64,000 bases of DNA, taken from contig JAGBSH010000028.1 in assembly GCA_017631885.1 (NCBI GenBank), positions 141,937-205,936 of the forward strand. The letters are read 5' to 3'. This DNA is from Fibrobacteraceae bacterium (GTDB lineage: Bacteria > Fibrobacterota > Fibrobacteria > Fibrobacterales > Fibrobacteraceae). The position numbers and the translations under genes were made by a program. Positions 1 to 64,000 of the stretch are shown one piece after another. How positions within the stretch are numbered: position 1 is the stretch's first letter; each line of letters opens with the position of its first letter. The notes beneath the pieces were generated by a model. It was not told the origin of the DNA. It was given only the letters and a program-made list of their open reading frames with translations, and made no database searches.

Positions 1-19
1 TTAAACAAAAGGATTAACA

Positions 20-424
20 ATGTCAACTCTCTTTTGGATTGGAATTGTTTTACATGTTCTGCTTTGCTTGTTCCTTATTTTGCTCGTTTTAATTCAAAAC
101 GACAAAATGGGTGGACTTGCTGGTCTTGGTGGCATGACATCACAGTCTGCATTTTCAACAGCCGGAGCAGCAACATTTATCCAAAAACTGACTAAAATCG
201 TTGCGATTTTCTTTTTCATTCTTGTTTTTGCTTTAGGCTTTATCGCCTCTCGCCAGAGTAACGAAGGTCCAGTTTCTGACTTACGCCAATCTGCTACAGA
301 AACAAGTTCTGCTCAAGATGTCGTTGTTCCAGAATTACCTGCCGCAATGCCTGTAGCTCCAGAAGCTCCTGCAGCAGTTCCTGCTCAAGAACCTGCAGCT
401 CCGGCTCCAGTTCCAGCACAGTAA
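20..424 (+). CDS. secG: Protein translocase subunit SecG
   Basis: SecG is the small accessory subunit of the SecYEG channel in the inner membrane. The protein has two hydrophobic segments (about residues 4-23 and 52-75) separated by the conserved glycine-rich loop around GGLAGLGG, as the family requires. At 134 aa it is longer than many SecG proteins because of a Pro/Ala-rich tail (about 105-134) with PAAP-type repeats. An AAAGGA ribosome binding site lies about 7 nt before the ATG. A tRNA-Leu gene follows 23 nt after the stop, so the two may share a transcript. Identification is firm; the role of the tail is unknown. Confidence 0.93.
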   Translation: MSTLFWIGIVLHVLLCLFLILLVLIQNDKMGGLAGLGGMTSQSAFSTAGAATFIQKLTKIVAIFFFILVFALGFIASRQSNEGPVSDLRQSATETSSAQDVVVPELPAAMPVAPEAPAAVPAQEPAAPAPVPAQ

Positions 425-447
425 TTTTTGGATAGAGCTTTTGCTCT

Positions 448-531
448 GCGGTCGTGGTGGAATTGGTAGACACGCTAGCTTGAGGGGCTAGTGGGAGCAA
501 TCTCGTGACAGTTCAAGTCTGTCCGACCGCA
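448..531 (+). tRNA. tRNA-Leu(GAG), copy 1
   Basis: An 84-nt class II tRNA. The acceptor arm GCGGTCG pairs with CGACCGC, discriminator base A is at 531, the anticodon stem is CTAGC/GCTAG with loop TTGAGGG (anticodon GAG), and a long variable arm follows. CCA is not encoded. It is identical to the copy at 672-755. Confidence 0.97.
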
Positions 532-538
532 TTTAGAA

Positions 539-565
539 GACTTCAGATTTCTGAAGTCTTTTTTT
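539..565 (+). terminator. Intrinsic terminator after tRNA-Leu copy 1
   Basis: An 8-bp stem GACTTCAG/CTGAAGTC with a 4-nt loop is followed by seven T residues. It probably ends the secG-tRNA-Leu transcript. A near copy follows the second tRNA-Leu. Confidence 0.85.
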
Positions 566-620
566 ATTTTCCACTCCAAAAATATTTTCTAAAAATTTTT
601 GATTTTTTTTAAATAAACCA

Positions 621-650
621 TAGACAAAATAAATGAAATAACTATATTTG
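621..650 (+). promoter_or_regulatory. Promoter of tRNA-Leu copy 2
   Basis: TAGACA (621-626), a 16-nt spacer and TATATTTG (643-650) end 21 nt before the tRNA. The same architecture, TTGACA-16-TATATTTG, precedes tRNA-Asn at 52.9 kb, so the assignment is supported by internal comparison. Confidence 0.6.
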
Positions 651-671
651 TCTGCGTTCTGATTTTATCAC

Positions 672-755
672 GCGGTCGTGGTGGAATTGGTAGACACGCT
701 AGCTTGAGGGGCTAGTGGGAGCAATCTCGTGACAGTTCAAGTCTGTCCGACCGCA
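672..755 (+). tRNA. tRNA-Leu(GAG), copy 2
   Basis: Identical over 84 nt to the tRNA at 448-531, including anticodon GAG and the variable arm. Unlike copy 1 it has its own promoter-like sequence. The following terminator is also duplicated, while the sequence before the tRNA is unrelated. This looks like a tandem duplication of the tRNA-terminator cassette with a period of 224 nt. Confidence 0.97.
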
Positions 756-762
756 TTTAAAA

Positions 763-788
763 GGCTTCAGGTTTCTGAAGTCTTTTTT
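763..788 (+). terminator. Intrinsic terminator after tRNA-Leu copy 2
   Basis: Stem GGCTTCAG/CTGAAGTC with a GTTT loop followed by a T-run. It is a diverged copy of the terminator at 539-565. Confidence 0.8.
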
Positions 789-983
789 ATTTTTTCTTTC
801 TAATAAAATTTTTCAAAAAAATCATCCCCCTTAAAAGCGGCTTTTATTCTTGTTATTTAGAATCAGCATTAACTTATGCTGAATTATGTTTATCCTAGAT
901 TTCTGTATTTTATAAAATGAATTTTTTCATGGTTCTTTCCAAGAAATGCTTGTGAGAAAAATACAACCATTTCTGCCACATAC

Positions 984-1019
984 AAAAAAAATCCCTGTCA
1001 TAAAATGACAGGGATTTTT
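984..1019 (-). terminator. Intrinsic terminator of the der-plsY-gpsA cluster
   Basis: A 10-bp stem ATCCCTGTCA/TGACAGGGAT with loop TAAAA, flanked by A7 and T5 so that it can work in both directions. It lies 22 nt beyond the gpsA stop, and its longest U-run is on the minus-strand transcript. Confidence 0.85.
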
Positions 1020-1040
1020 CAATTTGAAATAAAATCCAAA

Positions 1041-2045
1041 TTACCAGATTTCTGATTTGAGTTCGCGACCCATAAGTTCACGAATAGATTCCAAAGCCGA
1101 TTTACCATTGAATAAAGATTCATAAATAGCATTGACTAAAGGCATTTCTACGCCTGATTTTTCAGCCAAAGCTTTTGCACTTCGACATGTCGGAACACCT
1201 TCTGCAATCATTTTCATGTCTTTTAAAATTTGGTCTAAAGATTCACCTTTACCAATGTGTTCGCCAACATAACGATTACGGCTATGTTCAGAAAGGCAAG
1301 TGACAATTAAATCACCCATCCCTGCAAGGCCAGCAAAAGTATGTGGGTTTGCGCCAAGCGCCATTCCTAAGCGGCACATTTCTGCTTGTCCACGAGTCAA
1401 AAGTGCAGCTCGCGTATTATCGCCAGCACCAAGACCATATAAAACACCACTAGCAATAGCTATCACGTTTTTAATAGAACCACAAATTTCAACGCCTACA
1501 ATGTCATCAGAAGTATAAACACGCATATAAGAATTGCTAAAAGCAAGTTGCACAAACTTTGCAGATTCTTCACATGGGCATGCAGCTACAATAGCTGTAT
1601 AGATACGGCGTGAAACTTCTTCGGCATGAGTCGGCCCACTAAATGCAACCATTTTTTCTGGCGTAAGCCAAGACACATTAGAAAGCAAAACTTCGCTCAT
1701 GCGCTGCAAAGTCGTTTCAAGAATGCCTTTTGTTGCACTAACCACTACTGCATTTTCTTTTGCTTTGCAAGTTCCAAGCGTTTTTGCCACACCTTCCATA
1801 AATTGTGAAGGCACAACAAGCAAAATTAAATCAGCATCGGCAACTACCGACTGCATATTTGTCGAATACGTAAATGATTCCGGGAAAATAACACCAGGCA
1901 ATTTATCTTTGTATTCTCTTTCTGTTGTCAATAAATCAACTTCTTCTTGAGAATGAGTCCAAAAAGAAAGACTATGACCATTATCATGCAATACTTGCCC
2001 AAGTGTAAGGCCCCAACCGCCAGTGCCAAGAACTGCTACTTTCAT
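1041..2045 (-). CDS. gpsA: Glycerol-3-phosphate dehydrogenase [NAD(P)+]
   Basis: GpsA reduces dihydroxyacetone phosphate to sn-glycerol 3-phosphate, the backbone for phospholipids. The N-terminal Rossmann motif VLGTGGWG and the substrate-domain motif EICGSIKNV, with its catalytic Lys, are present, as is the C-terminal LAGMGDLIVTC segment. I chose the start at MKVAVLG (334 aa) because GGAG lies about 9 nt upstream and it matches the family N-terminus; an in-frame ATG 21 nt earlier is less likely. It follows plsY, which uses its product, with a 35-nt gap, so both probably belong to one lipid-synthesis transcript with der. Confidence 0.95.
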   Translation of the reverse strand: MKVAVLGTGGWGLTLGQVLHDNGHSLSFWTHSQEEVDLLTTEREYKDKLPGVIFPESFTYSTNMQSVVADADLILLVVPSQFMEGVAKTLGTCKAKENAVVVSATKGILETTLQRMSEVLLSNVSWLTPEKMVAFSGPTHAEEVSRRIYTAIVAACPCEESAKFVQLAFSNSYMRVYTSDDIVGVEICGSIKNVIAIASGVLYGLGAGDNTRAALLTRGQAEMCRLGMALGANPHTFAGLAGMGDLIVTCLSEHSRNRYVGEHIGKGESLDQILKDMKMIAEGVPTCRSAKALAEKSGVEMPLVNAIYESLFNGKSALESIRELMGRELKSEIW

Positions 2046-2080
2046 AAAATCATCTCCAGTTTTCAATTTCTTAATTTATA

Positions 2081-2782
2081 TTAATTTTCAACAGAATCCG
2101 AATTCTTTTCTGCTGAAACTATTTCAGAATCTTTCGGTGTTTTTCTTTTTTTACCAAAACCATTTTCTGTTCCATTCATAAGCCTTTTAATATTGGCTTT
2201 ATGTTTATAGATAACAAAAACAGCAACCAAAAGGGTTGTTATACAAAGTCCCAAATTGATTTCATCTGGTGGAAACGGCAATTTAAAATACCCCATTGTA
2301 GAAAAAATTGCCAAAGCTAAACAACCACCTATACTACCTACAGAAACATATTTTGTAGTAACGACCAGAAGAATCCAAATTGCAAAACTAGCAAGAGCAG
2401 TAATTGGGCAAAGAGCTAAGAAAACGCCTAACGCGGTTAAAACGCCTTTTCCGCCACGAAAACCTGCAAAGCAAGTAAAACTATGCCCCAAAATAGCCAA
2501 AAGCCCAGCGACCAAAGGGAGCCAATCATACGAAGGCTCAAACGCTTCAACCATTTTCATTGCAATAAACGGAGCAAAAAAGCCCTTGCCTAAATCAACA
2601 AAGACAACTGGCAAAGCAGGCTTCCAGCCAAGTACTCTAAAAACGTTTGTTAGACCTGCGTTCTTGCTGCCGTAATGACGGATGTCTATTCCGCGTGTGA
2701 TTTTTGCGACCCAAACCGCTGTTGGAATCGACCCCAGCAGATACGCTATTGGAAGACAAAGTAAACTGTTCAAGATCTTCAT
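2081..2782 (-). CDS. plsY: Glycerol-3-phosphate acyltransferase PlsY
   Basis: PlsY moves an acyl group from acyl phosphate to glycerol 3-phosphate in the inner membrane. All three family motifs are visible: GSIPTAVWVAK near the N-terminus, HYGSKNAGLTNVFR, and GHSFTCFAGFRGGKGV. About five membrane segments precede a charged, Lys-rich cytoplasmic tail of about 40 residues. The gene begins inside the 3' end of der. The ATG has AAAGG touching it, so translation may instead begin at the TTG three codons later, where AAAGGA would be well spaced. gpsA, the supplier of its substrate, lies downstream. Confidence 0.93.
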   Translation of the reverse strand: MKILNSLLCLPIAYLLGSIPTAVWVAKITRGIDIRHYGSKNAGLTNVFRVLGWKPALPVVFVDLGKGFFAPFIAMKMVEAFEPSYDWLPLVAGLLAILGHSFTCFAGFRGGKGVLTALGVFLALCPITALASFAIWILLVVTTKYVSVGSIGGCLALAIFSTMGYFKLPFPPDEINLGLCITTLLVAVFVIYKHKANIKRLMNGTENGFGKKRKTPKDSEIVSAEKNSDSVEN

Positions 2783-4115
2783 CCTTTCTTAAGATTAATT
2801 TTTGATCAAAATTTAAACGCAATGGAGCACCCATTAACTGAAACTCTTCAAAGAAACGTTTCATTAAAAAGCGCTTATAGGATTCATCTACAAGTTCTGG
2901 TGTTCTCGTTTCAATAGAAATAACCGGTGGTTCTACCATCACCTGACAAGCACGCTTTAAAACAACTGCCCTTGATTGTCGGCTTGGGTGCGGGTTTTGC
3001 TGCATAAGATTAGAAAAAACTTCTGCAAGGCGTTCACGCCCAATAACACGGTGGCAATTTTCATAAACCGTTCTAATTTCTTGAATCACACGATGAAGGC
3101 GTTGGCCTTCTTTTGCGCTAATTGAAAGAATCGGTACATATTCTAAAAGCGGTTCTCGTTCAAGAATATCTTTTACAATGTGATCAAAAGATTTTTCTGT
3201 TTTGTTGGGTAAAATATCCCACTTGTTCAGCAAGATAATAAGGCCTTTACCTGCTTTTCGGATTTCTGTAATAATGCGGAAATCTTGAACTTCAAGACCA
3301 CGCGTAACATCTAAAACTAAAAGAGAAAGGTCAGATCGGCGCACACTTTCTAATGTTCGCATATTACTGAAATATTCTACTTCATCAGAAACTTTTGCTT
3401 TTTTACGAAGCCCAGCCGTATCAGTTACAACATAACGCACACCGTTTACCTTAAATTCACAGTCAATAGAATCGCGTGTTGTACCAGGAATATCAGAAAC
3501 AACAGCTCTATCTTCACCAAGTAAACGATTCAAAAGAGTACTTTTACCAGCATTAGGCCTACCAAGAATTGCAAAACGAATTGGCCTGTCTTCTTGCTTT
3601 GTAGAAACCCCACCCTTTGGAAAAAGCCCAATAACTTCGTCTAAAAGAGAAAGGCAAGCATACCCTGTTAAAGCACTGATTGAACGCGGAGCACCAAGAC
3701 CTAAAGAAAGAAATTCCCAAGCTTCGTTACGGTGAGCGATATCTTCACCTTTATTTGCTACAAGAATCACTTGTTTTTCAAGACGCTTGACCATTTTGGC
3801 AAATTGAAGGTCTAATTCTGTTACGCCTACACGAATATCGACCATAAAAAGAACAACATCAGCATCTTCAACTGCGGCAAAAATCTGATTACGAACACTT
3901 TCTGCTAAAACATCAATAGAATCATCTGGCAAAAAACCACCAGTATCCACTAAAATAAAATCCCTATCTTTATGATGGGCGGTTTGGTAATGGCGGTCAC
4001 GAGTAACACCTTCTCTATCGCTAACAACTGCTGCACGCCTAGAAAGGATTCTGTTGAAAAGCGAAGACTTTCCAACGTTTGGACGGCCAACAATACAAAC
4101 TACAGGCAATTTCAT
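2637..4115 (-). CDS. der: Ribosome-assembly GTPase Der (EngA)
   Basis: Der is a tandem-G-domain GTPase needed for maturation of the 50S ribosomal subunit. Two P-loops are seen, GRPNVGKSS near the N-terminus and GRPNAGKST near residue 180, each with DTAG/DTGG and NKWD/NKGE motifs, followed by the KH-like domain ending around APLRLNFD. About 45 residues after that are low in similarity to the family and are encoded in the 146 nt that overlap plsY in another frame. There is no Shine-Dalgarno sequence; TATATT lies exactly 7 nt before the ATG, suggesting a leaderless mRNA. Identification is sure, the tail is not. Confidence 0.93.
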   Translation of the reverse strand: MKLPVVCIVGRPNVGKSSLFNRILSRRAAVVSDREGVTRDRHYQTAHHKDRDFILVDTGGFLPDDSIDVLAESVRNQIFAAVEDADVVLFMVDIRVGVTELDLQFAKMVKRLEKQVILVANKGEDIAHRNEAWEFLSLGLGAPRSISALTGYACLSLLDEVIGLFPKGGVSTKQEDRPIRFAILGRPNAGKSTLLNRLLGEDRAVVSDIPGTTRDSIDCEFKVNGVRYVVTDTAGLRKKAKVSDEVEYFSNMRTLESVRRSDLSLLVLDVTRGLEVQDFRIITEIRKAGKGLIILLNKWDILPNKTEKSFDHIVKDILEREPLLEYVPILSISAKEGQRLHRVIQEIRTVYENCHRVIGRERLAEVFSNLMQQNPHPSRQSRAVVLKRACQVMVEPPVISIETRTPELVDESYKRFLMKRFFEEFQLMGAPLRLNFDQKLILRKDEDLEQFTLSSNSVSAGVDSNSGLGRKNHTRNRHPSLRQQERRSNKRF

Positions 4116-4128
4116 ACGTTAAAATATA
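4116..4128 (-). promoter_or_regulatory. -10 element of der
   Basis: TATATT (4128-4123 on the minus strand) is followed by exactly 7 nt and the der ATG, with no Shine-Dalgarno sequence. Transcription starting about 7 nt after the hexamer would begin at the start codon. Confidence 0.45.
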
Positions 4129-4223
4129 GCAACTTAATTTTAAGTGCTTTATTTTGAACCAGCCTTTTCTTTGGAGAATAGGTATTTATTTCAAAGTCTT
4201 CTTTTTTTATATTTGAACTTGCA

Positions 4224-5135
4224 ATGCAAAAATGGTCTCTAGTTTTTTTGGCAATTTTACTTTTCCAAAGTTTTTCAAATGCCCAATTTTTACAAATTCG
4301 AGGGGCATTTGTGCCAACTTCTACCTACCATGAAAAATCAGGTGATGCTATTCCAAAATCAGAGACAAACTTTAGAAAAATCCAATTTTCAACAGGAATG
4401 CCTTTTTATTTTAAACGCGATTCTGTTGAAAAAACATTCTCCATGTGGATGGGAATTTTAACAGGGAGTTTTACTCATTTACCATTCAAAAATATTCCAA
4501 ACGATTACCCAGAAGAAGTTGTTCAAGCTTTACTTATGCTAAATAACATCCAAAAATTAAAAGGTGAAAATTATTTAAGTTTTTCGTTTGGTGGAGGCGT
4601 TATGGGAGAACGCGAACATTTAAATGAAAATACCGTTATTTATATGACAGGTTTAAATTACTACCATCGATTTTGGAACAGATTAGAACTTGGTGGTGGT
4701 TTATTTATCACAAATATGTTTGGTCATATCTTTATTTACCCTATGCCACATTTTCAATTTTCTTTAGGCAAACAAACTGTGTTTTTATTCAACCAAAGTG
4801 AAACTTCTGTAAAGCACCATTTTAATGATGTTTTCACACTTGGTTTAATTTATGAGGGTGACGGAACGCTGACACTTGTAGAGCGCCACGACGAAGACGG
4901 AAAAAGAGAAAAAAAATTATTCCAAGCGGGGCAACAAATTTTTGGTTTAAAACCTGAATTTGCTTTCAAAAAAGGAAAATATGGTATAACCTCTACCTTT
5001 GGTTATGCTTATAACAGAAATTACAGGCTCATTGACCGTAAATTTATCCGCTTTTTAGGTTCTATTTTCAGAGATTCTCCTTATACAGAAAGAGAACCTT
5101 ATTTTTCATTGCAACTGAAGTATCGTTTTTTCTAA
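4224..5135 (+). CDS. Putative outer-membrane beta-barrel protein
   Basis: I do not recognise a named family. The 303-aa protein starts with a clear signal peptide (hydrophobic core VFLAILLFQSF, cleavage likely after SNA). The rest alternates short polar and aromatic stretches as in beta-barrels and ends in YRFF, a C-terminal aromatic typical of Bam-inserted proteins. TATATTTG lies 10 nt before the ATG with no ribosome binding site. It is divergent from der and followed 29 nt later by a lipoprotein gene, probably co-transcribed. Confidence 0.6.
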   Translation: MQKWSLVFLAILLFQSFSNAQFLQIRGAFVPTSTYHEKSGDAIPKSETNFRKIQFSTGMPFYFKRDSVEKTFSMWMGILTGSFTHLPFKNIPNDYPEEVVQALLMLNNIQKLKGENYLSFSFGGGVMGEREHLNENTVIYMTGLNYYHRFWNRLELGGGLFITNMFGHIFIYPMPHFQFSLGKQTVFLFNQSETSVKHHFNDVFTLGLIYEGDGTLTLVERHDEDGKREKKLFQAGQQIFGLKPEFAFKKGKYGITSTFGYAYNRNYRLIDRKFIRFLGSIFRDSPYTEREPYFSLQLKYRFF

Positions 5136-5164
5136 TTTCAAATAGAACATTCACTTTATAAAAT

Positions 5165-5668
5165 ATGACAACAAAATTCACAAGCAAAATAAAAATCGCA
5201 GTTGTTTTTTTAACGCTGCTTTTTTCTGCTTGTTCTGAAATCAATAGCGGTTGGGAAATTGATGGAGGGGGGTATGTCAAATACCAAGTCAATGGTGGCG
5301 ATAGTAAACAAATAGAACTCCACCCAAATGATGTGACACTCCCCGCTTACGGCAGGCATTATATCAGTTTAGAAACTAGAGAAGAAGAAAGTAAATACGG
5401 AGATAGAATCGCTTTTTTAGTAGCCGAACCGACCCTTGGAAAAAATCCAATAGTTAGCAATTACACATGGCTCATTTTACAGTACGGCCCAAAAGCAACT
5501 GCTATCCCAGAATCTAGTTTTGTAACTATTGATCAAAAAGACGATTCCACCTGGACCGGGAATTTTAACTTGCTTTTTCCAAACTGCGAAACAGGAACTT
5601 GCCTTGAAAATAAAACCGTTAAAGTAACTGGAAGATTCCGCTATTGGCCAGACCCAGACGATGATTGA
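5165..5668 (+). CDS. Hypothetical lipoprotein
   Basis: A 167-aa protein with a signal peptide and lipobox LFSAC (Cys near residue 23), so likely anchored in the outer membrane. The mature part is short and mostly beta-predicted, with a Cys pair in CETGTC and an acidic DPDDD end. It has no recognisable domain. Its last 28 nt overlap the convergent gene at 5641-6303. Confidence 0.65.
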   Translation: MTTKFTSKIKIAVVFLTLLFSACSEINSGWEIDGGGYVKYQVNGGDSKQIELHPNDVTLPAYGRHYISLETREEESKYGDRIAFLVAEPTLGKNPIVSNYTWLILQYGPKATAIPESSFVTIDQKDDSTWTGNFNLLFPNCETGTCLENKTVKVTGRFRYWPDPDDD

Positions 5669-6303
5669 ATCTGGTATAATTTTTGTTCTTCTTTTACAAG
5701 TGTAGAAACCAACAAGCCATAATACCAGATAGCAAGTAAAAACAAAAATTCTAAAATAAAAACGGCAAGCCAATATTTAAATGTGCTGAAAATAAAAAAA
5801 CACAAAAACACACAAGCAGCGTTTTGCCATAAAAAAAATCGACGTGTTAAAAATTTACTTATAGACATTTCATTTGCTAAACATTCTTTTTCAAAATAAT
5901 GCAACGCACTTTTTAAATAAAACGCATGAAATAAAATTCCAAACCCAGGAATCAAAGAAGTAGGCAAAGCATGAAAAGCTGAAATTTTCCCTGCCTTTCT
6001 GTTTTTTATAAAACAAGAAAACCAACGTCCCCAAAAAAGTAAGCCTATTAAAAAAGTAAACGTCCAAACGCCTACAAGAATAGCTACTGCCAAAAAACCA
6101 ACTCTACCTATTATCGGCTCTATCAAGTCCATAGAAAGAGTACCATAAAAACCTTCGCTTAAGTCGCCACTCCATGTTTCTGGCAAAACAGAAAGTCCCC
6201 AAAAAAGCAATGTTAATAAAACAAGAACAATAAGGCTTACCACAAAGAAAAGCCAAATAGAAATTATCGCTTTCCGCCCATTTTTACTATTATCAATCAT
6301 CAT
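5641..6303 (-). CDS. Hypothetical multi-pass membrane protein
   Basis: A 220-aa protein with about five hydrophobic segments, some Trp/Phe-rich, and no motif I can name. Its ATG overlaps the stop of the preceding small gene (6300-6491), so it is likely translationally coupled and the last member of the lipoprotein array. The 3' end overlaps the convergent lipoprotein gene by 28 nt. Confidence 0.6.
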   Translation of the reverse strand: MMIDNSKNGRKAIISIWLFFVVSLIVLVLLTLLFWGLSVLPETWSGDLSEGFYGTLSMDLIEPIIGRVGFLAVAILVGVWTFTFLIGLLFWGRWFSCFIKNRKAGKISAFHALPTSLIPGFGILFHAFYLKSALHYFEKECLANEMSISKFLTRRFFLWQNAACVFLCFFIFSTFKYWLAVFILEFLFLLAIWYYGLLVSTLVKEEQKLYQIQSSSGSGQ

Positions 6304-6491
6304 TCAAAAGATAATAAGATTTTGACCTCATGATATTTTTCTAAATAATCAATCCATTTTTTTAATAAATCATCAGAAGAACTTTTAAAAATCTTAGGTT
6401 CTTTACCCCAAAGAATATTCCCTTCTTTATCATACATAACAATTTTTCTATTCAACCGATGGGTAAGATTCCTCTTCTGAAATGGCTTCAT
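6300..6491 (-). CDS. Small protein, divergent member of the array family
   Basis: A 63-aa protein that starts inside the 3' end of the lipoprotein gene at 6448-7704. Its segment YDKEGNILWGKEPKI resembles IDSEENVLFGKVPSV of the small protein at 7706-8011, including the D-(K/S)-E-x-N-(I/V)-L-x-G-K-x-P pattern, which suggests a third, diverged copy of the same family. The N-terminal 18 residues overlap lipoprotein code and may not be translated; an internal ATG at 6437 is an alternative start. Function unknown. Confidence 0.5.
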   Translation of the reverse strand: MKPFQKRNLTHRLNRKIVMYDKEGNILWGKEPKIFKSSSDDLLKKWIDYLEKYHEVKILLSFE

Positions 6492-7704
6492 CTAAATCTT
6501 TTAGAGGGAATTTCAGAAGAGCCTCCTTGTTCGCCACATATAGTGTATCCCCAATTGCTACCATACCATGAGACGACCCATGAGCTAAGCAAATCATACT
6601 AGGGCAAAAATTACCAAAAATCTCTCGCCAGCCCTTTTTCTCGTTTCCATAGGGGGGGCCGTAGTCCCCCATATAAACACTAGGCCAAGGCGGTGAACTA
6701 CCCACAATAAAAAGATGTTTTCCATCTGACGCTAGAGCATATCGATTGCTGGGGACATTTTTGTAAGTCAAATATCCATAGGGCGTGTCATCGGTACCAA
6801 TCACACTGTCTATAGGATTCCAACTATCAAGTGCCTCGTCATATTCCAATACATCAGATGAAGATTTCTCGCCAATCGCATATATTTTTCCTTTATGAAC
6901 CACAATGTCCAACGCGTAATCATTTGTATCATAAGCGGGAACCCATGTTGCCCAACTTGGGATTGGGATTTTCGCCATCCTTTTCCAACTACCGTCATAA
7001 CGCCACATTCCACGATGTCCACTAATGGTGTAAAGCTTTCCATTTAGTTCTACACCCTTGTTAAATTGCATTGGGTATTCTTTGGATGAATCATAATCGT
7101 AGGTAATGTCCACCCAACCTGTATCCGTTTGCATTTTATACGCAATCTTTATGACTTCGCTACGCCTATCCGTGCTGTCCTCGTACCCTGCAAAACATAC
7201 AACAGGGCGACCTTGGTAAATGGCGATTCCATAAACGTTGTAATACGCAAGCGAATCAAACGGCAACTGATAAATCTCATCCCATGTGCTGCGGTCAAAA
7301 TCGTATTTAAGCACCTTGCCACTAAGCTGTGTTCCTGCATAAAGACCAGTGGAATCGCCATACACATAGCGAATCCATTCTGAACTAGAGAGCGTGTCCC
7401 AATGAGTTGATCCAATCTCTGAAGCAAAAACCCTTGGAGTGTAGGTGACAGAACCAGGAGAAGTGTATTGATTACTTGACCAGTGATTATCAACTAAAAC
7501 AATCCTATTTCCAACATGATAGATATCCTCCAAGCCTCCAAACGACTTGGAATCATCCAGCATTGGAATAAAATCACCCTTACGCCAACCAAAATCTGGA
7601 CGATCATCATACTTATGAAACTTATCGAAGTCATCTGGCTTTGAGGGATTATCGGAACAAGCAAAAAAAACTATTGTTAAAAAGAGGAGGAATAGATATT
7701 TCAT
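6448..7704 (-). CDS. Propeller-like lipoprotein, array copy 2
   Basis: A 418-aa lipoprotein with lipobox VFFAC. It is a paralogue of the protein at 7992-9251: both begin with a (D/M)FGW or MGW(R) segment after the lipobox, share TYxPRxFxSxIGSxxWDTL, MGDYGxPYGN, KGWR and a closing IGDTxY...DLDxAI segment. Repeated short beta-type blocks with Gly/Trp/Asp suggest a Kelch-like beta-propeller on the cell surface; this is inference. The start MKYLFLL was chosen because GGGGA lies about 8 nt upstream. The next small gene begins within its 3' end. Confidence 0.65.
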   Translation of the reverse strand: MKYLFLLFLTIVFFACSDNPSKPDDFDKFHKYDDRPDFGWRKGDFIPMLDDSKSFGGLEDIYHVGNRIVLVDNHWSSNQYTSPGSVTYTPRVFASEIGSTHWDTLSSSEWIRYVYGDSTGLYAGTQLSGKVLKYDFDRSTWDEIYQLPFDSLAYYNVYGIAIYQGRPVVCFAGYEDSTDRRSEVIKIAYKMQTDTGWVDITYDYDSSKEYPMQFNKGVELNGKLYTISGHRGMWRYDGSWKRMAKIPIPSWATWVPAYDTNDYALDIVVHKGKIYAIGEKSSSDVLEYDEALDSWNPIDSVIGTDDTPYGYLTYKNVPSNRYALASDGKHLFIVGSSPPWPSVYMGDYGPPYGNEKKGWREIFGNFCPSMICLAHGSSHGMVAIGDTLYVANKEALLKFPLKDLDEAISEEESYPSVE

Positions 7705-7705
7705 A

Positions 7706-8011
7706 CTAGAATCCCCATGCATATTGTGGCGTAATTAAAGTTTGCTCATTATAAGATTTACATTCATCTACAGAAGGAACCTTACCGAAAAGGACATTTT
7801 CTTCAGAATCAATCAAAGCAACTCCACAAACTAATTTATCAAAAATACTCCAATCTGTTAAATGAAGGCCAATGTTTCCTTCAACAACAGACTCATTCGG
7901 GTAAAGCAAGTATTCATCAAAATACATATCTAATTCCCAAACATTTTCACCAACGTTTTTAAGGCTAGGTTTAGACACTGGGGTGTACCAATCACTGTTC
8001 CCAATATCCAA
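7706..8011 (-). CDS. Small protein of the lipoprotein array, full-length copy
   Basis: A 101-aa protein beginning with a TTG codon inside the 3' end of the upstream lipoprotein gene (20-nt overlap). No signal peptide or known domain is visible. Residues about 28-97 are almost identical to the small protein at 9253-9480. The two DNA copies differ at roughly ten of 212 positions, of which only one changes an amino acid, so the reading frame appears to be maintained by selection. Start position is uncertain. It probably acts with the neighbouring lipoproteins. Confidence 0.55.
   Translation of the reverse strand: MDIGNSDWYTPVSKPSLKNVGENVWELDMYFDEYLLYPNESVVEGNIGLHLTDWSIFDKLVCGVALIDSEENVLFGKVPSVDECKSYNEQTLITPQYAWGF
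7719..7930 (-). repeat. 212-bp dispersed repeat, unit B
   Basis: Aligns without gaps to 9266-9477, same orientation, with about 95% identity by eye. It covers nearly all of the shared part of the small-protein genes. Confidence 0.9.
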
Positions 8012-9251
8012 ACCCGCTAAAATCCGATTCTCCTGCGATTGCTGTATCTAGGTCGCTTAAAGGCATTTTAAATAAACCTTCCCATGCGGCAGCATAGATT
8101 GTGTCGCCAATAATATCTAAACTATATGTAGCATTTGTGCTAACACACCCTTCACCTTCTTTACACCAACCAAGTTTAATTTTACGCCAACCTTTTAAGA
8201 TATTTCCATAAGGTTCGCCATAATCTCCCATATATACCTTTGGACAAGGATTATCTCCAGAAATAAAAAGGTGTTTTCCATCTGTAACCACATCTTTTAT
8301 CCTATACAGTGAACTTCTATATATGTTATAAGAGGTGTCACCTGTTGCATACACTACTGTTGGGAGAATCATGCTATCCAATGCAAGCCAATTATTCGCA
8401 CCATCCCATTGATAAATGCGACTATTTGTTCCATCAACAGCTATCAGATTGTCCTTGTAAACAATAAGATCCTGGACAGCATAGACATCGTAGTTATCAG
8501 AATTCCACCTCATCTTTGGAAATTTGGGTAATTCAGTCCATGAAAGAGTATTGCCATCTAATTTCCAGACGCCATCTATTGTACAAACATATAAATTTTT
8601 ACCTAGTTCTATAGCATCTACAAAATAAAGTGGGTCTGTTAGACTTTCATTGTATATATCCTTGCGAACACGAGGAATCTGTAACTCTTGCCACCCAGAA
8701 TTATTCTGTAAAAAAACCTTCGCATGATAACCCAAGATTTCATCATATCCTGCCATACTAACAATTAGTTTTCCACCAAACCTATGAATTCCATAAATAT
8801 GATACCACAAGGAATCTTTTGAACTTTTTACATTCAAATTAGTCCATTCTTTTTTTTCAGGATTATACTCAATAACCTCCGAGTTATAAGTCCCTACGTA
8901 AATACCAAGGGAATCTGCATAAAGAGTCTTCACATATGCTTTTGTTGGAGGCTCTAAAGTATCCCAAATTCCAGAACCTATTTTAGATATAAAAAGTCTA
9001 GGTGAATATGTCGATGTTCCAGGTTTGCCTTCTATAGGACTTGTCCATGCATCCATCAAAACAAGCCAGTTCCCAGAATGCGTTACTTTTTGGAGACCAC
9101 CGCCCCGTTGTGAAGAAATCACAGGAGTAAAACCTGCACTTCGCCAACCCATAACAGATTCTTGAGTAGCTTCACTTTGAGAATTTACGCTTGTATCTTC
9201 AGTACATGCCACAATAAGGAATAAAATTACAAGAGTAAATAACTTTTTCAT
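7992..9251 (-). CDS. Propeller-like lipoprotein, array copy 1
   Basis: A 419-aa lipoprotein with lipobox LIVAC at about residue 16. It is paralogous to the protein at 6448-7704 along its whole length, with shared GW(R), YSPRLFISKIGSGIWDTL, MGDYGEPYGN and IGDTIY...DLDTAI segments. The repeating Gly-Trp-Asp blocks suggest a beta-propeller fold. The start MKKLFTL has GGAG 8 nt upstream, preferred over an ATG six codons earlier. A small-protein gene overlaps its 3' end, and a truncated small-protein gene lies just upstream. Function unknown. Confidence 0.65.
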   Translation of the reverse strand: MKKLFTLVILFLIVACTEDTSVNSQSEATQESVMGWRSAGFTPVISSQRGGGLQKVTHSGNWLVLMDAWTSPIEGKPGTSTYSPRLFISKIGSGIWDTLEPPTKAYVKTLYADSLGIYVGTYNSEVIEYNPEKKEWTNLNVKSSKDSLWYHIYGIHRFGGKLIVSMAGYDEILGYHAKVFLQNNSGWQELQIPRVRKDIYNESLTDPLYFVDAIELGKNLYVCTIDGVWKLDGNTLSWTELPKFPKMRWNSDNYDVYAVQDLIVYKDNLIAVDGTNSRIYQWDGANNWLALDSMILPTVVYATGDTSYNIYRSSLYRIKDVVTDGKHLFISGDNPCPKVYMGDYGEPYGNILKGWRKIKLGWCKEGEGCVSTNATYSLDIIGDTIYAAAWEGLFKMPLSDLDTAIAGESDFSGFGYWEQ

Positions 9252-9252
9252 A

Positions 9253-9480
9253 TTAATAACTCCAAGCATATTGTGGCGTAATTAAAGTTTGCTCATTATA
9301 AGATTTACATTCATCTACAGAAGGAACCTTACCAAAAAGAACATTTCCTTCAGAATCAATCAAAGCGACTCCACAAACTAATTTATCAAAAATACTCCAA
9401 TCTGTTAAATGCAAACCAATGTTCCCCTCAACAACAGATTCATTCGGGTAAAGCAAGTATTCATCAAAATACATATCCAA
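9253..9480 (-). pseudogene. 5'-truncated copy of the array small protein
   Basis: An open frame of 75 codons matching the last 75 residues of the 101-aa protein at 7706-8011 (only a few substitutions, including Glu to Gly and Gly-Phe to Ser-Tyr at the end). Homology stops abruptly at 9477, so the first 26 codons are missing. A TTG could still start it, but no ribosome binding site is evident. In the other units the small gene follows a lipoprotein gene; here that lipoprotein is absent, so this is probably the remnant of a deleted unit. Confidence 0.55.
9266..9477 (-). repeat. 212-bp dispersed repeat, unit A
   Basis: Gap-free match to 7719-7930. Its sharp right edge at 9477 marks the deletion or recombination point of the array. 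Confidence 0.9.
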
Positions 9481-9784
9481 ACAATATTTTCATTACATTC
9501 TACCTTAACTTTCAAAAAAGACCACCGAAATATAATAAAGGAAAACTTCTTGTTGTAATTTTCTTGTAAGAAAAATAAAGCCTTATGAGAACAATTGAAT
9601 GTAAATTCACTACGAGCAAATTATATTCTAAATAAAGTAAAAAAATCAAACCATAATTCAAATAGATTCATACAAAAGTAGCCCGACGCCATAACAGACA
9701 TTTCTTCATATACGGGACCAAGCATAATCAGTTATTTTCAAAACTTAAACACTCTTTCTCATGACCGCCAGAAGGCTTTTATGG
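9478..9784. other. Intergenic stretch, possible scar of a lost lipoprotein gene
   Basis: No open frame of note. On the minus strand TATATTTC at 9534-9527 could be a promoter for the lipoprotein array. At about 9680-9715 the minus strand has an ATG followed by TCTGTTATGG, a 10-nt match to the SVMGW codons of the lipoprotein at 7992-9251, with a looser match after it; this may be the remains of a deleted paralogue. The match is short and could be chance. Confidence 0.3.
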
Positions 9785-9807
9785 AACTACCGGCGTAGCC
9801 GGTAGTT
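9785..9807. repeat. Hairpin
   Basis: A perfect 10-bp stem AACTACCGGC/GCCGGTAGTT with a GTA loop. It has TTTT on the plus side and may stop transcription reading toward guaB, but no gene to its left on the plus strand needs it. Confidence 0.5.
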
Positions 9808-9817
9808 TTCTGTATAC

Positions 9818-9847
9818 AAAAAAACCTATGCTTTCGCATAGGTTTTT
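9818..9847 (-). terminator. Intrinsic terminator of guaB
   Basis: Stem CCTATGC/GCATAGG with a TTTC loop, flanked by A and T runs so that it works in both directions. It lies directly beyond the guaB stop. Confidence 0.85.
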
Positions 9848-9851
9848 ACTT

Positions 9852-11348
<1,497 letters not shown>

Positions 11349-11498
11349 CTATTAAAACATTTTTTGCCTTTTAAAAAACACAGTTTTTAGGCTAAATAGC
11401 AATTAAAGAAATCTCCTTCTAACGCCCATTGGAACAATTTTAAAATAAATGGTAGTGTAATCTTTATACGAACTAAGATTTTCAACCAAAAGGAATAT

Positions 11499-12050
11499 TC
11501 ACTTTCCGTTATAGCGTTCCATACAAGTTTCTATGCCATTTTTTAAATAGCAGTTAAGTAGTGCCGGAATTTTTTCAAGCGTTTTATTGAATATTTCTCT
11601 GTCGTCTTTGCTGAATTTAGCTAGCACCCAATTAGAAAGGTCGTAATGTTCTGGGCATTTTCCAACACCTAAACGAATACGCATAAACTGGTCACCAATT
11701 TTTTCAATAATGTTGCGAAGCCCGTTTTGCCCACCATGACTCCCCTTTGCCCTGATACGAATGCGGCCTAAATCCAAATTCACATCATCAGAAATAACGA
11801 TAAGATTAGTTGGTTTAATTTTATACCAAGTCATTAAAGCTTGTACCGATTCACCGCTTAAATTCATATAAGTTTGCGGTTTTACCAAAAGAACATCTTC
11901 TGAAGCTATTTGAATTTTTTGCGTTAAAGCCTTGTGTTCTGATTTCCAGTTTGAAGATTCGGCAAGTGTATCTACAGCTAAAAAACCCGCATTGTGGTGG
12001 GTATTTTCATATTGCGAGCCAGGGTTTCCAAGTCCAACGACTAAATACAT
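11499..12050 (-). CDS. pth: Peptidyl-tRNA hydrolase
   Basis: Pth releases tRNA from stalled peptidyl-tRNA. The N-terminal VVGLGNPGSQYENTHHNAG block contains the conserved Asn and catalytic His, and GGQNGLRNI and the RIRLGVGKCP blocks follow. It is 183 aa, as is usual. A CCGGAG ribosome binding site precedes the ATG. It is the last gene of a cluster ruvX-lipoprotein-pdxA-nudix-pth with gaps of 20 nt or less. Confidence 0.95.
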   Translation of the reverse strand: MYLVVGLGNPGSQYENTHHNAGFLAVDTLAESSNWKSEHKALTQKIQIASEDVLLVKPQTYMNLSGESVQALMTWYKIKPTNLIVISDDVNLDLGRIRIRAKGSHGGQNGLRNIIEKIGDQFMRIRLGVGKCPEHYDLSNWVLAKFSKDDREIFNKTLEKIPALLNCYLKNGIETCMERYNGK

Positions 12051-12069
12051 AACTTCTCCGGTTTAAAAT

Positions 12070-12813
12070 TTATGGGGCTTGCATCTGTGTGCGAGAAAGC
12101 CTGCCTTTACTTTCAAGGTAACGCTCATACATAAAAAGCGCAATTAAATTTTTGCCATCAAGGAATTTTTTAGAAGCTTCTTCGTAAGGTAAAACTTCTG
12201 TGCGAATCCATTCTTCTTCTTTTGTATAACTTTGTTCTTTACCATTTAAACTTTCAAGTTCTTCTCGTGTGACAGTGCGTTCTATTGCATACAAACGAAT
12301 TTTTTCATCAAGAAGTCCGCAAGATGCCGCAAAGCCTTCTACATTTTCTCCATGGAAAAAAGCAGTCAAGTCTATGAGTTCTTCTTTTGACGCTTTGATT
12401 TGGGCTTCTTCTTCAAGTTCTGCAAGTGCTACTTTTGAATAGTCCCCGGACCAATCTAAAATGCCCGCAGGAATTTCAAGAGATGAATGTTCGGCTATTG
12501 GAAATCTAGGTTGTCTGACTAAAAGTAAATAAGGTTTTCCTTCGCAATAAAGAACAACAAGAACACCTACTGCATTACCACGCAATAAAACTATCCCATG
12601 AACAGGCCTAGAATCTGGTAAAAAAGCTTTGGCTTTCAACTTTATAAACAAAGGATTCTTTGAATTGAAACGAAAATCAACAGAAGAAAAATGAATTTCT
12701 TCAACTAAAAATTTTTGCTCTATTTGCTTTAACCAATCTAGGTACAATTTAGAAGAGACAATAGCGTCTCTGTCATTTTCATTTATTTCTGCAGAAAAAG
12801 AATACTTAATCAT
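12070..12813 (-). CDS. Nudix hydrolase, ADP-sugar pyrophosphatase-like
   Basis: A 247-aa protein whose centre carries LEIPAGILDW and a Nudix box with ALAELEEEAQI. It resembles ADP-ribose/ADP-sugar diphosphatases of the PAG(I/L)xD type. The usual Arg of the REUxEE core is Ala here, although the metal-binding Glu residues remain, so activity may be altered. The N-terminal ~85 residues form a separate domain. It lies between pdxA and pth with gaps of 10 and 19 nt. Substrate unknown. Confidence 0.75.
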   Translation of the reverse strand: MIKYSFSAEINENDRDAIVSSKLYLDWLKQIEQKFLVEEIHFSSVDFRFNSKNPLFIKLKAKAFLPDSRPVHGIVLLRGNAVGVLVVLYCEGKPYLLLVRQPRFPIAEHSSLEIPAGILDWSGDYSKVALAELEEEAQIKASKEELIDLTAFFHGENVEGFAASCGLLDEKIRLYAIERTVTREELESLNGKEQSYTKEEEWIRTEVLPYEEASKKFLDGKNLIALFMYERYLESKGRLSRTQMQAP

Positions 12814-12823
12814 AATGAATCAA

Positions 12824-13849
12824 CTAATCAAGGGCCAAACAATCTGCTAATTCTAAAGCATCTTTTAAAGAATTCGCATCAGCAATTCCTTGCCAAGCAA
12901 TATCAAAACCTGTTCCATGATCAACACTTGTCCGAATCACCGGTAATCCAAGCGTTGTATTGACTCCACCTGTTTTTTTAACTTGCCCTAATTGAAAGAG
13001 CAAAGTTTTTGTCACGATATGCCCTTGGTCATGATACATGGCTACAACGCCATCAAAAGCACCACTGCGAAGTTTAGGGAAAATCACATCTCCTGGGAAC
13101 GGGCCTTCTGCTTTAATTTTTTTCTTTTTCAATTCACGAATTGCCGGAATAATTTCTTCTATTTCTTCTGTTCCAAAAAGCCCGCCTTCGCCGGCATGTG
13201 GATTTAACCCAGCGATTCCTAAGCAAGGTGTTTTCACTTTTTTATAGCGAATTAAAAAATCATTAAGGAGTGTTGCCGTTTTTAAAATACGTTCTTTTTT
13301 TGCTCTGTCACAAGCTTCACATAAAGACACATGCGTACTTACATGAGCCACAACCCAATCTTTATGAACAAGGCAAAGTACGGGGCGCGAATCGCCGCAC
13401 ATTTCACCGATAAATTCTGTATGTCCTTGAAAGCCAGGAACTGTTTTTTCTACAGATTCTTTACAAAGTGGGGCTGTTACAACTGCCGCCGCTCTTTTTT
13501 CAAGACATAATTTTGTTGCTTCACGAACCCAGGCAATACTTGCTTTCCCTGCTTCTTTACAAATTTTCCCTGGACGAATTTTTCCTTTAAAATTAACGCC
13601 ACAAGAAAGCACCGGAATCATCCCTAATTCACAAGCTTTTTTCGCTTCTTCAGGAGTTTCAATCAGAACAGCTTCTTTAGAAATGCCTTTTAAAGCAAGT
13701 GCTGAAAGCACAACCTGAAAGTCCCCAACTAAAGCGATAGGGCGTTTGACGCGATGTTTCATTTTCCAAAGAGAAACAGCAATTTCTGGACCAATCCCGT
13801 TTGGGTCTCCAATAGTAACAAGTAAAGGCAAAAGATTTTTTTTAGCCAT
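12824..13849 (-). CDS. pdxA: 4-hydroxythreonine-4-phosphate dehydrogenase
   Basis: PdxA oxidises 4-phosphohydroxy-L-threonine in the DXP-dependent pathway to pyridoxal 5'-phosphate. Diagnostic blocks are TIGDPNGIGPEI at the N-terminus, GHTEFIG, GLNPHAGEGGLFGTEE and AMYHDQGH, which carry the metal-binding His and Asp residues. It has normal length (341 aa). It sits in the ruvX-to-pth cluster, 10 nt from each neighbour. No pdxJ is visible in the window. Confidence 0.95.
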   Translation of the reverse strand: MAKKNLLPLLVTIGDPNGIGPEIAVSLWKMKHRVKRPIALVGDFQVVLSALALKGISKEAVLIETPEEAKKACELGMIPVLSCGVNFKGKIRPGKICKEAGKASIAWVREATKLCLEKRAAAVVTAPLCKESVEKTVPGFQGHTEFIGEMCGDSRPVLCLVHKDWVVAHVSTHVSLCEACDRAKKERILKTATLLNDFLIRYKKVKTPCLGIAGLNPHAGEGGLFGTEEIEEIIPAIRELKKKKIKAEGPFPGDVIFPKLRSGAFDGVVAMYHDQGHIVTKTLLFQLGQVKKTGGVNTTLGLPVIRTSVDHGTGFDIAWQGIADANSLKDALELADCLALD

Positions 13850-13858
13850 AAAAATTCC

Positions 13859-14896
13859 TTATAATGTATCGCGGCCTATTTCTGCATTTTTAAAAACAGA
13901 GTAAAGAGAATCGTCATAAGAGACTTTTTCTCCTGTCCGCAAATCATAAAACATCAAAGAAGAATCCGGGTTTGTAATGTAATCTTTTTCAGATTCTGGT
14001 TTGAATATTTCTTCTGTTATTTGAACTTTTGTCTTATGAGAAATGTTTGAATAAGACAATTTGTTCAACATTCCTCCCTTTGGCATTTCTTGAATTAAAA
14101 ACCAGGAATAATACCAAAGTGTGTCTAAGCGTTCATTCAATTTACCTAATGCAAGGGAATCATTTTTCCAATCTCGCTGCAAACAATAACGCAGCGTTGA
14201 ATCTTTACAAGTCAATCGAATCGGAACAAGATTTGTATCTCGCAAAGACCAAGAATTTGGATACAAAGTATCTAGCTTTGTTTCGCAAGTATCTACAATA
14301 TAAGTACAACGAGATTCCATTGTCCTCCAATAGAATGTACGTTCTTGTAACGAATCGATTTTTTTTAGAATCGAAGGTTCGCCTTTTGTTTTACGCGGTA
14401 AAAGGTAAGGGTCTGCAAAAGAAGAATCAATATAAATTTCAAATGTATCTTTCAAAAAATCACCATTTCTTAAGAAAATAGAATCTTCAAGTTCTCCTTG
14501 AGAATCCATAACCCGAATTTCTTGATAGGATTTCCAAGAATCTGATGGCGGTATAGAAATCAATGTTTCTGGAAAAAATAATGGAGACGCACAATCCGTT
14601 GCTGAAAGAGAAAAATGAATTATTGGCTTTAAAAAGAGTATGGAATCTTCTTTTGACTCTTCAAATGAAATATTTTCTAAAAAACAATTTGACAAAGTCC
14701 AAATGCTATCTAAAACAACGCGAAGCGTGTCTTTTCGTAAATGAATAAAGTTTCCGGAATCTAAAGAGGCAAACAAAGCAAAGCCCGAATAATCACCTTC
14801 TAGTTCTTCTGGATAAATAGAAATAGGGCCGTCTTCAGAATAAGAACAAGAATAAATACAAATCGCCGTTAAAAGAGCAAAAAGAAATTTTATCAT
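13859..14896 (-). CDS. Hypothetical lipoprotein
   Basis: A 345-aa protein with signal peptide and lipobox IYSC (Cys about residue 17). The mature part is rich in Asp, Ser and Leu with many DSL/DTL motifs and scattered Cys, and has no domain I recognise. Its ATG overlaps the ruvX stop (ATGA), so it is translationally coupled. A role in the envelope is inferred only from the signal. Confidence 0.65.
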   Translation of the reverse strand: MIKFLFALLTAICIYSCSYSEDGPISIYPEELEGDYSGFALFASLDSGNFIHLRKDTLRVVLDSIWTLSNCFLENISFEESKEDSILFLKPIIHFSLSATDCASPLFFPETLISIPPSDSWKSYQEIRVMDSQGELEDSIFLRNGDFLKDTFEIYIDSSFADPYLLPRKTKGEPSILKKIDSLQERTFYWRTMESRCTYIVDTCETKLDTLYPNSWSLRDTNLVPIRLTCKDSTLRYCLQRDWKNDSLALGKLNERLDTLWYYSWFLIQEMPKGGMLNKLSYSNISHKTKVQITEEIFKPESEKDYITNPDSSLMFYDLRTGEKVSYDDSLYSVFKNAEIGRDTL

Positions 14897-15306
14897 ACAT
14901 TGTTATCCAAAAAATTCTGAAGAATAATTGATGCAGCTTCACAATCAATTATTCCTTTGGCATTCTTTTTTTTCTTTTTACTTAAGTAAGACGTGCGTTC
15001 TAAAGCCTGAACACTTGTATAAGATTCGTCTTGTGTGTAAACTGGAATTTCAGGAAAATGATTTTTTAATTCAACAATAAATGCTTCAACGACAACATTT
15101 TTCCCATTAGTTCTTCCATCAGGATGATAAGGCATACCGACAACAAAACAATCTATTTTTTCTTTTTGTTGGATTTCTGTCAAGCGTTCAAAAAGGTTTT
15201 CTTTTTTCTGGTCAATCGTCACCCGCGGAAAAGCCCAGCGCAGTTCAGAATCTGCAAAAGCAATCCCTACACGATGTTCGCCATAATCTATGCCTAAATA
15301 ATTCAT
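14893..15306 (-). CDS. ruvX: YqgF/RuvX family RNase H-fold protein
   Basis: Family members are linked to pre-16S rRNA processing and proposed as Holliday-junction resolvases. The first acidic motif GIDYGEHRVGIAFAD, the middle VVGMPYHPDG, the YTQDESYTS segment and the closing DCEAASIILQNFLD are present at the normal length of about 137 aa. An AAAGGA ribosome binding site lies ahead of the ATG. It is the first gene of a five-gene minus-strand cluster. Confidence 0.9.
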   Translation of the reverse strand: MNYLGIDYGEHRVGIAFADSELRWAFPRVTIDQKKENLFERLTEIQQKEKIDCFVVGMPYHPDGRTNGKNVVVEAFIVELKNHFPEIPVYTQDESYTSVQALERTSYLSKKKKKNAKGIIDCEAASIILQNFLDNNV

Positions 15307-15526
15307 TTCAATCCTTTAAAAGAACTTTTAGAAATTAGAAAAATATTTCTTTTTGGTTTTAATCGCTATAAACAAATTGCCCGGAATGATAAAACCTGCT
15401 GATTATTTTTGCCACTTATTTTTCAAAATATTCAACATAAATAAGAAACACAAAAATAAAATACATTGTTCATCACTTTACTAAAAAGTATATTTAACAA
15501 GAAATTTCTTTTATTGCTTTTACTCT

Positions 15527-16045
15527 ATGGATTACGTTTTTCTGATTTTAGCCATTTTGTTTGCTCTTACTGGTTTAGCTGGGGCTGTTTTACCCGTTAT
15601 TCCAGGGCCACCGATAAGTTACATTGCTTTACTTTTTCTACTTGCTTTGCCAACAGAAGAAGCTAATTGGATTTTTTTACTAGCAACAGGAATTTTAGCC
15701 GTTCTGATTACAGTTCTTGATTACATTGTTCCAATTTATGGCACAAAAAAATTAGGTGGGACAAAATACGGAATCTGGGGTTCTACTATAGGGCTTGTTG
15801 TGGGCATGTTTGTTTTACCGCTTCTTGGAATTGTTATTGGACCTTTTGGTTTAATCGGAATAATTGCCGGCCCCTTTGTTGGTGCGTACATTGGAGAAAT
15901 CATTGCCAAGAACAACGAAAAAGCATTAAAAGCCGCTTGGGGTTCTTTCCTTGGTTTTTTAGCGAGTACTTTTTTAAAAGTTGCTTATGGTATTTTTGTT
16001 CTTGTAATGGTTATTATTTCAAGCGTTGAATTCTTTTCAAATTAA
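15527..16045 (+). CDS. DUF456 family membrane protein
   Basis: A 172-aa hydrophobic protein with about four to five membrane segments and the DUF456 hallmarks: PVIPGPPISY near the N-terminus, a KKLGGTKYGIWGSTIG block and a glycine-rich FVGAYIGE segment. Function is unknown for the family. It is a lone plus-strand gene whose stop overlaps the convergent mfd stop. Confidence 0.8.
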   Translation: MDYVFLILAILFALTGLAGAVLPVIPGPPISYIALLFLLALPTEEANWIFLLATGILAVLITVLDYIVPIYGTKKLGGTKYGIWGSTIGLVVGMFVLPLLGIVIGPFGLIGIIAGPFVGAYIGEIIAKNNEKALKAAWGSFLGFLASTFLKVAYGIFVLVMVIISSVEFFSN

Positions 16046-19000
16046 ATTTTTGATTCCTGAGAAATTTTTTGCAATGGGGCGTTAGAACGTTTTTCAAAAG
16101 CCCTAAACAATTCTAATGTGCGTTTAGCTTGTTCATGAATGTTTCCCATTCCAATTTCAACAACAGCTTGTAAAGGAGTATTCGCTAAATAGCGCATTGG
16201 AAACGGTGAAAGAGATAAAATTTCTGCAAGAGTTGTTGGTTCTGGTGGTGGAAATTCTGTAAAAGTCAAAGCAAGCATTCCGCGTTTCAAAAGCAATCCT
16301 TGTATTTTCAAGAACGCCGCGCAAAGCCCAACTTCTGTAACAAGCAAAAGCATTTCAGCAGCAACTGGCAAATTTCCAAAACGGTCTGTTAATTCATTAC
16401 GCAAATTTTCTAATTCTTGTAAAGTTTTCACTCTTGCAATGCGTTGGTAAAGAGAAATTCTCGTTAAGCCATCTTCTATCCAATCTTCTGGCAAAAATGC
16501 GTCCACACCTAATTCAACACGTGGCTGCAAAGGCTTATCAACAGAAGAACCTCGAAGCATTTCTACCGCTTCTTTTACTAACCGCACATACGTTTCAAAG
16601 CCAACTTCTGCAATAAAACCATGTTGTTCTGAACCAAGTAAATTTCCTGCCCCACGAATTTCTAAATCGCGCATCGCTAACTGATACCCTGAACCCAAAT
16701 CCGTAAATTGTGCAAGAGCTTCTAATCGCCTAGAAGAATCCTGAGAAATTTCACCTTGTGCCGGAGTCACCAAATAAGCATACGCCAAAACATCGGAACG
16801 CCCGACACGGCCACGCATCTGATAAAGCTGACTTATTCCAAAATGGTGTGCGTTCATTATAATAATTGTATTGGCTCTTGGCACATCTAAACCAGATTCA
16901 ATAATAGTTGTACTTACCAAAACATCAAAATTTCCGGCAAGGAACGCTTCCATTGTACGCTCTAAATCTCTGTCATTCATTTGGCCATGAGCAACAGCTA
17001 CTCGTGCTGTAGGCACCCAAGATTCTACATCGGCAGCTAGAGATTCTATAGTTTGCACTCGGTCATTTACCACAAAAACCTGCCCACCTCGCGCAATTTC
17101 ATCTTTAATAGCTTCTGCTAAAATAGCATCGTCCCGGCGCATTAATTTGGTTTCAACCGGCAAGCGATTCATTGGTGGCGTATTGATTAGCGAAATATCG
17201 CGAACACCTGTAAGGCTTAAATGTAAAGAACGTGGAATTGGTGTTGCACTCATAGAAAGCGTATCCACAGCTAGGCGGAGTTCTCGCAATTTTTCTTTTT
17301 GCTTTACACCAAATTTTTGTTCTTCATCAATAATCAGCAAGCCTAAATCTTTAAAACGCCCTTTTTCAGAAAGGAGTGCATGTGTTCCTATAACAATGTC
17401 CACACTTCCTTTTTCAAGTTTTTCAAAAATGGCATTTTTTTCTTTTGCTGTTTTATAGCGGTTCAACAATTCAATATTCACAGGGAACGCGGCAAAGCGT
17501 TCACAGAAATTTTCGTAATGTTGAGCTGCAAGAATCGTTGTTGGAACAAGAACGGCCACTTGTCGCTTTGAAAGGACACATTTAAAAACAGCGCGCATAG
17601 CGACTTCTGTTTTACCAAAGCCAACATCACCGCAAACAAGCCTGTCCATAGGCTTTCCACTTTCCATATCGCGTTTAATATCTGCCGTTGCAGAAATCTG
17701 ATCTGGAGTAGGAGTGTATTCAAAAGAGGCTTCAAATTCTTCTTGAATTTTAGAATCTGGTGGAAACGCAAAACCTTCAACCAATTCGCGTTTTGCATAA
17801 AGTTCTACCAATTCTTTTGCAATTTTTATAACCTTTTCTTTAACGCGTTTTTTCTGGTTTTCCCAAAGTTTAGAACCCAAGTGATTCAACTTGACTTCTA
17901 CTTCATCGGGTTGTTGCAAACGTTCAATTTTTTGCAAATCAGAAACAGGAAAACGTAACCTGTCACCGCCAGCATATTCAAGCAAGGCGCAGTCCACCAT
18001 ACCGCCATTAACTTCTACGCGGACAAGCCCAAGATAGCGCCCGACCCCATGATCTTCATGAGCCACTAAATCGCCTCTTGAAAGTGACTCCACTAAAAGT
18101 GCCGAAGAAACAGAACCAGCAATAGAACGCTTGCGACTTTTCTTTTGATGGCGATTAAAAATTCTTGCATCTGAAAGAAACGCTATTTTATCGTCTTCTA
18201 ACCAAAAACCTTCTGTAAGTGGTGCTTCTAAAAATTCTTCTACTGGCGATTCTCCAAAAAGATGTTGCATTCTAGAAATAGCACCAGATGTCGGAGCAAC
18301 TAAAAAAACTTTTCCACCATTTTCATAGAAATCAATAATTTTCTTTTCAGTAGCTTCAATGCCTGCATCTTCAAAAGATTGCGGTTTTACATTTATCTTT
18401 TGCCAATTTTTGCCTTCCGCTTCAATTCGAGTAATATCTAAAGCAAGTGCTTTACCAAATATTTCAGAAAATTCAGCGTATTTCCACCAAAGTTTTTCCG
18501 GTAAAAATTCTGCCGTTAGTGAGCCTTTTATTTCAAAGAATTTTTTCTCAATTTTTTTCCAATAATCTCTTGCAAATTCCGCCAAGTTCCCTGATTCATC
18601 AAAAACAATATTGGCATTTGGTAAATAGTCAAAAATCGAAGCGATTAAATTTTCATACTTGGGGCGTTTCCACCAAAAGCCCACCAAACTTTGTTCATCT
18701 ATAAGTCGTTCTTTTGCTGGTAAAGAAAATTCTCCCATCGGATAAATTCGGATTTCTTCTAAATTTTCAATGGAACGCTGTGTGAAAATATCAAAGAAAC
18801 GAATCGATTCCAATTCATCTCCAAAAAATTCAAAGCGCACTGGGTGTTCATATAAAAAGCCATTAACATCTACAATACACCCACGCATAGAGAACTCACC
18901 AACGCTACCGACCATTGGCTGTTCTTTAAAGCCCATATTCAAAAATTTTTCACGCAAAGAAAGCGGGTCTAAAACATCGCCCACTTTAAAATCCAGAATT

Positions 19001-19407
19001 TTTCTTTCTAAAAAATCTTTTCCCGGCAGCCTAGCTAAAAGAGAATCTAACGGACAAATAACAATATGCTTTGAATCATTAACATGAGCAAAAAAACGCA
19101 AACGCTCTTCTAACAAACCGTCAAATGGGTTCTTTTCTTCGTATGGTTTTAAACCGATTCCTGGTAAAAAAAGTAACGATTCTTTAGAAACAAATGCTTC
19201 TAAATTTTCAAGCCAGATTTCTGCTGTCCGATAATCGTTTGTAATGACAATTGTATTTTCTTGCGTAATTAAAAACCGCTTTGCCACTAGCATTGCCGCC
19301 GAAGGCGGCGTAAGGCCAGTCACATGAAAAATGCCATTACTTGCGTTTTCCCATTCAGAAAACGATGCAACATTTTCAGAAAGAAGAAAATCTTTCAGAG
19401 TTCTCAT
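16042..19407 (-). CDS. mfd: Transcription-repair coupling factor
   Basis: Mfd releases stalled RNA polymerase and recruits UvrABC. The 1121-aa protein has the UvrB-like N-terminal region, the CarD-like polymerase-interaction domain (HEDHGVGRYLGL), the SF2 motor with LVCGDVGFGKTEVAMR, DEEQKFGV, SATPIPR and QMRGRVGRS, and a C-terminal TRCF domain. It is the last gene of an overlapping operon (4-nt overlap with the pseudouridine synthase). Confidence 0.97.
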   Translation of the reverse strand: MRTLKDFLLSENVASFSEWENASNGIFHVTGLTPPSAAMLVAKRFLITQENTIVITNDYRTAEIWLENLEAFVSKESLLFLPGIGLKPYEEKNPFDGLLEERLRFFAHVNDSKHIVICPLDSLLARLPGKDFLERKILDFKVGDVLDPLSLREKFLNMGFKEQPMVGSVGEFSMRGCIVDVNGFLYEHPVRFEFFGDELESIRFFDIFTQRSIENLEEIRIYPMGEFSLPAKERLIDEQSLVGFWWKRPKYENLIASIFDYLPNANIVFDESGNLAEFARDYWKKIEKKFFEIKGSLTAEFLPEKLWWKYAEFSEIFGKALALDITRIEAEGKNWQKINVKPQSFEDAGIEATEKKIIDFYENGGKVFLVAPTSGAISRMQHLFGESPVEEFLEAPLTEGFWLEDDKIAFLSDARIFNRHQKKSRKRSIAGSVSSALLVESLSRGDLVAHEDHGVGRYLGLVRVEVNGGMVDCALLEYAGGDRLRFPVSDLQKIERLQQPDEVEVKLNHLGSKLWENQKKRVKEKVIKIAKELVELYAKRELVEGFAFPPDSKIQEEFEASFEYTPTPDQISATADIKRDMESGKPMDRLVCGDVGFGKTEVAMRAVFKCVLSKRQVAVLVPTTILAAQHYENFCERFAAFPVNIELLNRYKTAKEKNAIFEKLEKGSVDIVIGTHALLSEKGRFKDLGLLIIDEEQKFGVKQKEKLRELRLAVDTLSMSATPIPRSLHLSLTGVRDISLINTPPMNRLPVETKLMRRDDAILAEAIKDEIARGGQVFVVNDRVQTIESLAADVESWVPTARVAVAHGQMNDRDLERTMEAFLAGNFDVLVSTTIIESGLDVPRANTIIIMNAHHFGISQLYQMRGRVGRSDVLAYAYLVTPAQGEISQDSSRRLEALAQFTDLGSGYQLAMRDLEIRGAGNLLGSEQHGFIAEVGFETYVRLVKEAVEMLRGSSVDKPLQPRVELGVDAFLPEDWIEDGLTRISLYQRIARVKTLQELENLRNELTDRFGNLPVAAEMLLLVTEVGLCAAFLKIQGLLLKRGMLALTFTEFPPPEPTTLAEILSLSPFPMRYLANTPLQAVVEIGMGNIHEQAKRTLELFRAFEKRSNAPLQKISQESKI

Positions 19408-20648
19408 AAAAGATTCGGGTCTATTGTGGGTTCATAACCAGGAGCCGTTACTTCTTCTGGATTTTCACCACGTTTTTCAGCTTCTCTTTTTTTACGTTCA
19501 AGTTCTAATGCTTTTTTCTTAGCTAGGCGTTCTTTCTTTTTAGCTAAGCGTTCAGCACGAGTCATGCGTTCTTTTCTTGGCGGAGCTTCGTATTCGCTTT
19601 CCTCTTCAAAAAATTCCTCTTCTTCAAAACGCATTTCACCATCAAACGCTCTAAATGAATCCATTGAAAAATCAGGTGCATCACTTTTTACACGTTCACG
19701 CAAATATTCAAGAACTTCAGCAAATTCCTTTTCATGTGGGACTTCAAATTCCATCTCTTCTTCAGTCCGTGGGTGCACAAACCGGATTTTAACCGCTTGC
19801 AACAACTGTGCCGAAGTCATATTCAAAGCATTTTCAGCAATATCCCGGAAAAGTGGAGGCACCCTTGTTAAACAAGCATTACGGCCTTCATAAAGTGGGT
19901 CACCAAAAACCGGGTTTCCCATAAAACGGCTATGCACGCGAATCTGGTGTGTGCGCCCTGTTTCTAAACGGTATTCTAGTAAACTTGCAAAAGTAAAAAA
20001 CTCTAACGCTTTAAAATGAGTTTTTGCATGCTTACCCGATTTTGTCACAGCTTGTTTAAGCCTATTACGAACATCTCTACCTAAAGGCGCTTCTACAAAC
20101 CCTTCCCAATCACGAGGGTTGCCCCAAACAAGAGCATGATAAGTTCTTGCCAGCGAGTGAGTTTCTAATTGTTCTGCTAAATGCCTATGTGCCTTATCGT
20201 TTTTTGCAACAAGCATAAGGCCTGGAGTATCTTTATCTAACCTATGCACAATTCCTGGTCTGAGCGGGCCATTAATAGAAGAAAGGGATTCTTTAAAATG
20301 ATAAAGCAAACCAGCGGCAAGCGTCCCAGTTTTCACACCATTACCAGGGTGCACCACAAGATTTCTAGGCTTATTCAAAACCACAATATCATCGTCTTCA
20401 TAAACAATATCAAGAGGAATATTTTCAGGTTCTAACGTTGAAGCTTCTTTTTCTGGCAAAGCTAAAACTTCTATTTCCATACCCGTTTCAACGCGGAAAT
20501 TCTTTTGCAATTCTTTGCCTTGAAATAAAACTTTTTTAGCAAGCAATAACTTTTGAAGATCTGTCCTAGAAAAATCAGGACAAACGGTTTGCAAAAACTT
20601 ATCAATTCTTGAACCACTAGAACTTTCTTCAACAACAAACTTTAACAT
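19404..20648 (-). CDS. RluD-type 23S rRNA pseudouridine synthase with charged tail
   Basis: An N-terminal S4 domain (about residues 1-75, GSRIDKFLQ) is followed by the RluA-family catalytic domain with GIVHRLDKDTPGLMLVAK, which holds the catalytic Asp, and HQIRVH. Family members modify U residues of 23S rRNA. The catalytic part ends near residue 315; about 100 extra residues rich in Glu, Arg and Lys follow, with MTRAERLAKKKERLAKKK as a basic helical run. It overlaps lspA by 7 nt and mfd by 4 nt. Confidence 0.88.
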   Translation of the reverse strand: MLKFVVEESSSGSRIDKFLQTVCPDFSRTDLQKLLLAKKVLFQGKELQKNFRVETGMEIEVLALPEKEASTLEPENIPLDIVYEDDDIVVLNKPRNLVVHPGNGVKTGTLAAGLLYHFKESLSSINGPLRPGIVHRLDKDTPGLMLVAKNDKAHRHLAEQLETHSLARTYHALVWGNPRDWEGFVEAPLGRDVRNRLKQAVTKSGKHAKTHFKALEFFTFASLLEYRLETGRTHQIRVHSRFMGNPVFGDPLYEGRNACLTRVPPLFRDIAENALNMTSAQLLQAVKIRFVHPRTEEEMEFEVPHEKEFAEVLEYLRERVKSDAPDFSMDSFRAFDGEMRFEEEEFFEEESEYEAPPRKERMTRAERLAKKKERLAKKKALELERKKREAEKRGENPEEVTAPGYEPTIDPNLL

Positions 20649-21211
20649 GCTGATTCCTTTTTCGCTTTCGCTTCTTCTTTAATTTCTTTGTGGATTTTTT
20701 TCAAAACAAGTGGTGAAAGGAGTAAAAGAACAACTCCAACTGTTACAAAAGAATCTGCCACATTAAATGTCGGAAAACGCGGCATAATAAAATCTGGTAA
20801 ATCACAATCAATAAAATCCACCACTTTCTGAATACGCATTCTATCAATAAAATTCCCAATAGCACCAGAAAAAACCATGGAAAGTCCAAGTCTTGAAACC
20901 CAATCACGCAAATCAATTGAACGATAAAACCAAACAAGTGCAGCCATTGCAACAATAGTCAAAAGCAAAAAGAAAATCGTTGGAGAAAGAAACGGCAAAA
21001 TATCTTGAGGTCTGCTACTAAAAGCGGCGCCTTCATTATAAGCAAGCGCAAAACGCAGATAATCACCAATAATTTGTATCTTCTGGTAATTAGGAAACCC
21101 ACTTTCATTCGTAAAACGAGCGACTGCCCAAAATTTTGTCACTTGATCAAAAACAACTCCAAGAACAATTACAAACAAATGAAACTTCCATGTATTGATT
21201 TTTTTCAGCAT
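20642..21211 (-). CDS. lspA: Lipoprotein signal peptidase
   Basis: LspA cleaves prolipoprotein signal peptides in the inner membrane; several lipobox proteins in this window would be substrates. Four membrane segments are seen, with the catalytic motifs GNFIDRM and FNVADSFV contributing the two active-site Asp residues, and the N-terminal FDQVTK. It is 189 aa. Both ends overlap neighbours by 7 nt in the synthase-lspA-rluD-mfd operon. Confidence 0.95.
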   Translation of the reverse strand: MLKKINTWKFHLFVIVLGVVFDQVTKFWAVARFTNESGFPNYQKIQIIGDYLRFALAYNEGAAFSSRPQDILPFLSPTIFFLLLTIVAMAALVWFYRSIDLRDWVSRLGLSMVFSGAIGNFIDRMRIQKVVDFIDCDLPDFIMPRFPTFNVADSFVTVGVVLLLLSPLVLKKIHKEIKEEAKAKKESAC

Positions 21212-22245
21212 GGTTTTAAATCCTCAAAAGTTTTACGAATCCAGCGGTTCGAATAAAAATGACGGGATGTACTTGTAATTATTCTTTTAACATCTTGTCT
21301 TGAAATTTTCACTTTACCAACAGAATCAAAAACAATATGCCCGTCGCCAATTGCTTTTAAATTTTCTGCTGCCATAAGCAAAGGCCACAAACAGAACAAA
21401 CGAATGCGCATATAACGCCTTGGCACAAGAAGAATGTATTCCACACCTTCCATCACATGCGTCCAAGCTTTTTCGACAAGTTCTGCTAAAACCGCTGCCC
21501 TTGCATCTCTATTGGCGTATTCTTCAAACAATGCTGGTGAATTTTCAAAACCATGAGCTTTACAAATGGATTCAGGAATAAAACAAACTTTACGTTCAGA
21601 ATCTTCTAAAACATCTTTAACAATGTTTGTTATTTGTAAAGCAAGCCCAAAACTCACATCGAGCTTTTGCATCTCGGCTAAACGTTTGTCATTAATGCCA
21701 GAAGCAGCCGCATAAAAATGTTTTGTTAAAAGCCGACCAACAATACCAGCCACATAATAGCAGTATTCATCTAAATCTTCAACTTTATCTAAAGTAAACC
21801 AACCAAAGGCTAAAGAACGTTCTTGCCGTAACGCAAACTTAGCCATACCGCTACACATTTCAACAACTACTTCCCGAATTGGACCAGCGTATTTTTCATC
21901 TAAATCAGAAAGCAAAGGCACCACTCTTGTTGCATGCACACAAAGGTGATGGTTCGGGTCTTCAGAAGTTGACCAGTACGAAGGCAAAGCATTTAAAAAT
22001 GCCATTAAGCGTTCTGTACTGATTTTTGGTTGTTCAAAAATAGCAGAGAACAATTTCAGCAATCGCTCTTTTTCATTTGCATGCAAAATTGGATCATCTT
22101 CAACCGTATCTGCTATACGCAAATACAAATAAGCAAGTAAAATGCCTTTATGCAATTGTCCACGCAAAACATTTATGTTCAGCGCAAAAGTTCTAGAAAC
22201 TTTCAAAAGCATTTCTTCTGCATAGCGGTAATTTTCATTTTTCAT
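21205..22245 (-). CDS. Squalene/phytoene synthase family protein
   Basis: A head-to-head prenyl synthase: first Asp-rich motif ADTVEDD near residue 45, YCYYVAGIVG, and second motif QITNIVKDVLEDS. The pattern is closer to farnesyl-diphosphate farnesyltransferase (squalene synthase) than to carotenoid CrtB, so squalene or a related triterpenoid precursor is the likely product. No cyclase is in the window. It overlaps the next membrane-protein gene by 4 nt and lspA by 7 nt. Confidence 0.85.
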   Translation of the reverse strand: MKNENYRYAEEMLLKVSRTFALNINVLRGQLHKGILLAYLYLRIADTVEDDPILHANEKERLLKLFSAIFEQPKISTERLMAFLNALPSYWSTSEDPNHHLCVHATRVVPLLSDLDEKYAGPIREVVVEMCSGMAKFALRQERSLAFGWFTLDKVEDLDEYCYYVAGIVGRLLTKHFYAAASGINDKRLAEMQKLDVSFGLALQITNIVKDVLEDSERKVCFIPESICKAHGFENSPALFEEYANRDARAAVLAELVEKAWTHVMEGVEYILLVPRRYMRIRLFCLWPLLMAAENLKAIGDGHIVFDSVGKVKISRQDVKRIITSTSRHFYSNRWIRKTFEDLKPC

Positions 22246-22820
22246 AAAACAGCCTCCGCATACAAATCCTTAGGAATCTTTTTTGTCTTTGCCGCAGAAA
22301 AAAGATAGTGCAAAAGCCTACCAGATTTTTCAGTCCGTAACAAAGTCCGTTGCAATTCCCATGAAGTTCTTGAACGCAAATCGGAATCGTTCATAACGCG
22401 ACCATTTTTTTGAGAATTGTGCAACATTCGCCTATAAAACAAGAAATAAGTGCTTCTTTGTAAAGAATAAACAAACTTAGAAGAACGGCGAAACACAAAA
22501 ACCGAAAGCAAAACAAAAATCGGAAAAAACAGACAACCAAACAAAGCATGCCTTGGAGAAACAAGTCCTATTACCCAACAAGCACAAAGTGTTGAAAAAA
22601 GAATTGTAAAAAGAGAAATGGTAACAGAAAAGAACCTAGCCCAAAAAGCCTTTTTCGTTTTCCACCATTGCGGAATATACACCCAGGTTTCTCCTTTTCT
22701 CAAAAATTTACGGAGTGTAATCGGGTAAGCCACATAACGAGCAAAAAAGAAATACCCCACCCAAAAAACGATAGGCAACCAAAACAAATAATTAAATACA
22801 TCCAACCAATTCATAACCAT
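22242..22820 (-). CDS. Hypothetical membrane protein, first gene of the squalene synthase-mfd operon
   Basis: A 192-aa protein with hydrophobic segments at about residues 5-27, 63-86 and 92-110 and a basic C-terminal part. I see no known domain. Its stop overlaps the start of the prenyl synthase, so the two are coupled. TATTTTTG lies 6 nt before the ATG with no ribosome binding site, fitting a near-leaderless transcript. A second ATG lies two codons later. Confidence 0.6.
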   Translation of the reverse strand: MVMNWLDVFNYLFWLPIVFWVGYFFFARYVAYPITLRKFLRKGETWVYIPQWWKTKKAFWARFFSVTISLFTILFSTLCACWVIGLVSPRHALFGCLFFPIFVLLSVFVFRRSSKFVYSLQRSTYFLFYRRMLHNSQKNGRVMNDSDLRSRTSWELQRTLLRTEKSGRLLHYLFSAAKTKKIPKDLYAEAVL

Positions 22821-23198
22821 TTTGCAAAAATAGAAAAATAAGATTAAAAATTTAAGAGGAAATCAAGTTCAGATAGCTCACAAGAAGCCTTAAATCAAAA
22901 ATTATTACACCCAAAAGTATTTTTTTCTATATTCAATTTAACGTAGTCTGTAGAACATCTATAGACACATAGACATTTGAGTTATTTGCTCTTATTCTAG
23001 CTACTGGAATCTGGAACATTTCAATAGACCGCTAGGAATGAGGCATTCACTCGCGCACTCTGTGCGTGGGTCGTTTGCTTGTTTTGCGGTCGGCTGTTCC
23101 AGAGCCTCAGTAGCGTCAAGCTTCGACTACACGCATTTTTTATTTTAAAAAAGTGCAAATCGAATGGCGAAGAATCAGGGCAAGTTCCCTGAGGTTTC
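22821..23198. other. Left border of the defence island, no gene seen
   Basis: A 378-nt stretch between the prenyl synthase operon and the methyltransferase locus. From about 23030 on, it is visibly more GC-rich than its surroundings, with a short hairpin CGCAC/GTGCG near 23055-23066 and a longer TGAGGC...GCCTCA inverted pair (23039-23044 and 23104-23109). It might be a leftover of the insertion event. A minus-strand frame at 23021-23368 runs antisense into the methyltransferase and looks spurious. Confidence 0.4.
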
Positions 23199-23900
23199 GT
23201 GAAACAACAAAAACAAATTAAATCAAAGCAAAGAGTCGCTTGCCATGGCGAGGTTTTCACTGCTGAACGCGAAGTGAATGCTATGCTTGATTTAGTCAAG
23301 CAAGAAACAGAAAGAATTGACTCCAGATTTTTAGAACCCGCTTGTGGAACCGGGAATTTTTTAGTCAAAATTTTAGAACGAAAACTTTCAGTTGTTAAGA
23401 AAAAATACCGAAAAAGCCCTTTAGATTATGAACGAAATTCAATCCTTGCCCTTTCAAGCATTTATGGCGTAGAACTTTTAAATGATAATGTAGAAGATTG
23501 TCAAAAAAGGCTTTATAAAATTTGGGAAAAAGCCTACAAAAGTATTTGCAAAACAGAAACAAATGAAGACGTTCAAAAATCGGCTCGTTTTATTTTAAAT
23601 AAAAACATCGTTTGTGGAAACGCTCTGTCTTTAATGCAAGTTGACGAAAACGCTAAAGACACCGAGACACCTATTGTTTTTTCAGAATGGGCTTTTATTC
23701 GCGGAAACATTATTCAAAGAAAAGATTACACCTTTGAAGATTTAATGCGTATTGGAAGTAGCTCTAATAAAACTGAATCTACCAACAAAGCCAATGAACA
23801 AATCTCCTTTTCAACAGAGAATGCCCCAAGTGATGAAGGGAAATTTTTAAAGCAATACACCACCGATTATAGGAGTCTTTGGAAAGATGAACAAACATAA
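23199..23900 (+). CDS. Methyltransferase-fold subunit lacking the catalytic NPPY motif
   Basis: A 233-aa protein beginning with GTG, with GAGG 4 nt upstream. It has an N6-adenine methyltransferase SAM-binding fold: motif X VFTAEREVNAMLDLV, motif I EPACGTGNF (46-54), motif II IYGVELLNDN, motif III NIVCGNALS. Where the catalytic (D/N)PPY should follow, the chain reads PIVFSEWAF (158-166). It is therefore likely SAM-binding or structural but not catalytic. It overlaps the full methyltransferase downstream by 14 nt, so the two probably form one complex. Confidence 0.75.
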   Translation: MKQQKQIKSKQRVACHGEVFTAEREVNAMLDLVKQETERIDSRFLEPACGTGNFLVKILERKLSVVKKKYRKSPLDYERNSILALSSIYGVELLNDNVEDCQKRLYKIWEKAYKSICKTETNEDVQKSARFILNKNIVCGNALSLMQVDENAKDTETPIVFSEWAFIRGNIIQRKDYTFEDLMRIGSSSNKTESTNKANEQISFSTENAPSDEGKFLKQYTTDYRSLWKDEQT

Positions 23901-25506
23901 TCCAGATGTATTAAGCTGTCTTGCAAATTTATCAAACGATGAAGTATTCACACCACCAGAAATTGTGAATAAAATGCTTGATATGCTCCCACAGGAACTT
24001 TTTGAAAGTTCAGAAACCACATTTTTAGACCCATGCTGTAAAACAGGTGTTTTTTTAAGAGAAATAGCAAAACGTTTGCTTAAAAACCAAATGCCAGGCT
24101 ATGAAAAAGTAATAGAAAGCATAAATCAAAAAGCAGAAAACGACGAAGAACTTTCTACAGATGATGTTTGTTTCAAAAAAGAATTACAACAAACAATTGA
24201 CCATATTTTTCACAAGCAACTTTTTGGAATAGCCATTACAGAAATGACAAGCTTGGTTTCCCGCCGAAGCGTTTATTGTTCTAAATCACCCAATTACAAA
24301 TACTCTATTTCTCACTTTGATAATGCCGAAGGTAACATTCGCTTTAAACGCATAAACCACACATGGGTAAATGGCAAATGCAAATTTTGCGGTGCCAATG
24401 AAGAACAATACAGCCGAGGCGATTCCCTTGAAACACACGCTTACGAATGGATTCACACCGAGAACCCCGAAGGAATTTTCAATATGAAATTTGACGTGAT
24501 TATCAGCAACCCTCCGTATCAACTAAGTGATGGAAGTGGAGGTAGTACTGATGCAGCAATGCCTATTTATCAAAAATTTATTGAAAAAGCATTTGTATTA
24601 CAGCCTAAATATGCATCAATGATTGTTCCTTCAAAATGGATGGTTGGTGGAAGAGGTCTACAAAATTTTAGAGAAAAAATGATGAATAATAAAAACATTC
24701 GATTTATTTACGATTATGAAGATTCTTCTGAATGTTTTAATGGATTGCATATTGATGGTGGCGTAAATTATTTCTTATGGGATAGAGATTACAAAGGAGT
24801 TACTGAATATGTATACAAACCTAAAAATGAAAAAGAAATAAAAACTAAACGATATTTAAAAACAGAAAATTTCAACATTGTTATTAGAGATTCTAGAAGG
24901 CAATCAATTATTGAAAAAGCAACTATTGAAAATAATTCTTTTACTAAAATAGTATCTCCTAGAAAACCTTTTAACATAAATACTGATTTATTTAATTGTC
25001 CAAATAAATATCCTGAATTAAATTTAAAAGAAAAAATATATTCTAACTCTGTATTAATATGGGGTGTTAAAGGGCTTAAAGGCGGAGCAAAAAGAATTCA
25101 AGGTTTTGTAAAAAAAGATGCTATACAGAAAAATATTCAATGGGTAAACAAATACAAATTATTCATTTCTAAAGCTTATTCAACTGATGCTGTTGAATTT
25201 CCAAAATTAATCGAAGCTGATCAAAATGTTATTTGTACTGAAACGTTTCTTGTAATTGGTCCTTTTGATAACAAATACGAACAACAAAATTGTCTTTCAT
25301 ACACCGAAACAAAATTTTTCAAAACTCTTTTATTTTTTGGAAGAGGAACAATGCAAGTATCTCAAGAAGTTTTTCGTTTCGTCCCACTCCAAGACTTTTC
25401 AAAACCCTGGACAGATGAAGAACTTTATAAGAAATACAAATTCACTCAAGAAGAAATTGATTTTATTGAATCAATGATTCGTCCTATGGAAAAAGAAACT
25501 GCCTAA
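23887..25506 (+). CDS. Eco57I-like adenine-specific DNA methyltransferase
   Basis: A 539-aa enzyme. Motif X EVFTPPEIVNKMLD, an unusual motif I DPCCKTG (48-54), and the catalytic NPPY (208-211) inside VIISNPPYQLSD mark a gamma-type N6-adenine methyltransferase related to the Eco57I family. A CKFCG segment near residue 160 may bind metal. Residues about 250-510 should hold the target-recognition domain and are encoded by noticeably more AT-rich DNA. AGGAG precedes the ATG. Together with the upstream subunit and the downstream nuclease-helicase it likely forms a restriction-modification system. Confidence 0.82.
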   Translation: MNKHNPDVLSCLANLSNDEVFTPPEIVNKMLDMLPQELFESSETTFLDPCCKTGVFLREIAKRLLKNQMPGYEKVIESINQKAENDEELSTDDVCFKKELQQTIDHIFHKQLFGIAITEMTSLVSRRSVYCSKSPNYKYSISHFDNAEGNIRFKRINHTWVNGKCKFCGANEEQYSRGDSLETHAYEWIHTENPEGIFNMKFDVIISNPPYQLSDGSGGSTDAAMPIYQKFIEKAFVLQPKYASMIVPSKWMVGGRGLQNFREKMMNNKNIRFIYDYEDSSECFNGLHIDGGVNYFLWDRDYKGVTEYVYKPKNEKEIKTKRYLKTENFNIVIRDSRRQSIIEKATIENNSFTKIVSPRKPFNINTDLFNCPNKYPELNLKEKIYSNSVLIWGVKGLKGGAKRIQGFVKKDAIQKNIQWVNKYKLFISKAYSTDAVEFPKLIEADQNVICTETFLVIGPFDNKYEQQNCLSYTETKFFKTLLFFGRGTMQVSQEVFRFVPLQDFSKPWTDEELYKKYKFTQEEIDFIESMIRPMEKETA

Positions 25507-25508
25507 CC

Positions 25509-25805
25509 TTATAGCCCAAATAAATCAGCATGCGAACCTGTATCCACCAATTCAAGAATCAAGATATTCTCTTCAATCTTGTAAATCAAAAGCCAATTTG
25601 GTTCAATATGCAATTCTCTATGACCAATCCAATTGCCTGTAAGGGCATGATCTTTATATGCAGAAGAAACCTCTTCGCCTTTGGCAAGTATTTCCACAAT
25701 GTCTTTCAGTTTTTGTATTCTTTTACCACGTTTTGTGGCTCGCTTCACAGATTTTTTGAATTTTTTAGTTATTCGTATTTGATACTTATATACTTTTTCG
25801 CTCAT
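25509..25805 (-). CDS. YafQ-type mRNA interferase toxin
   Basis: A 98-aa RelE/ParE-superfamily toxin of the YafQ branch. Conserved features are ITKKFKKSVKRATKRG at the start, KDHALTGNW, REHIEPNW-like RELHIEPNWLLIYK and the closing VDTGSHADLF, with the catalytic His residues of YafQ. It would cut mRNA on the ribosome. It overlaps the antitoxin gene by 4 nt and runs convergently to the methyltransferase with a 2-nt gap. Confidence 0.9.
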   Translation of the reverse strand: MSEKVYKYQIRITKKFKKSVKRATKRGKRIQKLKDIVEILAKGEEVSSAYKDHALTGNWIGHRELHIEPNWLLIYKIEENILILELVDTGSHADLFGL

Positions 25806-26071
25806 AACCCTAAATCATCCCACAGTTCCTTTGGCGATGCATATGTTTTGGCATTAGGGTCACGGGCTAAATTTTCACCTTCTTTTATGGCTTCTAAAAG
25901 TTCTTTAGAAGGGGGCCTTGTAACGGCAAATGGCAAGCCATGGTGCAACAAGGACTGTTTTAAAAAAACAGTTATAGCCTGCGATAGCGAAAGCCCCAGG
26001 TCATCAAAAAGTTCAGTTGCTGAAGCTTTCAGCTCTTTATCTAATCGAATATTTGTAACTACTGTACTCAT
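25802..26071 (-). CDS. RelB/DinJ-family antitoxin
   Basis: An 89-aa antitoxin. The N-terminal ribbon-helix-helix NIRLDKELKASATELFDDLGLSLSQAITVFLKQ matches RelB/DinJ, and the C-terminal half would wrap the toxin. I chose the start MSTVVTNIRLD, which matches the family; an in-frame ATG 129 nt upstream would add 43 residues of unrelated sequence and cross the operator. It is coupled to the toxin by an ATGA overlap. Confidence 0.9.
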   Translation of the reverse strand: MSTVVTNIRLDKELKASATELFDDLGLSLSQAITVFLKQSLLHHGLPFAVTRPPSKELLEAIKEGENLARDPNAKTYASPKELWDDLGL

Positions 26072-26087
26072 ACTTCTAAATATACTA

Positions 26088-26114
26088 CAAATACTTTCAA
26101 AAGTAAAGTATTTG
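26088..26114. promoter_or_regulatory. Putative operator of the toxin-antitoxin pair
   Basis: A perfect inverted repeat CAAATACTTT/AAAGTATTTG with a 7-nt spacer lies 17 nt upstream of the antitoxin start and about 80 nt upstream of the divergent nuclease-helicase gene. Ribbon-helix-helix antitoxins bind such palindromes to autorepress. Here it could also affect the helicase promoter. Confidence 0.65.
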
Positions 26115-26194
26115 TATTTAAAATGTTGTCTTTTTGCCGAATTTTCAGTTAAAAATCCATATTTTGGCTGTTTGAAACGCCATCGGGAGTTGTT

Positions 26195-28978
26195 ATGCAA
26201 TTAGATCGTTTTTTTAAAGAACGCCCACAAATAAGCCCCACCATTTATGCTTATACTCTTCCTGAAGCAAATTCTCATAATGGCTACATTAAAGTGGGTT
26301 TTACTGACCGTTCCGTTGAAGAACGTATAAAAGAGCAAGTTCATACCGCTGGTTTAAAACCTAAAATTTTATTCAAAGAACCGGCTATGTGTGCTGATGG
26401 TTCTTGCTTTACCGATAAGCAAGTGCATAAAATTCTTGAACGCAATCATTTTTTGCGTTTAGAAAAAAATACGGAATGGTTTAAGTGTTCAGAAAAAGAT
26501 ATTCTTGCAGCCATTAATGAATTAAAAACCGGCATTCGTTCTGATAGCGATAGAAATGAATTTTTTTCTATGCGCCCAGAACAACAAGCGGCCGTAGAAA
26601 AAACGAAAGCTTATTTTGATTCTGCATTAAAAGAAAATTCCAAGCAATCTCCAAAATTTTTGTGGAATGCTAAAATGCGTTTTGGAAAAACTTTTGCCAC
26701 TTATAAACTTGCTGAATCAATGGGGTTAAAAAAGATATTAGTTCTTACTTTTAAACCGGCTGTTGAAAGCGCTTGGGCTAGTGATCTGATTCATCATATT
26801 GATTTTAAAAATTGGCAATTTATTTCTAATAAAGATGCTAAAGAAAATAAACTTTCTATTGATGAATCATTTGAACTAGCCGATAAGAAAAAGCCTATTG
26901 TTGTTTTTGGTTCTTTCCAGGATTTACTTGGTACTAATCAAACTGGTGGCATAAAAGCTAAAAATGAATTTATTCATGCTACGCATTGGGATCTCGTTGT
27001 TTTTGATGAATATCATTTTGGTGCTTGGAGAGAGAACGCTAAAAAACTTTTCCAAGTGGCAGATGAAGAATCTGAAATTGATTTTGATATAGAAGAATTT
27101 CAAGCAAAAGAAGCTGGTAATGCTTTAGATGAAAGCGTTTTACCAATAACTACAAAATACTATTTATACCTTTCTGGAACACCTTTTAGAGCTTTAAATT
27201 CTGGTGAATTTATTGAAGAACAAATTTTTAATTGGACTTATTCTGACGAACAACGCGCCAAAGAATCTTGGGCTAAAAAAGATAACCCTTATAAAAGTTT
27301 GCCGCAAATGGTTATGCTTACTTACAAGATTCCTGAAAGTATCAGCCACGTGGCAAATGCAGGCGAATTTGATGAATTTGATTTGAATGAATTTTTTAAA
27401 GCTTCTGGCAAAGAAAACAATGCGACATTCAAGCACGAGCGCGAGGTCCAGAAATGGCTTGATTTAATTCGCGGTTCTTATTTGCCTTCTAATATTGATG
27501 ATTTAAAACTTGGGCAAGACAAACGCCCACCAATGCCATATTCTGACACTCGCCTTTTGAATATTTTACAGCATACGCTTTGGTTTTTACCCGATGTGGC
27601 TTCTTGCTATGCTATGAAAAATTTAATAGCACAAAGGCAAAATACTTTTTATCATGATTACCAAATAATTGTATGCGCTGGCACAAAAGCAGGTATTGGT
27701 TTAGAGGCGTTAAAACCAGTTCGAAAAGCTATGGAGACCCCTCTTAATACAAAAACGATTACTCTTTCTTGTGGTAAATTAACTACAGGTGTTACGATTC
27801 GCCCTTGGAGTGGTGTTTTTATGCTTCGCAATTTAAAAAGCCCGGAAACTTATTTTCAAACGGCTTTCCGTGTGCAATCTCCTTGGGAAATAAAAGACGA
27901 CTTTGGAAATCAAAAAATTCTTAAAGAAAATTGTTACGTCTTTGATTTTGCTTTAGATAGAGCTTTAAAACAAATTGCAAGTTATAGTTCTAGGTTAGAT
28001 ATTAACGAATCAAACCCAGAAAAACGCGTTGCTGAATTTATCAAATTTTTACCTGTTCTTGCTTATGATGGTTCAGCAATGACGCAATTAAATGCTTCTG
28101 CTATTTTAGATATTGCTATGTCTGGCACTTCGGCATCTTTACTTGCAAGACGTTGGGAATCTGCTTTACTTGTAAACGTAGATAACATGACTTTAAATCG
28201 TTTAATGAATAACGAAGACGCCATGAAGGCGTTAATGAAAATAGAGGGATTCCGCAGTTTAAATTCAGATATTGAAACTATCATTAACAAATCTGAACAA
28301 GTTAAGAAACTAAAAACTAAAGATAAAGAACTTACACAAAAAGAAAAACGAGAAATTTCAGAAGCCGAAAAAGAGTATAAATCGAAACGAAAACAAATTC
28401 AAGAAAAGCTAATCAAATTTGCAACGCGCGTTCCTGTATTTATGTATTTAACAGATTACCGCGAGCATTGTTTAAAAGATGTGATTACCCAACTTGAGCC
28501 CGGTCTTTTTAAAAAAGTCACAGGGCTTGATGTTAAAGATTTTGAGCTCCTTTGTTCTTTGGGTGTTTTTAATGCCAGTTTAATGAATGAAGCAATTTTT
28601 AGTTTTAAACGCTATGAAGATTCAAGTTTAAGTTATATGGGACTTGATAGACATAAGGCAGAAGATATTGGTGGTTTTGATACAGTGCTTCGTCGAGAAA
28701 AATATGAAGAACTTTTTTATTCACAACAACTTTCAATGAAACTAAATCCTATTGCTACTTTAAAAGCAGAAGAGAATTTTGGCCTTCAAAAAGCCGCTGA
28801 AGTAAAGAAATTTTATAATTCCATAAAAAAAGACACAAGTGTTTTCCATAAAGAATTCGGGAAAGGAACTGTTTCAAAAATTTCAAAAGACAAAAAATAC
28901 ATTTATGTGAAATTTGGCAAAATAGAGAAAATGTTCGTTTTTCTAGACGCTTTTGAAAAAGGTTTTTTGAAAGCATAG
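26195..28978 (+). CDS. GIY-YIG (T5orf172-like) nuclease fused to SF2 helicase
   Basis: A 927-aa fusion. Residues about 17-110 form a GIY-YIG superfamily domain of the T5orf172 type (YIKVGFTDRSVEERI, then TEWFKC). A type III Res-like SF2 motor follows: Walker A-like AKMRFGKTF (159-167), DEYH (271-274), LSGTPFRA, and QTAFRVQSPW near 555. A Lys/Glu-rich helical stretch (about 700-745) and a final HKEFGKGTVSKI...YVKFG segment resembling the C-terminal beta-domain of UvrD/PcrA helicases end the protein. GGGAG lies 6 nt before the ATG. It is the probable restriction subunit for the adjacent methyltransferase. Confidence 0.82.
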   Translation: MQLDRFFKERPQISPTIYAYTLPEANSHNGYIKVGFTDRSVEERIKEQVHTAGLKPKILFKEPAMCADGSCFTDKQVHKILERNHFLRLEKNTEWFKCSEKDILAAINELKTGIRSDSDRNEFFSMRPEQQAAVEKTKAYFDSALKENSKQSPKFLWNAKMRFGKTFATYKLAESMGLKKILVLTFKPAVESAWASDLIHHIDFKNWQFISNKDAKENKLSIDESFELADKKKPIVVFGSFQDLLGTNQTGGIKAKNEFIHATHWDLVVFDEYHFGAWRENAKKLFQVADEESEIDFDIEEFQAKEAGNALDESVLPITTKYYLYLSGTPFRALNSGEFIEEQIFNWTYSDEQRAKESWAKKDNPYKSLPQMVMLTYKIPESISHVANAGEFDEFDLNEFFKASGKENNATFKHEREVQKWLDLIRGSYLPSNIDDLKLGQDKRPPMPYSDTRLLNILQHTLWFLPDVASCYAMKNLIAQRQNTFYHDYQIIVCAGTKAGIGLEALKPVRKAMETPLNTKTITLSCGKLTTGVTIRPWSGVFMLRNLKSPETYFQTAFRVQSPWEIKDDFGNQKILKENCYVFDFALDRALKQIASYSSRLDINESNPEKRVAEFIKFLPVLAYDGSAMTQLNASAILDIAMSGTSASLLARRWESALLVNVDNMTLNRLMNNEDAMKALMKIEGFRSLNSDIETIINKSEQVKKLKTKDKELTQKEKREISEAEKEYKSKRKQIQEKLIKFATRVPVFMYLTDYREHCLKDVITQLEPGLFKKVTGLDVKDFELLCSLGVFNASLMNEAIFSFKRYEDSSLSYMGLDRHKAEDIGGFDTVLRREKYEELFYSQQLSMKLNPIATLKAEENFGLQKAAEVKKFYNSIKKDTSVFHKEFGKGTVSKISKDKKYIYVKFGKIEKMFVFLDAFEKGFLKA

Positions 28979-29120
28979 CCTAAATCGGCTTTTAACTCAA
29001 GAATTTTCAAAAAAAATCCCAATTTTTCTGCAATTTGTATATATTACAAGTTGGACTATAACTTGGTACGCCCCGATCGATTTTATCGAAGTATTTGGGT
29101 TTGCCGACTTTGGAGGTTCC

Positions 29121-30044
29121 GTGTCGTATAAGATTAACGGACAAACAGAAATTCTGGGTGTATTTGGCCACCCTGTTAGGCATAGTAAATCCCCGACTAT
29201 GCATAATGCTCTTTTTAAAGAACTTGGCATAAATGCTGCCTATTTACCATTTGGGCCTATTCCTGAAAATTTTTCTACTGCACTTGATGGATTAAAAGCT
29301 TTACATTTTCGTGGTGCTAATTTAACCATTCCATACAAAGAACAAGTTTTAGAATTGGTAAATGAACTTTCGCCTATTTCTGAATTTACTCAAAGCGTAA
29401 ATACATTGTATTGGAAAAATGGCGAAAAAGGTGGCACTCTTTGTGGTACAACAACAGACCCTTATGGAGCTATCAAAAATATAGAAGACGCAGGCATTTC
29501 TCTTGAAGGCAAATCACTTGCTTTACTTGGGAACGGCGGCGCTGCTAAAGCTATTGCTTATGCTTTGTTAGAAAAGAATGTTAAATTGACAATTGTTTGC
29601 CGAAACGAATCTCGCGGCAAAAATCTTGTAGAAAAACTTTCTTTGTTTTTCCCAGAAAATGTTCCGACTTATTGTTCATTCAATGATTTTAACACAAGCG
29701 AACCTGATATTATCTTAAACACTACTCCTGTTGGGATGCACCCAAACGTAAACGATTCGCCACTTCCGGATGCTTCTTTTAGAAAAGAGCAATTTGTTTA
29801 TGATATTATTTACACGCCAACAGAAACGCGTTTATTAAAAGACGCAAAAGCACAAGGTTGTAAAATTTTAAATGGCGAAGGTATGCTTGTGCACCAAGGT
29901 GCTGCTAGTTTTAAATTGTGGTTTCCAAAAGAAACTGAAAATGTTTCAGAGGCGTTTTTAGTTTCCGTTATGCGAGAAGCCTTGCAAAAAGAAAATTTGC
30001 CAGAAAAAACTTTAAATTCAAACCCCGCTTCGGCTAAAATCTAG
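29121..30044 (+). CDS. aroE: Shikimate dehydrogenase
   Basis: AroE reduces 3-dehydroshikimate with NADPH. Seen are VFGHPVRHSKSPTMHNALF at the N-terminus with the substrate-binding Ser residues, the catalytic-Lys block ANLTIPYKE, the nucleotide motif LGNGGAAKA and the GEGMLVHQGAASF end. It is 307 aa with a GTG start preceded by TGGAGG at ideal spacing. It is followed 10 nt later by the aroK-aroB fusion, making a shikimate-pathway operon. Confidence 0.95.
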   Translation: MSYKINGQTEILGVFGHPVRHSKSPTMHNALFKELGINAAYLPFGPIPENFSTALDGLKALHFRGANLTIPYKEQVLELVNELSPISEFTQSVNTLYWKNGEKGGTLCGTTTDPYGAIKNIEDAGISLEGKSLALLGNGGAAKAIAYALLEKNVKLTIVCRNESRGKNLVEKLSLFFPENVPTYCSFNDFNTSEPDIILNTTPVGMHPNVNDSPLPDASFRKEQFVYDIIYTPTETRLLKDAKAQGCKILNGEGMLVHQGAASFKLWFPKETENVSEAFLVSVMREALQKENLPEKTLNSNPASAKI

Positions 30045-30054
30045 TAGGTATAAA

Positions 30055-31701
30055 ATGAATAGCAATAATTCTAATAAAAAGCACATTTACTTTACTGGAT
30101 TTATGGCCAGTGGCAAAAGCCGTGTCGGAAGGTGCCTTGCAGAACGTCTTAATGTTCAATTTATTGATACAGATACTTTGATTGCTGAAAATGCAGGCAA
30201 ATCTATTTCTGAAATTTTTGCTGAAGATGGCGAAGCTGTTTTCCGCAAAATGGAAAAGGATTTAATTCAAACTCTTGCAGAAGACAGCACACCAAAAGTT
30301 ATTTCTCTTGGTGGTGGCGCTCTTTCTCAAGAATGCATTGTAGAAGCCATTAGAAGTTCAGGGACTCTTATCCGCCTTTGGGCTTCTCCAGAAGTTCTTT
30401 CTGAACGTATCGCCAGAAAAAATACTCGCCCACTAATGGCCGGGCTTTCTGACGAAGAACGTCTTGCTAAAATCAAAACCATGCTCAAAGAACGCGAATG
30501 CTGGTATTCAAAAGCTGATTTTAGCGTAGAAAGTTCTAATGATTATCCAGAATATGTTGTCGCCGAAAAAATTATCCAGATTTTAAAATTCTGGAAGTCT
30601 TACGCGCTTTCTGTTGAAACTTCTTCTGGCGAACGCTACCCTATCTTTATCGGGAAAAATTTACTTTCTCACCTTGGTTGTTTGCTTGAAACAACAGGGC
30701 TTATTAAAACACACAAATTTTTGGTTTGTACCGATACGACAGTAGCCAAAGCACAATCTCGCACATTAGATAAAATAAGGCGTCAAGCTTCTGATTGTCC
30801 TGTCTTTAAATTCAGGGCTGGTGAAATCAATAAAACGCTTTCTAGTTTAAACCAACTTTATTCTTATATGTTACATAGAGAATTCGGGCGCAAAAGTTGC
30901 TTGCTTCAATTTTCTGGTGGCGTTGTTGGCGACATGGCTGGCTTTGGGGCCGCCACTTACCAAAGAGGAATTCCTTTTATTCAATTACCGACAACTTTAT
31001 TGAGTATGGTGGATAGTTCTGTTGGCGGAAAAGTGGCTGTAAACCACCCTGCTGGCAAAAACATGATTGGGGCTTTTTACCAGCCAAAAGCGGTTGTGTG
31101 CGATTTAGGTGCTCTTGCTACACTAGCAGAAAATGAAATTCAAGCAGGCATTGCTGAAATTGTAAAATATGGCGTTATTTACGACTTGGATTTCTTTGCT
31201 TATATGGAATCTCATATTGAACAAATTAAAGAAAAAAATGAAGAGGTTCTTAAAAAACTCATTCATCGCAGTTGTTCTATAAAAGCAGAAGTGGTTGGCA
31301 TAGATGAAAAAGAAAACGGACTTCGGGCTATATTAAATTACGGGCATACATTTGGACACGCCATTGAAAAACTTTCGAATTATAAAACTTATTCTCACGG
31401 AATTGCTGTTAGTTTAGGAATGCGTGTTGCGGCAAGAGCTGCCGTTCTTTTAGGTATTTTCTCTGAAGCAGAAGAAAAACGCCAGAATGATTTATTAAAC
31501 GCTCTTGGATTACCAGAAAAAGCCTGTTTTGAAATAGATGTAAATGCAGCTTGGCAAGCAATGGGCGTTGATAAAAAAGCAGAAAAGAACAACCGCGTTT
31601 ATATTTTGCCGACATGTATTGGTCATGTTGAAAAAATTTCAAATATCCCAGAAGACATTGTACGAAATGCTTGGAGCGTTATCCAAAAGGAACAAGTATG
31701 A
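30055..31701 (+). CDS. aroKB: Shikimate kinase / 3-dehydroquinate synthase fusion
   Basis: One 548-aa chain with two enzymes. Residues about 8-172 are shikimate kinase: P-loop GFMASGKSRVG, DTDTLI, the substrate-binding Arg in FRKME, and GGGA. Residues about 185-548 are dehydroquinate synthase: SGGVVGDMAGFGAATYQRG, PTTLLSMVDSSVGGKVAVNHPAGKN, and the zinc-binding HTFGHAIE. The enzymes catalyse steps 5 and 2 of the pathway. The next gene overlaps the stop (ATGA). No frameshift or internal start is needed to explain the fusion. Confidence 0.95.
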   Translation: MNSNNSNKKHIYFTGFMASGKSRVGRCLAERLNVQFIDTDTLIAENAGKSISEIFAEDGEAVFRKMEKDLIQTLAEDSTPKVISLGGGALSQECIVEAIRSSGTLIRLWASPEVLSERIARKNTRPLMAGLSDEERLAKIKTMLKERECWYSKADFSVESSNDYPEYVVAEKIIQILKFWKSYALSVETSSGERYPIFIGKNLLSHLGCLLETTGLIKTHKFLVCTDTTVAKAQSRTLDKIRRQASDCPVFKFRAGEINKTLSSLNQLYSYMLHREFGRKSCLLQFSGGVVGDMAGFGAATYQRGIPFIQLPTTLLSMVDSSVGGKVAVNHPAGKNMIGAFYQPKAVVCDLGALATLAENEIQAGIAEIVKYGVIYDLDFFAYMESHIEQIKEKNEEVLKKLIHRSCSIKAEVVGIDEKENGLRAILNYGHTFGHAIEKLSNYKTYSHGIAVSLGMRVAARAAVLLGIFSEAEEKRQNDLLNALGLPEKACFEIDVNAAWQAMGVDKKAEKNNRVYILPTCIGHVEKISNIPEDIVRNAWSVIQKEQV

Positions 31702-32663
31702 AAGTTCTAGTTACAGGCGGAACCGGCGCACTTGGGTATCATATTCTTTCATCGCTTTATCGCGATAGCATAGAATTGCATAGCTTTAGCGATGAACTCC
31801 CACAGCCTTGGCAAAAAGTAGAAGGTGTGCAATACCACACAGGCAACCTTCTTGATTTCCAAGAAATGCTTGAACAAATTAAGCAAATTCAACCGGACCA
31901 CGTTTACCATTTAGCAAGTCAGTCTTCTGTGGGCATTTCTTACAAGAAACCATTTGAAACATTAAGTACCAACTTGCTTGGCACACAAAATCTTTTAGAA
32001 GCCATTAGGCAAGTTGTTCCTAAAGCTAAAACATTGCTTTTAAGTTCTAGCGAAATTTATGGTAGGACTTCAGAACTTTTAACTCGTTTACATAAAGAAA
32101 CGGATTTACCAAACCCTCTTACGCCTTATGCTACTTCAAAAGCTTGTATGGAACTGCTTGGTAACCAGTTCAGAAATGCTTATGGCTTGCACATTGTTAT
32201 TGTGCGCCCATTCCATTTTACTGGCCCACACCATAGCAGGCGTTTTGCTATACCTTCTATTACAAACCAACTAGTTCGCATAAAAAAATATGGCGCAGAA
32301 CCTGTTGTTATTTCTGGTTCTCTTGACATTAGCCGCGACATCGTAGATGTTCGAGATGTCGCGCGCGGAACCATTCAAATTTTAAATTCCGCAGAATCTG
32401 GCGAAATCTTTAACATTTGCAGTGGCAGTTCTTATACATTCAGAGAACTTGTCGATTTACTTGTTGAAATTGCCGATGTTGATGTTGACTTTTTCTTTGA
32501 CCCCAACCTTGAACGCACCAATGAAATCCCTTTGCTAATTGGAAACCCAGAAAAAATACTGAATATTGGCTGGAAACCAATGATTAGCATTGAAGATTGT
32601 CTAAGCGACTTGTTCAATGAAATGGTTGTCAGAAACCGTATGGAACGAAGTCTTAAAAAATAA
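31698..32663 (+). CDS. NAD-dependent sugar-nucleotide epimerase/dehydratase
   Basis: A 321-aa extended short-chain dehydrogenase: TGGTGALGYHI nucleotide-binding motif, SSSEIYG, and the catalytic YATSK (Tyr-x-x-x-Lys). The segment RPFHFTGP and the C-terminal pattern (NEIPLLIGNPEKILNIGWKP) resemble GDP-6-deoxy-4-keto-mannose reductases and GDP-mannose dehydratases, so a GDP-sugar substrate is likely but unproven. The start overlapping the aroB stop fits the family N-terminus. It probably feeds surface polysaccharide synthesis. Confidence 0.8.
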   Translation: MKVLVTGGTGALGYHILSSLYRDSIELHSFSDELPQPWQKVEGVQYHTGNLLDFQEMLEQIKQIQPDHVYHLASQSSVGISYKKPFETLSTNLLGTQNLLEAIRQVVPKAKTLLLSSSEIYGRTSELLTRLHKETDLPNPLTPYATSKACMELLGNQFRNAYGLHIVIVRPFHFTGPHHSRRFAIPSITNQLVRIKKYGAEPVVISGSLDISRDIVDVRDVARGTIQILNSAESGEIFNICSGSSYTFRELVDLLVEIADVDVDFFFDPNLERTNEIPLLIGNPEKILNIGWKPMISIEDCLSDLFNEMVVRNRMERSLKK

Positions 32664-32667
32664 AAGA

Positions 32668-33204
32668 CTATAGACTTTCAAAAGAACTACGCCAAAAATG
32701 AATTTGCCCGCCGGCGGCAAGTGTTTTTTGGACATCTATCAGACGCTGGTTCGAAGAGCCTCTGAATTGTAGTTCTAAAGATTTTTTGGCTAAAATAAAC
32801 GGGCCATCGACAAGCAAATCAGCTAACGATAACAATTCTAAAATTGCGTTATCTTGTTTTCCTTTTTCTAGAAGGCGTTCAAACAAATAGCCGGTAAAAA
32901 TGGTTAAATGCAAAGAACGCTTTTTGACTTCTTTTGCAAGAGAAAGTAAAGCTTTGGCTTGTTCAAATGGTTCGCCACCACTAAATGTAACGCCAGAAAG
33001 CAAAGGATTTTCATCGATTTGCTCTAGAATTTCTGAAATAGAAACAAGCGTTCCGCCATTAAAATCATGGGTTTCAGGATTGTGACAGCCCACGCAATGG
33101 TGTGGACAACCTTGGACAAACACAGTTAAGCGAATACCAGGACCATCCACTATTGATTCGGGTTCAATGCCTGCAAGCCTAAGCGTTACATTGTCAGACG
33201 CCAT
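32668..33204 (-). CDS. nrdG: Anaerobic ribonucleotide reductase activating enzyme
   Basis: A radical-SAM activase that installs the glycyl radical in NrdD. The cluster-binding CPHHCVGCHNPE (CxxxCxxC), the SAM-associated TFSGGEPF motif, and the 178-aa length fit NrdG. Its ATG overlaps the nrdD stop (TAATG), so the two are made together. Confidence 0.93.
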   Translation of the reverse strand: MASDNVTLRLAGIEPESIVDGPGIRLTVFVQGCPHHCVGCHNPETHDFNGGTLVSISEILEQIDENPLLSGVTFSGGEPFEQAKALLSLAKEVKKRSLHLTIFTGYLFERLLEKGKQDNAILELLSLADLLVDGPFILAKKSLELQFRGSSNQRLIDVQKTLAAGGQIHFWRSSFESL

Positions 33205-35537
33205 TAATTGACACCTATAAACTTCACAATTGATGGGTAAAGTTTACGCAATTCATTCAAGCGTTCTGGAGCAATTGCTTCGCCATCATGACGGCCGCAA
33301 CGTGGGCAAACATCGTCAATCACACCAACAAATCCACAAACAGGGTCTCTGTCCACAGGGTGATTTATAGAACCATAACCGATTCCGGCATCATTCATTG
33401 CAAGCACTATTTTTTCAAAGGCTTCCAAGTTTTTGCCCGGGTCACCATCAAGTTCTACATAACTAATATGACCTGCATTGGTAAGTTCATGATAAGGGGC
33501 TTCAAGCTTAATTTTCTTGAAAGCAGAAATCTTATAATAAACAGGAACATGGAAAGAATTGGTGTAATATTCTCTGTCAGTAACACCAGGAACAGAACCA
33601 TAGATTTTCTTATCCATGCGCACAAAACGCCCAGAAAGGCCTTCTGCAGGAGTTGCAAGTAAAGAGAAATTCAAATGCAAACGTTTAGATTCGCTATCGC
33701 AGAATTCTCGCATAAAGCGAATAATTTCAAGGCCGAGTTGTTGTGATTCTTCGGATTCGCCGTGATGCTTACCTGTTAATACAACAAGGGTTTCTGCAAG
33801 GCCTATAAAACCAATAGACAAAGTACCATGTTTAATAACTTCGCGAACTTCACTTTCCCAAGAAAGTTTTTCTGAATCAATCCAGACTCCTTGTCCCATA
33901 AGGAATGGGAAGTTTTTAACTTGCTTACGGCTCTGGACTTCAAGACGTTCAAGAAGCTGGTCACGGACCATTTCTAAAATGCGTTGCAATTCTTTAAAGA
34001 AAAGTTCTTTGCCTTTTACTTTCATGGCAATGCGAGGCAAGTTAATAGAAGTAAAGCTCAAGTTACCGCGTCCAAAAGTAATTTCTCTTGATGGGTCCAC
34101 TTCGTTACCAATTACGCGAGTTCTACAACCCATGTAAGCAATTTCTGTTTCTGGATGGCCTTCTTTGTAATACTTTAAATTGAATGGAGCATCTTGGAAA
34201 CTGAAATTCGGGAACAAGCGTTTTGCACTTACACGGCAAGCGAGTTTAAACAAATCGTAGTTTGGGTCGCCTTCACGCAAGTTCACACCACTTTTTAAAC
34301 GGAAAATTTGGATAGGGAAAATTGCGGTTTCGCCACCACCTAAACCTTCTTCTGTTGTAAGAAGCAAGTTGCGAATAACCATACGAGCTTCTGGTTCTGT
34401 ACACATACCATAGTTAATACTTGAAAACGGCGTTTGAGCACCAGCACGACTGTGCATACTATTTAAGTTGTGTACAAATGCTTCCATTGCTTGGAATGTC
34501 GTTTTATCTGTTTCTGCATAAGCTTCTTTTTCTGCAAATTTTTGTGCTTGAATAACAATTTCAGGATCAAAAATTTTTGAAAGTTCACGAGCTTCAGCAT
34601 CGACAAATTCTTGATTAGGTTCTAATGTTGGGCGAAGGCCTACTTCGTCCATTTCTGCATGCAAGCGTTTGATATCTTGTTCTAAATCTTTTTGGTCTTT
34701 ACCTGTTAAAAGTGAAAGCGATTTTAAAAGATTGGATTGATAGAATTTGCGATAAGTAATACGAACGCCATCGGACATAGCGTAATCAAAATTCGGAATA
34801 GATTGACCACCATGCTGATCGTTCTGGTTACTTTGGATTGCAATAGCTGCTAAGGCCGCATAACTGCGAATGTCTCTTGGTGCGCGTAAATGACCATGCC
34901 CTGTATTAAAGCCATTCTTAAAAAGCTTTTGCAAGTCAATCTGACAGCAAGTCATTGTCAAAGAGTAGAAATCCAAATCATGAATATGGATATCGCCTTC
35001 TTGGTGAGCCCTACTGTGTTCTGGCTTAAGCATAATGGATGTATAAAAATGCTTTGCACTTTCTGAACCATACTTTAACATGGTTCCCATTGCTGTATCG
35101 CCATCAATGTTTGCGTTTTCACGTTTCAAATCAGACTTTGCTGCATCACTAAAAGTGATATCATGTAAAGTTCTCATTAAGCGTGTATTAAGTTCACGGA
35201 CTCTTGAACGTTCAGCACGATAAAGAATAAATGCTTTAGCTGTTTCTTGTAAACCCATTTCACCTAAAACATATTCTGCGGCGTCTTGAATTTGTTCAAT
35301 GTCTGGGCTTTCTAATCCAAGGCTTTCTAAGCGCCCGACCACACCACTAGCTACTTCCATTGCACGACGTTGGATTGTATTACTACCAACATTCAACAAA
35401 TCCAACTGAGAAGCTTCTGCCTGAATTTCTTCAGAAAGTTCGCCCGAAGCACGAAGTGCTTTTTCAATAGCACTTGTTATCTTATCCATATTGAAGGGCA
35501 TTGTACGCCCATCTCTTTTCCGAACTTGCCAAATCAT
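33204..35537 (-). CDS. nrdD: Anaerobic ribonucleoside-triphosphate reductase
   Basis: Class III reductase that makes deoxynucleotides without oxygen. An N-terminal ATP cone (VRKRDGRTMPFNMDKITSAI) precedes the large barrel; HIHDLDFYSLTMTCCQIDL and MGYGSINHPVDR-type blocks are seen. The C-terminus has CGFVGVIDDVCPRCGR, a likely zinc site, and ends 32 residues later without the usual R-x-x-GYL glycyl-radical loop; CGFVG is the only candidate. I chose MIWQVRKRDG (777 aa) with AAGGTG 7 nt upstream. Confidence 0.9.
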   Translation of the reverse strand: MIWQVRKRDGRTMPFNMDKITSAIEKALRASGELSEEIQAEASQLDLLNVGSNTIQRRAMEVASGVVGRLESLGLESPDIEQIQDAAEYVLGEMGLQETAKAFILYRAERSRVRELNTRLMRTLHDITFSDAAKSDLKRENANIDGDTAMGTMLKYGSESAKHFYTSIMLKPEHSRAHQEGDIHIHDLDFYSLTMTCCQIDLQKLFKNGFNTGHGHLRAPRDIRSYAALAAIAIQSNQNDQHGGQSIPNFDYAMSDGVRITYRKFYQSNLLKSLSLLTGKDQKDLEQDIKRLHAEMDEVGLRPTLEPNQEFVDAEARELSKIFDPEIVIQAQKFAEKEAYAETDKTTFQAMEAFVHNLNSMHSRAGAQTPFSSINYGMCTEPEARMVIRNLLLTTEEGLGGGETAIFPIQIFRLKSGVNLREGDPNYDLFKLACRVSAKRLFPNFSFQDAPFNLKYYKEGHPETEIAYMGCRTRVIGNEVDPSREITFGRGNLSFTSINLPRIAMKVKGKELFFKELQRILEMVRDQLLERLEVQSRKQVKNFPFLMGQGVWIDSEKLSWESEVREVIKHGTLSIGFIGLAETLVVLTGKHHGESEESQQLGLEIIRFMREFCDSESKRLHLNFSLLATPAEGLSGRFVRMDKKIYGSVPGVTDREYYTNSFHVPVYYKISAFKKIKLEAPYHELTNAGHISYVELDGDPGKNLEAFEKIVLAMNDAGIGYGSINHPVDRDPVCGFVGVIDDVCPRCGRHDGEAIAPERLNELRKLYPSIVKFIGVN

Positions 35538-35609
35538 ATACACACACCTTATATGAAACGTTTTTAACAAAAAAATCGGTTAAAAAACAACTAATTTAAA
35601 CCCCAATCC

Positions 35610-35617
35610 CAAAAATA
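35610..35617 (-). promoter_or_regulatory. Candidate -10 of nrdDG
   Basis: TATTTTTG on the minus strand fits the TAnnTTTG pattern seen elsewhere in the window and would start transcription roughly 65 nt upstream of nrdD. No clear -35 is visible. Confidence 0.35.
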
Positions 35618-35646
35618 AGCCATCAAAACCTTTTTAGGAAAGAAAA

Positions 35647-35687
35647 CTATATCTTGTGGTTCTTTTTTTTTCAAAACCAAGATATAG
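35647..35687. promoter_or_regulatory. Inverted repeat upstream of nrdDG
   Basis: CTATATCTT/AAGATATAG arms of 9 nt, extended inward by GGTT/AACC with a 2-nt bulge, around a T-rich loop. It lies 30-70 nt upstream of the candidate nrdD -10, where a regulator could bind; it could also form a hairpin RNA. It is not a match to the NrdR box. Confidence 0.4.
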
Positions 35688-35802
35688 GTTTAAAGATAAC
35701 AAAAGCTTTTATAAAACGCTAGAAAAAAATGATAAAAATCCCACTATAAGACACTTATTAGCATTTAATGACATTTTTAAGAATTCTGTCTAGCACTAGA
35801 GG

Positions 35803-37266
35803 TCAGGATTCTTTAAAAATAAAATTCAAGACTAAGGCCGAAACGACCGTTGCACTCATGCTAATTAAAGGCATCCAAGGCCAACTTAATACATTTTCAA
35901 ATAATGGGTCTATTCCCAGAGGTTTGATTCCTTGAAATAAGAAAAGAGAAAACATGCCACAGAATACTCCAGCAATCACTGTTTTAGGAAGCATTTTGCC
36001 TGCAAAAAAGGCAAGAATAAACATTCCAAGCAATGGCCCAGTGAAAAGTCCTGTAAAGAAAAGCGCACTTTTTAAAAGCGAACCTTGCTGAGCTGCTGCA
36101 AAGAAGGCGCCGCCAATTCCTAAAAGGCCCCATAGAACAGTCCAAACTTTGGCTCGACGAAGGCTTTTTTCTGAAGACGTGTCTGCTAAAAGTAAATCGT
36201 TTTCGGTTGTATTGCTTAATGAATTAATAGCACTTGAAAGACTGCTCATTGCAGCTGCACAAATAGCTGCTACAATAAGACCTGTTATCCCTTGCGGCAA
36301 AGCATTGACTATAAAATGCGGAAATACCTCGTTTTGCCCAACGGAATCAGGTAATGGTGCCACATTTTTCACTTTATAAAAAACAAATAAAGCAGCCCCT
36401 ACCCAATAAAAAAGTATAGAAATAACAGCCCCAAGAACCATACTCAAAATACTTGACGCATTAGCTGCTTTTGGACTTTTACAACTTAAATAGCGTTGGA
36501 CAAATTGTTGGTCACAGCCACGAATAGCAATTTCTAATACAGCATAAGCAAAGCCAGCAGAAATCAAAGTCCTATCAAGAGCCGGCGATAAAGAAGGGTC
36601 AAACCATTTTGTTTTACCCGCTTGTGAAGCCAAATCAGCCATAACAGCCAAGCCACCACAAGACTTTGCCACCAAATACAAAACAAGTACTCCACCAAAA
36701 AAGAAAACAAAAAATTGGAGAACATCTGTCCAGATAACAGCTTTAATTCCGCCAAACCATGTATAAATAATCGCAAGGACCGCTGTAATTAAAATTGCTA
36801 CATAAAGGTTACAGTCTAAAATTTTAGAAATCACTAATGCGGGTGCATATAATAAAATGCCTGTCCTAAGCAATAAATGTAAACAATAAAATATGGCTGC
36901 TAAACGCCTAACTGATGGTGAAAAACTCCTTTCAAATAGTTCATAAGCACTCTGAATATTGGCTTTACGGAACCTGGGAATAAAAACAATCCCCACCACA
37001 ACAATACTTAAAAAGCCTCCTATTTGAAACATTAAAAAACGCATGTCTGCGCCATAGACATCTGCAGGAGCACCTAAAAAAGTGGTTGCACTGACTGATG
37101 TAGCAATAAGGCTTATTCCCACAGCAACCCAAGGGATTTTCCCGCCGCCGAACATATAATCTTTAAAATTTTTATTTTCGCGACTAGGTCTTGAAACCCA
37201 TAAACCAACTAAAAGAGAAAAAACAAAAAAAGCAACAAGAACAATCCAGTCTAATAAAGTAAACAT
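35803..37266 (-). CDS. Sodium:solute symporter family transporter
   Basis: A 487-aa inner-membrane carrier of the SSS family with about 13 membrane segments. Typical blocks are DYMFGGGKIPWVAVGISLIATSVSATTFLGAP, with residues of the sodium site, and a later AAAMSSLSSAINSLSN. Substrate cannot be told from sequence. It follows the diguanylate cyclase by 4 nt, last in the lptF-lptG-GGDEF-symporter operon. Confidence 0.88.
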   Translation of the reverse strand: MFTLLDWIVLVAFFVFSLLVGLWVSRPSRENKNFKDYMFGGGKIPWVAVGISLIATSVSATTFLGAPADVYGADMRFLMFQIGGFLSIVVVGIVFIPRFRKANIQSAYELFERSFSPSVRRLAAIFYCLHLLLRTGILLYAPALVISKILDCNLYVAILITAVLAIIYTWFGGIKAVIWTDVLQFFVFFFGGVLVLYLVAKSCGGLAVMADLASQAGKTKWFDPSLSPALDRTLISAGFAYAVLEIAIRGCDQQFVQRYLSCKSPKAANASSILSMVLGAVISILFYWVGAALFVFYKVKNVAPLPDSVGQNEVFPHFIVNALPQGITGLIVAAICAAAMSSLSSAINSLSNTTENDLLLADTSSEKSLRRAKVWTVLWGLLGIGGAFFAAAQQGSLLKSALFFTGLFTGPLLGMFILAFFAGKMLPKTVIAGVFCGMFSLFLFQGIKPLGIDPLFENVLSWPWMPLISMSATVVSALVLNFIFKES

Positions 37267-37270
37267 AAAA

Positions 37271-39115
37271 CTACTGATGTGCCTCTTCTAAAATGACACC
37301 TTTTTCAGGTTCTGTTTCTAAATATTCTACCACTTGATTGCGCCCGCCTTCTTTCGCTTTATAAAGCGCTGAATCGGCAAACTTTAAACTTTCTGCCATA
37401 GAATAGCGACCATCTGGACGTTTTAAATAAGCCCCAATACTTACCGTCACTTTTAATGGAAGCTTTTGCTTAATATCGAAACTAGCTTTTTCAATTGCAA
37501 GCCGAATGCGTTCTGCTGTTTCTTTTAAGCCTGCTTCAGAAGTATCTATTAAAGCGACAACAAATTCTTCGCCACCATAACGAGCGACAATATCTATTTC
37601 AGAGCGAACTTCTGCAACAATAGTTTTTGCAATTCCTTTAATGATTTCGTCACCAGCCGGGTGACCATAAGTATCGTTAATACTCTTGAATTTATCAATA
37701 TCCATCATCAACAAACCAATGTTGATTTTCTGGCGTTCTGCGCGCATTTTTTCAATATTGAGTTTTTCATGCATTGTCCGATGGTTCATAAGCCCTGTTA
37801 AACCATCTCGCATTGCCAAATCTTTTCCTTTTTCAAATTGCACAACGCGTTCAAGTGCAAAGCTTGCTGTTCTAGCAATTGTTCTAAGCCTTATTTTATC
37901 GTGTTCAGAATAGGCAGTCGGATTTTTCTTTTCTAGAGCGATTGTGAAATTAGCAATAGGAATATCTGATGTTGAAGAGGTTGCGCATAAATAATGAAGC
38001 GAATCATTACGCCGTTCTTCAGCATTGAATCTTATCGTAAAATCTCCTTTATCGTTTTTCAAAAGGCGTTCTATAGGCATACTTCTATTTAACGCATAAA
38101 CAAGCACACCTTTATCATTTAAAGAAAATTCCATATCTTTAAAGAAATCAGAATCTTCACCTTTTGCAACAACTACTTTACCTTTGTCTTCATCTTGCAA
38201 ATCACGTGCAAGAAGCATCATACGATCAAATGGCACATAGTTTTCAATATATTCACCTATATGACGATAAACATCTTTTACAGACATAGAGTCAAAAAAT
38301 TTCTGCTGGTATTCATAAAGAACAGCATATTGTTCTTGTTGAATATAATTGTAGGCCGCTGCATAAATTTTAGTGCTTAAAAGTTGCATTATCCCAGCTG
38401 CAAATGGAAGCACATCTGGAGAAAGATTATTGAATGCATTTAATTGCAAAGAATCTATCATTAAAAAGCCACAACGGACTTTCTTTTGGTTTGTTATAGG
38501 AATAGCAAAGACTGATTTAACAGGGACATCTTCTTTATAAATTTGTAAAGCTTTTCCACTAGTTAAATCGCCTTCAAGTATTTGTGTTTCATTTACTTTT
38601 AAGAGCCTTGAAAGTAAAGAGCTAGATTGTGCTCCTATACGAGCTTGACCATTTATTTTAGAAGCTCCTGCACCAACAACTTTTAATGGAATAAAAACAT
38701 TTTCTTTGCTGCGTAAAAGAAAATAAGCGGCTGTATGAATATTAGGAATCAAACGCAAAAGAATAGTCAATTCATTGCCTAATGATTGTGAAAGTTCTTG
38801 GTCTACTTTTCTCCACAATTCTTCTTGTTTATAGCCAATAAGCGGTTCTTCTTGCACATGTTCTGGAGCTAAAGTCGTTACTAAAGCTGTTTTTGTTGTA
38901 ATGCGAGCCATTTTAAAAGAACTTGTATCTCCAGAACGCTGAATAACCGATGGAATCGGAGCATCACTTGAATCACGACTAGAGTTATAGATGTAAGCAA
39001 AAACAAAAGCGAGCAACCCCACAAGAGCAAGAAGCATCCAAAGCCCGCCTAAAAAAGAAAGACCTACAAAGATTCCACCCAAGGAACAAAGTATATAAGT
39101 CAACCTACTATTCAT
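37271..39115 (-). CDS. Diguanylate cyclase with GAF-like sensor domains
   Basis: A 614-aa protein. Two hydrophobic segments near the N-terminus anchor it in the membrane, a GAF-like region covers roughly residues 110-440, and a GGDEF domain with RYGGEEFVVAL (active-site GGEEF) ends the chain. It should make cyclic di-GMP. The usual RxxD inhibitory site is not at the expected place (RSEID has an extra residue). The start MNSRLTYIL has AGGTGG 5 nt upstream. It sits 8 nt after lptG. Confidence 0.88.
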   Translation of the reverse strand: MNSRLTYILCSLGGIFVGLSFLGGLWMLLALVGLLAFVFAYIYNSSRDSSDAPIPSVIQRSGDTSSFKMARITTKTALVTTLAPEHVQEEPLIGYKQEELWRKVDQELSQSLGNELTILLRLIPNIHTAAYFLLRSKENVFIPLKVVGAGASKINGQARIGAQSSSLLSRLLKVNETQILEGDLTSGKALQIYKEDVPVKSVFAIPITNQKKVRCGFLMIDSLQLNAFNNLSPDVLPFAAGIMQLLSTKIYAAAYNYIQQEQYAVLYEYQQKFFDSMSVKDVYRHIGEYIENYVPFDRMMLLARDLQDEDKGKVVVAKGEDSDFFKDMEFSLNDKGVLVYALNRSMPIERLLKNDKGDFTIRFNAEERRNDSLHYLCATSSTSDIPIANFTIALEKKNPTAYSEHDKIRLRTIARTASFALERVVQFEKGKDLAMRDGLTGLMNHRTMHEKLNIEKMRAERQKINIGLLMMDIDKFKSINDTYGHPAGDEIIKGIAKTIVAEVRSEIDIVARYGGEEFVVALIDTSEAGLKETAERIRLAIEKASFDIKQKLPLKVTVSIGAYLKRPDGRYSMAESLKFADSALYKAKEGGRNQVVEYLETEPEKGVILEEAHQ

Positions 39116-39123
39116 TACACCAC

Positions 39124-40290
39124 CTATAAGCGAAAAGACCGATACAACAAGACACCAGCAATCGCTAGAAAAATAAAATGAGGCCCATAAGCACCAAGCC
39201 ATGGTGAGAGCGCACCATTTTCACCCATCTTTAATCCTAAACGGATTATTATATAATAGCTAAAAATTATAAAAAGACCTATCCCAAATTTTTGAGAAAG
39301 CCCTCCAGAACGGCTAAAGCGATGGCAAAGAGCGGCTCCAATCAACAAAACAATAAAGTTTGTCCATGGGCTTGCGTATTTAAAATGGAATGCTGTTTCA
39401 AGAGTCCGAGTATCTTCTCCTGAACGTCTAAGAACTCCTATTCGTTTTTCAACTTCTTTTGTGTTCATTTCATCGCCAGTTTGGCGTTCATTGATAAAAT
39501 CTTCTGGTAAAGTTTCAACTTCATAAAGCGGGTAATAAAAAAATGATTCTGTGACCACATTTCCTGTTGGTAAAAAATTCCGTTTAAAACCTTTTTCTAA
39601 AAGCCAACAAGAATCTCGACTAGCAAGTATAGTCTTTAAAGAATCAATTGAAGGCAAAAATTTTTCGGGCCTGCGTTCAAAAATTTTAATGACTTCGTCA
39701 ACACTTTCAAAACGAATGCGTCTTGCATCAAAACGAATTGTTAATTGACCAGATTCTTTAAATAACAATAAAACATCACGGCCTGCTTTAGAAACACTTG
39801 AATAATGCCTAAAGAACCAACTTGCTTTTTCACTGTCAATAAAAGCAAAATCCCGTTTTTCTTTAACGCGCTTATTTTTTCTCTTTTGCGCATTAGTTTC
39901 CATAATTTCTAAACGCCTGTAATTAGCTTCTGGCAAAATAGTTTCGCTTAAAACAAAAGAACCTAACGTAACCAAAAGTCCAAAAAAGAATATCGGTTGT
40001 AATGCCCTGAACATACTCCGTCCAGAACTTTGAACAGCTGTTAATTCAAGGTGTTTAGCCATATTGCCAACAGAAGCAATAACTGCTAAAAATAAAACCA
40101 CCGGAGAAATCAAATAAACAATGTTTGGCAGATAACATAAATAGTAATCTACAACGTCATTCATTTCTCTTGTAAGCCATGTCCGAATATTTCCGACAAA
40201 ATCTATAACAACAAACATGACAATAGCCCCGATAAAAATCAGGAAAAACATTTTCAAAAAATTCCAGATAAGGTAACGGGAAAATTTCAT
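39124..40290 (-). CDS. lptG: LptF/LptG family permease (LptG-like)
   Basis: Second of two adjacent YjgP/YjgQ permeases, which with LptB pull lipopolysaccharide out of the inner membrane. The 388-aa chain has three hydrophobic segments at each end around a periplasmic jellyroll domain. The N-terminal RYLIWNFLKMF matches the family. It overlaps the upstream permease by 4 nt (ATGA). Which of the two is F and which G is inferred from order. Confidence 0.85.
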   Translation of the reverse strand: MKFSRYLIWNFLKMFFLIFIGAIVMFVVIDFVGNIRTWLTREMNDVVDYYLCYLPNIVYLISPVVLFLAVIASVGNMAKHLELTAVQSSGRSMFRALQPIFFFGLLVTLGSFVLSETILPEANYRRLEIMETNAQKRKNKRVKEKRDFAFIDSEKASWFFRHYSSVSKAGRDVLLLFKESGQLTIRFDARRIRFESVDEVIKIFERRPEKFLPSIDSLKTILASRDSCWLLEKGFKRNFLPTGNVVTESFFYYPLYEVETLPEDFINERQTGDEMNTKEVEKRIGVLRRSGEDTRTLETAFHFKYASPWTNFIVLLIGAALCHRFSRSGGLSQKFGIGLFIIFSYYIIIRLGLKMGENGALSPWLGAYGPHFIFLAIAGVLLYRSFRL

Positions 40291-41684
40291 TTTTCTTTCC
40301 TGAATTTATGTGGCAGTTTCTGCAAAATAAAACGACGTAAACGTAAAAGTGGTGATTCTCCTGAATACGAATCTTTTTGCATTTTCCAAGTAATAAAAAT
40401 TCCAAAAATCCCAATAACTACATTTGAAAACCACATTGCCACTTCGGGAGGTACAATTAATCTATCTGCAAAATTTTCACCACCAATAAGGCTCACCCAA
40501 TAAAGAACAAAAAATGCTAAACTATAAATAATACCTGTACCAATCCCACCTTTTCTTGCCATAATTCCAAGAGGCGCACCAATAAGCACAAAGACAAAAC
40601 ACGCAAATGATGTGCTGAATTTTTTATGGATTTCTACTAAATATTGTGCTTTGCGTTTCTTTTCACCTTCTAATCGCATAACAGCACTTTTAACAGAACG
40701 TTCTTGAGTTCGTTCTAAAAGTTCTACTTTTTTCAACGCCCGGAAAAATTCAGCAGAATCAAGTTCTGGTAAAGAAACATCTTTTGGTATATCCTTAATT
40801 TCTTTTAGTCGATTAATTGTTCCAAAAACACCCGGGAACAATCTTTCTTCATAAGAGTTCTTGAGCGAATCATAAGAAAACGTTGCTTGATTAACCACTT
40901 CAAGCATCATTTCTATTGGCATTTCTCTATCACTTCTATGCGTTCTATCACGGCGTTCTAAACGATCATCGACATTAGCCATCGCTAGTTCTTGCGTAGA
41001 AAAACGGATCCGAAAATAATTCTTTGGCGTTTCTGCATCAGCCACATGATTTTCACCACTATAAAGAGTCAACAATAAAGTAGCTCCGCCATCAACATAA
41101 CGCATTTCTGCACTATCTGCATATACAAAACGTGGTGGGCCCCTGCGTTCCATTTCAAAAATCTGCACGCCATAAAGTTTTCCACTTGAAGGCTCTATAC
41201 GATTTACCCAGAGCTGGACTCCAGGAAATTGTGTAATTAAACGCCCGGCATCAATAAAAGCATGGGGTTGCTTTCTTGAAACCGCCGACATCAATTCTAC
41301 AGAACGGTGATTTGATTCTGGCAAGACCCAATTATTAAAAAGAACCAATAACTCTGCAAGTAAAAGGCCGACAAGTAAAATGGGTCGCATTAATACTAAT
41401 GGCGAAACCCCGGCCGCTTTAACCGCTGTAATTTCTTGGTCTCCAGAAAGACGCCCAAAAGCCATCAGACAAGCGACAAGAACTGCCATCGGAATTGAAA
41501 GTGAAAGCATCCAAGCCAGATTCAAAACAAAAATTTCAAGAACGGTCGCCCAAGGGATTCCTTTTGAAAGAACATTATCTAAAATTTTGACTAGAAAATC
41601 TATTACAAACAAAAAGGTTATCACACAAAGAGCCGATACAAACGGCGCAATATGTTCTTTGATGATATACCTTGCTAAAATCAT
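40287..41684 (-). CDS. lptF: LptF/LptG family permease (LptF-like)
   Basis: First gene of the operon, 465 aa. The N-terminal RYIIKEHIAPFV, the LLLAELLVLFNNWVLPESNHR block, a periplasmic domain and three C-terminal membrane segments define an Lpt permease. It is longer than average because of a charged insert (about residues 235-330). It has no ribosome binding site. It is divergent from bamD. Confidence 0.87.
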   Translation of the reverse strand: MILARYIIKEHIAPFVSALCVITFLFVIDFLVKILDNVLSKGIPWATVLEIFVLNLAWMLSLSIPMAVLVACLMAFGRLSGDQEITAVKAAGVSPLVLMRPILLVGLLLAELLVLFNNWVLPESNHRSVELMSAVSRKQPHAFIDAGRLITQFPGVQLWVNRIEPSSGKLYGVQIFEMERRGPPRFVYADSAEMRYVDGGATLLLTLYSGENHVADAETPKNYFRIRFSTQELAMANVDDRLERRDRTHRSDREMPIEMMLEVVNQATFSYDSLKNSYEERLFPGVFGTINRLKEIKDIPKDVSLPELDSAEFFRALKKVELLERTQERSVKSAVMRLEGEKKRKAQYLVEIHKKFSTSFACFVFVLIGAPLGIMARKGGIGTGIIYSLAFFVLYWVSLIGGENFADRLIVPPEVAMWFSNVVIGIFGIFITWKMQKDSYSGESPLLRLRRFILQKLPHKFRKEK

Positions 41685-41751
41685 TTTTTTTAATCGCGGT
41701 TTTTTCTACATTTTCAACATACGAAATAATAATAAAAAAAAAGATTGTTTC

Positions 41752-42615
41752 ATGCTTATTTTTAAAAAGTCTATTGCCTGCCTGTTCTATACAAGTCTTT
41801 TATGTCTTGTTGCTTGTTCTTCTGCACCTAAAGATGACGACGCTAAAAGAGCGGCTATGTGTAAAGCTCGTTACGACAAAGCAGATGCTGCTTTCAAAGA
41901 TGGTAAATTTGGCCGCGTTAAAGAACCTCTAGAAGAAATTTTAACTCTCTGTGCCGGTACGGGGTATATGGAACAAGCCCAGTTCCTTTTAGCCGAAGCT
42001 CACTTTAATTTAGAAGAATGGATTGAAGCCCGTGGTGAATACGGGAGCTTTATTTTGAACTTCCCGGGGTCTCCCTTTATAGAAACGGCAGAATTCAGAA
42101 AAGCTATTTCTTCTTTTAATATGGAATACCACACCGCTCGCGACGAAGCTAATTCGACCATTGCGATGAAAGATTTCGAACGTTATCTTTCTAACTACCC
42201 AGAATCTCCTTTACAAGATAGTGTGAATTTCTACAGAGCAAAGCTCATGGAACGCTTTGCCGAAAGAGAATACCAAACAGCAAAGCTTTATTACCGGATG
42301 GAAGAACCTCAAGCCGCTGTTATTTACCTCAAAGAATTTTTAGAAGTTTACCCTCTTTCTAAACGCCGTAGTGAAGCATTCTTTTTAATAGCTCTTTGTT
42401 ATACAGAACTTGATCAATTCAATGTAGCCCGTGAATACTTAACCATTGCTAAAGAAAATCCTCCACAAGACGTTGATTTAGAAGATTTCCAAAAAGACAT
42501 TGCCAAAGCAGAAAAGAAAATAGCCAAAGCTGAAAAGAAATTTGAAAAACGCGTCCGTAAAGAACAAGAAAAAATAAGACAACGTAAAGACGATAAAAAA
42601 GAAATGATTTTCTAG
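41752..42615 (+). CDS. bamD: BamD-like outer-membrane assembly lipoprotein
   Basis: BamD helps insert beta-barrels in the outer membrane. The 287-aa protein starts with a signal peptide and lipobox LVAC, then has TPR-type repeats with the BamD order: YDKADAAFKDGKFGRVKEPLE, QAQFLLAEAHF, FERYLSNYPES and YLKEFLEVYPLSKRRSEAFF. A coiled, Lys/Glu-rich tail ends it. The start was chosen at the ATG directly before the signal peptide; upstream in-frame codons overlap lptF antisense. Confidence 0.87.
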   Translation: MLIFKKSIACLFYTSLLCLVACSSAPKDDDAKRAAMCKARYDKADAAFKDGKFGRVKEPLEEILTLCAGTGYMEQAQFLLAEAHFNLEEWIEARGEYGSFILNFPGSPFIETAEFRKAISSFNMEYHTARDEANSTIAMKDFERYLSNYPESPLQDSVNFYRAKLMERFAEREYQTAKLYYRMEEPQAAVIYLKEFLEVYPLSKRRSEAFFLIALCYTELDQFNVAREYLTIAKENPPQDVDLEDFQKDIAKAEKKIAKAEKKFEKRVRKEQEKIRQRKDDKKEMIF

Positions 42616-42623
42616 GGCGCTTA

Positions 42624-43436
42624 ATGAAACGGCTGTTTTTTATTCTTTGCTTTCTTTGTTCATGGAATGCCTTAGCTGGAGAAACAACTGTTTCTAATGA
42701 AAAGCCTGAATCGGCAAGACTTTCTCTTTTTCTACAATCTGGAGTTTCTTTTTTAGGATTTGATGACCGCGATAAATTCCAAGAAGCAGTCGATACCATT
42801 TATAATGATTTAAAAACAGAAGCAAGGACTGAAGCGGAATCTTTAGCTGTTTCACGACAGGATTTTCAAAAAGTCAATTTAGCGATTCCTCTTTATGCTG
42901 GTTTACAAGCCCAACTTTTAGACAACCATTTCTTAAGTTTAGGTATGGGATTTATATACGACAACGAATCTATTGTTTTAACAGACAAATCAGAAAAAAC
43001 TCACAATTATCATTACACATTACAAGCAGTACCTCTGTTTTTAGAATACCGCTTAGCTATTCCTTCTTCAATTATCAGTCTTTCAGATTCAGAATTATTC
43101 AGCGTTTCTTTACGCTTTTACTGGATGCTTCCTGGCACAGAAATTTATTCTTCTTGGGGCGTTTTAAAAGCAGAAAATTCTCCATTAAATGGTTTTGGTT
43201 TAAGTCTTGGTTATTTAATTGGTTCTTGGAAAGGCATAAAAATCTATGGCGATTTAGGCTTTAATAGCATTACTATTGAATCAAATAAACCTTATTCAAC
43301 AATTGTTCCAATTTATACAAAAGACACCGAAACAAAAGAAGACAATGCTCGCTGGGATTTAGGCGGTTTGCAATTACAAATAAGAGTGAGTTTTGGAGTA
43401 ATTGAATCAAAACCTAAACAAACTGAGAGTAAATAA
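42624..43436 (+). CDS. Putative outer-membrane protein
   Basis: A 270-aa protein with a signal peptide cleaved after about NALA. The mature part has beta-strand-like alternation with repeated aromatic and glycine positions (GVSFLGF, LGMGFIYDNE, GLSLGYLIGSWKGIKIYGDLGF), resembling small outer-membrane barrels. No named family. It lies 8 nt after bamD and overlaps the PHP gene (TAATG). Confidence 0.6.
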   Translation: MKRLFFILCFLCSWNALAGETTVSNEKPESARLSLFLQSGVSFLGFDDRDKFQEAVDTIYNDLKTEARTEAESLAVSRQDFQKVNLAIPLYAGLQAQLLDNHFLSLGMGFIYDNESIVLTDKSEKTHNYHYTLQAVPLFLEYRLAIPSSIISLSDSELFSVSLRFYWMLPGTEIYSSWGVLKAENSPLNGFGLSLGYLIGSWKGIKIYGDLGFNSITIESNKPYSTIVPIYTKDTETKEDNARWDLGGLQLQIRVSFGVIESKPKQTESK

Positions 43437-44965
43437 TGAGTTTACTGTTCTTTGATACGCCAAAATACGCAGAGACTCATTTCAAATTCAAACTCCCATG
43501 GTCTTTGCTTTTTCGACCTTGGCCCGAAATTTTCTTTGATGCCCCATTCCAATTTATAAAAGGCAGTGAACCTGTTATATTTCTCGTAATAAAAGACGCC
43601 AACCTTTTTCCAGTAGAATTAAAAACAGCCATAATTGAAATCCAACAACAAAACCACAAAACAAAACTTGAAATTCCATTAAATCTAAAAATTGAAAAAT
43701 CTTTTACTTTTATTCCAATTAAACTAGGAAACTTATCTTTTGGTAAATATAAAGTTTTCCCAAAAATCTCTGTTCAAAAAGGGGCAAAACTAAAAACATT
43801 TTCTCGTTGGAATTTTCCATTTCTCTCTCCAAAGCCCTTAGAATTTCAGGTTCTTGAAGAAGAACTTCCAAAACCTTCTGGATACTTTGCTGGCGAAATG
43901 CATTGCCATACGCACTATTCTTCTGACCATGTTGAATTTGGAGCGACTCCGAAAATATTTCAAGAAACGGCAAAAGCTATAGGCCTTGATTTTGTCTGCT
44001 TAACTGATCACGCTTATGATTTTGCTTTTTCTGAAAACGACTATACTAAAGAAACTGAACCTGTTTCTCGCTTTGAATGCCTTCGTGAAGAGATTAAAAA
44101 TCTTGAAAAATACCCATTATTAGTTGCAGGTGAAGAAGTTTCAGCCGGAAACTCAAAAGGAGAGAACGTACACATGACAGTTTTTGCGCCTGAAAACTAC
44201 ATTCCAGGCTTAGGAGATTGTGGGCGTTATTGGTTAAAAAATTCTCCGACACTTTCTATTTCTAAAATTTTAGAAACCACAAAAGCGCCTTGTTTTGCGG
44301 CCCACCCCAAGGCCCCTATGGGAGCTCTTGAAAAGTTTATTTTCCGCCGCGGTTATTGGGAATCTAAAGACATTTCCCATAAGAGTAATAAAATCAAAGG
44401 CATTCAATTTTGGAATGGTTCTAGAGATGAAGGCTTTTTCTTAGGGAAAAAATGGTGGGTAGAAGAACTTGGAAAAGGTAACTTTCTTTTGCCTATTGGC
44501 GGCAATGACGCTCACGGTGATTTGAACGATTGTGTTTCCGTAAAATTTCCACTTGTTTCTTTACGCCACAACCGCTTCCACATTTTTGGAAAAGTCAGAA
44601 CGGTTATTAAAGCAGATAATCTTTCTTGTGAAAATTTAAAACAAGCTTTTAACCAAAACTCTTTGTATATAACAGATGGCCCGGCTTTATGGTGGGAATA
44701 TAAAGAAAATAATTTTCATTTATTTGCCAAAAGCAATAAAGAATTAGGACTTTTCAAAACCATTAAAATTTTTGCTCGAGAACTTTTACCTAATCAAAAA
44801 TTGGCAAACAAAGAAATCTTGCTGAAAGAAAGTTTAGTTCTTGCTCCTTTTGAAAATGACATTCTTGTCCGGAATGCCGATTACGCTTATTTGAGAGCAG
44901 AAGCTACAACAGAATTTGGCTTTTTTGCACTTACTGCTGCAGTACCTTTAAACAATTACGCCTAG
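43436..44965 (+). CDS. PHP-domain metal-dependent phosphoesterase-like protein
   Basis: A 509-aa protein. Residues about 155-400 are a PHP domain: HCHTHYSSD, TDHAYDF, GEEVSAGN, AAHPKAP and the closing GGNDAHGD supply the metal ligands. About 150 residues of mostly beta sequence precede it and another beta-rich region follows, so the domain is framed by likely binding modules. No signal peptide. Similar proteins are annotated as CehA/McbA-type hydrolases; substrate unknown. Confidence 0.75.
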   Translation: MSLLFFDTPKYAETHFKFKLPWSLLFRPWPEIFFDAPFQFIKGSEPVIFLVIKDANLFPVELKTAIIEIQQQNHKTKLEIPLNLKIEKSFTFIPIKLGNLSFGKYKVFPKISVQKGAKLKTFSRWNFPFLSPKPLEFQVLEEELPKPSGYFAGEMHCHTHYSSDHVEFGATPKIFQETAKAIGLDFVCLTDHAYDFAFSENDYTKETEPVSRFECLREEIKNLEKYPLLVAGEEVSAGNSKGENVHMTVFAPENYIPGLGDCGRYWLKNSPTLSISKILETTKAPCFAAHPKAPMGALEKFIFRRGYWESKDISHKSNKIKGIQFWNGSRDEGFFLGKKWWVEELGKGNFLLPIGGNDAHGDLNDCVSVKFPLVSLRHNRFHIFGKVRTVIKADNLSCENLKQAFNQNSLYITDGPALWWEYKENNFHLFAKSNKELGLFKTIKIFARELLPNQKLANKEILLKESLVLAPFENDILVRNADYAYLRAEATTEFGFFALTAAVPLNNYA

Positions 44966-45029
44966 TAACCTTTAAGCTAAAACATCTTGAATTAAATAAT
45001 CTATATTAAGTTATTATCAAAGGAAAAAT

Positions 45030-45398
45030 ATGTCTGTTAAAGAATCTGGTGAAATGTATTTAGAAACCATATTAAGGTTGCAAAAAGAACTTTCTGCAGT
45101 TCACTCTGTTGATATTGCTAAAGCTTTAAATGTTTCAAAACCAAGTGTCAGCAGAGCTATCCAGATTCTTTTAGAAAACGATTACATTACTCTAGGTGAA
45201 CATAAAACGATTCTTCTTTCAGAAACAGGTAAGCAATTAGCAACCTCCATTTTTGAACGTCATGAAATCCTTAAACACTTTTTAATTTCTATTGGCGTTC
45301 CTTCTGAAACTGCTGAAACCGATGCATGCCGTATGGAGCACATTATCAGCGAAGAAACATTTGAAAAAATCAAATCTCATTACAATTCAAAAAAATAG
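45030..45398 (+). CDS. DtxR/MntR-family metal-responsive repressor
   Basis: A 122-aa regulator: an N-terminal winged helix (SAVHSVDIAKALNVSKPSVSRAIQIL) and a dimerisation region with the metal-ligand pattern ERHEILKHF...ACRMEHIIS. It lacks the SH3-like third domain, as in MntR-type members. AAAGGA lies 7 nt before the ATG. No metal transporter is next to it in this window, so its targets are elsewhere. Confidence 0.85.
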   Translation: MSVKESGEMYLETILRLQKELSAVHSVDIAKALNVSKPSVSRAIQILLENDYITLGEHKTILLSETGKQLATSIFERHEILKHFLISIGVPSETAETDACRMEHIISEETFEKIKSHYNSKK

Positions 45399-45429
45399 AC
45401 CTTGCAATTGGGCTTCCAATTACAAGGTC
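45390..45429 (-). terminator. Terminator of the receiver-like gene
   Basis: A long stem GACCTTG-AATTGG/CCAATT-CAAGGTC with loop GCTT, one mismatch. On the minus strand it is followed by TATTTTTTTG, so it serves the gene at 45449-45886; the plus strand has no T-run. Confidence 0.7.
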
Positions 45430-45448
45430 AAATCATGTTAAAAAGATA

Positions 45449-45886
45449 CTACGAAGCTCTGATAGGAGCTGTTGCCTTTTCAATATCAAAAAGACGACGA
45501 ATTTGTTCTAATTTTACAGAATCTCTTTCTTCTAATTCCAAGAAGGCAAAAGATATAGCTACCACTATCGCTGCTGGATAATTATTGGCTTTCTTTACAA
45601 ATTCACTATCAGAAACACCTTCGTTCATAAAATCTACAACAAAAGTATCCCAATCATCTTCGTCTAAAATTTCAATGGCTTCTTCTTCTGAAGCAACGGC
45701 TTGAATTTCAGCACCTGTCAACAAATCTGAGAGAAATTCTAACGCTGCGTGACGGCGAGCGTCATCATTTTCCCAAAGAAGAATTTTGCGGGAAGTGTAA
45801 TCCTGAACAACAGGTTCAGCAGAAGATTCAACAGAAACTTCTGCTGAAATTTCTGTTTCTTGTTCAAATTCATTTTCTTTTTCCAT
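45449..45886 (-). CDS. Stand-alone receiver-like protein
   Basis: A 145-aa protein. After an acidic N-terminal 30 residues rich in Glu/Ser/Val, residues about 32-130 look like a response-regulator receiver: KILLWENDD acidic pocket, FVVDFMNEG with a possible phospho-Asp, then AIVVAISFA. There is no output domain and the conserved Lys is not obvious, so phosphorylation is uncertain. TATATTTG lies so that 7 nt separate TATATT from the ATG, with no ribosome binding site. Confidence 0.6.
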   Translation of the reverse strand: MEKENEFEQETEISAEVSVESSAEPVVQDYTSRKILLWENDDARRHAALEFLSDLLTGAEIQAVASEEEAIEILDEDDWDTFVVDFMNEGVSDSEFVKKANNYPAAIVVAISFAFLELEERDSVKLEQIRRLFDIEKATAPIRAS

Positions 45887-45960
45887 AACGCCAAATATAG
45901 TAAAATCCCGAAATAAAAAATCTTAAATATTCCTATCAACATTTGAAATGTTATTCCAAC

Positions 45961-45997
45961 AAAACAAAAGACGCTCCAGTTTAACGAAACGTCTTTA
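45961..45997 (-). terminator. Terminator after tRNA-Glu
   Basis: Stem AAAGACG/CGTCTTT around an inner GTTT/AAAC pair, followed on the minus strand by a T-rich tail (TGTTTTGTT). Confidence 0.6.
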
Positions 45998-46070
45998 TAG
46001 CGCGTATGGGACTCGAACCCATGTTACCGGCGTGAGAGGCCAGCGTCCTAGACCACTAGACGAACGCGCC
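45998..46070 (-). tRNA. tRNA-Glu(CTC)
   Basis: A 73-nt cloverleaf: acceptor GGCGCGT/ACGCGCT with a G-T first pair, anticodon stem CTGGC/GCCGG with loop CTCTCAC (anticodon CTC), T-loop GGTTCGAGTCC, discriminator A. CCA not encoded. It lies only 14 nt beyond the ppiD stop with no own promoter seen, so it may be processed from the ppiD transcript. Confidence 0.95.
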
Positions 46071-46084
46071 TCAAATTTTAGGCA

Positions 46085-48004
46085 TTAATCTTTATAGTAA
46101 AGATCTAAATTATTAACTACATCTGCAGAAGCTTCCAATTCTTGAACGTAATCAGAAACCACTGTTGAAGAAGCAAAACGGTAAGAATTCAAAACTTCTT
46201 CTGAAACAGCAGCATTCAAAGCTTCTTCTGATGGAGTAGAAACAGCATTAATGCGAACTAAAACAGCACCAGATTCTGTTTCAATAGGTGTTCCCCATTC
46301 GCCTACTTTTTGTGTCTTTAGAATTTTAGACAAAATAGGAGAACCATAACCAATACCAGCTACAAAACCATCAACAGATGAATGAGCATTTTCACAAGCT
46401 ACTTTTTCTACTGTTGGCAAAACAGAATCTGTTGGATTCCATACTTTAATTTGAGATTCTACAGAAGTCAAATATTCTTTTGCTGCTTTAGCAGAAGCGT
46501 TTCTTGCAAGTGTATTGCGAATATCATCGAAATAAGGACCAATCTGACGTTCACCAGCCACTAAGCTATCCTTTTTGAATGCAAGAAGTACAAATTTTTT
46601 GTTTTTCAAAACATTAGAATAAGCACCTTGTGGTTCTGGGCTATTTTCATTTGCAAACAAGAAAGAAGAGAAACCTTGTAAGTAACCAGTTTCCTGAATG
46701 TTCCCTTGACGAGGAATCCAAGCACTTTCTTTTACTTCAAGATTCATTTCTTTAGCTGCATCTTTGAAAGCCTTGCCACTTTCAGCACTTGTTTTTAAAG
46801 AAGCAAGAATTGCTGAAAGACTGTCTTCTGTCTGAGAAGATGGAGTTACAGTAATCAAGATATGAGCTGCTTTTACTTTTTCAACACCTGTTGAATCAGT
46901 CATTTTTCCATGAGATTGAATAATATGATAACCAAATTGAGTGCGAACTGGTTCAGAAATAGCGCCAGAATCAAGAGCGAATGCGGCGTTTTCAAATTCT
47001 TTTACCCAAGCGCCACGAGCAGTATAATCACCAAGCATACCACCTTGTTCTGCACTTCCTGGATCTTCTGAAGACAAACGAGCCAGTTCAGCAAAAGAAG
47101 CAGAAGAATCTAAAAGTTGGTTATAAAGAGTCATTGCATAATCACGGATATTAGCATCATCTTTTGCTGATGGTTGTAATGGAATCAAAGCGTATTCTAC
47201 ACGCATTACATCTTCACGAACAAAGAAACTATCTGGGTTTGCATTGAAATATTCTATAACGGCAGCCGAATCAATAGAAGCCGGATCTACGCTAAAATCA
47301 GCCAAAGAAACAGAAGCGACTTGGAGGTCTAGTTCCTGCAAACGACGATTGGCAGAAAAACGAGCTTCTAAAGAAGTCGGATGAACTCCTGCAGCAACAA
47401 ATGTCTGCAATTGCTTCATTGGAATGGTGCTGTTTTTCATTTCTTGTTCATAGCGCATCATAGAAGCCCATTCGTAAGCTTCTGAAGAATTAAGCCATTG
47501 TTCGTATTCTTCTTGTGTAAATGCTGTATCCACAAGGAATTTAGGCAAAGAACCTAAGAAAAGCTGGATTCTCTGATTCGCTTCTTCTGCATTTGCAGCA
47601 CTAGACTGAATCATGTAAAGGCGTTGTTGAGCTTCTTGTCCAACAAGATTACGCACCACATTCATATTGCGAAGCAATTCATCTTTCATTTCAGCAACAG
47701 AAGCGCCCAAACCGTTTTCTTGAACCTTTTCTTCTAAAACATATTGGCGAACAAACGAACGGAATACATCGGCACGTAATGCTGCGTATTGTTCGTCTTC
47801 AAAAGTTTTACCACGTTGGTTTTCTGTAATAGTCTTTACACGAGAATCAAATTCTTCTGGTGCAATAGTACGACCATTAACTTCACCAAGAGGAAAGCGG
47901 ACCGCTTGATCAGGAATGTTGTCCATAGCCAAAAGCCCGACACCGATTCCTACTGCAGAAATTGCAATAATCCATTTAGCTTTTTCGTTTATCCAAGTCA
48001 GCAT
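46085..48004 (-). CDS. ppiD: PpiD-type peptidyl-prolyl isomerase/chaperone
   Basis: A 639-aa periplasmic folding factor held by one N-terminal membrane helix (about residues 10-27). A SurA/PpiD N-terminal chaperone region is followed by a parvulin domain at about 255-360 ([29 protein letters not shown]), and a second region starting [12 protein letters not shown] that looks like a partial parvulin repeat. GGAG lies upstream of the ATG and TATATTTG further up. It is divergent from nadB. Confidence 0.85.
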
Positions 48005-48087
48005 TAAGAAAATACTCCGTTAAATTTGGAGGCAAATATAGCAAAATTTTTCTATTTATGTATTCTAGGACTCTTCTGGAGGTTCTT

Positions 48088-49656
48088 TTGTACGATATTC
48101 TTATTTTAGGCGCCGGCATATCCGGACTTTCTGCTGCCATTTATGCAGCCGAACAGGGACTTTCTGTTCTCATTTTAACCAAAGGGGCAAAACCTGATGG
48201 TTCTTCAAATTACGCACAAGGCGGTATTGCTGCCGTTACTTCAAAAAAAGATTCTTTTGAATTACACATTGCTGACACGGCAGAAGCTGGGGCTGGCCTT
48301 TGCAAAAAGAAACCAGTAGAAATTCTTACCAAAAGCGGGCCTTTAACTATCCAAAAATTATTGGATTGGGGTGTTCAGTTTACACCAGCCGCTAAAAATG
48401 AAGAAAACCTCAAATTTGATTTGCATTTAGAAGGCGGGCATTCTCATAAACGCATTTTGCATGCAGCTGACTTAACTGGCAAAGAAATGATGCGAGCACT
48501 TTTAGCCCGTTTAAAAAAGACAAAAGGCATTGATTATATTGAAAACGCATTTGTTTATGATTTGATTTTATCCAAAAAAGAAAAACGTTGCATTGGAGCA
48601 AAAATTGTTTTACAAAAAACGGGAGAAGTCCAATCTATTTTTGCCAAAGCAACGATTCTTGCTACTGGTGGCGCTGGTAGAATTTGGTGTTATACTGTTT
48701 GCCCACAAGATAGTACAGGAGATGGAATTGCTATTGCGGCAAGAGCTGGTAATGCTTTACAAGATTTGGAATTTATGCAATTTCACCCCACATCACTTTA
48801 CGCCCCAAAACTTAAAAAGCCTTTTTTAATTTCAGAAGCGGTGCGTGGTTTTGGAGCTATCTTAAAAAATAAAAGTGGCGAAGAATTTATGGACCAAGTC
48901 CACCCTTTACGCTCTTTAGCCCCAAGAGATATTGTGACTAGAGCTATTCAAAGAGAAATGGAAAAACGCAAAGAACCTTGTATGTTCCTTGACCTTTCAG
49001 CGCATACACCTAAAGACATAAAATCGCATTTTCCAAATATTTATGCAAAATGTCTTGAAGTGGGCATTGATATGACCAAAGAATGGATCCCTGTTGTTCC
49101 TGCCGCACATTACATGTGCGGCGGTGTTCTTGTCGATACCAATTCGCGTTCAGAAACAAAAGGACTTTATGCTTCTGGAGAAGTGGCAGCTACAGGCGTT
49201 CATGGCGCTAACCGACTAGCCTCTAATTCGCTTCTTGAAAGTGTTGTTTTCTCTTTACGAGCAATTGATGACATTATAAAGAATGGTATTTTAAAAGAAA
49301 CCTTTAAAATTCCTACGTCAAAATCCACTTTTGTATCTATCAAAAATGGTACGGAATGGAAAAAGAAACGCTCTGCTCTGCAAAAATTAATGTGGAAATA
49401 TTGCAGCATAGTCAGAACAGAAGAAGGGCTTAAAAAAGGTTTAGAAATTGTTAAGCAAGAAGAACGACTTATGAATGCAGAAATGAAAAAGTCAAATCAA
49501 ATTTCTCTTGCTTTGCTTGAATTCAGAAATGCCGTACAAACATCTAGACTGATTCTTGAAAGCGCTTTAAAACGAAAAGAATCAAGAGGTTTACACTATA
49601 TTCTGGACTACCCCAATCAAGAAAAGAAACCTAAGCATTACAGCATTTATTTATAA
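48088..49656 (+). CDS. nadB: L-aspartate oxidase
   Basis: NadB oxidises aspartate to iminoaspartate at the start of NAD synthesis. The FAD motif YDILILGAGISGLSAAIYAAE, the GSSNYAQGGIAAV block, HxxxTSLY-type EFMQFHPTSLY, the catalytic RGFGAIL and HGANRLASNSLLE segments fit the family. I place the start at TTG 48088 (522 aa), with GGAGG exactly 5 nt upstream; an ATG 30 nt earlier has no ribosome binding site. nadK near 60 kb acts later in NADP formation. Confidence 0.92.
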   Translation: MYDILILGAGISGLSAAIYAAEQGLSVLILTKGAKPDGSSNYAQGGIAAVTSKKDSFELHIADTAEAGAGLCKKKPVEILTKSGPLTIQKLLDWGVQFTPAAKNEENLKFDLHLEGGHSHKRILHAADLTGKEMMRALLARLKKTKGIDYIENAFVYDLILSKKEKRCIGAKIVLQKTGEVQSIFAKATILATGGAGRIWCYTVCPQDSTGDGIAIAARAGNALQDLEFMQFHPTSLYAPKLKKPFLISEAVRGFGAILKNKSGEEFMDQVHPLRSLAPRDIVTRAIQREMEKRKEPCMFLDLSAHTPKDIKSHFPNIYAKCLEVGIDMTKEWIPVVPAAHYMCGGVLVDTNSRSETKGLYASGEVAATGVHGANRLASNSLLESVVFSLRAIDDIIKNGILKETFKIPTSKSTFVSIKNGTEWKKKRSALQKLMWKYCSIVRTEEGLKKGLEIVKQEERLMNAEMKKSNQISLALLEFRNAVQTSRLILESALKRKESRGLHYILDYPNQEKKPKHYSIYL

Positions 49657-49669
49657 CATTCTTTAAACA

Positions 49670-49712
49670 AAAATTATTACCAACCGCACCTGTGCGAGTT
49701 GGTAATAATTTT
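49670..49712. terminator. Bidirectional terminator between nadB and the lipoprotein gene
   Basis: A long stem AAAATTATTACCAAC/GTTGGTAATAATTTT with an inner GCAC/GTGC pair. T-runs flank it on both strands, so it can end both convergent transcripts. Confidence 0.8.
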
Positions 49713-49750
49713 CACAATCCAGCAAAGACAAATACCAAAAGGTTTTATCA

Positions 49751-50992
49751 CTATAATTTACATTGTGGTAATGGATTTTCTAATTGAACACGAATCGTAT
49801 CTAAACGTTTTGGGTAATCAAGAGCTGCATCCATTTGCATAACCCCAATAACACCATCTGCTAAACGCGCTTTTATATTAGAAACATCGTCCCAAATTTG
49901 AGCATGCCCTGTGCCTTTACCGCCTTTATCATAGCCAGCATCAGCCAAAATTGGCTTACCAGTAATTTCAGCAATTTGTTTCCAGGTCATTGGGTTTCCT
50001 GAACGGATTTTTTCTGAACCAGCTAAAGTGCGACCACCTGAAGTACTTGCAAAATCAATTACATCTAAATTAAAATTTGAATACCAAGATTCAGGATTTT
50101 CTATCCACGGAGATATGTCTATTGCAATTTTTGCTTTTGGTAATTCTTGTTTTATAACTTGAACAATTTGTTCAAAATAAACACCCATCAAAGAATCTGG
50201 AATACCTCCACCTACTTGAGCTATGCTATCATAGCGCACTTTTTGTTCTGACCCCGAATGAGAATATTGGTAAAAATCAGGTTCTATAAGCCAAATGGAT
50301 TCAAATTCTTTTGGATCCATTGAATAATAAAATTCTATTTGTTCGCGCATCCCTACTGTATAAGCTTTATAACGAGACAAAATAGAATCCGCAAAAAATT
50401 CCCTAATCAAAGAAGCTCCATGAGTACAATGTGTAGATTCTTTAGCCATATCACAATCAGAAAGACCATGGTCTTTACCAAATTCTGCTATGACATAAGC
50501 ATAAATCATTGGCGTTGCTTTTACTTCTAAACACATATCTATCATTCTTGCTTCAAAAGCATTGTAAAAATCGTTATCCCCTAACCACACTGCAATGTAA
50601 TCGACGCCAGCATAATGTTCTTTATCTTCACTTGCCGCTTGCCAAGCAGCTCCAAAATTAAATTTACATGGGTCAAAACCTGTTGTTGATGCGCTTACTT
50701 GATGTTCTTTCCAAACACCATTTTCGCAAATTTTATAGGTACTCCCTTGAGAAACCCAAGCAAAAGCACCATTTTCTTCACAAGTTTGTTTTGTGGTACT
50801 AGTAGAAACAGATAAAGAATCTTTTTCTACACCAGAAGAAAGAACAAGAGAATTTTCTACAGATGTAGAAGAAATATTTTCAAGAGACGCATCTGGTGCA
50901 TTGAGATTTTCACTTTCGCTACAGCCATTAAAAAATAGAGCAAAGAAAAAGGCAAAAAAGAATAAAAAAAGACCAAGCAACGAATGCTTCAT
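49751..50992 (-). CDS. Secreted lipoprotein with glycosidase-like TIM-barrel region
   Basis: A 413-aa lipoprotein (lipobox FNGC). A Ser/Thr-rich linker is followed by a small Cys module (QTCEENGAF...YKICENGVW), a style common in secreted proteins of fibre-degrading Fibrobacter. The rest reads like a TIM barrel: GVDYIAVWLGDND, TPMIYAYVIAEFG, SIWLIEPDFYQY, AKIAIDISPWIE, DFASTSGGRT and KPILADAGYDKGG. Acidic residues at strand ends (EPD, DIS, DAG) suit a glycoside hydrolase, but I cannot name a family. AGGAG lies before the chosen ATG. Confidence 0.55.
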   Translation of the reverse strand: MKHSLLGLFLFFFAFFFALFFNGCSESENLNAPDASLENISSTSVENSLVLSSGVEKDSLSVSTSTTKQTCEENGAFAWVSQGSTYKICENGVWKEHQVSASTTGFDPCKFNFGAAWQAASEDKEHYAGVDYIAVWLGDNDFYNAFEARMIDMCLEVKATPMIYAYVIAEFGKDHGLSDCDMAKESTHCTHGASLIREFFADSILSRYKAYTVGMREQIEFYYSMDPKEFESIWLIEPDFYQYSHSGSEQKVRYDSIAQVGGGIPDSLMGVYFEQIVQVIKQELPKAKIAIDISPWIENPESWYSNFNLDVIDFASTSGGRTLAGSEKIRSGNPMTWKQIAEITGKPILADAGYDKGGKGTGHAQIWDDVSNIKARLADGVIGVMQMDAALDYPKRLDTIRVQLENPLPQCKL

Positions 50993-51086
50993 AATATCTC
51001 CTTTATCCCCGAATATCCCAAACGTTACCAAAGGTAATAAAAAAAATATTTTCTATGTGATTTAAAACAACATTTAAAAGAAAAAC

Positions 51087-51099
51087 TATATTTACATCT
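51087..51099 (+). promoter_or_regulatory. -10 element of the Ser/Thr kinase gene
   Basis: TATATT (51087-51092), then exactly 7 nt, then the ATG; no ribosome binding site. The spacing matches der and the gene at 45886. Confidence 0.45.
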
Positions 51100-52161
51100 A
51101 TGGAGTCTAAAACAAAACCAGAGGAAAAAGAGAAAACCACCGTTAAAAGAACTCGCAAAAAAGTAGTTCCTGATAAAATTGGTGGTTATAAGCCTGTTCA
51201 GAAAATCGGTGAAGGGGCTATGGGTGAAATTTGGCTCTGTGAAGACCCATCTCTTTCCCGAAAAGTGGTTGTTAAACAAATGCAGGCAAGTCTTACTGGC
51301 TATGAAGACTTAATCCAGCGTTTTCAACGCGAAGCTATTTTGCTTGCTCACTTGAACCACCCAAACATTGTGCATGCTTACTCGGTTTGGCAAGAACGAA
51401 ATGGCAGACTTTCTCTTGCGATGGAATTTGTCCATGGCAAAAATCTTCGCGAAATTTTAGATATTTGCGCAAGACCTCCAGTCTGGGTCGTTTGTTACAT
51501 TCTCCACGAAATTTTGCAAGCTTTAGTTTGCGCCCATAAACACCAGATTATTCACCGCGACTTAAAACCAAGCAATATGATGGTTGAAAAAAACGGTAAA
51601 ATTCGTTTGCTTGATTTTGGTATAGCTAGAAACGCCGGAGCTGGTCAAGAAATGACATTACCAGGTAGTGTCCTTGGAACAGCCGCCTATATGAGTCCTG
51701 AACAAATTTCAGCTCAGCCAGTCACTCCTTTATCTGATTTATTCAGTTTAGGTATTATTGCAAGTGAAATGCTTTTGGGAAAAAATCCTTTCCGTGGTGA
51801 AACCATTGAACAAACATCTCAATTTATTTTAAACGTCAAATTAAGTCCAAAGCACTTCCCTGCTGACGTTCCCAAACCACTTCGTCATTTTGTTTGCAAA
51901 ATGCTTGAAAAGAAACCACAAAATCGTTTCAAAGACGCACAAGCAGCAGCAGACGCTTTAGCTAATTTAATGGTTGATTTCCCACGCCAATTAGATTTAC
52001 CTTTAGCCCAATGGCTTAGAGCAACTTGCGCTCAAGTTCCTTATACTGATGTAATCCAGCAGAATTATTCTCGTAAAAAATGGATTATTTTTGGACTTGG
52101 TGCTTTAGCCCCGACATTGCTATTTGTCTTGATTTTTGTCATTAAAGGACTATTCTCTTGA
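51100..52161 (+). CDS. Membrane Ser/Thr protein kinase
   Basis: A 353-aa Hanks-type kinase. A basic N-terminal 27 residues precede the kinase domain (about 28-295): IGEGAMGEIW glycine loop, VVVKQM with the ATP Lys, HRDLKPSN catalytic loop, LLDFGIAR, and AAYMSPEQIS. One membrane helix (about 325-350) ends the protein with no extracellular domain. The mRNA may be leaderless. The next gene, cvpA, overlaps the stop by 4 nt, so the two are coupled. Confidence 0.92.
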   Translation: MESKTKPEEKEKTTVKRTRKKVVPDKIGGYKPVQKIGEGAMGEIWLCEDPSLSRKVVVKQMQASLTGYEDLIQRFQREAILLAHLNHPNIVHAYSVWQERNGRLSLAMEFVHGKNLREILDICARPPVWVVCYILHEILQALVCAHKHQIIHRDLKPSNMMVEKNGKIRLLDFGIARNAGAGQEMTLPGSVLGTAAYMSPEQISAQPVTPLSDLFSLGIIASEMLLGKNPFRGETIEQTSQFILNVKLSPKHFPADVPKPLRHFVCKMLEKKPQNRFKDAQAAADALANLMVDFPRQLDLPLAQWLRATCAQVPYTDVIQQNYSRKKWIIFGLGALAPTLLFVLIFVIKGLFS

Positions 52162-52805
52162 TAGCTTTAGATATTTTTTGTCTAGTTATTTGTGGTATTC
52201 TACTTTTACAAGGCATTTGGTATGGCTTTCTAAAAGGATTATTTTTTATTGTTGCCTGGTGTACTGCAGCAGTAGGAGCTTATTTCAGTTATGACATTTT
52301 AGGGAGTTTTCTTTCTGGAATTTTTGAATGGAATCAAACCACTATAAAAATCATTTGTATAGCTATCGGTTTTCTTATTCCATTTTTGCTTTTCAGTATT
52401 CTTGGACGTTTTTTGCATAAAGCCATTACAAATACTGTTTTAAATTTACCTAACCGTCTACTCGGAGCTTTACTTGGACTTTTCAAATCAATTCTTATTT
52501 GTTCTTTTATTTTAACTATCGTTCATATTCTTCCATTAACTAGTAGTTGGGAACAAGCTAGACAAAAATCTGTCGCTTACAATTTATATCTACAAGAACT
52601 AACCTTATTTGGTATTGACAATACAGCTCCAGACATCAAAGGTTTTGTAAAAGAAAAAACAAATACCGCAATAGAAAATACCGAACAAAAGATTAAAGAA
52701 TCAGCAAAAGAAATTGTCAAAGAATCTGTTGAAAAGAATTTTTCTAAAAAAGAACTATCTGATTCTTCAAAGAAAGCATTAAAAGTTCTCAATCCACAGA
52801 AATAA
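52158..52805 (+). CDS. CvpA-family membrane protein
   Basis: A 215-aa protein with four membrane segments in the first ~130 residues and the CvpA signature (LDIFCLVICGILLLQGIWYGFLKGLF). A Lys/Glu-rich amphipathic tail of about 60 residues follows. CvpA is linked to colicin V export and envelope stress. The start is TTG overlapping the kinase stop (TTGA). Confidence 0.75.
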   Translation: MIALDIFCLVICGILLLQGIWYGFLKGLFFIVAWCTAAVGAYFSYDILGSFLSGIFEWNQTTIKIICIAIGFLIPFLLFSILGRFLHKAITNTVLNLPNRLLGALLGLFKSILICSFILTIVHILPLTSSWEQARQKSVAYNLYLQELTLFGIDNTAPDIKGFVKEKTNTAIENTEQKIKESAKEIVKESVEKNFSKKELSDSSKKALKVLNPQK

Positions 52806-52879
52806 CCCCAAAAACAAGTCTTTATTTTCTGGAAATTCTCTATTAATTTCACTTTTTTTAAATATTTTCACTTTTTCCC

Positions 52880-52909
52880 TTGACAGTCCAAAAGGCTTTT
52901 TTATATTTG
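52880..52909 (+). promoter_or_regulatory. Promoter of tRNA-Asn
   Basis: TTGACA (52880-52885), 16-nt spacer, TATATTTG (52102+800, i.e. 52902-52909), 17 nt before the tRNA. It is the clearest promoter in the window and a reference for the others. Confidence 0.75.
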
Positions 52910-52926
52910 GGAACGTCAATCGACAA

Positions 52927-52999
52927 TGCCTCATAGCTCAGTCGGTAGAGCATTCGGCTGTTAACCGAATTGTCCTTGGTTCGAGCCCAAGTGAGGCAG
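52927..52999 (+). tRNA. tRNA-Asn(GTT)
   Basis: A 73-nt cloverleaf: acceptor TGCCTCA/TGAGGCA, anticodon loop CTGTTAA (anticodon GTT), T-loop GGTTCGAGCCC, discriminator G as is usual for Asn. CCA not encoded. Confidence 0.97.
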
Positions 53000-53001
53000 C
53001 G

Positions 53002-53034
53002 AAATCCCGATTCTTCGAATCGGGATTTTTTTTA
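53002..53034 (+). terminator. Terminator of tRNA-Asn
   Basis: Stem AATCCCGATTC/GAATCGGGATT with a short loop, followed by a run of T residues directly after the tRNA. Confidence 0.88.
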
Positions 53035-53125
53035 TTTTATGACTAAAATTCATTTTTAATGCCTAAAAACTCCACTCTAAAACAAATTTTGATACAACTC
53101 TTAAAAAAAAAGTTAAATTTCCCTC

Positions 53126-53551
53126 GTGGGTCACATTTTTTTCATAGCACCAAATTCCGATTCTAATCTGGATGAAATTGCAGAATGGACGCTTTATTGG
53201 TTGTTAGAACACAACCTTGTCCCTGATACTGCTATTTATAATTGCCATAATTTAAGGCAAGCTCTTGTTGCTATTGAAGCGCCTCTTGCTATAGGAGAAC
53301 CTCCTGCGTTAATTGTTTTAGATCACGCTACCCCACCACAAGAAGAAACTCTCCAATTTGCGACTAAATTGCATAATTGTATCCCAGAATCTTGGATTGT
53401 AGAAATTACTCCAAGAGATATGCCGCTTCCTCACGTTCAAGAACATTCTTTTTGGATTCAAAAACCGGTATCAGAAGCAGATTGGAAAGCTGTTCTTGAA
53501 CACGTCTTTTTAAAAGCTGGTTCCCCACAATGGTCAGCCACCACTCTTTAA
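53126..53551 (+). CDS. Second stand-alone receiver-like protein
   Basis: A 141-aa protein with a receiver-like fold: HIFFIAPNSDSN at the first strand, VLDHATPP with a possible phospho-Asp near residue 69, and FWIQKPVSEADW holding the typical Lys-Pro. There is no output domain and the acidic pocket is weak. The GTG start has TAAATT 6 nt upstream and no ribosome binding site, so it may be leaderless; the start is therefore uncertain. It overlaps the next gene by 22 nt. Confidence 0.55.
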   Translation: MGHIFFIAPNSDSNLDEIAEWTLYWLLEHNLVPDTAIYNCHNLRQALVAIEAPLAIGEPPALIVLDHATPPQEETLQFATKLHNCIPESWIVEITPRDMPLPHVQEHSFWIQKPVSEADWKAVLEHVFLKAGSPQWSATTL

Positions 53552-54534
53552 AACGCGGAGTCAGCTATTTTGGGGTCAGAAACCCAAAACATGTTTTTCA
53601 AGACATGCAAGATTTAAAAAAATCTGGTTTCACACATGTTTTGCATACTTATTCCGAAGAAGACTTGCAATATTATCGTGAAACAATGAAAGAAATCATA
53701 GACATTTCTGTAGATCTCGGGCTTTCTGTTTATGTAAATCCATGGGGTGTTGGAAGAGTTTTTGGTGGCGAAGCTTATTCTGAATTAGTAGCAAAAAATC
53801 CTGGAACAGCTCAAATTAGTGCTGATGGCACTATCCAACCAGCCATTTGCCCAACGTCTCAGGTTTTTATTGATTACTTAATGAATTGGCTAGATACAAT
53901 TGCTGAAACAAAAGCAGAAACTATTTTTTGGGATGAACCCCATTTTTATTTTGCAAAAGGGAACTTGAATAATTGGGCTTGTCGTTGTCCGAATTGCCAA
54001 AAACTTTTTAAAAAGGCATATGGCTTTCAAATGCCAGATAATTTGACACCAGAAGTTTTAGAATTCAGAGAAACAACTTTAGTCCACTTTTTGCGTCAAA
54101 TGACTGATGCCGCAAAAGAACGACAAAAAAGAAATACCGTTTGTATGTTGCCACCATGGTTCCCTGCAGGAATCGATGACTGGAATAAAATTGCTTCTTT
54201 ACCATCAGTTGATGAAATCGCCTCTGACCCATACCAAGAGCGAAATGATTCTTCTGAACTTGTTTTAAAGCATTATAAAGAAACCGCAGAGCGTTTAATG
54301 AAAACCGCAAAAGAATTTAATAAAGAAGCTCAGATGTGGGTAAAATGCTATTTGATAGAAGAAGGCAGAGAACAAGATGTCACAGATTCTGTTCTGGTTT
54401 CTTACGATGCGGGCATCCGAAATATTTTCGCTTGGTCTTATAAAGCTTCTGAATATTTATCTTGGTTGCGTTCTGACAACCCAGAAAAAGCTTGGCTAGC
54501 CTATTTAGAATCTTTCAAAAAATTATCTGTTTAA
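53530..54534 (+). CDS. TIM-barrel, glycosidase-like protein of unknown family
   Basis: A 334-aa cytoplasmic protein (no signal peptide). The repeating pattern (GFTHVLHTYSEED, SVYVNPWGVGRVFGGE, TIFWDEPHFYF near 132-142, NTVCMLPPWF, DEIASDPY, QMWVKCYLIEEG, IRNIFAWSY) is that of a (beta/alpha)8 barrel with acidic residues at strand ends, as in glycoside hydrolases. CRCPNCQ may bind zinc. I cannot assign a family. It shares 22 nt with the receiver-like gene and is convergent with mtgA. Confidence 0.55.
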   Translation: MVSHHSLKRGVSYFGVRNPKHVFQDMQDLKKSGFTHVLHTYSEEDLQYYRETMKEIIDISVDLGLSVYVNPWGVGRVFGGEAYSELVAKNPGTAQISADGTIQPAICPTSQVFIDYLMNWLDTIAETKAETIFWDEPHFYFAKGNLNNWACRCPNCQKLFKKAYGFQMPDNLTPEVLEFRETTLVHFLRQMTDAAKERQKRNTVCMLPPWFPAGIDDWNKIASLPSVDEIASDPYQERNDSSELVLKHYKETAERLMKTAKEFNKEAQMWVKCYLIEEGREQDVTDSVLVSYDAGIRNIFAWSYKASEYLSWLRSDNPEKAWLAYLESFKKLSV

Positions 54535-54537
54535 CTT

Positions 54538-55479
54538 TTATTCTTCTGCTGTATTTGCTGAAGAATCTACTTGTTCAATTTGATTTTCTACTTTAGAAAT
54601 GCTACCAGAATTATCGTTAGACAAAACATTTGTCGTATCTTTTTCAACTGGCTGCTGGAGTTTTTCAAGAGAATCTTTTAAAACACTATCTCGTGGTGGA
54701 AACATATTCTGGTAAATGACTGTTCTGCGTTTTGCCATAAACTGACTTTGTCGCATATATGGGTGGTGCTTTGTCGGGCTTGCCAAAACAGCAGCTAAAT
54801 TAATGGCTTGGTCTATATTCAATTTGGCGCAACTCTTTTTATAATAAACTTGACTAGCGGCTTCGCAACCAAAAATATTTTTTCCCCATTCTGCATAATT
54901 CAAATACAATTCAAGAATTCTCTTTTTCCCTAATTGTTTTTCCATTAAAAGAGCAAAAGCAAATTCTTTGAATTTTCTTTCCCAAGAACGTTCGTTGCTT
55001 AAAAAAAGATTTTTTGCTAATTGCTGCGTTAATGTCGAACCACCAAATTTTGTTTTCCCACGAGCTTGGTTTTGTGCAAGAGCTTCAGCAATCGCTCGCA
55101 CATCAAATCCTGGGTGAAAATAAAAACCAGCATCTTCACTAGCAATGACAGCTCGTTGTAAATAAGGGCTAATACTATCTAAAGGAACATAACGGTGTTT
55201 AAATTCCGTTTCTTGTAATGAATCTTTTAATGAGTCTTGCAAGGTTTGCATGTATTTACTCATTACTGGTTGAGTCACTTTTAAAGTATCTACCGCTTCA
55301 TAAATAGAATAGCCATAAGAAACCGTTTTATAAATTAAATAAGTTCCGGCAATACTAAAAAACACCGCATATAATAAACCAACGAGTAAAGCCCCGCGCA
55401 CTATGTAATTCAGCACTCGGTAAATCCATTTTAACACACACAAGACTTTATTTTTCAAAATAAACTTCCAATCATTCAA
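54538..55479 (-). CDS. mtgA: Monofunctional peptidoglycan glycosyltransferase
   Basis: A GT51 enzyme that polymerises lipid II into glycan strands. One N-terminal membrane helix (about 29-50) precedes the domain with motif 1 AVIASEDAGFYFHPGFD, motif 2 GGSTLTQQLAKNLFL, then RKFKEFAFALLMEK and ELYLNYAEWG. No transpeptidase domain follows; instead a Ser/Asp/Glu-rich tail of about 45 residues ends it. 313 aa is a little long for MtgA because of that tail and a 50-residue linker after the helix. Confidence 0.92.
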   Translation of the reverse strand: MNDWKFILKNKVLCVLKWIYRVLNYIVRGALLVGLLYAVFFSIAGTYLIYKTVSYGYSIYEAVDTLKVTQPVMSKYMQTLQDSLKDSLQETEFKHRYVPLDSISPYLQRAVIASEDAGFYFHPGFDVRAIAEALAQNQARGKTKFGGSTLTQQLAKNLFLSNERSWERKFKEFAFALLMEKQLGKKRILELYLNYAEWGKNIFGCEAASQVYYKKSCAKLNIDQAINLAAVLASPTKHHPYMRQSQFMAKRRTVIYQNMFPPRDSVLKDSLEKLQQPVEKDTTNVLSNDNSGSISKVENQIEQVDSSANTAEE

Positions 55480-55504
55480 AAATTAAGTTATTCAAAATAT
55501 AGTT

Positions 55505-56584
55505 TCATTTACGACCGCCAAAAAAATCATTTACATCATAACCTTCTTTCATTTTAAACATTTCTGGCAAATTTAAATTTCCACCAATTACATTATGAAT
55601 TCCTGCAACACTGAGAAGTTCTTGAACCACTAATGCCCCATTACGCCCTGCTTCATCTTTATCAAAAGAGATAATTACATTTTTGCCTTTAAATAGTGGC
55701 ACCCATTCTGTTTTAAACGAAGAGACTCCTGGAATACCGACAGCAGAAATATTACGACAAAGGAGTGTAAGTGTATCGACAACGCCCTCACAAAGATACA
55801 CCCAATCTGGAGAGCCATCTAATATTTTTGAATTATACGGAAAAGGGACTCTGCCCGGCAGATTTTGTTCTTTTGGAAATGTATTTGCAAGAATACTTCT
55901 TGCTTGAAAATAAGAAGCTTTTCCTTGGCTATCTAAATAAGGAAATATCAATCGATGTTTGTAATACCTTAAATGCCCTCGCTTATTAAACAAGCCCACT
56001 TTTTGTAAAAGTTCTAACCCAAATTCTTCTTGTAACGATTTGGAAATTCCATCATAATCTTCTACATAACGCAATTTCATTTTATTCCAAATTGATTTAA
56101 AAATCCGCCGACGAACAAGCCAACTTGCCGCTTGAGTATTTTCAACTGGGACTAATTTTTTCAAAAAAGACAAAATTACTTTATCGTGCAAAGTGGGCGA
56201 AATTTCTTCTTCTAAAACCAATGGTCGTTCTTCTGGAAATACTATTTCTTGCTTTGGATTCATTGCATTTGTCTGTAAAGGCTCAGAATTTTCCCAAGGA
56301 CGAAATTCTTCTACTAGCCATTTTAAAGCTTCTGGGAAAGAACAATCACGCACTAATTGCACCAAATCAATCACATCACCGCGAACATCAGGGCAAACCC
56401 AACAGCGAAAAAGTCCTTTAGCTTCTGAAATAGATAAAGATGGCGTTCTGTCTCCATGAGCATGCCGCATAGGATAAAAACAATGGCAACGGCCATTTTC
56501 TACTGAAAGTCCAAGGGCTTTCGCTACAAGAGTTATCGAAAGCGAGGCTTTAAATGAATCAATCTTTTTTTTATCCCATTGCAT
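55505..56584 (-). CDS. Short DnaG-like primase (CHC2 zinc finger plus TOPRIM)
   Basis: A 359-aa protein with a CHC2-type zinc finger at about residues 33-70 (CHCFYPMRHAHGDRTPS, FRCWVC) and a TOPRIM domain (VYLCEGVVDTLTLL, VIISFDKDEAGR). It lacks the helicase-binding C-terminal domain of chromosomal DnaG, which is about 600 aa. It resembles phage or plasmid primases, or a primase-like accessory protein. Its 5' end overlaps the divergent murB promoter region. The genuine dnaG is not in this window. Confidence 0.75.
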   Translation of the reverse strand: MQWDKKKIDSFKASLSITLVAKALGLSVENGRCHCFYPMRHAHGDRTPSLSISEAKGLFRCWVCPDVRGDVIDLVQLVRDCSFPEALKWLVEEFRPWENSEPLQTNAMNPKQEIVFPEERPLVLEEEISPTLHDKVILSFLKKLVPVENTQAASWLVRRRIFKSIWNKMKLRYVEDYDGISKSLQEEFGLELLQKVGLFNKRGHLRYYKHRLIFPYLDSQGKASYFQARSILANTFPKEQNLPGRVPFPYNSKILDGSPDWVYLCEGVVDTLTLLCRNISAVGIPGVSSFKTEWVPLFKGKNVIISFDKDEAGRNGALVVQELLSVAGIHNVIGGNLNLPEMFKMKEGYDVNDFFGGRK

Positions 56585-56589
56585 CTTGC

Positions 56590-56602
56590 TAAATTGTTTT
56601 TA
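56590..56602 (+). promoter_or_regulatory. -10 element of murB
   Basis: TAAATT (56590-56595) followed by 7 nt and the murB ATG at 56603, with no ribosome binding site. It supports that start over the ATG 24 nt earlier. Confidence 0.4.
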
Positions 56603-57490
56603 ATGTCTGCTCTTAATATACAAGAAAATTACCCTATGCGAAAACACCTTTCTTTTAGATGTGGTGGGAATGCGCGTTTTTTTGCTGAAATTGAATCTAT
56701 TGACGAGCTAATTTTTGCCAGAAACTTTTCTCTTGATAAAAACATTCCACTTTTTATTCTTGGACAAGGGACCAATATTTTAATTTCTGATTTAGGCTAC
56801 AATGGTTTGATTATAAAATTAGGCAAGTCTTTTAATTCTTTTGAACTTTCTGATAATGGGACCCAAATGATTGCAAAAGCCAAGGCTGGTGTGATTCTTG
56901 GAAGTTTATCTAGAAAAGTTTCTAAAGAAGGTTATGCTGGTTTACAAATGCTTGCCGGGATTCCTGGTACTATTGGTGGCGCCGTTTATATGAACGCCGG
57001 AGCTTATGGCCAAGAAATTGCAGACACTTTAATAGAAGTCAAAACACTTACAGAAAAAGGTGAATTAAAAACTTATTCTAACAAAGAATGCTCTTTCGCT
57101 TACCGTTCTTCGATTTTTCAAAAAAACAAAGAAATAATTTTAGAAGCCTCTTTCAAATTACCAAAATCAGAACGAAATATTTTAGAAAGTGAAATTGAAA
57201 ATGCAATGAAAAGCAGACGGGAAAAGCAACCTTTAGATAAACCAAATGCAGGTTCTGCGTTTAAACGCCCAAAAGAAGGATTCCCTGGTGCTTTTATTGA
57301 ACAAGCTGGGTTAAAAGGTTTTAAAATCGGAGACGCACAAGTTTCAGAAAAACACGCTAACTTTATTGTCAATTTAGGAAACGCAACAGCAAAAGAAATT
57401 GCAGAACTTTTTAAATATGTAGAGCAAAAAGTTTACGAGCGTTTTCAAATAAAACTAGAACGAGAAGTTATTTTTCTAGGCGATTTTTAA
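56603..57490 (+). CDS. murB: UDP-N-acetylenolpyruvoylglucosamine reductase
   Basis: MurB reduces UDP-GlcNAc-enolpyruvate to UDP-MurNAc. The FAD-binding NTFRCGG-like HLSFRCGGNARFF, GQGTNILISD, AGIPGTIGGAVYMNAGAYG, the type II YRSSIFQ loop, GSAFKRP with the catalytic Ser, and the closing EVIFLG are present. I chose MSALNIQENYPM (295 aa) because it fits the usual N-terminus and has a -10 box 7 nt upstream; an ATG 24 nt earlier is also in frame. nudC follows 1 nt later. Confidence 0.93.
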   Translation: MSALNIQENYPMRKHLSFRCGGNARFFAEIESIDELIFARNFSLDKNIPLFILGQGTNILISDLGYNGLIIKLGKSFNSFELSDNGTQMIAKAKAGVILGSLSRKVSKEGYAGLQMLAGIPGTIGGAVYMNAGAYGQEIADTLIEVKTLTEKGELKTYSNKECSFAYRSSIFQKNKEIILEASFKLPKSERNILESEIENAMKSRREKQPLDKPNAGSAFKRPKEGFPGAFIEQAGLKGFKIGDAQVSEKHANFIVNLGNATAKEIAELFKYVEQKVYERFQIKLEREVIFLGDF

Positions 57491-57491
57491 T

Positions 57492-58343
57492 ATGATACAA
57501 GATATTTTTCCGCATCAATTTTCGAATGTTTTTGAAAATTCTGTTTCTAGTTCAAATGCATGTATCTGTCCAACTTTTGAAAACCAAATTTTTCTACTTG
57601 AAGAAAATAATTTTTTAAAATTTATTGAAACTCCTGATGTTTCAGATAACTACCAATTTCTTTTTAAGTTAGATTCTGTTCCATTTTATTTCAAAGAACA
57701 AACAAATGAAGAAAAAGACATTTTATCTAAAAAATTTCCTGAAGGAAAATGGATAAAGCGAAAAGATTTACGAAACGTTTTGCCCAAACACATTGCTTTT
57801 GTTTCTGCCATTGCTTTACAACTTGCTGATTGGTATAAAAACAATCAATACTGTGGACGCTGTCAAAGTAAAACACAACACGATTCGAAAGAACGCATGG
57901 TCTTTTGCCCAAAATGCAATTTGCAAATTTTTCCAAAAATTTCCCCAGCCGTTATTATAGGCGTATTTCATCAAGATAAAATTCTACTGACTAAATACAG
58001 AAATGGTCCTACAGCCAATTACGCACTAGTCGCTGGCTTTTGTGAAATCGGCGAAACGTTAGAAGATACTGTTTGCCGGGAAGTCAAAGAAGAAGTAGGA
58101 TTACAAGTAAAAAACATTCGCTATTATAAAAGCCAACCATGGCCGTTTACTGATACTTTACTTGCTGGATTTTTCTGTGAACTTGATGGGAGTGCAGACA
58201 TCACTTTAGAAGAAAATGAACTTTCTCTTGCAGAATGGCATTCACGAAATGAAATACCTGTTGAAGAAAATTTTGTAAGTCTGACAAATGAAATGATTTT
58301 ATTCTTTAAGAATCACCCTGAATATTTTGAGAAGTCGCCTTAG
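57492..58343 (+). CDS. nudC: NADH pyrophosphatase / NAD-cap hydrolase
   Basis: NudC splits NADH and removes NAD caps from RNA. A four-Cys zinc ribbon (CGRC, CPKC) lies at about residues 120-145, followed by a Nudix box GFCEIGETLEDTVCREVKEEVG and the NudC signature SQPWPFTD. It is 283 aa. It follows murB by 1 nt, so the two are co-transcribed. The last 38 nt overlap convergent vanZ. Confidence 0.94.
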   Translation: MIQDIFPHQFSNVFENSVSSSNACICPTFENQIFLLEENNFLKFIETPDVSDNYQFLFKLDSVPFYFKEQTNEEKDILSKKFPEGKWIKRKDLRNVLPKHIAFVSAIALQLADWYKNNQYCGRCQSKTQHDSKERMVFCPKCNLQIFPKISPAVIIGVFHQDKILLTKYRNGPTANYALVAGFCEIGETLEDTVCREVKEEVGLQVKNIRYYKSQPWPFTDTLLAGFFCELDGSADITLEENELSLAEWHSRNEIPVEENFVSLTNEMILFFKNHPEYFEKSP

Positions 58344-58740
58344 ATTTCTTTGCGAGAATAAAAAATTTCATAATAAAAAAGTAAACCAAAAAGCCAATCA
58401 ACGCTCCAACAGAATCTGCTAAAAAATCTGGCAAACCACCATCTCTCCCTGGCACAAACGTCTGGTGAAATTCATCACTTACGCCATATAAAACAGGCAA
58501 AAAACAACCTATTAAAAATGCTTTCCAAATTTTCTTTTCCCACAAATTTGGTTTAGCCCAAAGTGAAAAAGCTAAAGCAAGAGACATATAAGCAAGACCA
58601 TGTAAAACTTTATCCATTGGAGCAACCCAAGAACCTAAATCTGTACCAGGCGTTGCTGACATTCTAAAAATCAAAGCCATTCCTAAAATAGCTGGAATAT
58701 AACGGAAAAACGGATAACGAGTAAAAAGTGTTTCAAACAT
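58306..58740 (-). CDS. VanZ-family membrane protein
   Basis: A 144-aa protein with about four membrane segments and the VanZ signature: DKVLHGLAYMSLALAF, YGVSDEFHQTFVPGRDGGLPDFLADSVGALIG. Family function is poorly defined. TATTTTTG lies about 6 nt before the ATG with no ribosome binding site, again suggesting a near-leaderless mRNA. Convergent overlap with nudC of 38 nt. Confidence 0.82.
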   Translation of the reverse strand: MFETLFTRYPFFRYIPAILGMALIFRMSATPGTDLGSWVAPMDKVLHGLAYMSLALAFSLWAKPNLWEKKIWKAFLIGCFLPVLYGVSDEFHQTFVPGRDGGLPDFLADSVGALIGFLVYFFIMKFFILAKKSKATSQNIQGDS

Positions 58741-58794
58741 GATTCAAAAATAGTAAAGCCAAAAAACGAGAAAGTTTTTTCTAAATTTTTCTTT

Positions 58795-59991
58795 ATGAAA
58801 TTGATAACATTAAAAGCTGGTCGCGACAAATCGGCGATACGTCGACACCCTTGGATTTTTAGCGGAGCCATTGATGAAGTTTCTGGCAATCCAGAATTCG
58901 GAGATTCTGTTGAAGTTTATGCTTATAACGGTGATTTTTTAGGTATTGCCGCCTATTCTCCTAGTTCACAAATTCGCGCACGCTTTTGGACTTTTTTTGA
59001 AAAAGCAGAAATCAACGAATCTTTTTTTGAAGAAAAAATTGAAAAAGCTATTGCTTTGCGTGAAAGCAGAGGCTTTTCTATTACAGACCCTTTAAGTGCT
59101 TTTCGCTTGATTTATGCTGAAAATGATGGCATTCCTGGTTGTATTATTGATAAATACGGCGAATATTTTTCTGTAGAAATTTTAGCCGCTGGTCCAGAAA
59201 AACACAGAGAAATCATTTATAAAGTTCTTGCTGAAAAAACAAATTGTCGCGGCATTTATGAACGTTGCGATTCCGATGTCCGCAAAAAAGAAGGCATGGA
59301 AAAACGCGAAGGTGTTGTCTATGGCAATGTGCCTGAAACACCAGTACCAATGGAAGAAAACGGCATTCGCTTTTTAATTGATATCAGAAATGGTCATAAA
59401 ACTGGTTACTATTTAGACCAACGCGATGCAAGAAAACGAATTGGCGAACTTTCTAATCAAAAGAAAGTTTTGAATTGCTTTTGTTACACAGGTGGTTTTG
59501 GTTTGTTTGCTTTAAAAGGAAACGCATCTCATGTTTATCAAGTAGATGTTTCCAAAAGTGCATTAAAAATCGCTAAAGAACTTCTTGTAGAAAATAAACT
59601 CCCTACTGCAAAAGCCACGCATACCGAAGCCGATGTTTTCCAGTATTTAAGAAAATGCCGTGATAAAGGCGAAACATTTGACCTTATTGTTTTAGACCCG
59701 CCAAAATTTGTAGAAGCTAAAGACCATTTACAAAAAGGGGCTCGCGGTTACAAAGACATTAATTTGCTCGCTATGAAATTGCTTTCTCCAAACGGGATGC
59801 TTGCCACATTCAGTTGCTCTGGTTTAATGGACATGGCTTTATTTCAAAAAATAATTGCCGACGCGGCTGCCGATGCCAAAAAAGAATTGCAGATTATTGA
59901 ACGCTTTGGGCAACCGGCTGATCACCCAGTGTCTTTAGCATTCCCAGAAGGCCAATACTTAAAAGGTTTATTAGTCCAACTAAAAAACTAG
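58795..59991 (+). CDS. rlmI: RlmI-type 23S rRNA m5C methyltransferase
   Basis: A 398-aa class I methyltransferase of the RlmI/YccW family, modifying cytosine in 23S rRNA. An N-terminal PUA domain (KAGRDKSAIRRHPWIFSGAI) is followed by an EEhydrolase-like linker (GHKTGYYLDQRD), the SAM-binding VLNCFCYTGGFG, VLDPPKF and the catalytic-Cys region TFSCSGLM. TAAATT is 7 nt before the ATG with no ribosome binding site. Convergent 4-nt overlap with nadK. Confidence 0.85.
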   Translation: MKLITLKAGRDKSAIRRHPWIFSGAIDEVSGNPEFGDSVEVYAYNGDFLGIAAYSPSSQIRARFWTFFEKAEINESFFEEKIEKAIALRESRGFSITDPLSAFRLIYAENDGIPGCIIDKYGEYFSVEILAAGPEKHREIIYKVLAEKTNCRGIYERCDSDVRKKEGMEKREGVVYGNVPETPVPMEENGIRFLIDIRNGHKTGYYLDQRDARKRIGELSNQKKVLNCFCYTGGFGLFALKGNASHVYQVDVSKSALKIAKELLVENKLPTAKATHTEADVFQYLRKCRDKGETFDLIVLDPPKFVEAKDHLQKGARGYKDINLLAMKLLSPNGMLATFSCSGLMDMALFQKIIADAAADAKKELQIIERFGQPADHPVSLAFPEGQYLKGLLVQLKN

Positions 59992-60863
59992 ATTAACTTT
60001 GGTTTGCCTGTCCAACCCAATTTTTCGCGTAAAGCATCCATAAAGCCGTGTTGCATACGGATAAATGTCGTAACCGCTTCGCTTTTAGAAAGTTCTATCG
60101 TTTCACCTGGTTGTAATGTATAACTAATACGACCATCAAAAACTAAACGCAAAGAAACTTCTACCGCAGAAGCAATAGTGCATTTTGCATTAGAAGGAAT
60201 CACTAACGGTCGCACTGAAAGGCTACTCGGAGCAAGCGGAGTCAAAACAAAAACCGGAGCCATCGGGTGAACAATCGGACCTCCAGCCGCCAGATTATAA
60301 GCGGTTGAACCTGTAGGCGTTGAAATCAATAAAGAGTCTGCCCAATATTCTGTAAGGTGAGCCCCATTATAATCAACGTTCAAGTTCACCATTCGTTCAG
60401 GGCCATCTGCTCTTACATGGACTTCATTTAAAACTGTTTCGCTAAATAAAAGCTTACCATTTTTGCCATAAATTTTGGCATTCATCATGATGCGTTCTCG
60501 CGTGGTAAAGTGCCCCGCTTGTAAAGCATCTAAAATTTCAGGTAATTCTTCTACACGAGTTTCTGCCAAAAAGCCGACTTTCCCGGCATTCACACCAAGA
60601 ATAGGCACAGAAGTCCCTAAAACCAAACGAGCCGAAGAAAGTACAGTGCCATCGCCACCGATTGCAATAATCAAATCCACAGAACGCATGGTTCGTTCTG
60701 ACACAACACGAATTGGTTTTTGAACTAAAGTTCGCAAACTTTCCATTGCGTAAAAACGAACACTTTTATGAGTAAAAGCCCACTTAGCAATCACTTCTAA
60801 TGCTGCTTGCAATTCAGAACTTTTTGCTTTAAAGCCAACAATGCCAATTTTTGAAAAACGCAT
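59988..60863 (-). CDS. nadK: NAD kinase
   Basis: NadK phosphorylates NAD to NADP. The GGDGT motif (IAIGGDGTVLSSARL), the N-x-x-hydrophobic-NE segment around VLNEVHV, and TPTGSTAYNLAAGGPIVHP with LTPLAPSSLS are all there; 291 aa. It is the last gene of the aromatic operon and shares 1 nt with the AroA-like gene. Its end overlaps convergent rlmI. Confidence 0.95.
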   Translation of the reverse strand: MRFSKIGIVGFKAKSSELQAALEVIAKWAFTHKSVRFYAMESLRTLVQKPIRVVSERTMRSVDLIIAIGGDGTVLSSARLVLGTSVPILGVNAGKVGFLAETRVEELPEILDALQAGHFTTRERIMMNAKIYGKNGKLLFSETVLNEVHVRADGPERMVNLNVDYNGAHLTEYWADSLLISTPTGSTAYNLAAGGPIVHPMAPVFVLTPLAPSSLSVRPLVIPSNAKCTIASAVEVSLRLVFDGRISYTLQPGETIELSKSEAVTTFIRMQHGFMDALREKLGWTGKPKLI

Positions 60864-62200
60864 CAGGCCTCCTTACCACATATTTGATCTATGATTTCTA
60901 AAGCATTAGGGAAAAGCTTTTCTGTAACTTCTATACCCATAATATCAAATGGACTTTTAGTCACAACTTTTAAAACATAAAGAGCAAGCCCCATTACTGG
61001 AAACCCTTCACAATCAAATTCTGCTCTATCTGGTTCTTCTTTACCACGGACCACCAAACCATCTTCATAAACACCAATTTCAGCACCCGTTTTTCGCAAA
61101 TTCGTTGCTAGAAGTTCTAACAAATGGCGCTTCCCAGCCACTTCTTCTGCTGGCAAATGAAAAATAGTTTCCTTTTCAGCAAAACACGCCGCCACCGCTA
61201 AAACAGGAATTTCTTCGATAGAAGCCGAAAGAGAATCCCCTGAAAAATGGCAACCCTGCAAGCGTTTTGTCAAAAGTGGTTTAACTGCTAAATCAGCAAA
61301 AGGTTCTCCAAAACGTTCGTGCTTTCCTAAAAAATCAAGTTCTGCTCCCATACGTTTTAAAATCGTAAATACCGACGCTCTACTAGAACTACTAACGACA
61401 TTTGAAAAAACATCTTGTTTTCGCTCTGGAGCAGAAGAAAGCAAAGCCGCCAACGCATAAGCCGAAGCAAGAGTAACATCACCTGGAACAAAATATTCTC
61501 TTGGAGAAAGCGTATGGGTTTCATCTAAATACGTTTTCCAAGTTTTAATCATTTTAATGCCTTGAGCTTTAGCCAAACGGCGTTCAAACTCATCTTTAAA
61601 TTCAGGCATCTGGACTTCATAACTTAGATTCACACCAAAATACTTAAGCATTGACGACCATTGGTCACGAATTGCCATGCGTTCATCAAATGCAAGTGTT
61701 TCTCCTAAAACCAACGCCGAGAGCAACGCAAAATTCCTTTGCAGGTAAGGATAACTCCCATTTTTAGAACAAATTAAATTTTGCGATTTAGGCTTAAAAG
61801 AAAACGAAATAGAATTTTCTGTTTCTTCTTTAACATTCACTTTAGCCACATGCAAAAGCAACTTTTTCTTTTCTAAAAGTTCTTCTGCACTTGAAGCAAG
61901 AATCGTATAATCCGTATCTGAATTTTTAGAAGCCAATGCAAGAATCAAGGTATTTGCATTTAAAGAAAAATCTTGAGGCAAAACAACAGGAACGCGATAC
62001 CCCATACCAACACCTTCAAGAACAATCTGGTCAGCCACTTGCTTAAAACTCAAACCAAATTCTTGCAACGCTTCTGCGAATCGCAAAACTTCTTGAGACG
62101 GTTCGCATTCCTGAACAAGCGTGCGGCCATTCACCAAAAGAGAAAGAACAAAACATTGTTCTAACATTTCTCTATCAGGCAAAACATTCCACTTACGCAT
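60863..62200 (-). CDS. AroA (EPSP synthase)-family protein with altered active site
   Basis: A 445-aa member of the EPSP synthase fold. Clear similarity is in the second half: YFVPGDVTLASAYALAALL and EEIPVLAVAACFAEKETIF match VPGDxSSAAFFL and DELPVLAVAAAFAEG. However, the N-terminal KSxSxR phosphate/substrate site reads REMLEQ, the GNAGTxxR region reads LNANTLIL, and HTERML reads DQWSSML. The enzyme is therefore probably inactive or acts on something else. It lies 2 nt after tyrA and just before nadK, in a chorismate/tyrosine operon. Confidence 0.75.
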   Translation of the reverse strand: MRKWNVLPDREMLEQCFVLSLLVNGRTLVQECEPSQEVLRFAEALQEFGLSFKQVADQIVLEGVGMGYRVPVVLPQDFSLNANTLILALASKNSDTDYTILASSAEELLEKKKLLLHVAKVNVKEETENSISFSFKPKSQNLICSKNGSYPYLQRNFALLSALVLGETLAFDERMAIRDQWSSMLKYFGVNLSYEVQMPEFKDEFERRLAKAQGIKMIKTWKTYLDETHTLSPREYFVPGDVTLASAYALAALLSSAPERKQDVFSNVVSSSSRASVFTILKRMGAELDFLGKHERFGEPFADLAVKPLLTKRLQGCHFSGDSLSASIEEIPVLAVAACFAEKETIFHLPAEEVAGKRHLLELLATNLRKTGAEIGVYEDGLVVRGKEEPDRAEFDCEGFPVMGLALYVLKVVTKSPFDIMGIEVTEKLFPNALEIIDQICGKEA

Positions 62201-62202
62201 TC

Positions 62203-63315
62203 TTATTCCCTAATAACTGCATCTTGCCCTGCAAGACAAAGAATATCAACCGCTTGCAAAGCTTCGCGTTTCGTTTTAAAAGAAATCAACAACGTACCAG
62301 AAACATTTTCTCTAACTTTCATCAATTCAATATCGCGCACATTCAAGCCAGCATCAGACAAAGGTTTCATAACAGCAAGAATTGCACCAGGACAATCTTC
62401 TAAAGCCACATTCACTTCATAAAAGCCATGAGCCGTCAAGCGACCTGGTGTAAACAAAGAAGCGCGCCCGGCGTTTCCGGCTTCAAAAATTTCATGCAAA
62501 GAAGCATCACCTTCCAAAGGCAATTTTTCAAGAGCCTCCTGAACAACCTGAATCCCTTTAGAAAAATCAGCCAAAGCATTCAAAACCGATTTACGGTTAG
62601 TCATAAAAATATCATGCCACATATTCCAACTAGAAGCAGCAATACGCGTCATATCCCTGAATCCCCGACCTGCAAAATGTTGGTAATTATTTTTCAGCAA
62701 ACGTTCTGGCAAATTCCCAGCAAGAGCCGTACTCACCATTTGTGGCATGTGACTAAGCCAAGCGATTGTATCATCATGCTCATTTGCATCAAACAAAACC
62801 TGTTCGCTACCTAAAAAAGAAATCAGCTCAGAAAGCAAAGTATAATCTTCTTTTTTCGTAGAAGTTTGCGGACAAAGAAACCAAAAAGCATTTTCAAAAA
62901 GTGACGGATCATTATATTCTAAAGTCCGCTTTTCTGACCCTGCCATCGGGTGACCACCCACAAACAAAAACGGTTTTGGAAGCAACGCACCTGCTTTACA
63001 AATTTCAGCTTTAGTGCTCCCGATATCTGAAACAATAACTGGCTTATCCACCGAAACATTTTTCAACATTTCAAGCATTTTCAAAATATGCAAAATAGGC
63101 GAACAAAGTAAAATCAAATCGGTATCTTTAGCCCACTCTTGCACATCATCATAAGCAAAAGTCTCATCGGCAAAGCCTAGTTCACGCGCACGAGAAAGTG
63201 TATTTGGAGAACTCACGACACGAATAGTCAAAGGCAAACGGGACGCTCTAATTGCAGCAGCCATAGAACTTGCAAGCAAACCAAAACCAACAAAAGTAAC
63301 GTGCCCTGAAAGCAT
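62203..63315 (-). CDS. tyrA: Prephenate dehydrogenase with C-terminal ACT domain
   Basis: TyrA oxidatively decarboxylates prephenate to hydroxyphenylpyruvate for tyrosine. A Rossmann motif FVGFGLLASSMA starts it, followed by DIGSTKAEI, GGHPMAGSE, and the substrate-site segment AWLSHMPQMVSTAL and GFRDMTRIAASSWNMWHDIF. From about residue 295 an ACT-type domain (NVALEDCPGAILAVMKPLSDAGLNVRDIEL) suggests feedback control by an amino acid. It follows the chorismate mutase gene by 2 nt. Confidence 0.92.
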   Translation of the reverse strand: MLSGHVTFVGFGLLASSMAAAIRASRLPLTIRVVSSPNTLSRARELGFADETFAYDDVQEWAKDTDLILLCSPILHILKMLEMLKNVSVDKPVIVSDIGSTKAEICKAGALLPKPFLFVGGHPMAGSEKRTLEYNDPSLFENAFWFLCPQTSTKKEDYTLLSELISFLGSEQVLFDANEHDDTIAWLSHMPQMVSTALAGNLPERLLKNNYQHFAGRGFRDMTRIAASSWNMWHDIFMTNRKSVLNALADFSKGIQVVQEALEKLPLEGDASLHEIFEAGNAGRASLFTPGRLTAHGFYEVNVALEDCPGAILAVMKPLSDAGLNVRDIELMKVRENVSGTLLISFKTKREALQAVDILCLAGQDAVIRE

Positions 63316-63317
63316 AA

Positions 63318-63572
63318 CTATTCCTCTACTTTTCTTGTCTCTTGCATCAACGTAGCAAAAATCAGCTTCACAGAATCAGCCGAAAGCGGGCCTTTCGATT
63401 TTTTCGCCACACGTTCCAAAATTTCATTTTCTCGCGAAGCATCCAAAACAGGCAATCCCAATTGCTTTTTCAATTTCCCAATTTCCAACGCATAAGAAGC
63501 CCTTTCATTCAAAAGAGCAATAAGTGAATCTTCCAGAGAATCAATCTTTTTCCGCCAATCATTTATATCCAT
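63318..63572 (-). CDS. AroQ-type chorismate mutase
   Basis: An 84-aa all-helical chorismate mutase. Family positions seen are RKKIDSLEDSLIALLNERASYALEIGKLKK, with the N-terminal Arg and the Lys of the active site, then ASRENEIL and the final helix with Gln in LMQETRK. It converts chorismate to prephenate, which the next gene uses. I chose MDINDWR because TAATTT lies exactly 7 nt upstream (no ribosome binding site), rather than an ATG 39 nt earlier. Confidence 0.88.
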   Translation of the reverse strand: MDINDWRKKIDSLEDSLIALLNERASYALEIGKLKKQLGLPVLDASRENEILERVAKKSKGPLSADSVKLIFATLMQETRKVEE

Positions 63573-63695
63573 AAAGTAAAAATTAGCATTTCCAAAATAA
63601 AACAAAATCAAATGGGGGAAGAATCCCCCTCGTTCCAGCCCGTTTTCACGGTCTTACTCTACCCCCTCCCCTAGGGGCTATGCCCCTAACACCCC
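63573..63695. other. Intergenic stretch with two short hairpins
   Basis: TAATTT at 63585-63580 (minus) is the likely -10 box of the chorismate mutase operon. Next to it are hairpins GGGGGA/TCCCCC at 63614-63629 and AGGGGC/GCCCCT near 63673-63688. No gene is seen. Confidence 0.5.
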
Positions 63696-64000
63696 ACAAG
63701 CGAGTGTCGCGAAAAAATAACTTGTCATGGCGAGAGGCCTTGTGCCTCGTGGCCATCCGTTGGCAAAAGGATTGCTTCTGTCGTTTCACTCCATCGCAAT
63801 GACAAGAACCGAGCGCAGAGGGTTTCTGTAAAACTTAAACAAGCGAGTGTCGCGGAAAAACAACTTGTCATGGCGAGAGGCCTTGTGCCTCGTGGCCATC
63901 CGTTGGCAAAAGGATTGCTTCTGTCGTTTCACTCCATCGCAATGACAAGAACCGAGCGCAGAGGGTTTCTGTAAAACTTAAACAAGCGAGTGCTGCGATA
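63696..64000. repeat. 143-bp tandem repeat, at least two units, runs off the window
   Basis: Units begin at 63696, 63839 and 63982 (period 143; the third is cut by the window end). Units 1 and 2 differ at only a few positions near the start. Each holds an 86-bp element (63721-63806 and 63864-63949) bounded by imperfect terminal inverted repeats CTTGTCATGGCGA and TCGCAATGACAAG, with an internal GAGGC/GCCTC hairpin. No open frame is seen. It resembles a dispersed, non-autonomous intergenic repeat; much richer in GC than the rest of the window. Confidence 0.85.

Follow-up and report, generated by a model that had tools for sequence, protein, structure and literature searches.

A DrdVI-type split-methylase restriction-modification locus in a Fibrobacteraceae bacterium with apparent reciprocal degeneracy of its two methylase proteins

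Three genes in the 64,000-nt stretch of contig JAGBSH010000028.1 analysed here (the window), M1, M2 and H, constitute a member of the known DrdVI-type split-methylase restriction-modification family, which is already in print and is not new. What appears to be new is a reciprocal degeneracy of the two methylase proteins: judging by its motifs, each protein retains those of the site that its partner lacks or has in altered form. Taken as one explanation, membership of the DrdVI family, a joint N6-adenine methylase made of M1 and M2, restriction by H and a division of labour between the methylase chains have in our estimate a probability of roughly 0.77.

Gene organization of the locus

The motifs of M1 (233 aa; positions 23199-23900, + strand) and its Pfam match (MmeI_Mtase, 1.7e-7, residues 39-147) mark it as the SAM-binding half of a gamma-class DNA methyltransferase; NPPY is lacking. 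M2 (539 aa; 23887-25506, + strand) belongs to the Eco57I family (Pfam Eco57I, 3.8e-38) and is the probable catalytic (NPPY) and target-recognition subunit. The two genes overlap by 14 nt (23887-23900) and are probably translated in a coupled manner. H (927 aa; 26195-28978, + strand) is predicted to combine a GIY-YIG nuclease and an SF2 translocase in one protein, with Pfam matches to T5orf172, which is of GIY-YIG type (1e-8, residues 17-110; positions 26243-26524, + strand), and to ResIII (9e-7, residues 124-289). The initial annotation had correctly given the reading frames, their lengths, strand and overlap, the PIVFSEW of M1 and the NPPY of M2, and the Pfam matches agree with its description of H as an SF2 motor joined to a GIY-YIG domain. 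In 121-row alignments, which for each family comprise the window protein and the best 120 of about 8,000 scored relatives, the GKT, DEYH, SGTP and QxxFRxQ motifs of H are invariant, and Y18, Y20, R39, R44 and E94 are present in 120 rows, the remaining row having a gap.

H lies after M2 on the same strand but does not follow it directly: 688 nt separate the two genes and contain an overlooked toxin-antitoxin pair on the opposite strand (25509-26071), composed of a YafQ-type toxin gene (98 aa; 25509-25805, - strand; Pfam YafQ_toxin, 3.9e-34), which stands outside the restriction-modification machinery, and a DinJ/RelB antitoxin gene (89 aa; 25802-26071, - strand, ATG at 26071; NCBIfam RelB_DinJ, 8.9e-18).

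Conservation of the gene trio

A genome scan seeded on the M1 peptides ETERIDSR and EPACG[DTN]GN gave 95 loci with a match, 2 of which are pieces of the window itself; because the seeds were taken from M1 motifs, the motif-I count in these loci is not independent. The order M1-M2-H is kept in 76 of the 95 loci, always with the three genes on one strand (+++), and a chance neighbourhood was therefore rejected; the claim that the three genes form a unit is upheld by this synteny. Among the 19 loci without a full trio, 15 are cut short. M1 is kept, with M2 in three cases, and H is not detectable in L012, L089, L092 and L095, while the M2 reading frame is split in L020 and L049 and both M2 and H are shortened in L030. 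About 8,000 M1 relatives were scored, all of which passed, and the presence of at least 554 relatives in species genomes was confirmed; the DrdVI-type family is widespread. Several cargo genes received no name from PADLOC or Pfam; the cargo of L085-L088 looks EVE-like by eye, an assignment that we do not claim, as Pfam gave no match for L085 or L088.

The association of M1 with M2 extends to other gene architectures. In six sister loci (architecture B), the helicase carries a homologue of the M2 N-half at its C-terminus, and motif I of the accompanying M1' is weakened to ITCGEAP. Of 13 re-examined loci that have other architectures or are distant relatives, 12 contained an M1-like gene together with the M2-type gene, a count in which only L120, L126, L131, L121-L122 and L124-L125 are independent tests, since the broad M1 profile was built with members from architecture B and from plasmids. 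In L121 there is an M2-like fragment, but M1 and H are both absent within 7.6 kb.

Complementary loss of motifs in M1 and M2

In M1, motifs X (EVFTAE), I (EPACGTGNF), II (YGVE) and III (NIVCGNAL) are followed by PIVFSEW. Motif I, a canonical SAM-site loop (residues 46-54; positions 23334-23360, + strand), has both glycines in 121/121 aligned proteins, and the GxG is kept together with the motif-II D/E in every one of them. The position of (D/N)PPY is occupied by PIVFSEW (residues 158-164; 23670-23690, + strand), whose FSEW is found in 120 of the 121 aligned proteins, the remaining one having FSKW. No M1 frame in the 95 loci contains [ND]PP[YFW], as the initial annotation had expected of a conserved partner without NPPY; the exact pattern PIxF[SA]EW is absent in 9/95, where M1 is variant or truncated. 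We also rejected the idea that M1 is a frameshifted fragment, because its C-terminal end is conserved and its 233 aa compare with 218-271 aa in the 120 listed homologues, found in a search limited to 0.55-1.75 times the query length. Given the lack of NPPY in M1 homologues (0/95) and the trio order in 76/95 loci, neither of the two objections foreseen by the initial annotation, a fragment of an NPPY-bearing protein or genes not conserved together, applies.

M2 shows the opposite pattern. Its N-half through NPPY (23887-24519, + strand) contains an altered SAM half in which motif I reads DPCCKTGVF, with Lys52 (codon 24040-24042, + strand; 121/121) in place of the first glycine, and the motif-II acid is replaced by alanine; across the alignment this position, residue 116, is A, S, G, T or P in 121/121 proteins. 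The motif IV NPPY (residues 208-211; 24508-24519, + strand) is likewise present in 121/121. Lys-motif I was found in every architecture B and C chain checked; among the 95 loci, 7 lack the Lys pattern and 9 lack NPPY, for the most part where M2 is itself missing or truncated. All these motifs occur together on one chain in an ordinary methylase encoded at another site of this genome. With FSEW in 120/121 M1 proteins and NPPY in 121/121 M2 proteins, the complementary pattern is attributable neither to chance nor to decay. The NPPY subunit, which had been taken for a complete enzyme, thus carries a lysine in motif I and no motif-II acid.

Exchange of the target-recognition region

The part of M2 after NPPY (24520-25503, + strand) is exchangeable, the last ~44 aa sometimes being kept, and sequence comparison suggests that it presumably chooses the target. 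The M2 relative P0262 is 100% identical to the window protein over residues 1-211, 37% over 212-495 and 98% over 496-539, and the same N-half with another target part points to selection for new specificities. Similarly, M2 of L005 and L006 are 100% identical and then 36%. Pairwise distances were compared in 65 of the 76 complete loci, after dropping the near-duplicates L085 and L087 and loci with M1 under 200, M2 under 480 or H under 800 aa or with M2 lacking NPPY. The distances of M1, the M2 N-half and H correlate at 0.67-0.68, and those of the M2 C-part at only 0.17-0.19; the M2 N-half is the most conserved methylase segment in these 65 loci, with a mean distance of 0.30. M1, H and the N-half of M2 vary together, whereas the C-part of M2 gets swapped.

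A model for the split methylase and its alternatives

We propose that M1 and M2 form one N6-adenine methylase that likely protects self DNA, in which M1 would hold SAM through its intact motifs I, II and III, and M2 would supply the catalytic NPPY, its exchangeable C-part picking the target sequence. For H we predict ATP-driven translocation and, through its GIY-YIG domain, cleavage of unmethylated DNA, and by analogy with Type ISP enzymes two converging complexes may produce a double-strand break. The altered SAM fold of the M2 N-half may mainly tie the methylase to the helicase-nuclease. Going further, the active site could be assembled in trans from two oppositely decayed chains, with the M2 SAM half serving as the coupling to H and a swap of the SAM-half partner of the catalytic half switching between marking and cutting; we put this forward tentatively, at less than even odds. 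Should the reciprocal loss have its apparent meaning, the system would be a naturally split adenine methylase whose target module can be exchanged; it would help to explain the switch between marking and cutting in restriction machines and offer a source of new recognition sequences.

Structure prediction allows another view of M2. The AlphaFold2 model of M2 alone resembles a complete gamma methylase, the best match covering residues 7-519, so M2 may itself bind SAM, if unusually. M1 would then be an allosteric or DNA-clamping partner with a regulatory or vestigial SAM site, and the Lys-[ST]-G segment, strictly conserved in the alignment rather than decaying, behaves as expected of a working but unusual cofactor site. 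Nevertheless, M2 has lost two separate SAM hallmarks, the motif-I glycine and the motif-II acid (121/121 each), both of which M1 keeps, and loci that encode M2 and H as a single chain (L120, L126, L128, L129 and L132) still carry an M1-like gene, which makes a self-sufficient M2 rather unlikely. The model of M1 is poor (pLDDT 56.5), and the listed matches from fold searches with it, mostly helical and unrelated, include no methylase and are uninformative on the fold of M1. The M2 fold also bears on whether the system is a LlaGI/LlaBIII machine in pieces with another nuclease: CamA and BseCI outscore LlaGI, and TaqI, BrxX and DrdV equal it, which indicates a shared fold and not a special kinship. 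As the nuclease family differs as well, and we know of no M1 counterpart in Type ISP, we consider such a descent improbable.

The toxin-antitoxin insertion, which leaves M2 and H separated by 688 nt and two opposite-strand genes, would fit a remnant: M1 would have arisen by duplication of the M2 N-terminus and degenerated, H would have been severed from the operon, and in this genome the system would either be dead or only modify DNA. The split or shortened frames of L020, L049 and L030 are in keeping with such decay. Yet the three reading frames of the window locus are uninterrupted and have the length usual in their families, their motifs are invariant or nearly so over 121 rows, the near-identical clusters P0121 of H (100%) and P0001 of M1 (98%) hold 156 and 144 member sequences, respectively, and the new target part of P0262 speaks for continued selection, so that a remnant is very improbable. 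The joint methylase with divided labour, coupled to restriction by H, remains our preferred reading.

Comparison with known systems

The window locus fits none of the neighbouring classes. Type III enzymes combine a beta-class Mod with a PD-(D/E)XK nuclease on Res; this filing was rejected because H has a GIY-YIG domain and motif I precedes NPPY in M2, the gamma order. Strict Type IIG enzymes have nuclease and methylase on one polypeptide, whereas the genes are separate here. The available parts of the sources on the Type ISP enzymes LlaGI and LlaBIII describe, as in the window, an SF2 motor and a gamma-class methylase with a target domain, but in a single chain with an Mrr-family nuclease; three chains and a GIY-YIG nuclease domain set the window apart, and to our knowledge no Type ISP enzyme has a separate SAM-site subunit. 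A METTL3-METTL14-like pair joins one complete subunit to one without a working SAM site. This analogy, drawn in the initial annotation together with a structural or target-binding role for M1, is a poor one, because M1 keeps its SAM-site motifs and the presumed target choice lies in the exchangeable part of M2; by their sequence motifs, each subunit appears to keep one site, the other being lost or altered.

The natural split C5 methylases M.AquI and M.EcoHK31I, whose two polypeptides share out the conserved motifs according to the portion of the source available (PMC3404938), likewise make one methylase from two polypeptides. They are cytosine-C5 enzymes that are simply divided, whereas in the window M1 is an extra SAM half and M2 keeps an altered copy.

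The novelty that had been suggested for the trio is lost to DrdVI and its relatives, which the accessible text of two papers calls a 'split methylase' (PMC6430315, PMC10113651). M1-2.DrdVI, expressed from a clone in E. coli ER2796, was assigned m6A at the asymmetric site GCAGCC, and DrdVI was listed as IIG (PMC6430315). For M1/M2.MaeIV, also termed a 'split methylase', m6A is reported at GCACY, likewise asymmetric, and a broken relative from B. trehalosi is described as carrying GIY-YIG. The initial annotation was right that the mechanism is little described: in the literature searched, DrdVI receives short mentions in 3 papers, whose accessible portions do not explain how the split functions and offer no demonstration that M1 and M2 are each required or that H cuts. 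No GIY-YIG enzyme with a helicase was found in the sections available of a review of Type II enzymes, a search of the literature on Dehalococcoides came up empty, and profiles of all three families gave 0 matches at E<=0.01 in a PDB sequence search.

Fused relatives also exist. PADLOC 'REase_MTase_IIG' (PDLC03626) is a fused protein with helicase and M2 parts homologous to those of the window, and on three plasmids of Enterococcus, Lactococcus and Lactiplantibacillus an M1-like gene adjoins a homologous helicase-M2, which unlike in the window is a single chain of 1,452-1,465 aa. The closest likeness is to DrdVI itself, encoded on plasmid pDrdVI of Deinococcus wulumuqiensis NEB 479, where the three genes are homologous to the window trio and agree with it in order and strand. 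M1 is 45% identical to DVJ83_RS18915 over 184 columns, with the same motifs, M2 is 39% identical to its pDrdVI counterpart over 575 columns, and H is 55% identical to DVJ83_RS18925 over 862 columns. Homologues of M1, M2 and H, the fusion of translocase and GIY-YIG domain and the M1-M2-H order on one strand, which mark a DrdVI-type system, are all found in the window, and in both systems M1 has GxG without NPPY, M2 combines a lysine in motif I with NPPY, and the third protein is a helicase-nuclease. The window differs in an H that is 76 aa longer (927 versus 851), in its target part and in the YafQ/DinJ pair inserted between M2 and H.

Gene organization and reciprocal motif loss in M1 and M2

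The GTG-initiated gene of M1, a 233-aa SAM-binding-type methylase subunit, lies at positions 23199–23900 (+) and overlaps by 14 nt that of M2 (23887–25506, +), a 539-aa subunit of the Eco57I family. M1 carries motifs X (EVFTAE), I (EPACGTGNF), II (YGVE) and III (NIVCGNAL), with PIVFSEW at the expected NPPY position, while M2 shows EVFTPP, DPCCKTGVF and FGIA, then NPPY. These frames bear out the initial annotation, which had described the overlap, an M1 with FSEW instead of NPPY, and an M2 with NPPY. It had also placed H on the same strand after M2, which is correct (26195–28978, +; 927 aa), but had left unmentioned the YafQ and DinJ genes on the opposite strand (25509–26071) that separate M2 from H. 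H combines a T5orf172-type GIY-YIG domain with an SF2 helicase core (GKT, DEYH, SGTP, QxxFRxQ). GC content is 34% for M1, 31% for M2 and 34% for H, against 37% for the whole window. A tblastn search (E 1e-8) of the 12.5–16 kb around aroE in four related genomes (L153–L156) did not find the trio, so the window copy occupies a variable place. Elsewhere in the window, two tRNA-Leu genes with identical GAG anticodon lie near each other (447–755).

From capped candidate sets, about 8,000 relatives were scored for each of M1, M2 and H, and the best 120 for each were aligned with the window protein. Among these 121 rows (window plus the best 120 of about 8,000), M1 always retained both motif-I glycines and D or E at motif II, and the NPPY position read FSEW in 120 rows and FSKW in one. 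In the corresponding 121 rows of M2 (again the best 120 of about 8,000 plus the window), Lys always replaced the first motif-I Gly, the motif-II place never held an acid (A 111, S 5, G 3, T 1, P 1), and NPPY was invariant. At the sequence level, the loss of motifs between M1 and M2 is reciprocal. The motif positions were equated because three comparisons support it: alignment with an ordinary methylase of the same genome, which has FFDPACGSGNF, FYGIE, GNAL and GNPPF all on one chain; an M1–M2 profile alignment (E 3.7e-10 over 52 columns, covering motif X to I only), which gives 44% identity between the two N-termini and makes the G-to-K change conspicuous; and the predicted M2 model, whose second strand ends at residue 116. 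In a 20-row alignment, His158, Cys165, Cys168 and His190 of M2 were invariant (residues 158–190, window 24358–24456, the expected motif III region), and may form a zinc site set into the SAM half.

Synteny, spread and cargo

Conserved synteny upheld the proposal that the three genes belong together. Of 98 loci considered, 95 gave a match, and M1, M2 and H were all present on one strand in 76 of the 95, some of these complete loci containing partial or split genes. The other 19 comprise two fragments of the window (L001, L002), 13 that stop about 0.3 kb or less from the last match, and four that do not end near it (L012, L089, L092, L095). The M1 and M2 frames overlap or lie at most 30 nt apart in 74 of the 76 complete loci; the exceptions are 329 and 863 nt. 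The loci come from Fibrobacter, Clostridia, Bacteroidota, Spirochaetes, Chloroflexi, Verrucomicrobia and Proteobacteria, along with one short contig binned as methanogen; plasmid records extend the range to Deinococcus, actinobacteria, alphaproteobacteria and lactic-acid bacteria, and phage record NatCom_35866 (L130) carries the trio. M1 matched 72 plasmid records, 32 of them from Enterococcus. The single one examined among these 32, Enterococcus faecium pDY28-optrA (L128), has M1 and a fused helicase–M2 near annotated optrA and erm(A).

Among the 76 complete loci, 22 have an M2–H gap longer than 80 nt, and 18 of these 22 (18/76) contain an ORF at least about 75 aa long (L016, L025, L027, L028, L036, L038, L039, L043, L045, L065, L068, L077, L078, L085–L088 and L093; L085–L087 are near-identical). 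The cargo includes Abi_2/AbiD (L016), RES (L039), DUF2971 (L077) and YafQ with RelB (L036, L045), alongside others that have no clear family. The window YafQ is 57% identical to that of L036 and L045, in the same position and orientation. Other defence or toxin genes thus seem to land repeatedly at this junction of the modification and restriction genes.

Modularity and alternative architectures

M2 homologue P0262 is 100, 37 and 98% identical to window M2 over residues 1–211, 212–495 and 496–539, and P0264 is 98, 34 and 95% identical over the same segments; M2 of L005 and L006 share 100% identity, then 36%. Shared N-halves (residues 1–211, through NPPY) are combined with different target parts, that is, the aligned chains display a swapped target part. 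When pairwise distances were compared across 65 loci, M1, the M2 N-half and H correlated with one another at 0.67–0.68 (a level reached by 0 of 200 label permutations), and the M2 C-part correlated with these three at only 0.17–0.19 (reached by 0 to 2 of 200). Mean distances were 0.30 for the M2 N-half, 0.31 for H, 0.43 for M1 and 0.56 for the M2 C-part; the N-half thus ranks with the best-conserved segments and is not decaying.

Besides architecture A, with three separate genes as in the window, six loci from genomes of the same family (L115–L119, L123) have architecture B: M1' (the M1 counterpart, an open frame of 308–332 aa), a 347–368 aa protein beginning just upstream of NPPY, and a 1,058–1,148 aa helicase with the M2 N-half at its C-terminus, Lys retained (DLYMKSGLYI). 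In L117 the first part of the helicase is a separate frame, and in L123 M1' is joined to the NPPY part in one 683-aa frame, that half being separate (about 350 aa) in the other five. Architecture C, an M1-type gene plus a fused helicase–M2 chain, occurs on plasmids L128, L129 and L132 and in L120 and L126. The last two have a more divergent M1-like frame, and in L120 one gene intervenes; all five chains keep the Lys. In cyanophage MA01 (L131) the fused chain is shortened, and an M1-like frame lies close by. A 441-aa M2-like frame lacking motif I in L121, with no M1 or H within 7.6 kb, is probably a remnant. An M1-like gene was present in 12 of 13 re-examined loci of other architectures or distant relatives, and, across architectures A, B and C, none of the M1-type proteins checked had NPPY within its own part. 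Fused and split forms of the trio thus exist, as read from the open frames. The M2 methylase fold has therefore been divided in nature at the SAM/catalysis boundary, and its SAM half can form part of the helicase chain.

Proposed mechanism and relation to known systems

We propose that M1 would hold SAM, M2 would catalyse and read the target, its N-half would couple methylase to helicase, and H would move along DNA and cut unmethylated DNA. The methylase fold is known in permuted motif orders, which a split into SAM and catalytic halves fits. Against this division of labour count the prediction of M2 alone as a whole methylase, the failure to obtain a usable structure prediction for M1, and the weakened motif I of M1' in architecture B.

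Plasmid pDrdVI (L127, Deinococcus wulumuqiensis NEB 479) has the same three genes as the window, whose trio therefore belongs to an already known family; we equated the pDrdVI genes with DrdVI M1, M2 and R ourselves, on the basis of the plasmid, its accession and the types of gene. In contrast to DrdVI, which ends at 851 aa, H has a C-terminal tail (residues 836–927, window 28700–28975) with a conserved GxxVxHKxFGxGxV pattern, resembling the SH3/tudor-like end of UvrD-type helicases. Within the literature searched, DrdVI was named in only three papers. M1-2.DrdVI, labelled IIG, was cloned and expressed in E. coli ER2796 with m6A at GCAGCC (PMC6430315), and m6A by M1 plus M2 is in print for relatives of the window system. 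H might cut when two complexes meet, as Type ISP enzymes reportedly do. Two-chain C5 methylases, too, occur naturally (PMC3404938).
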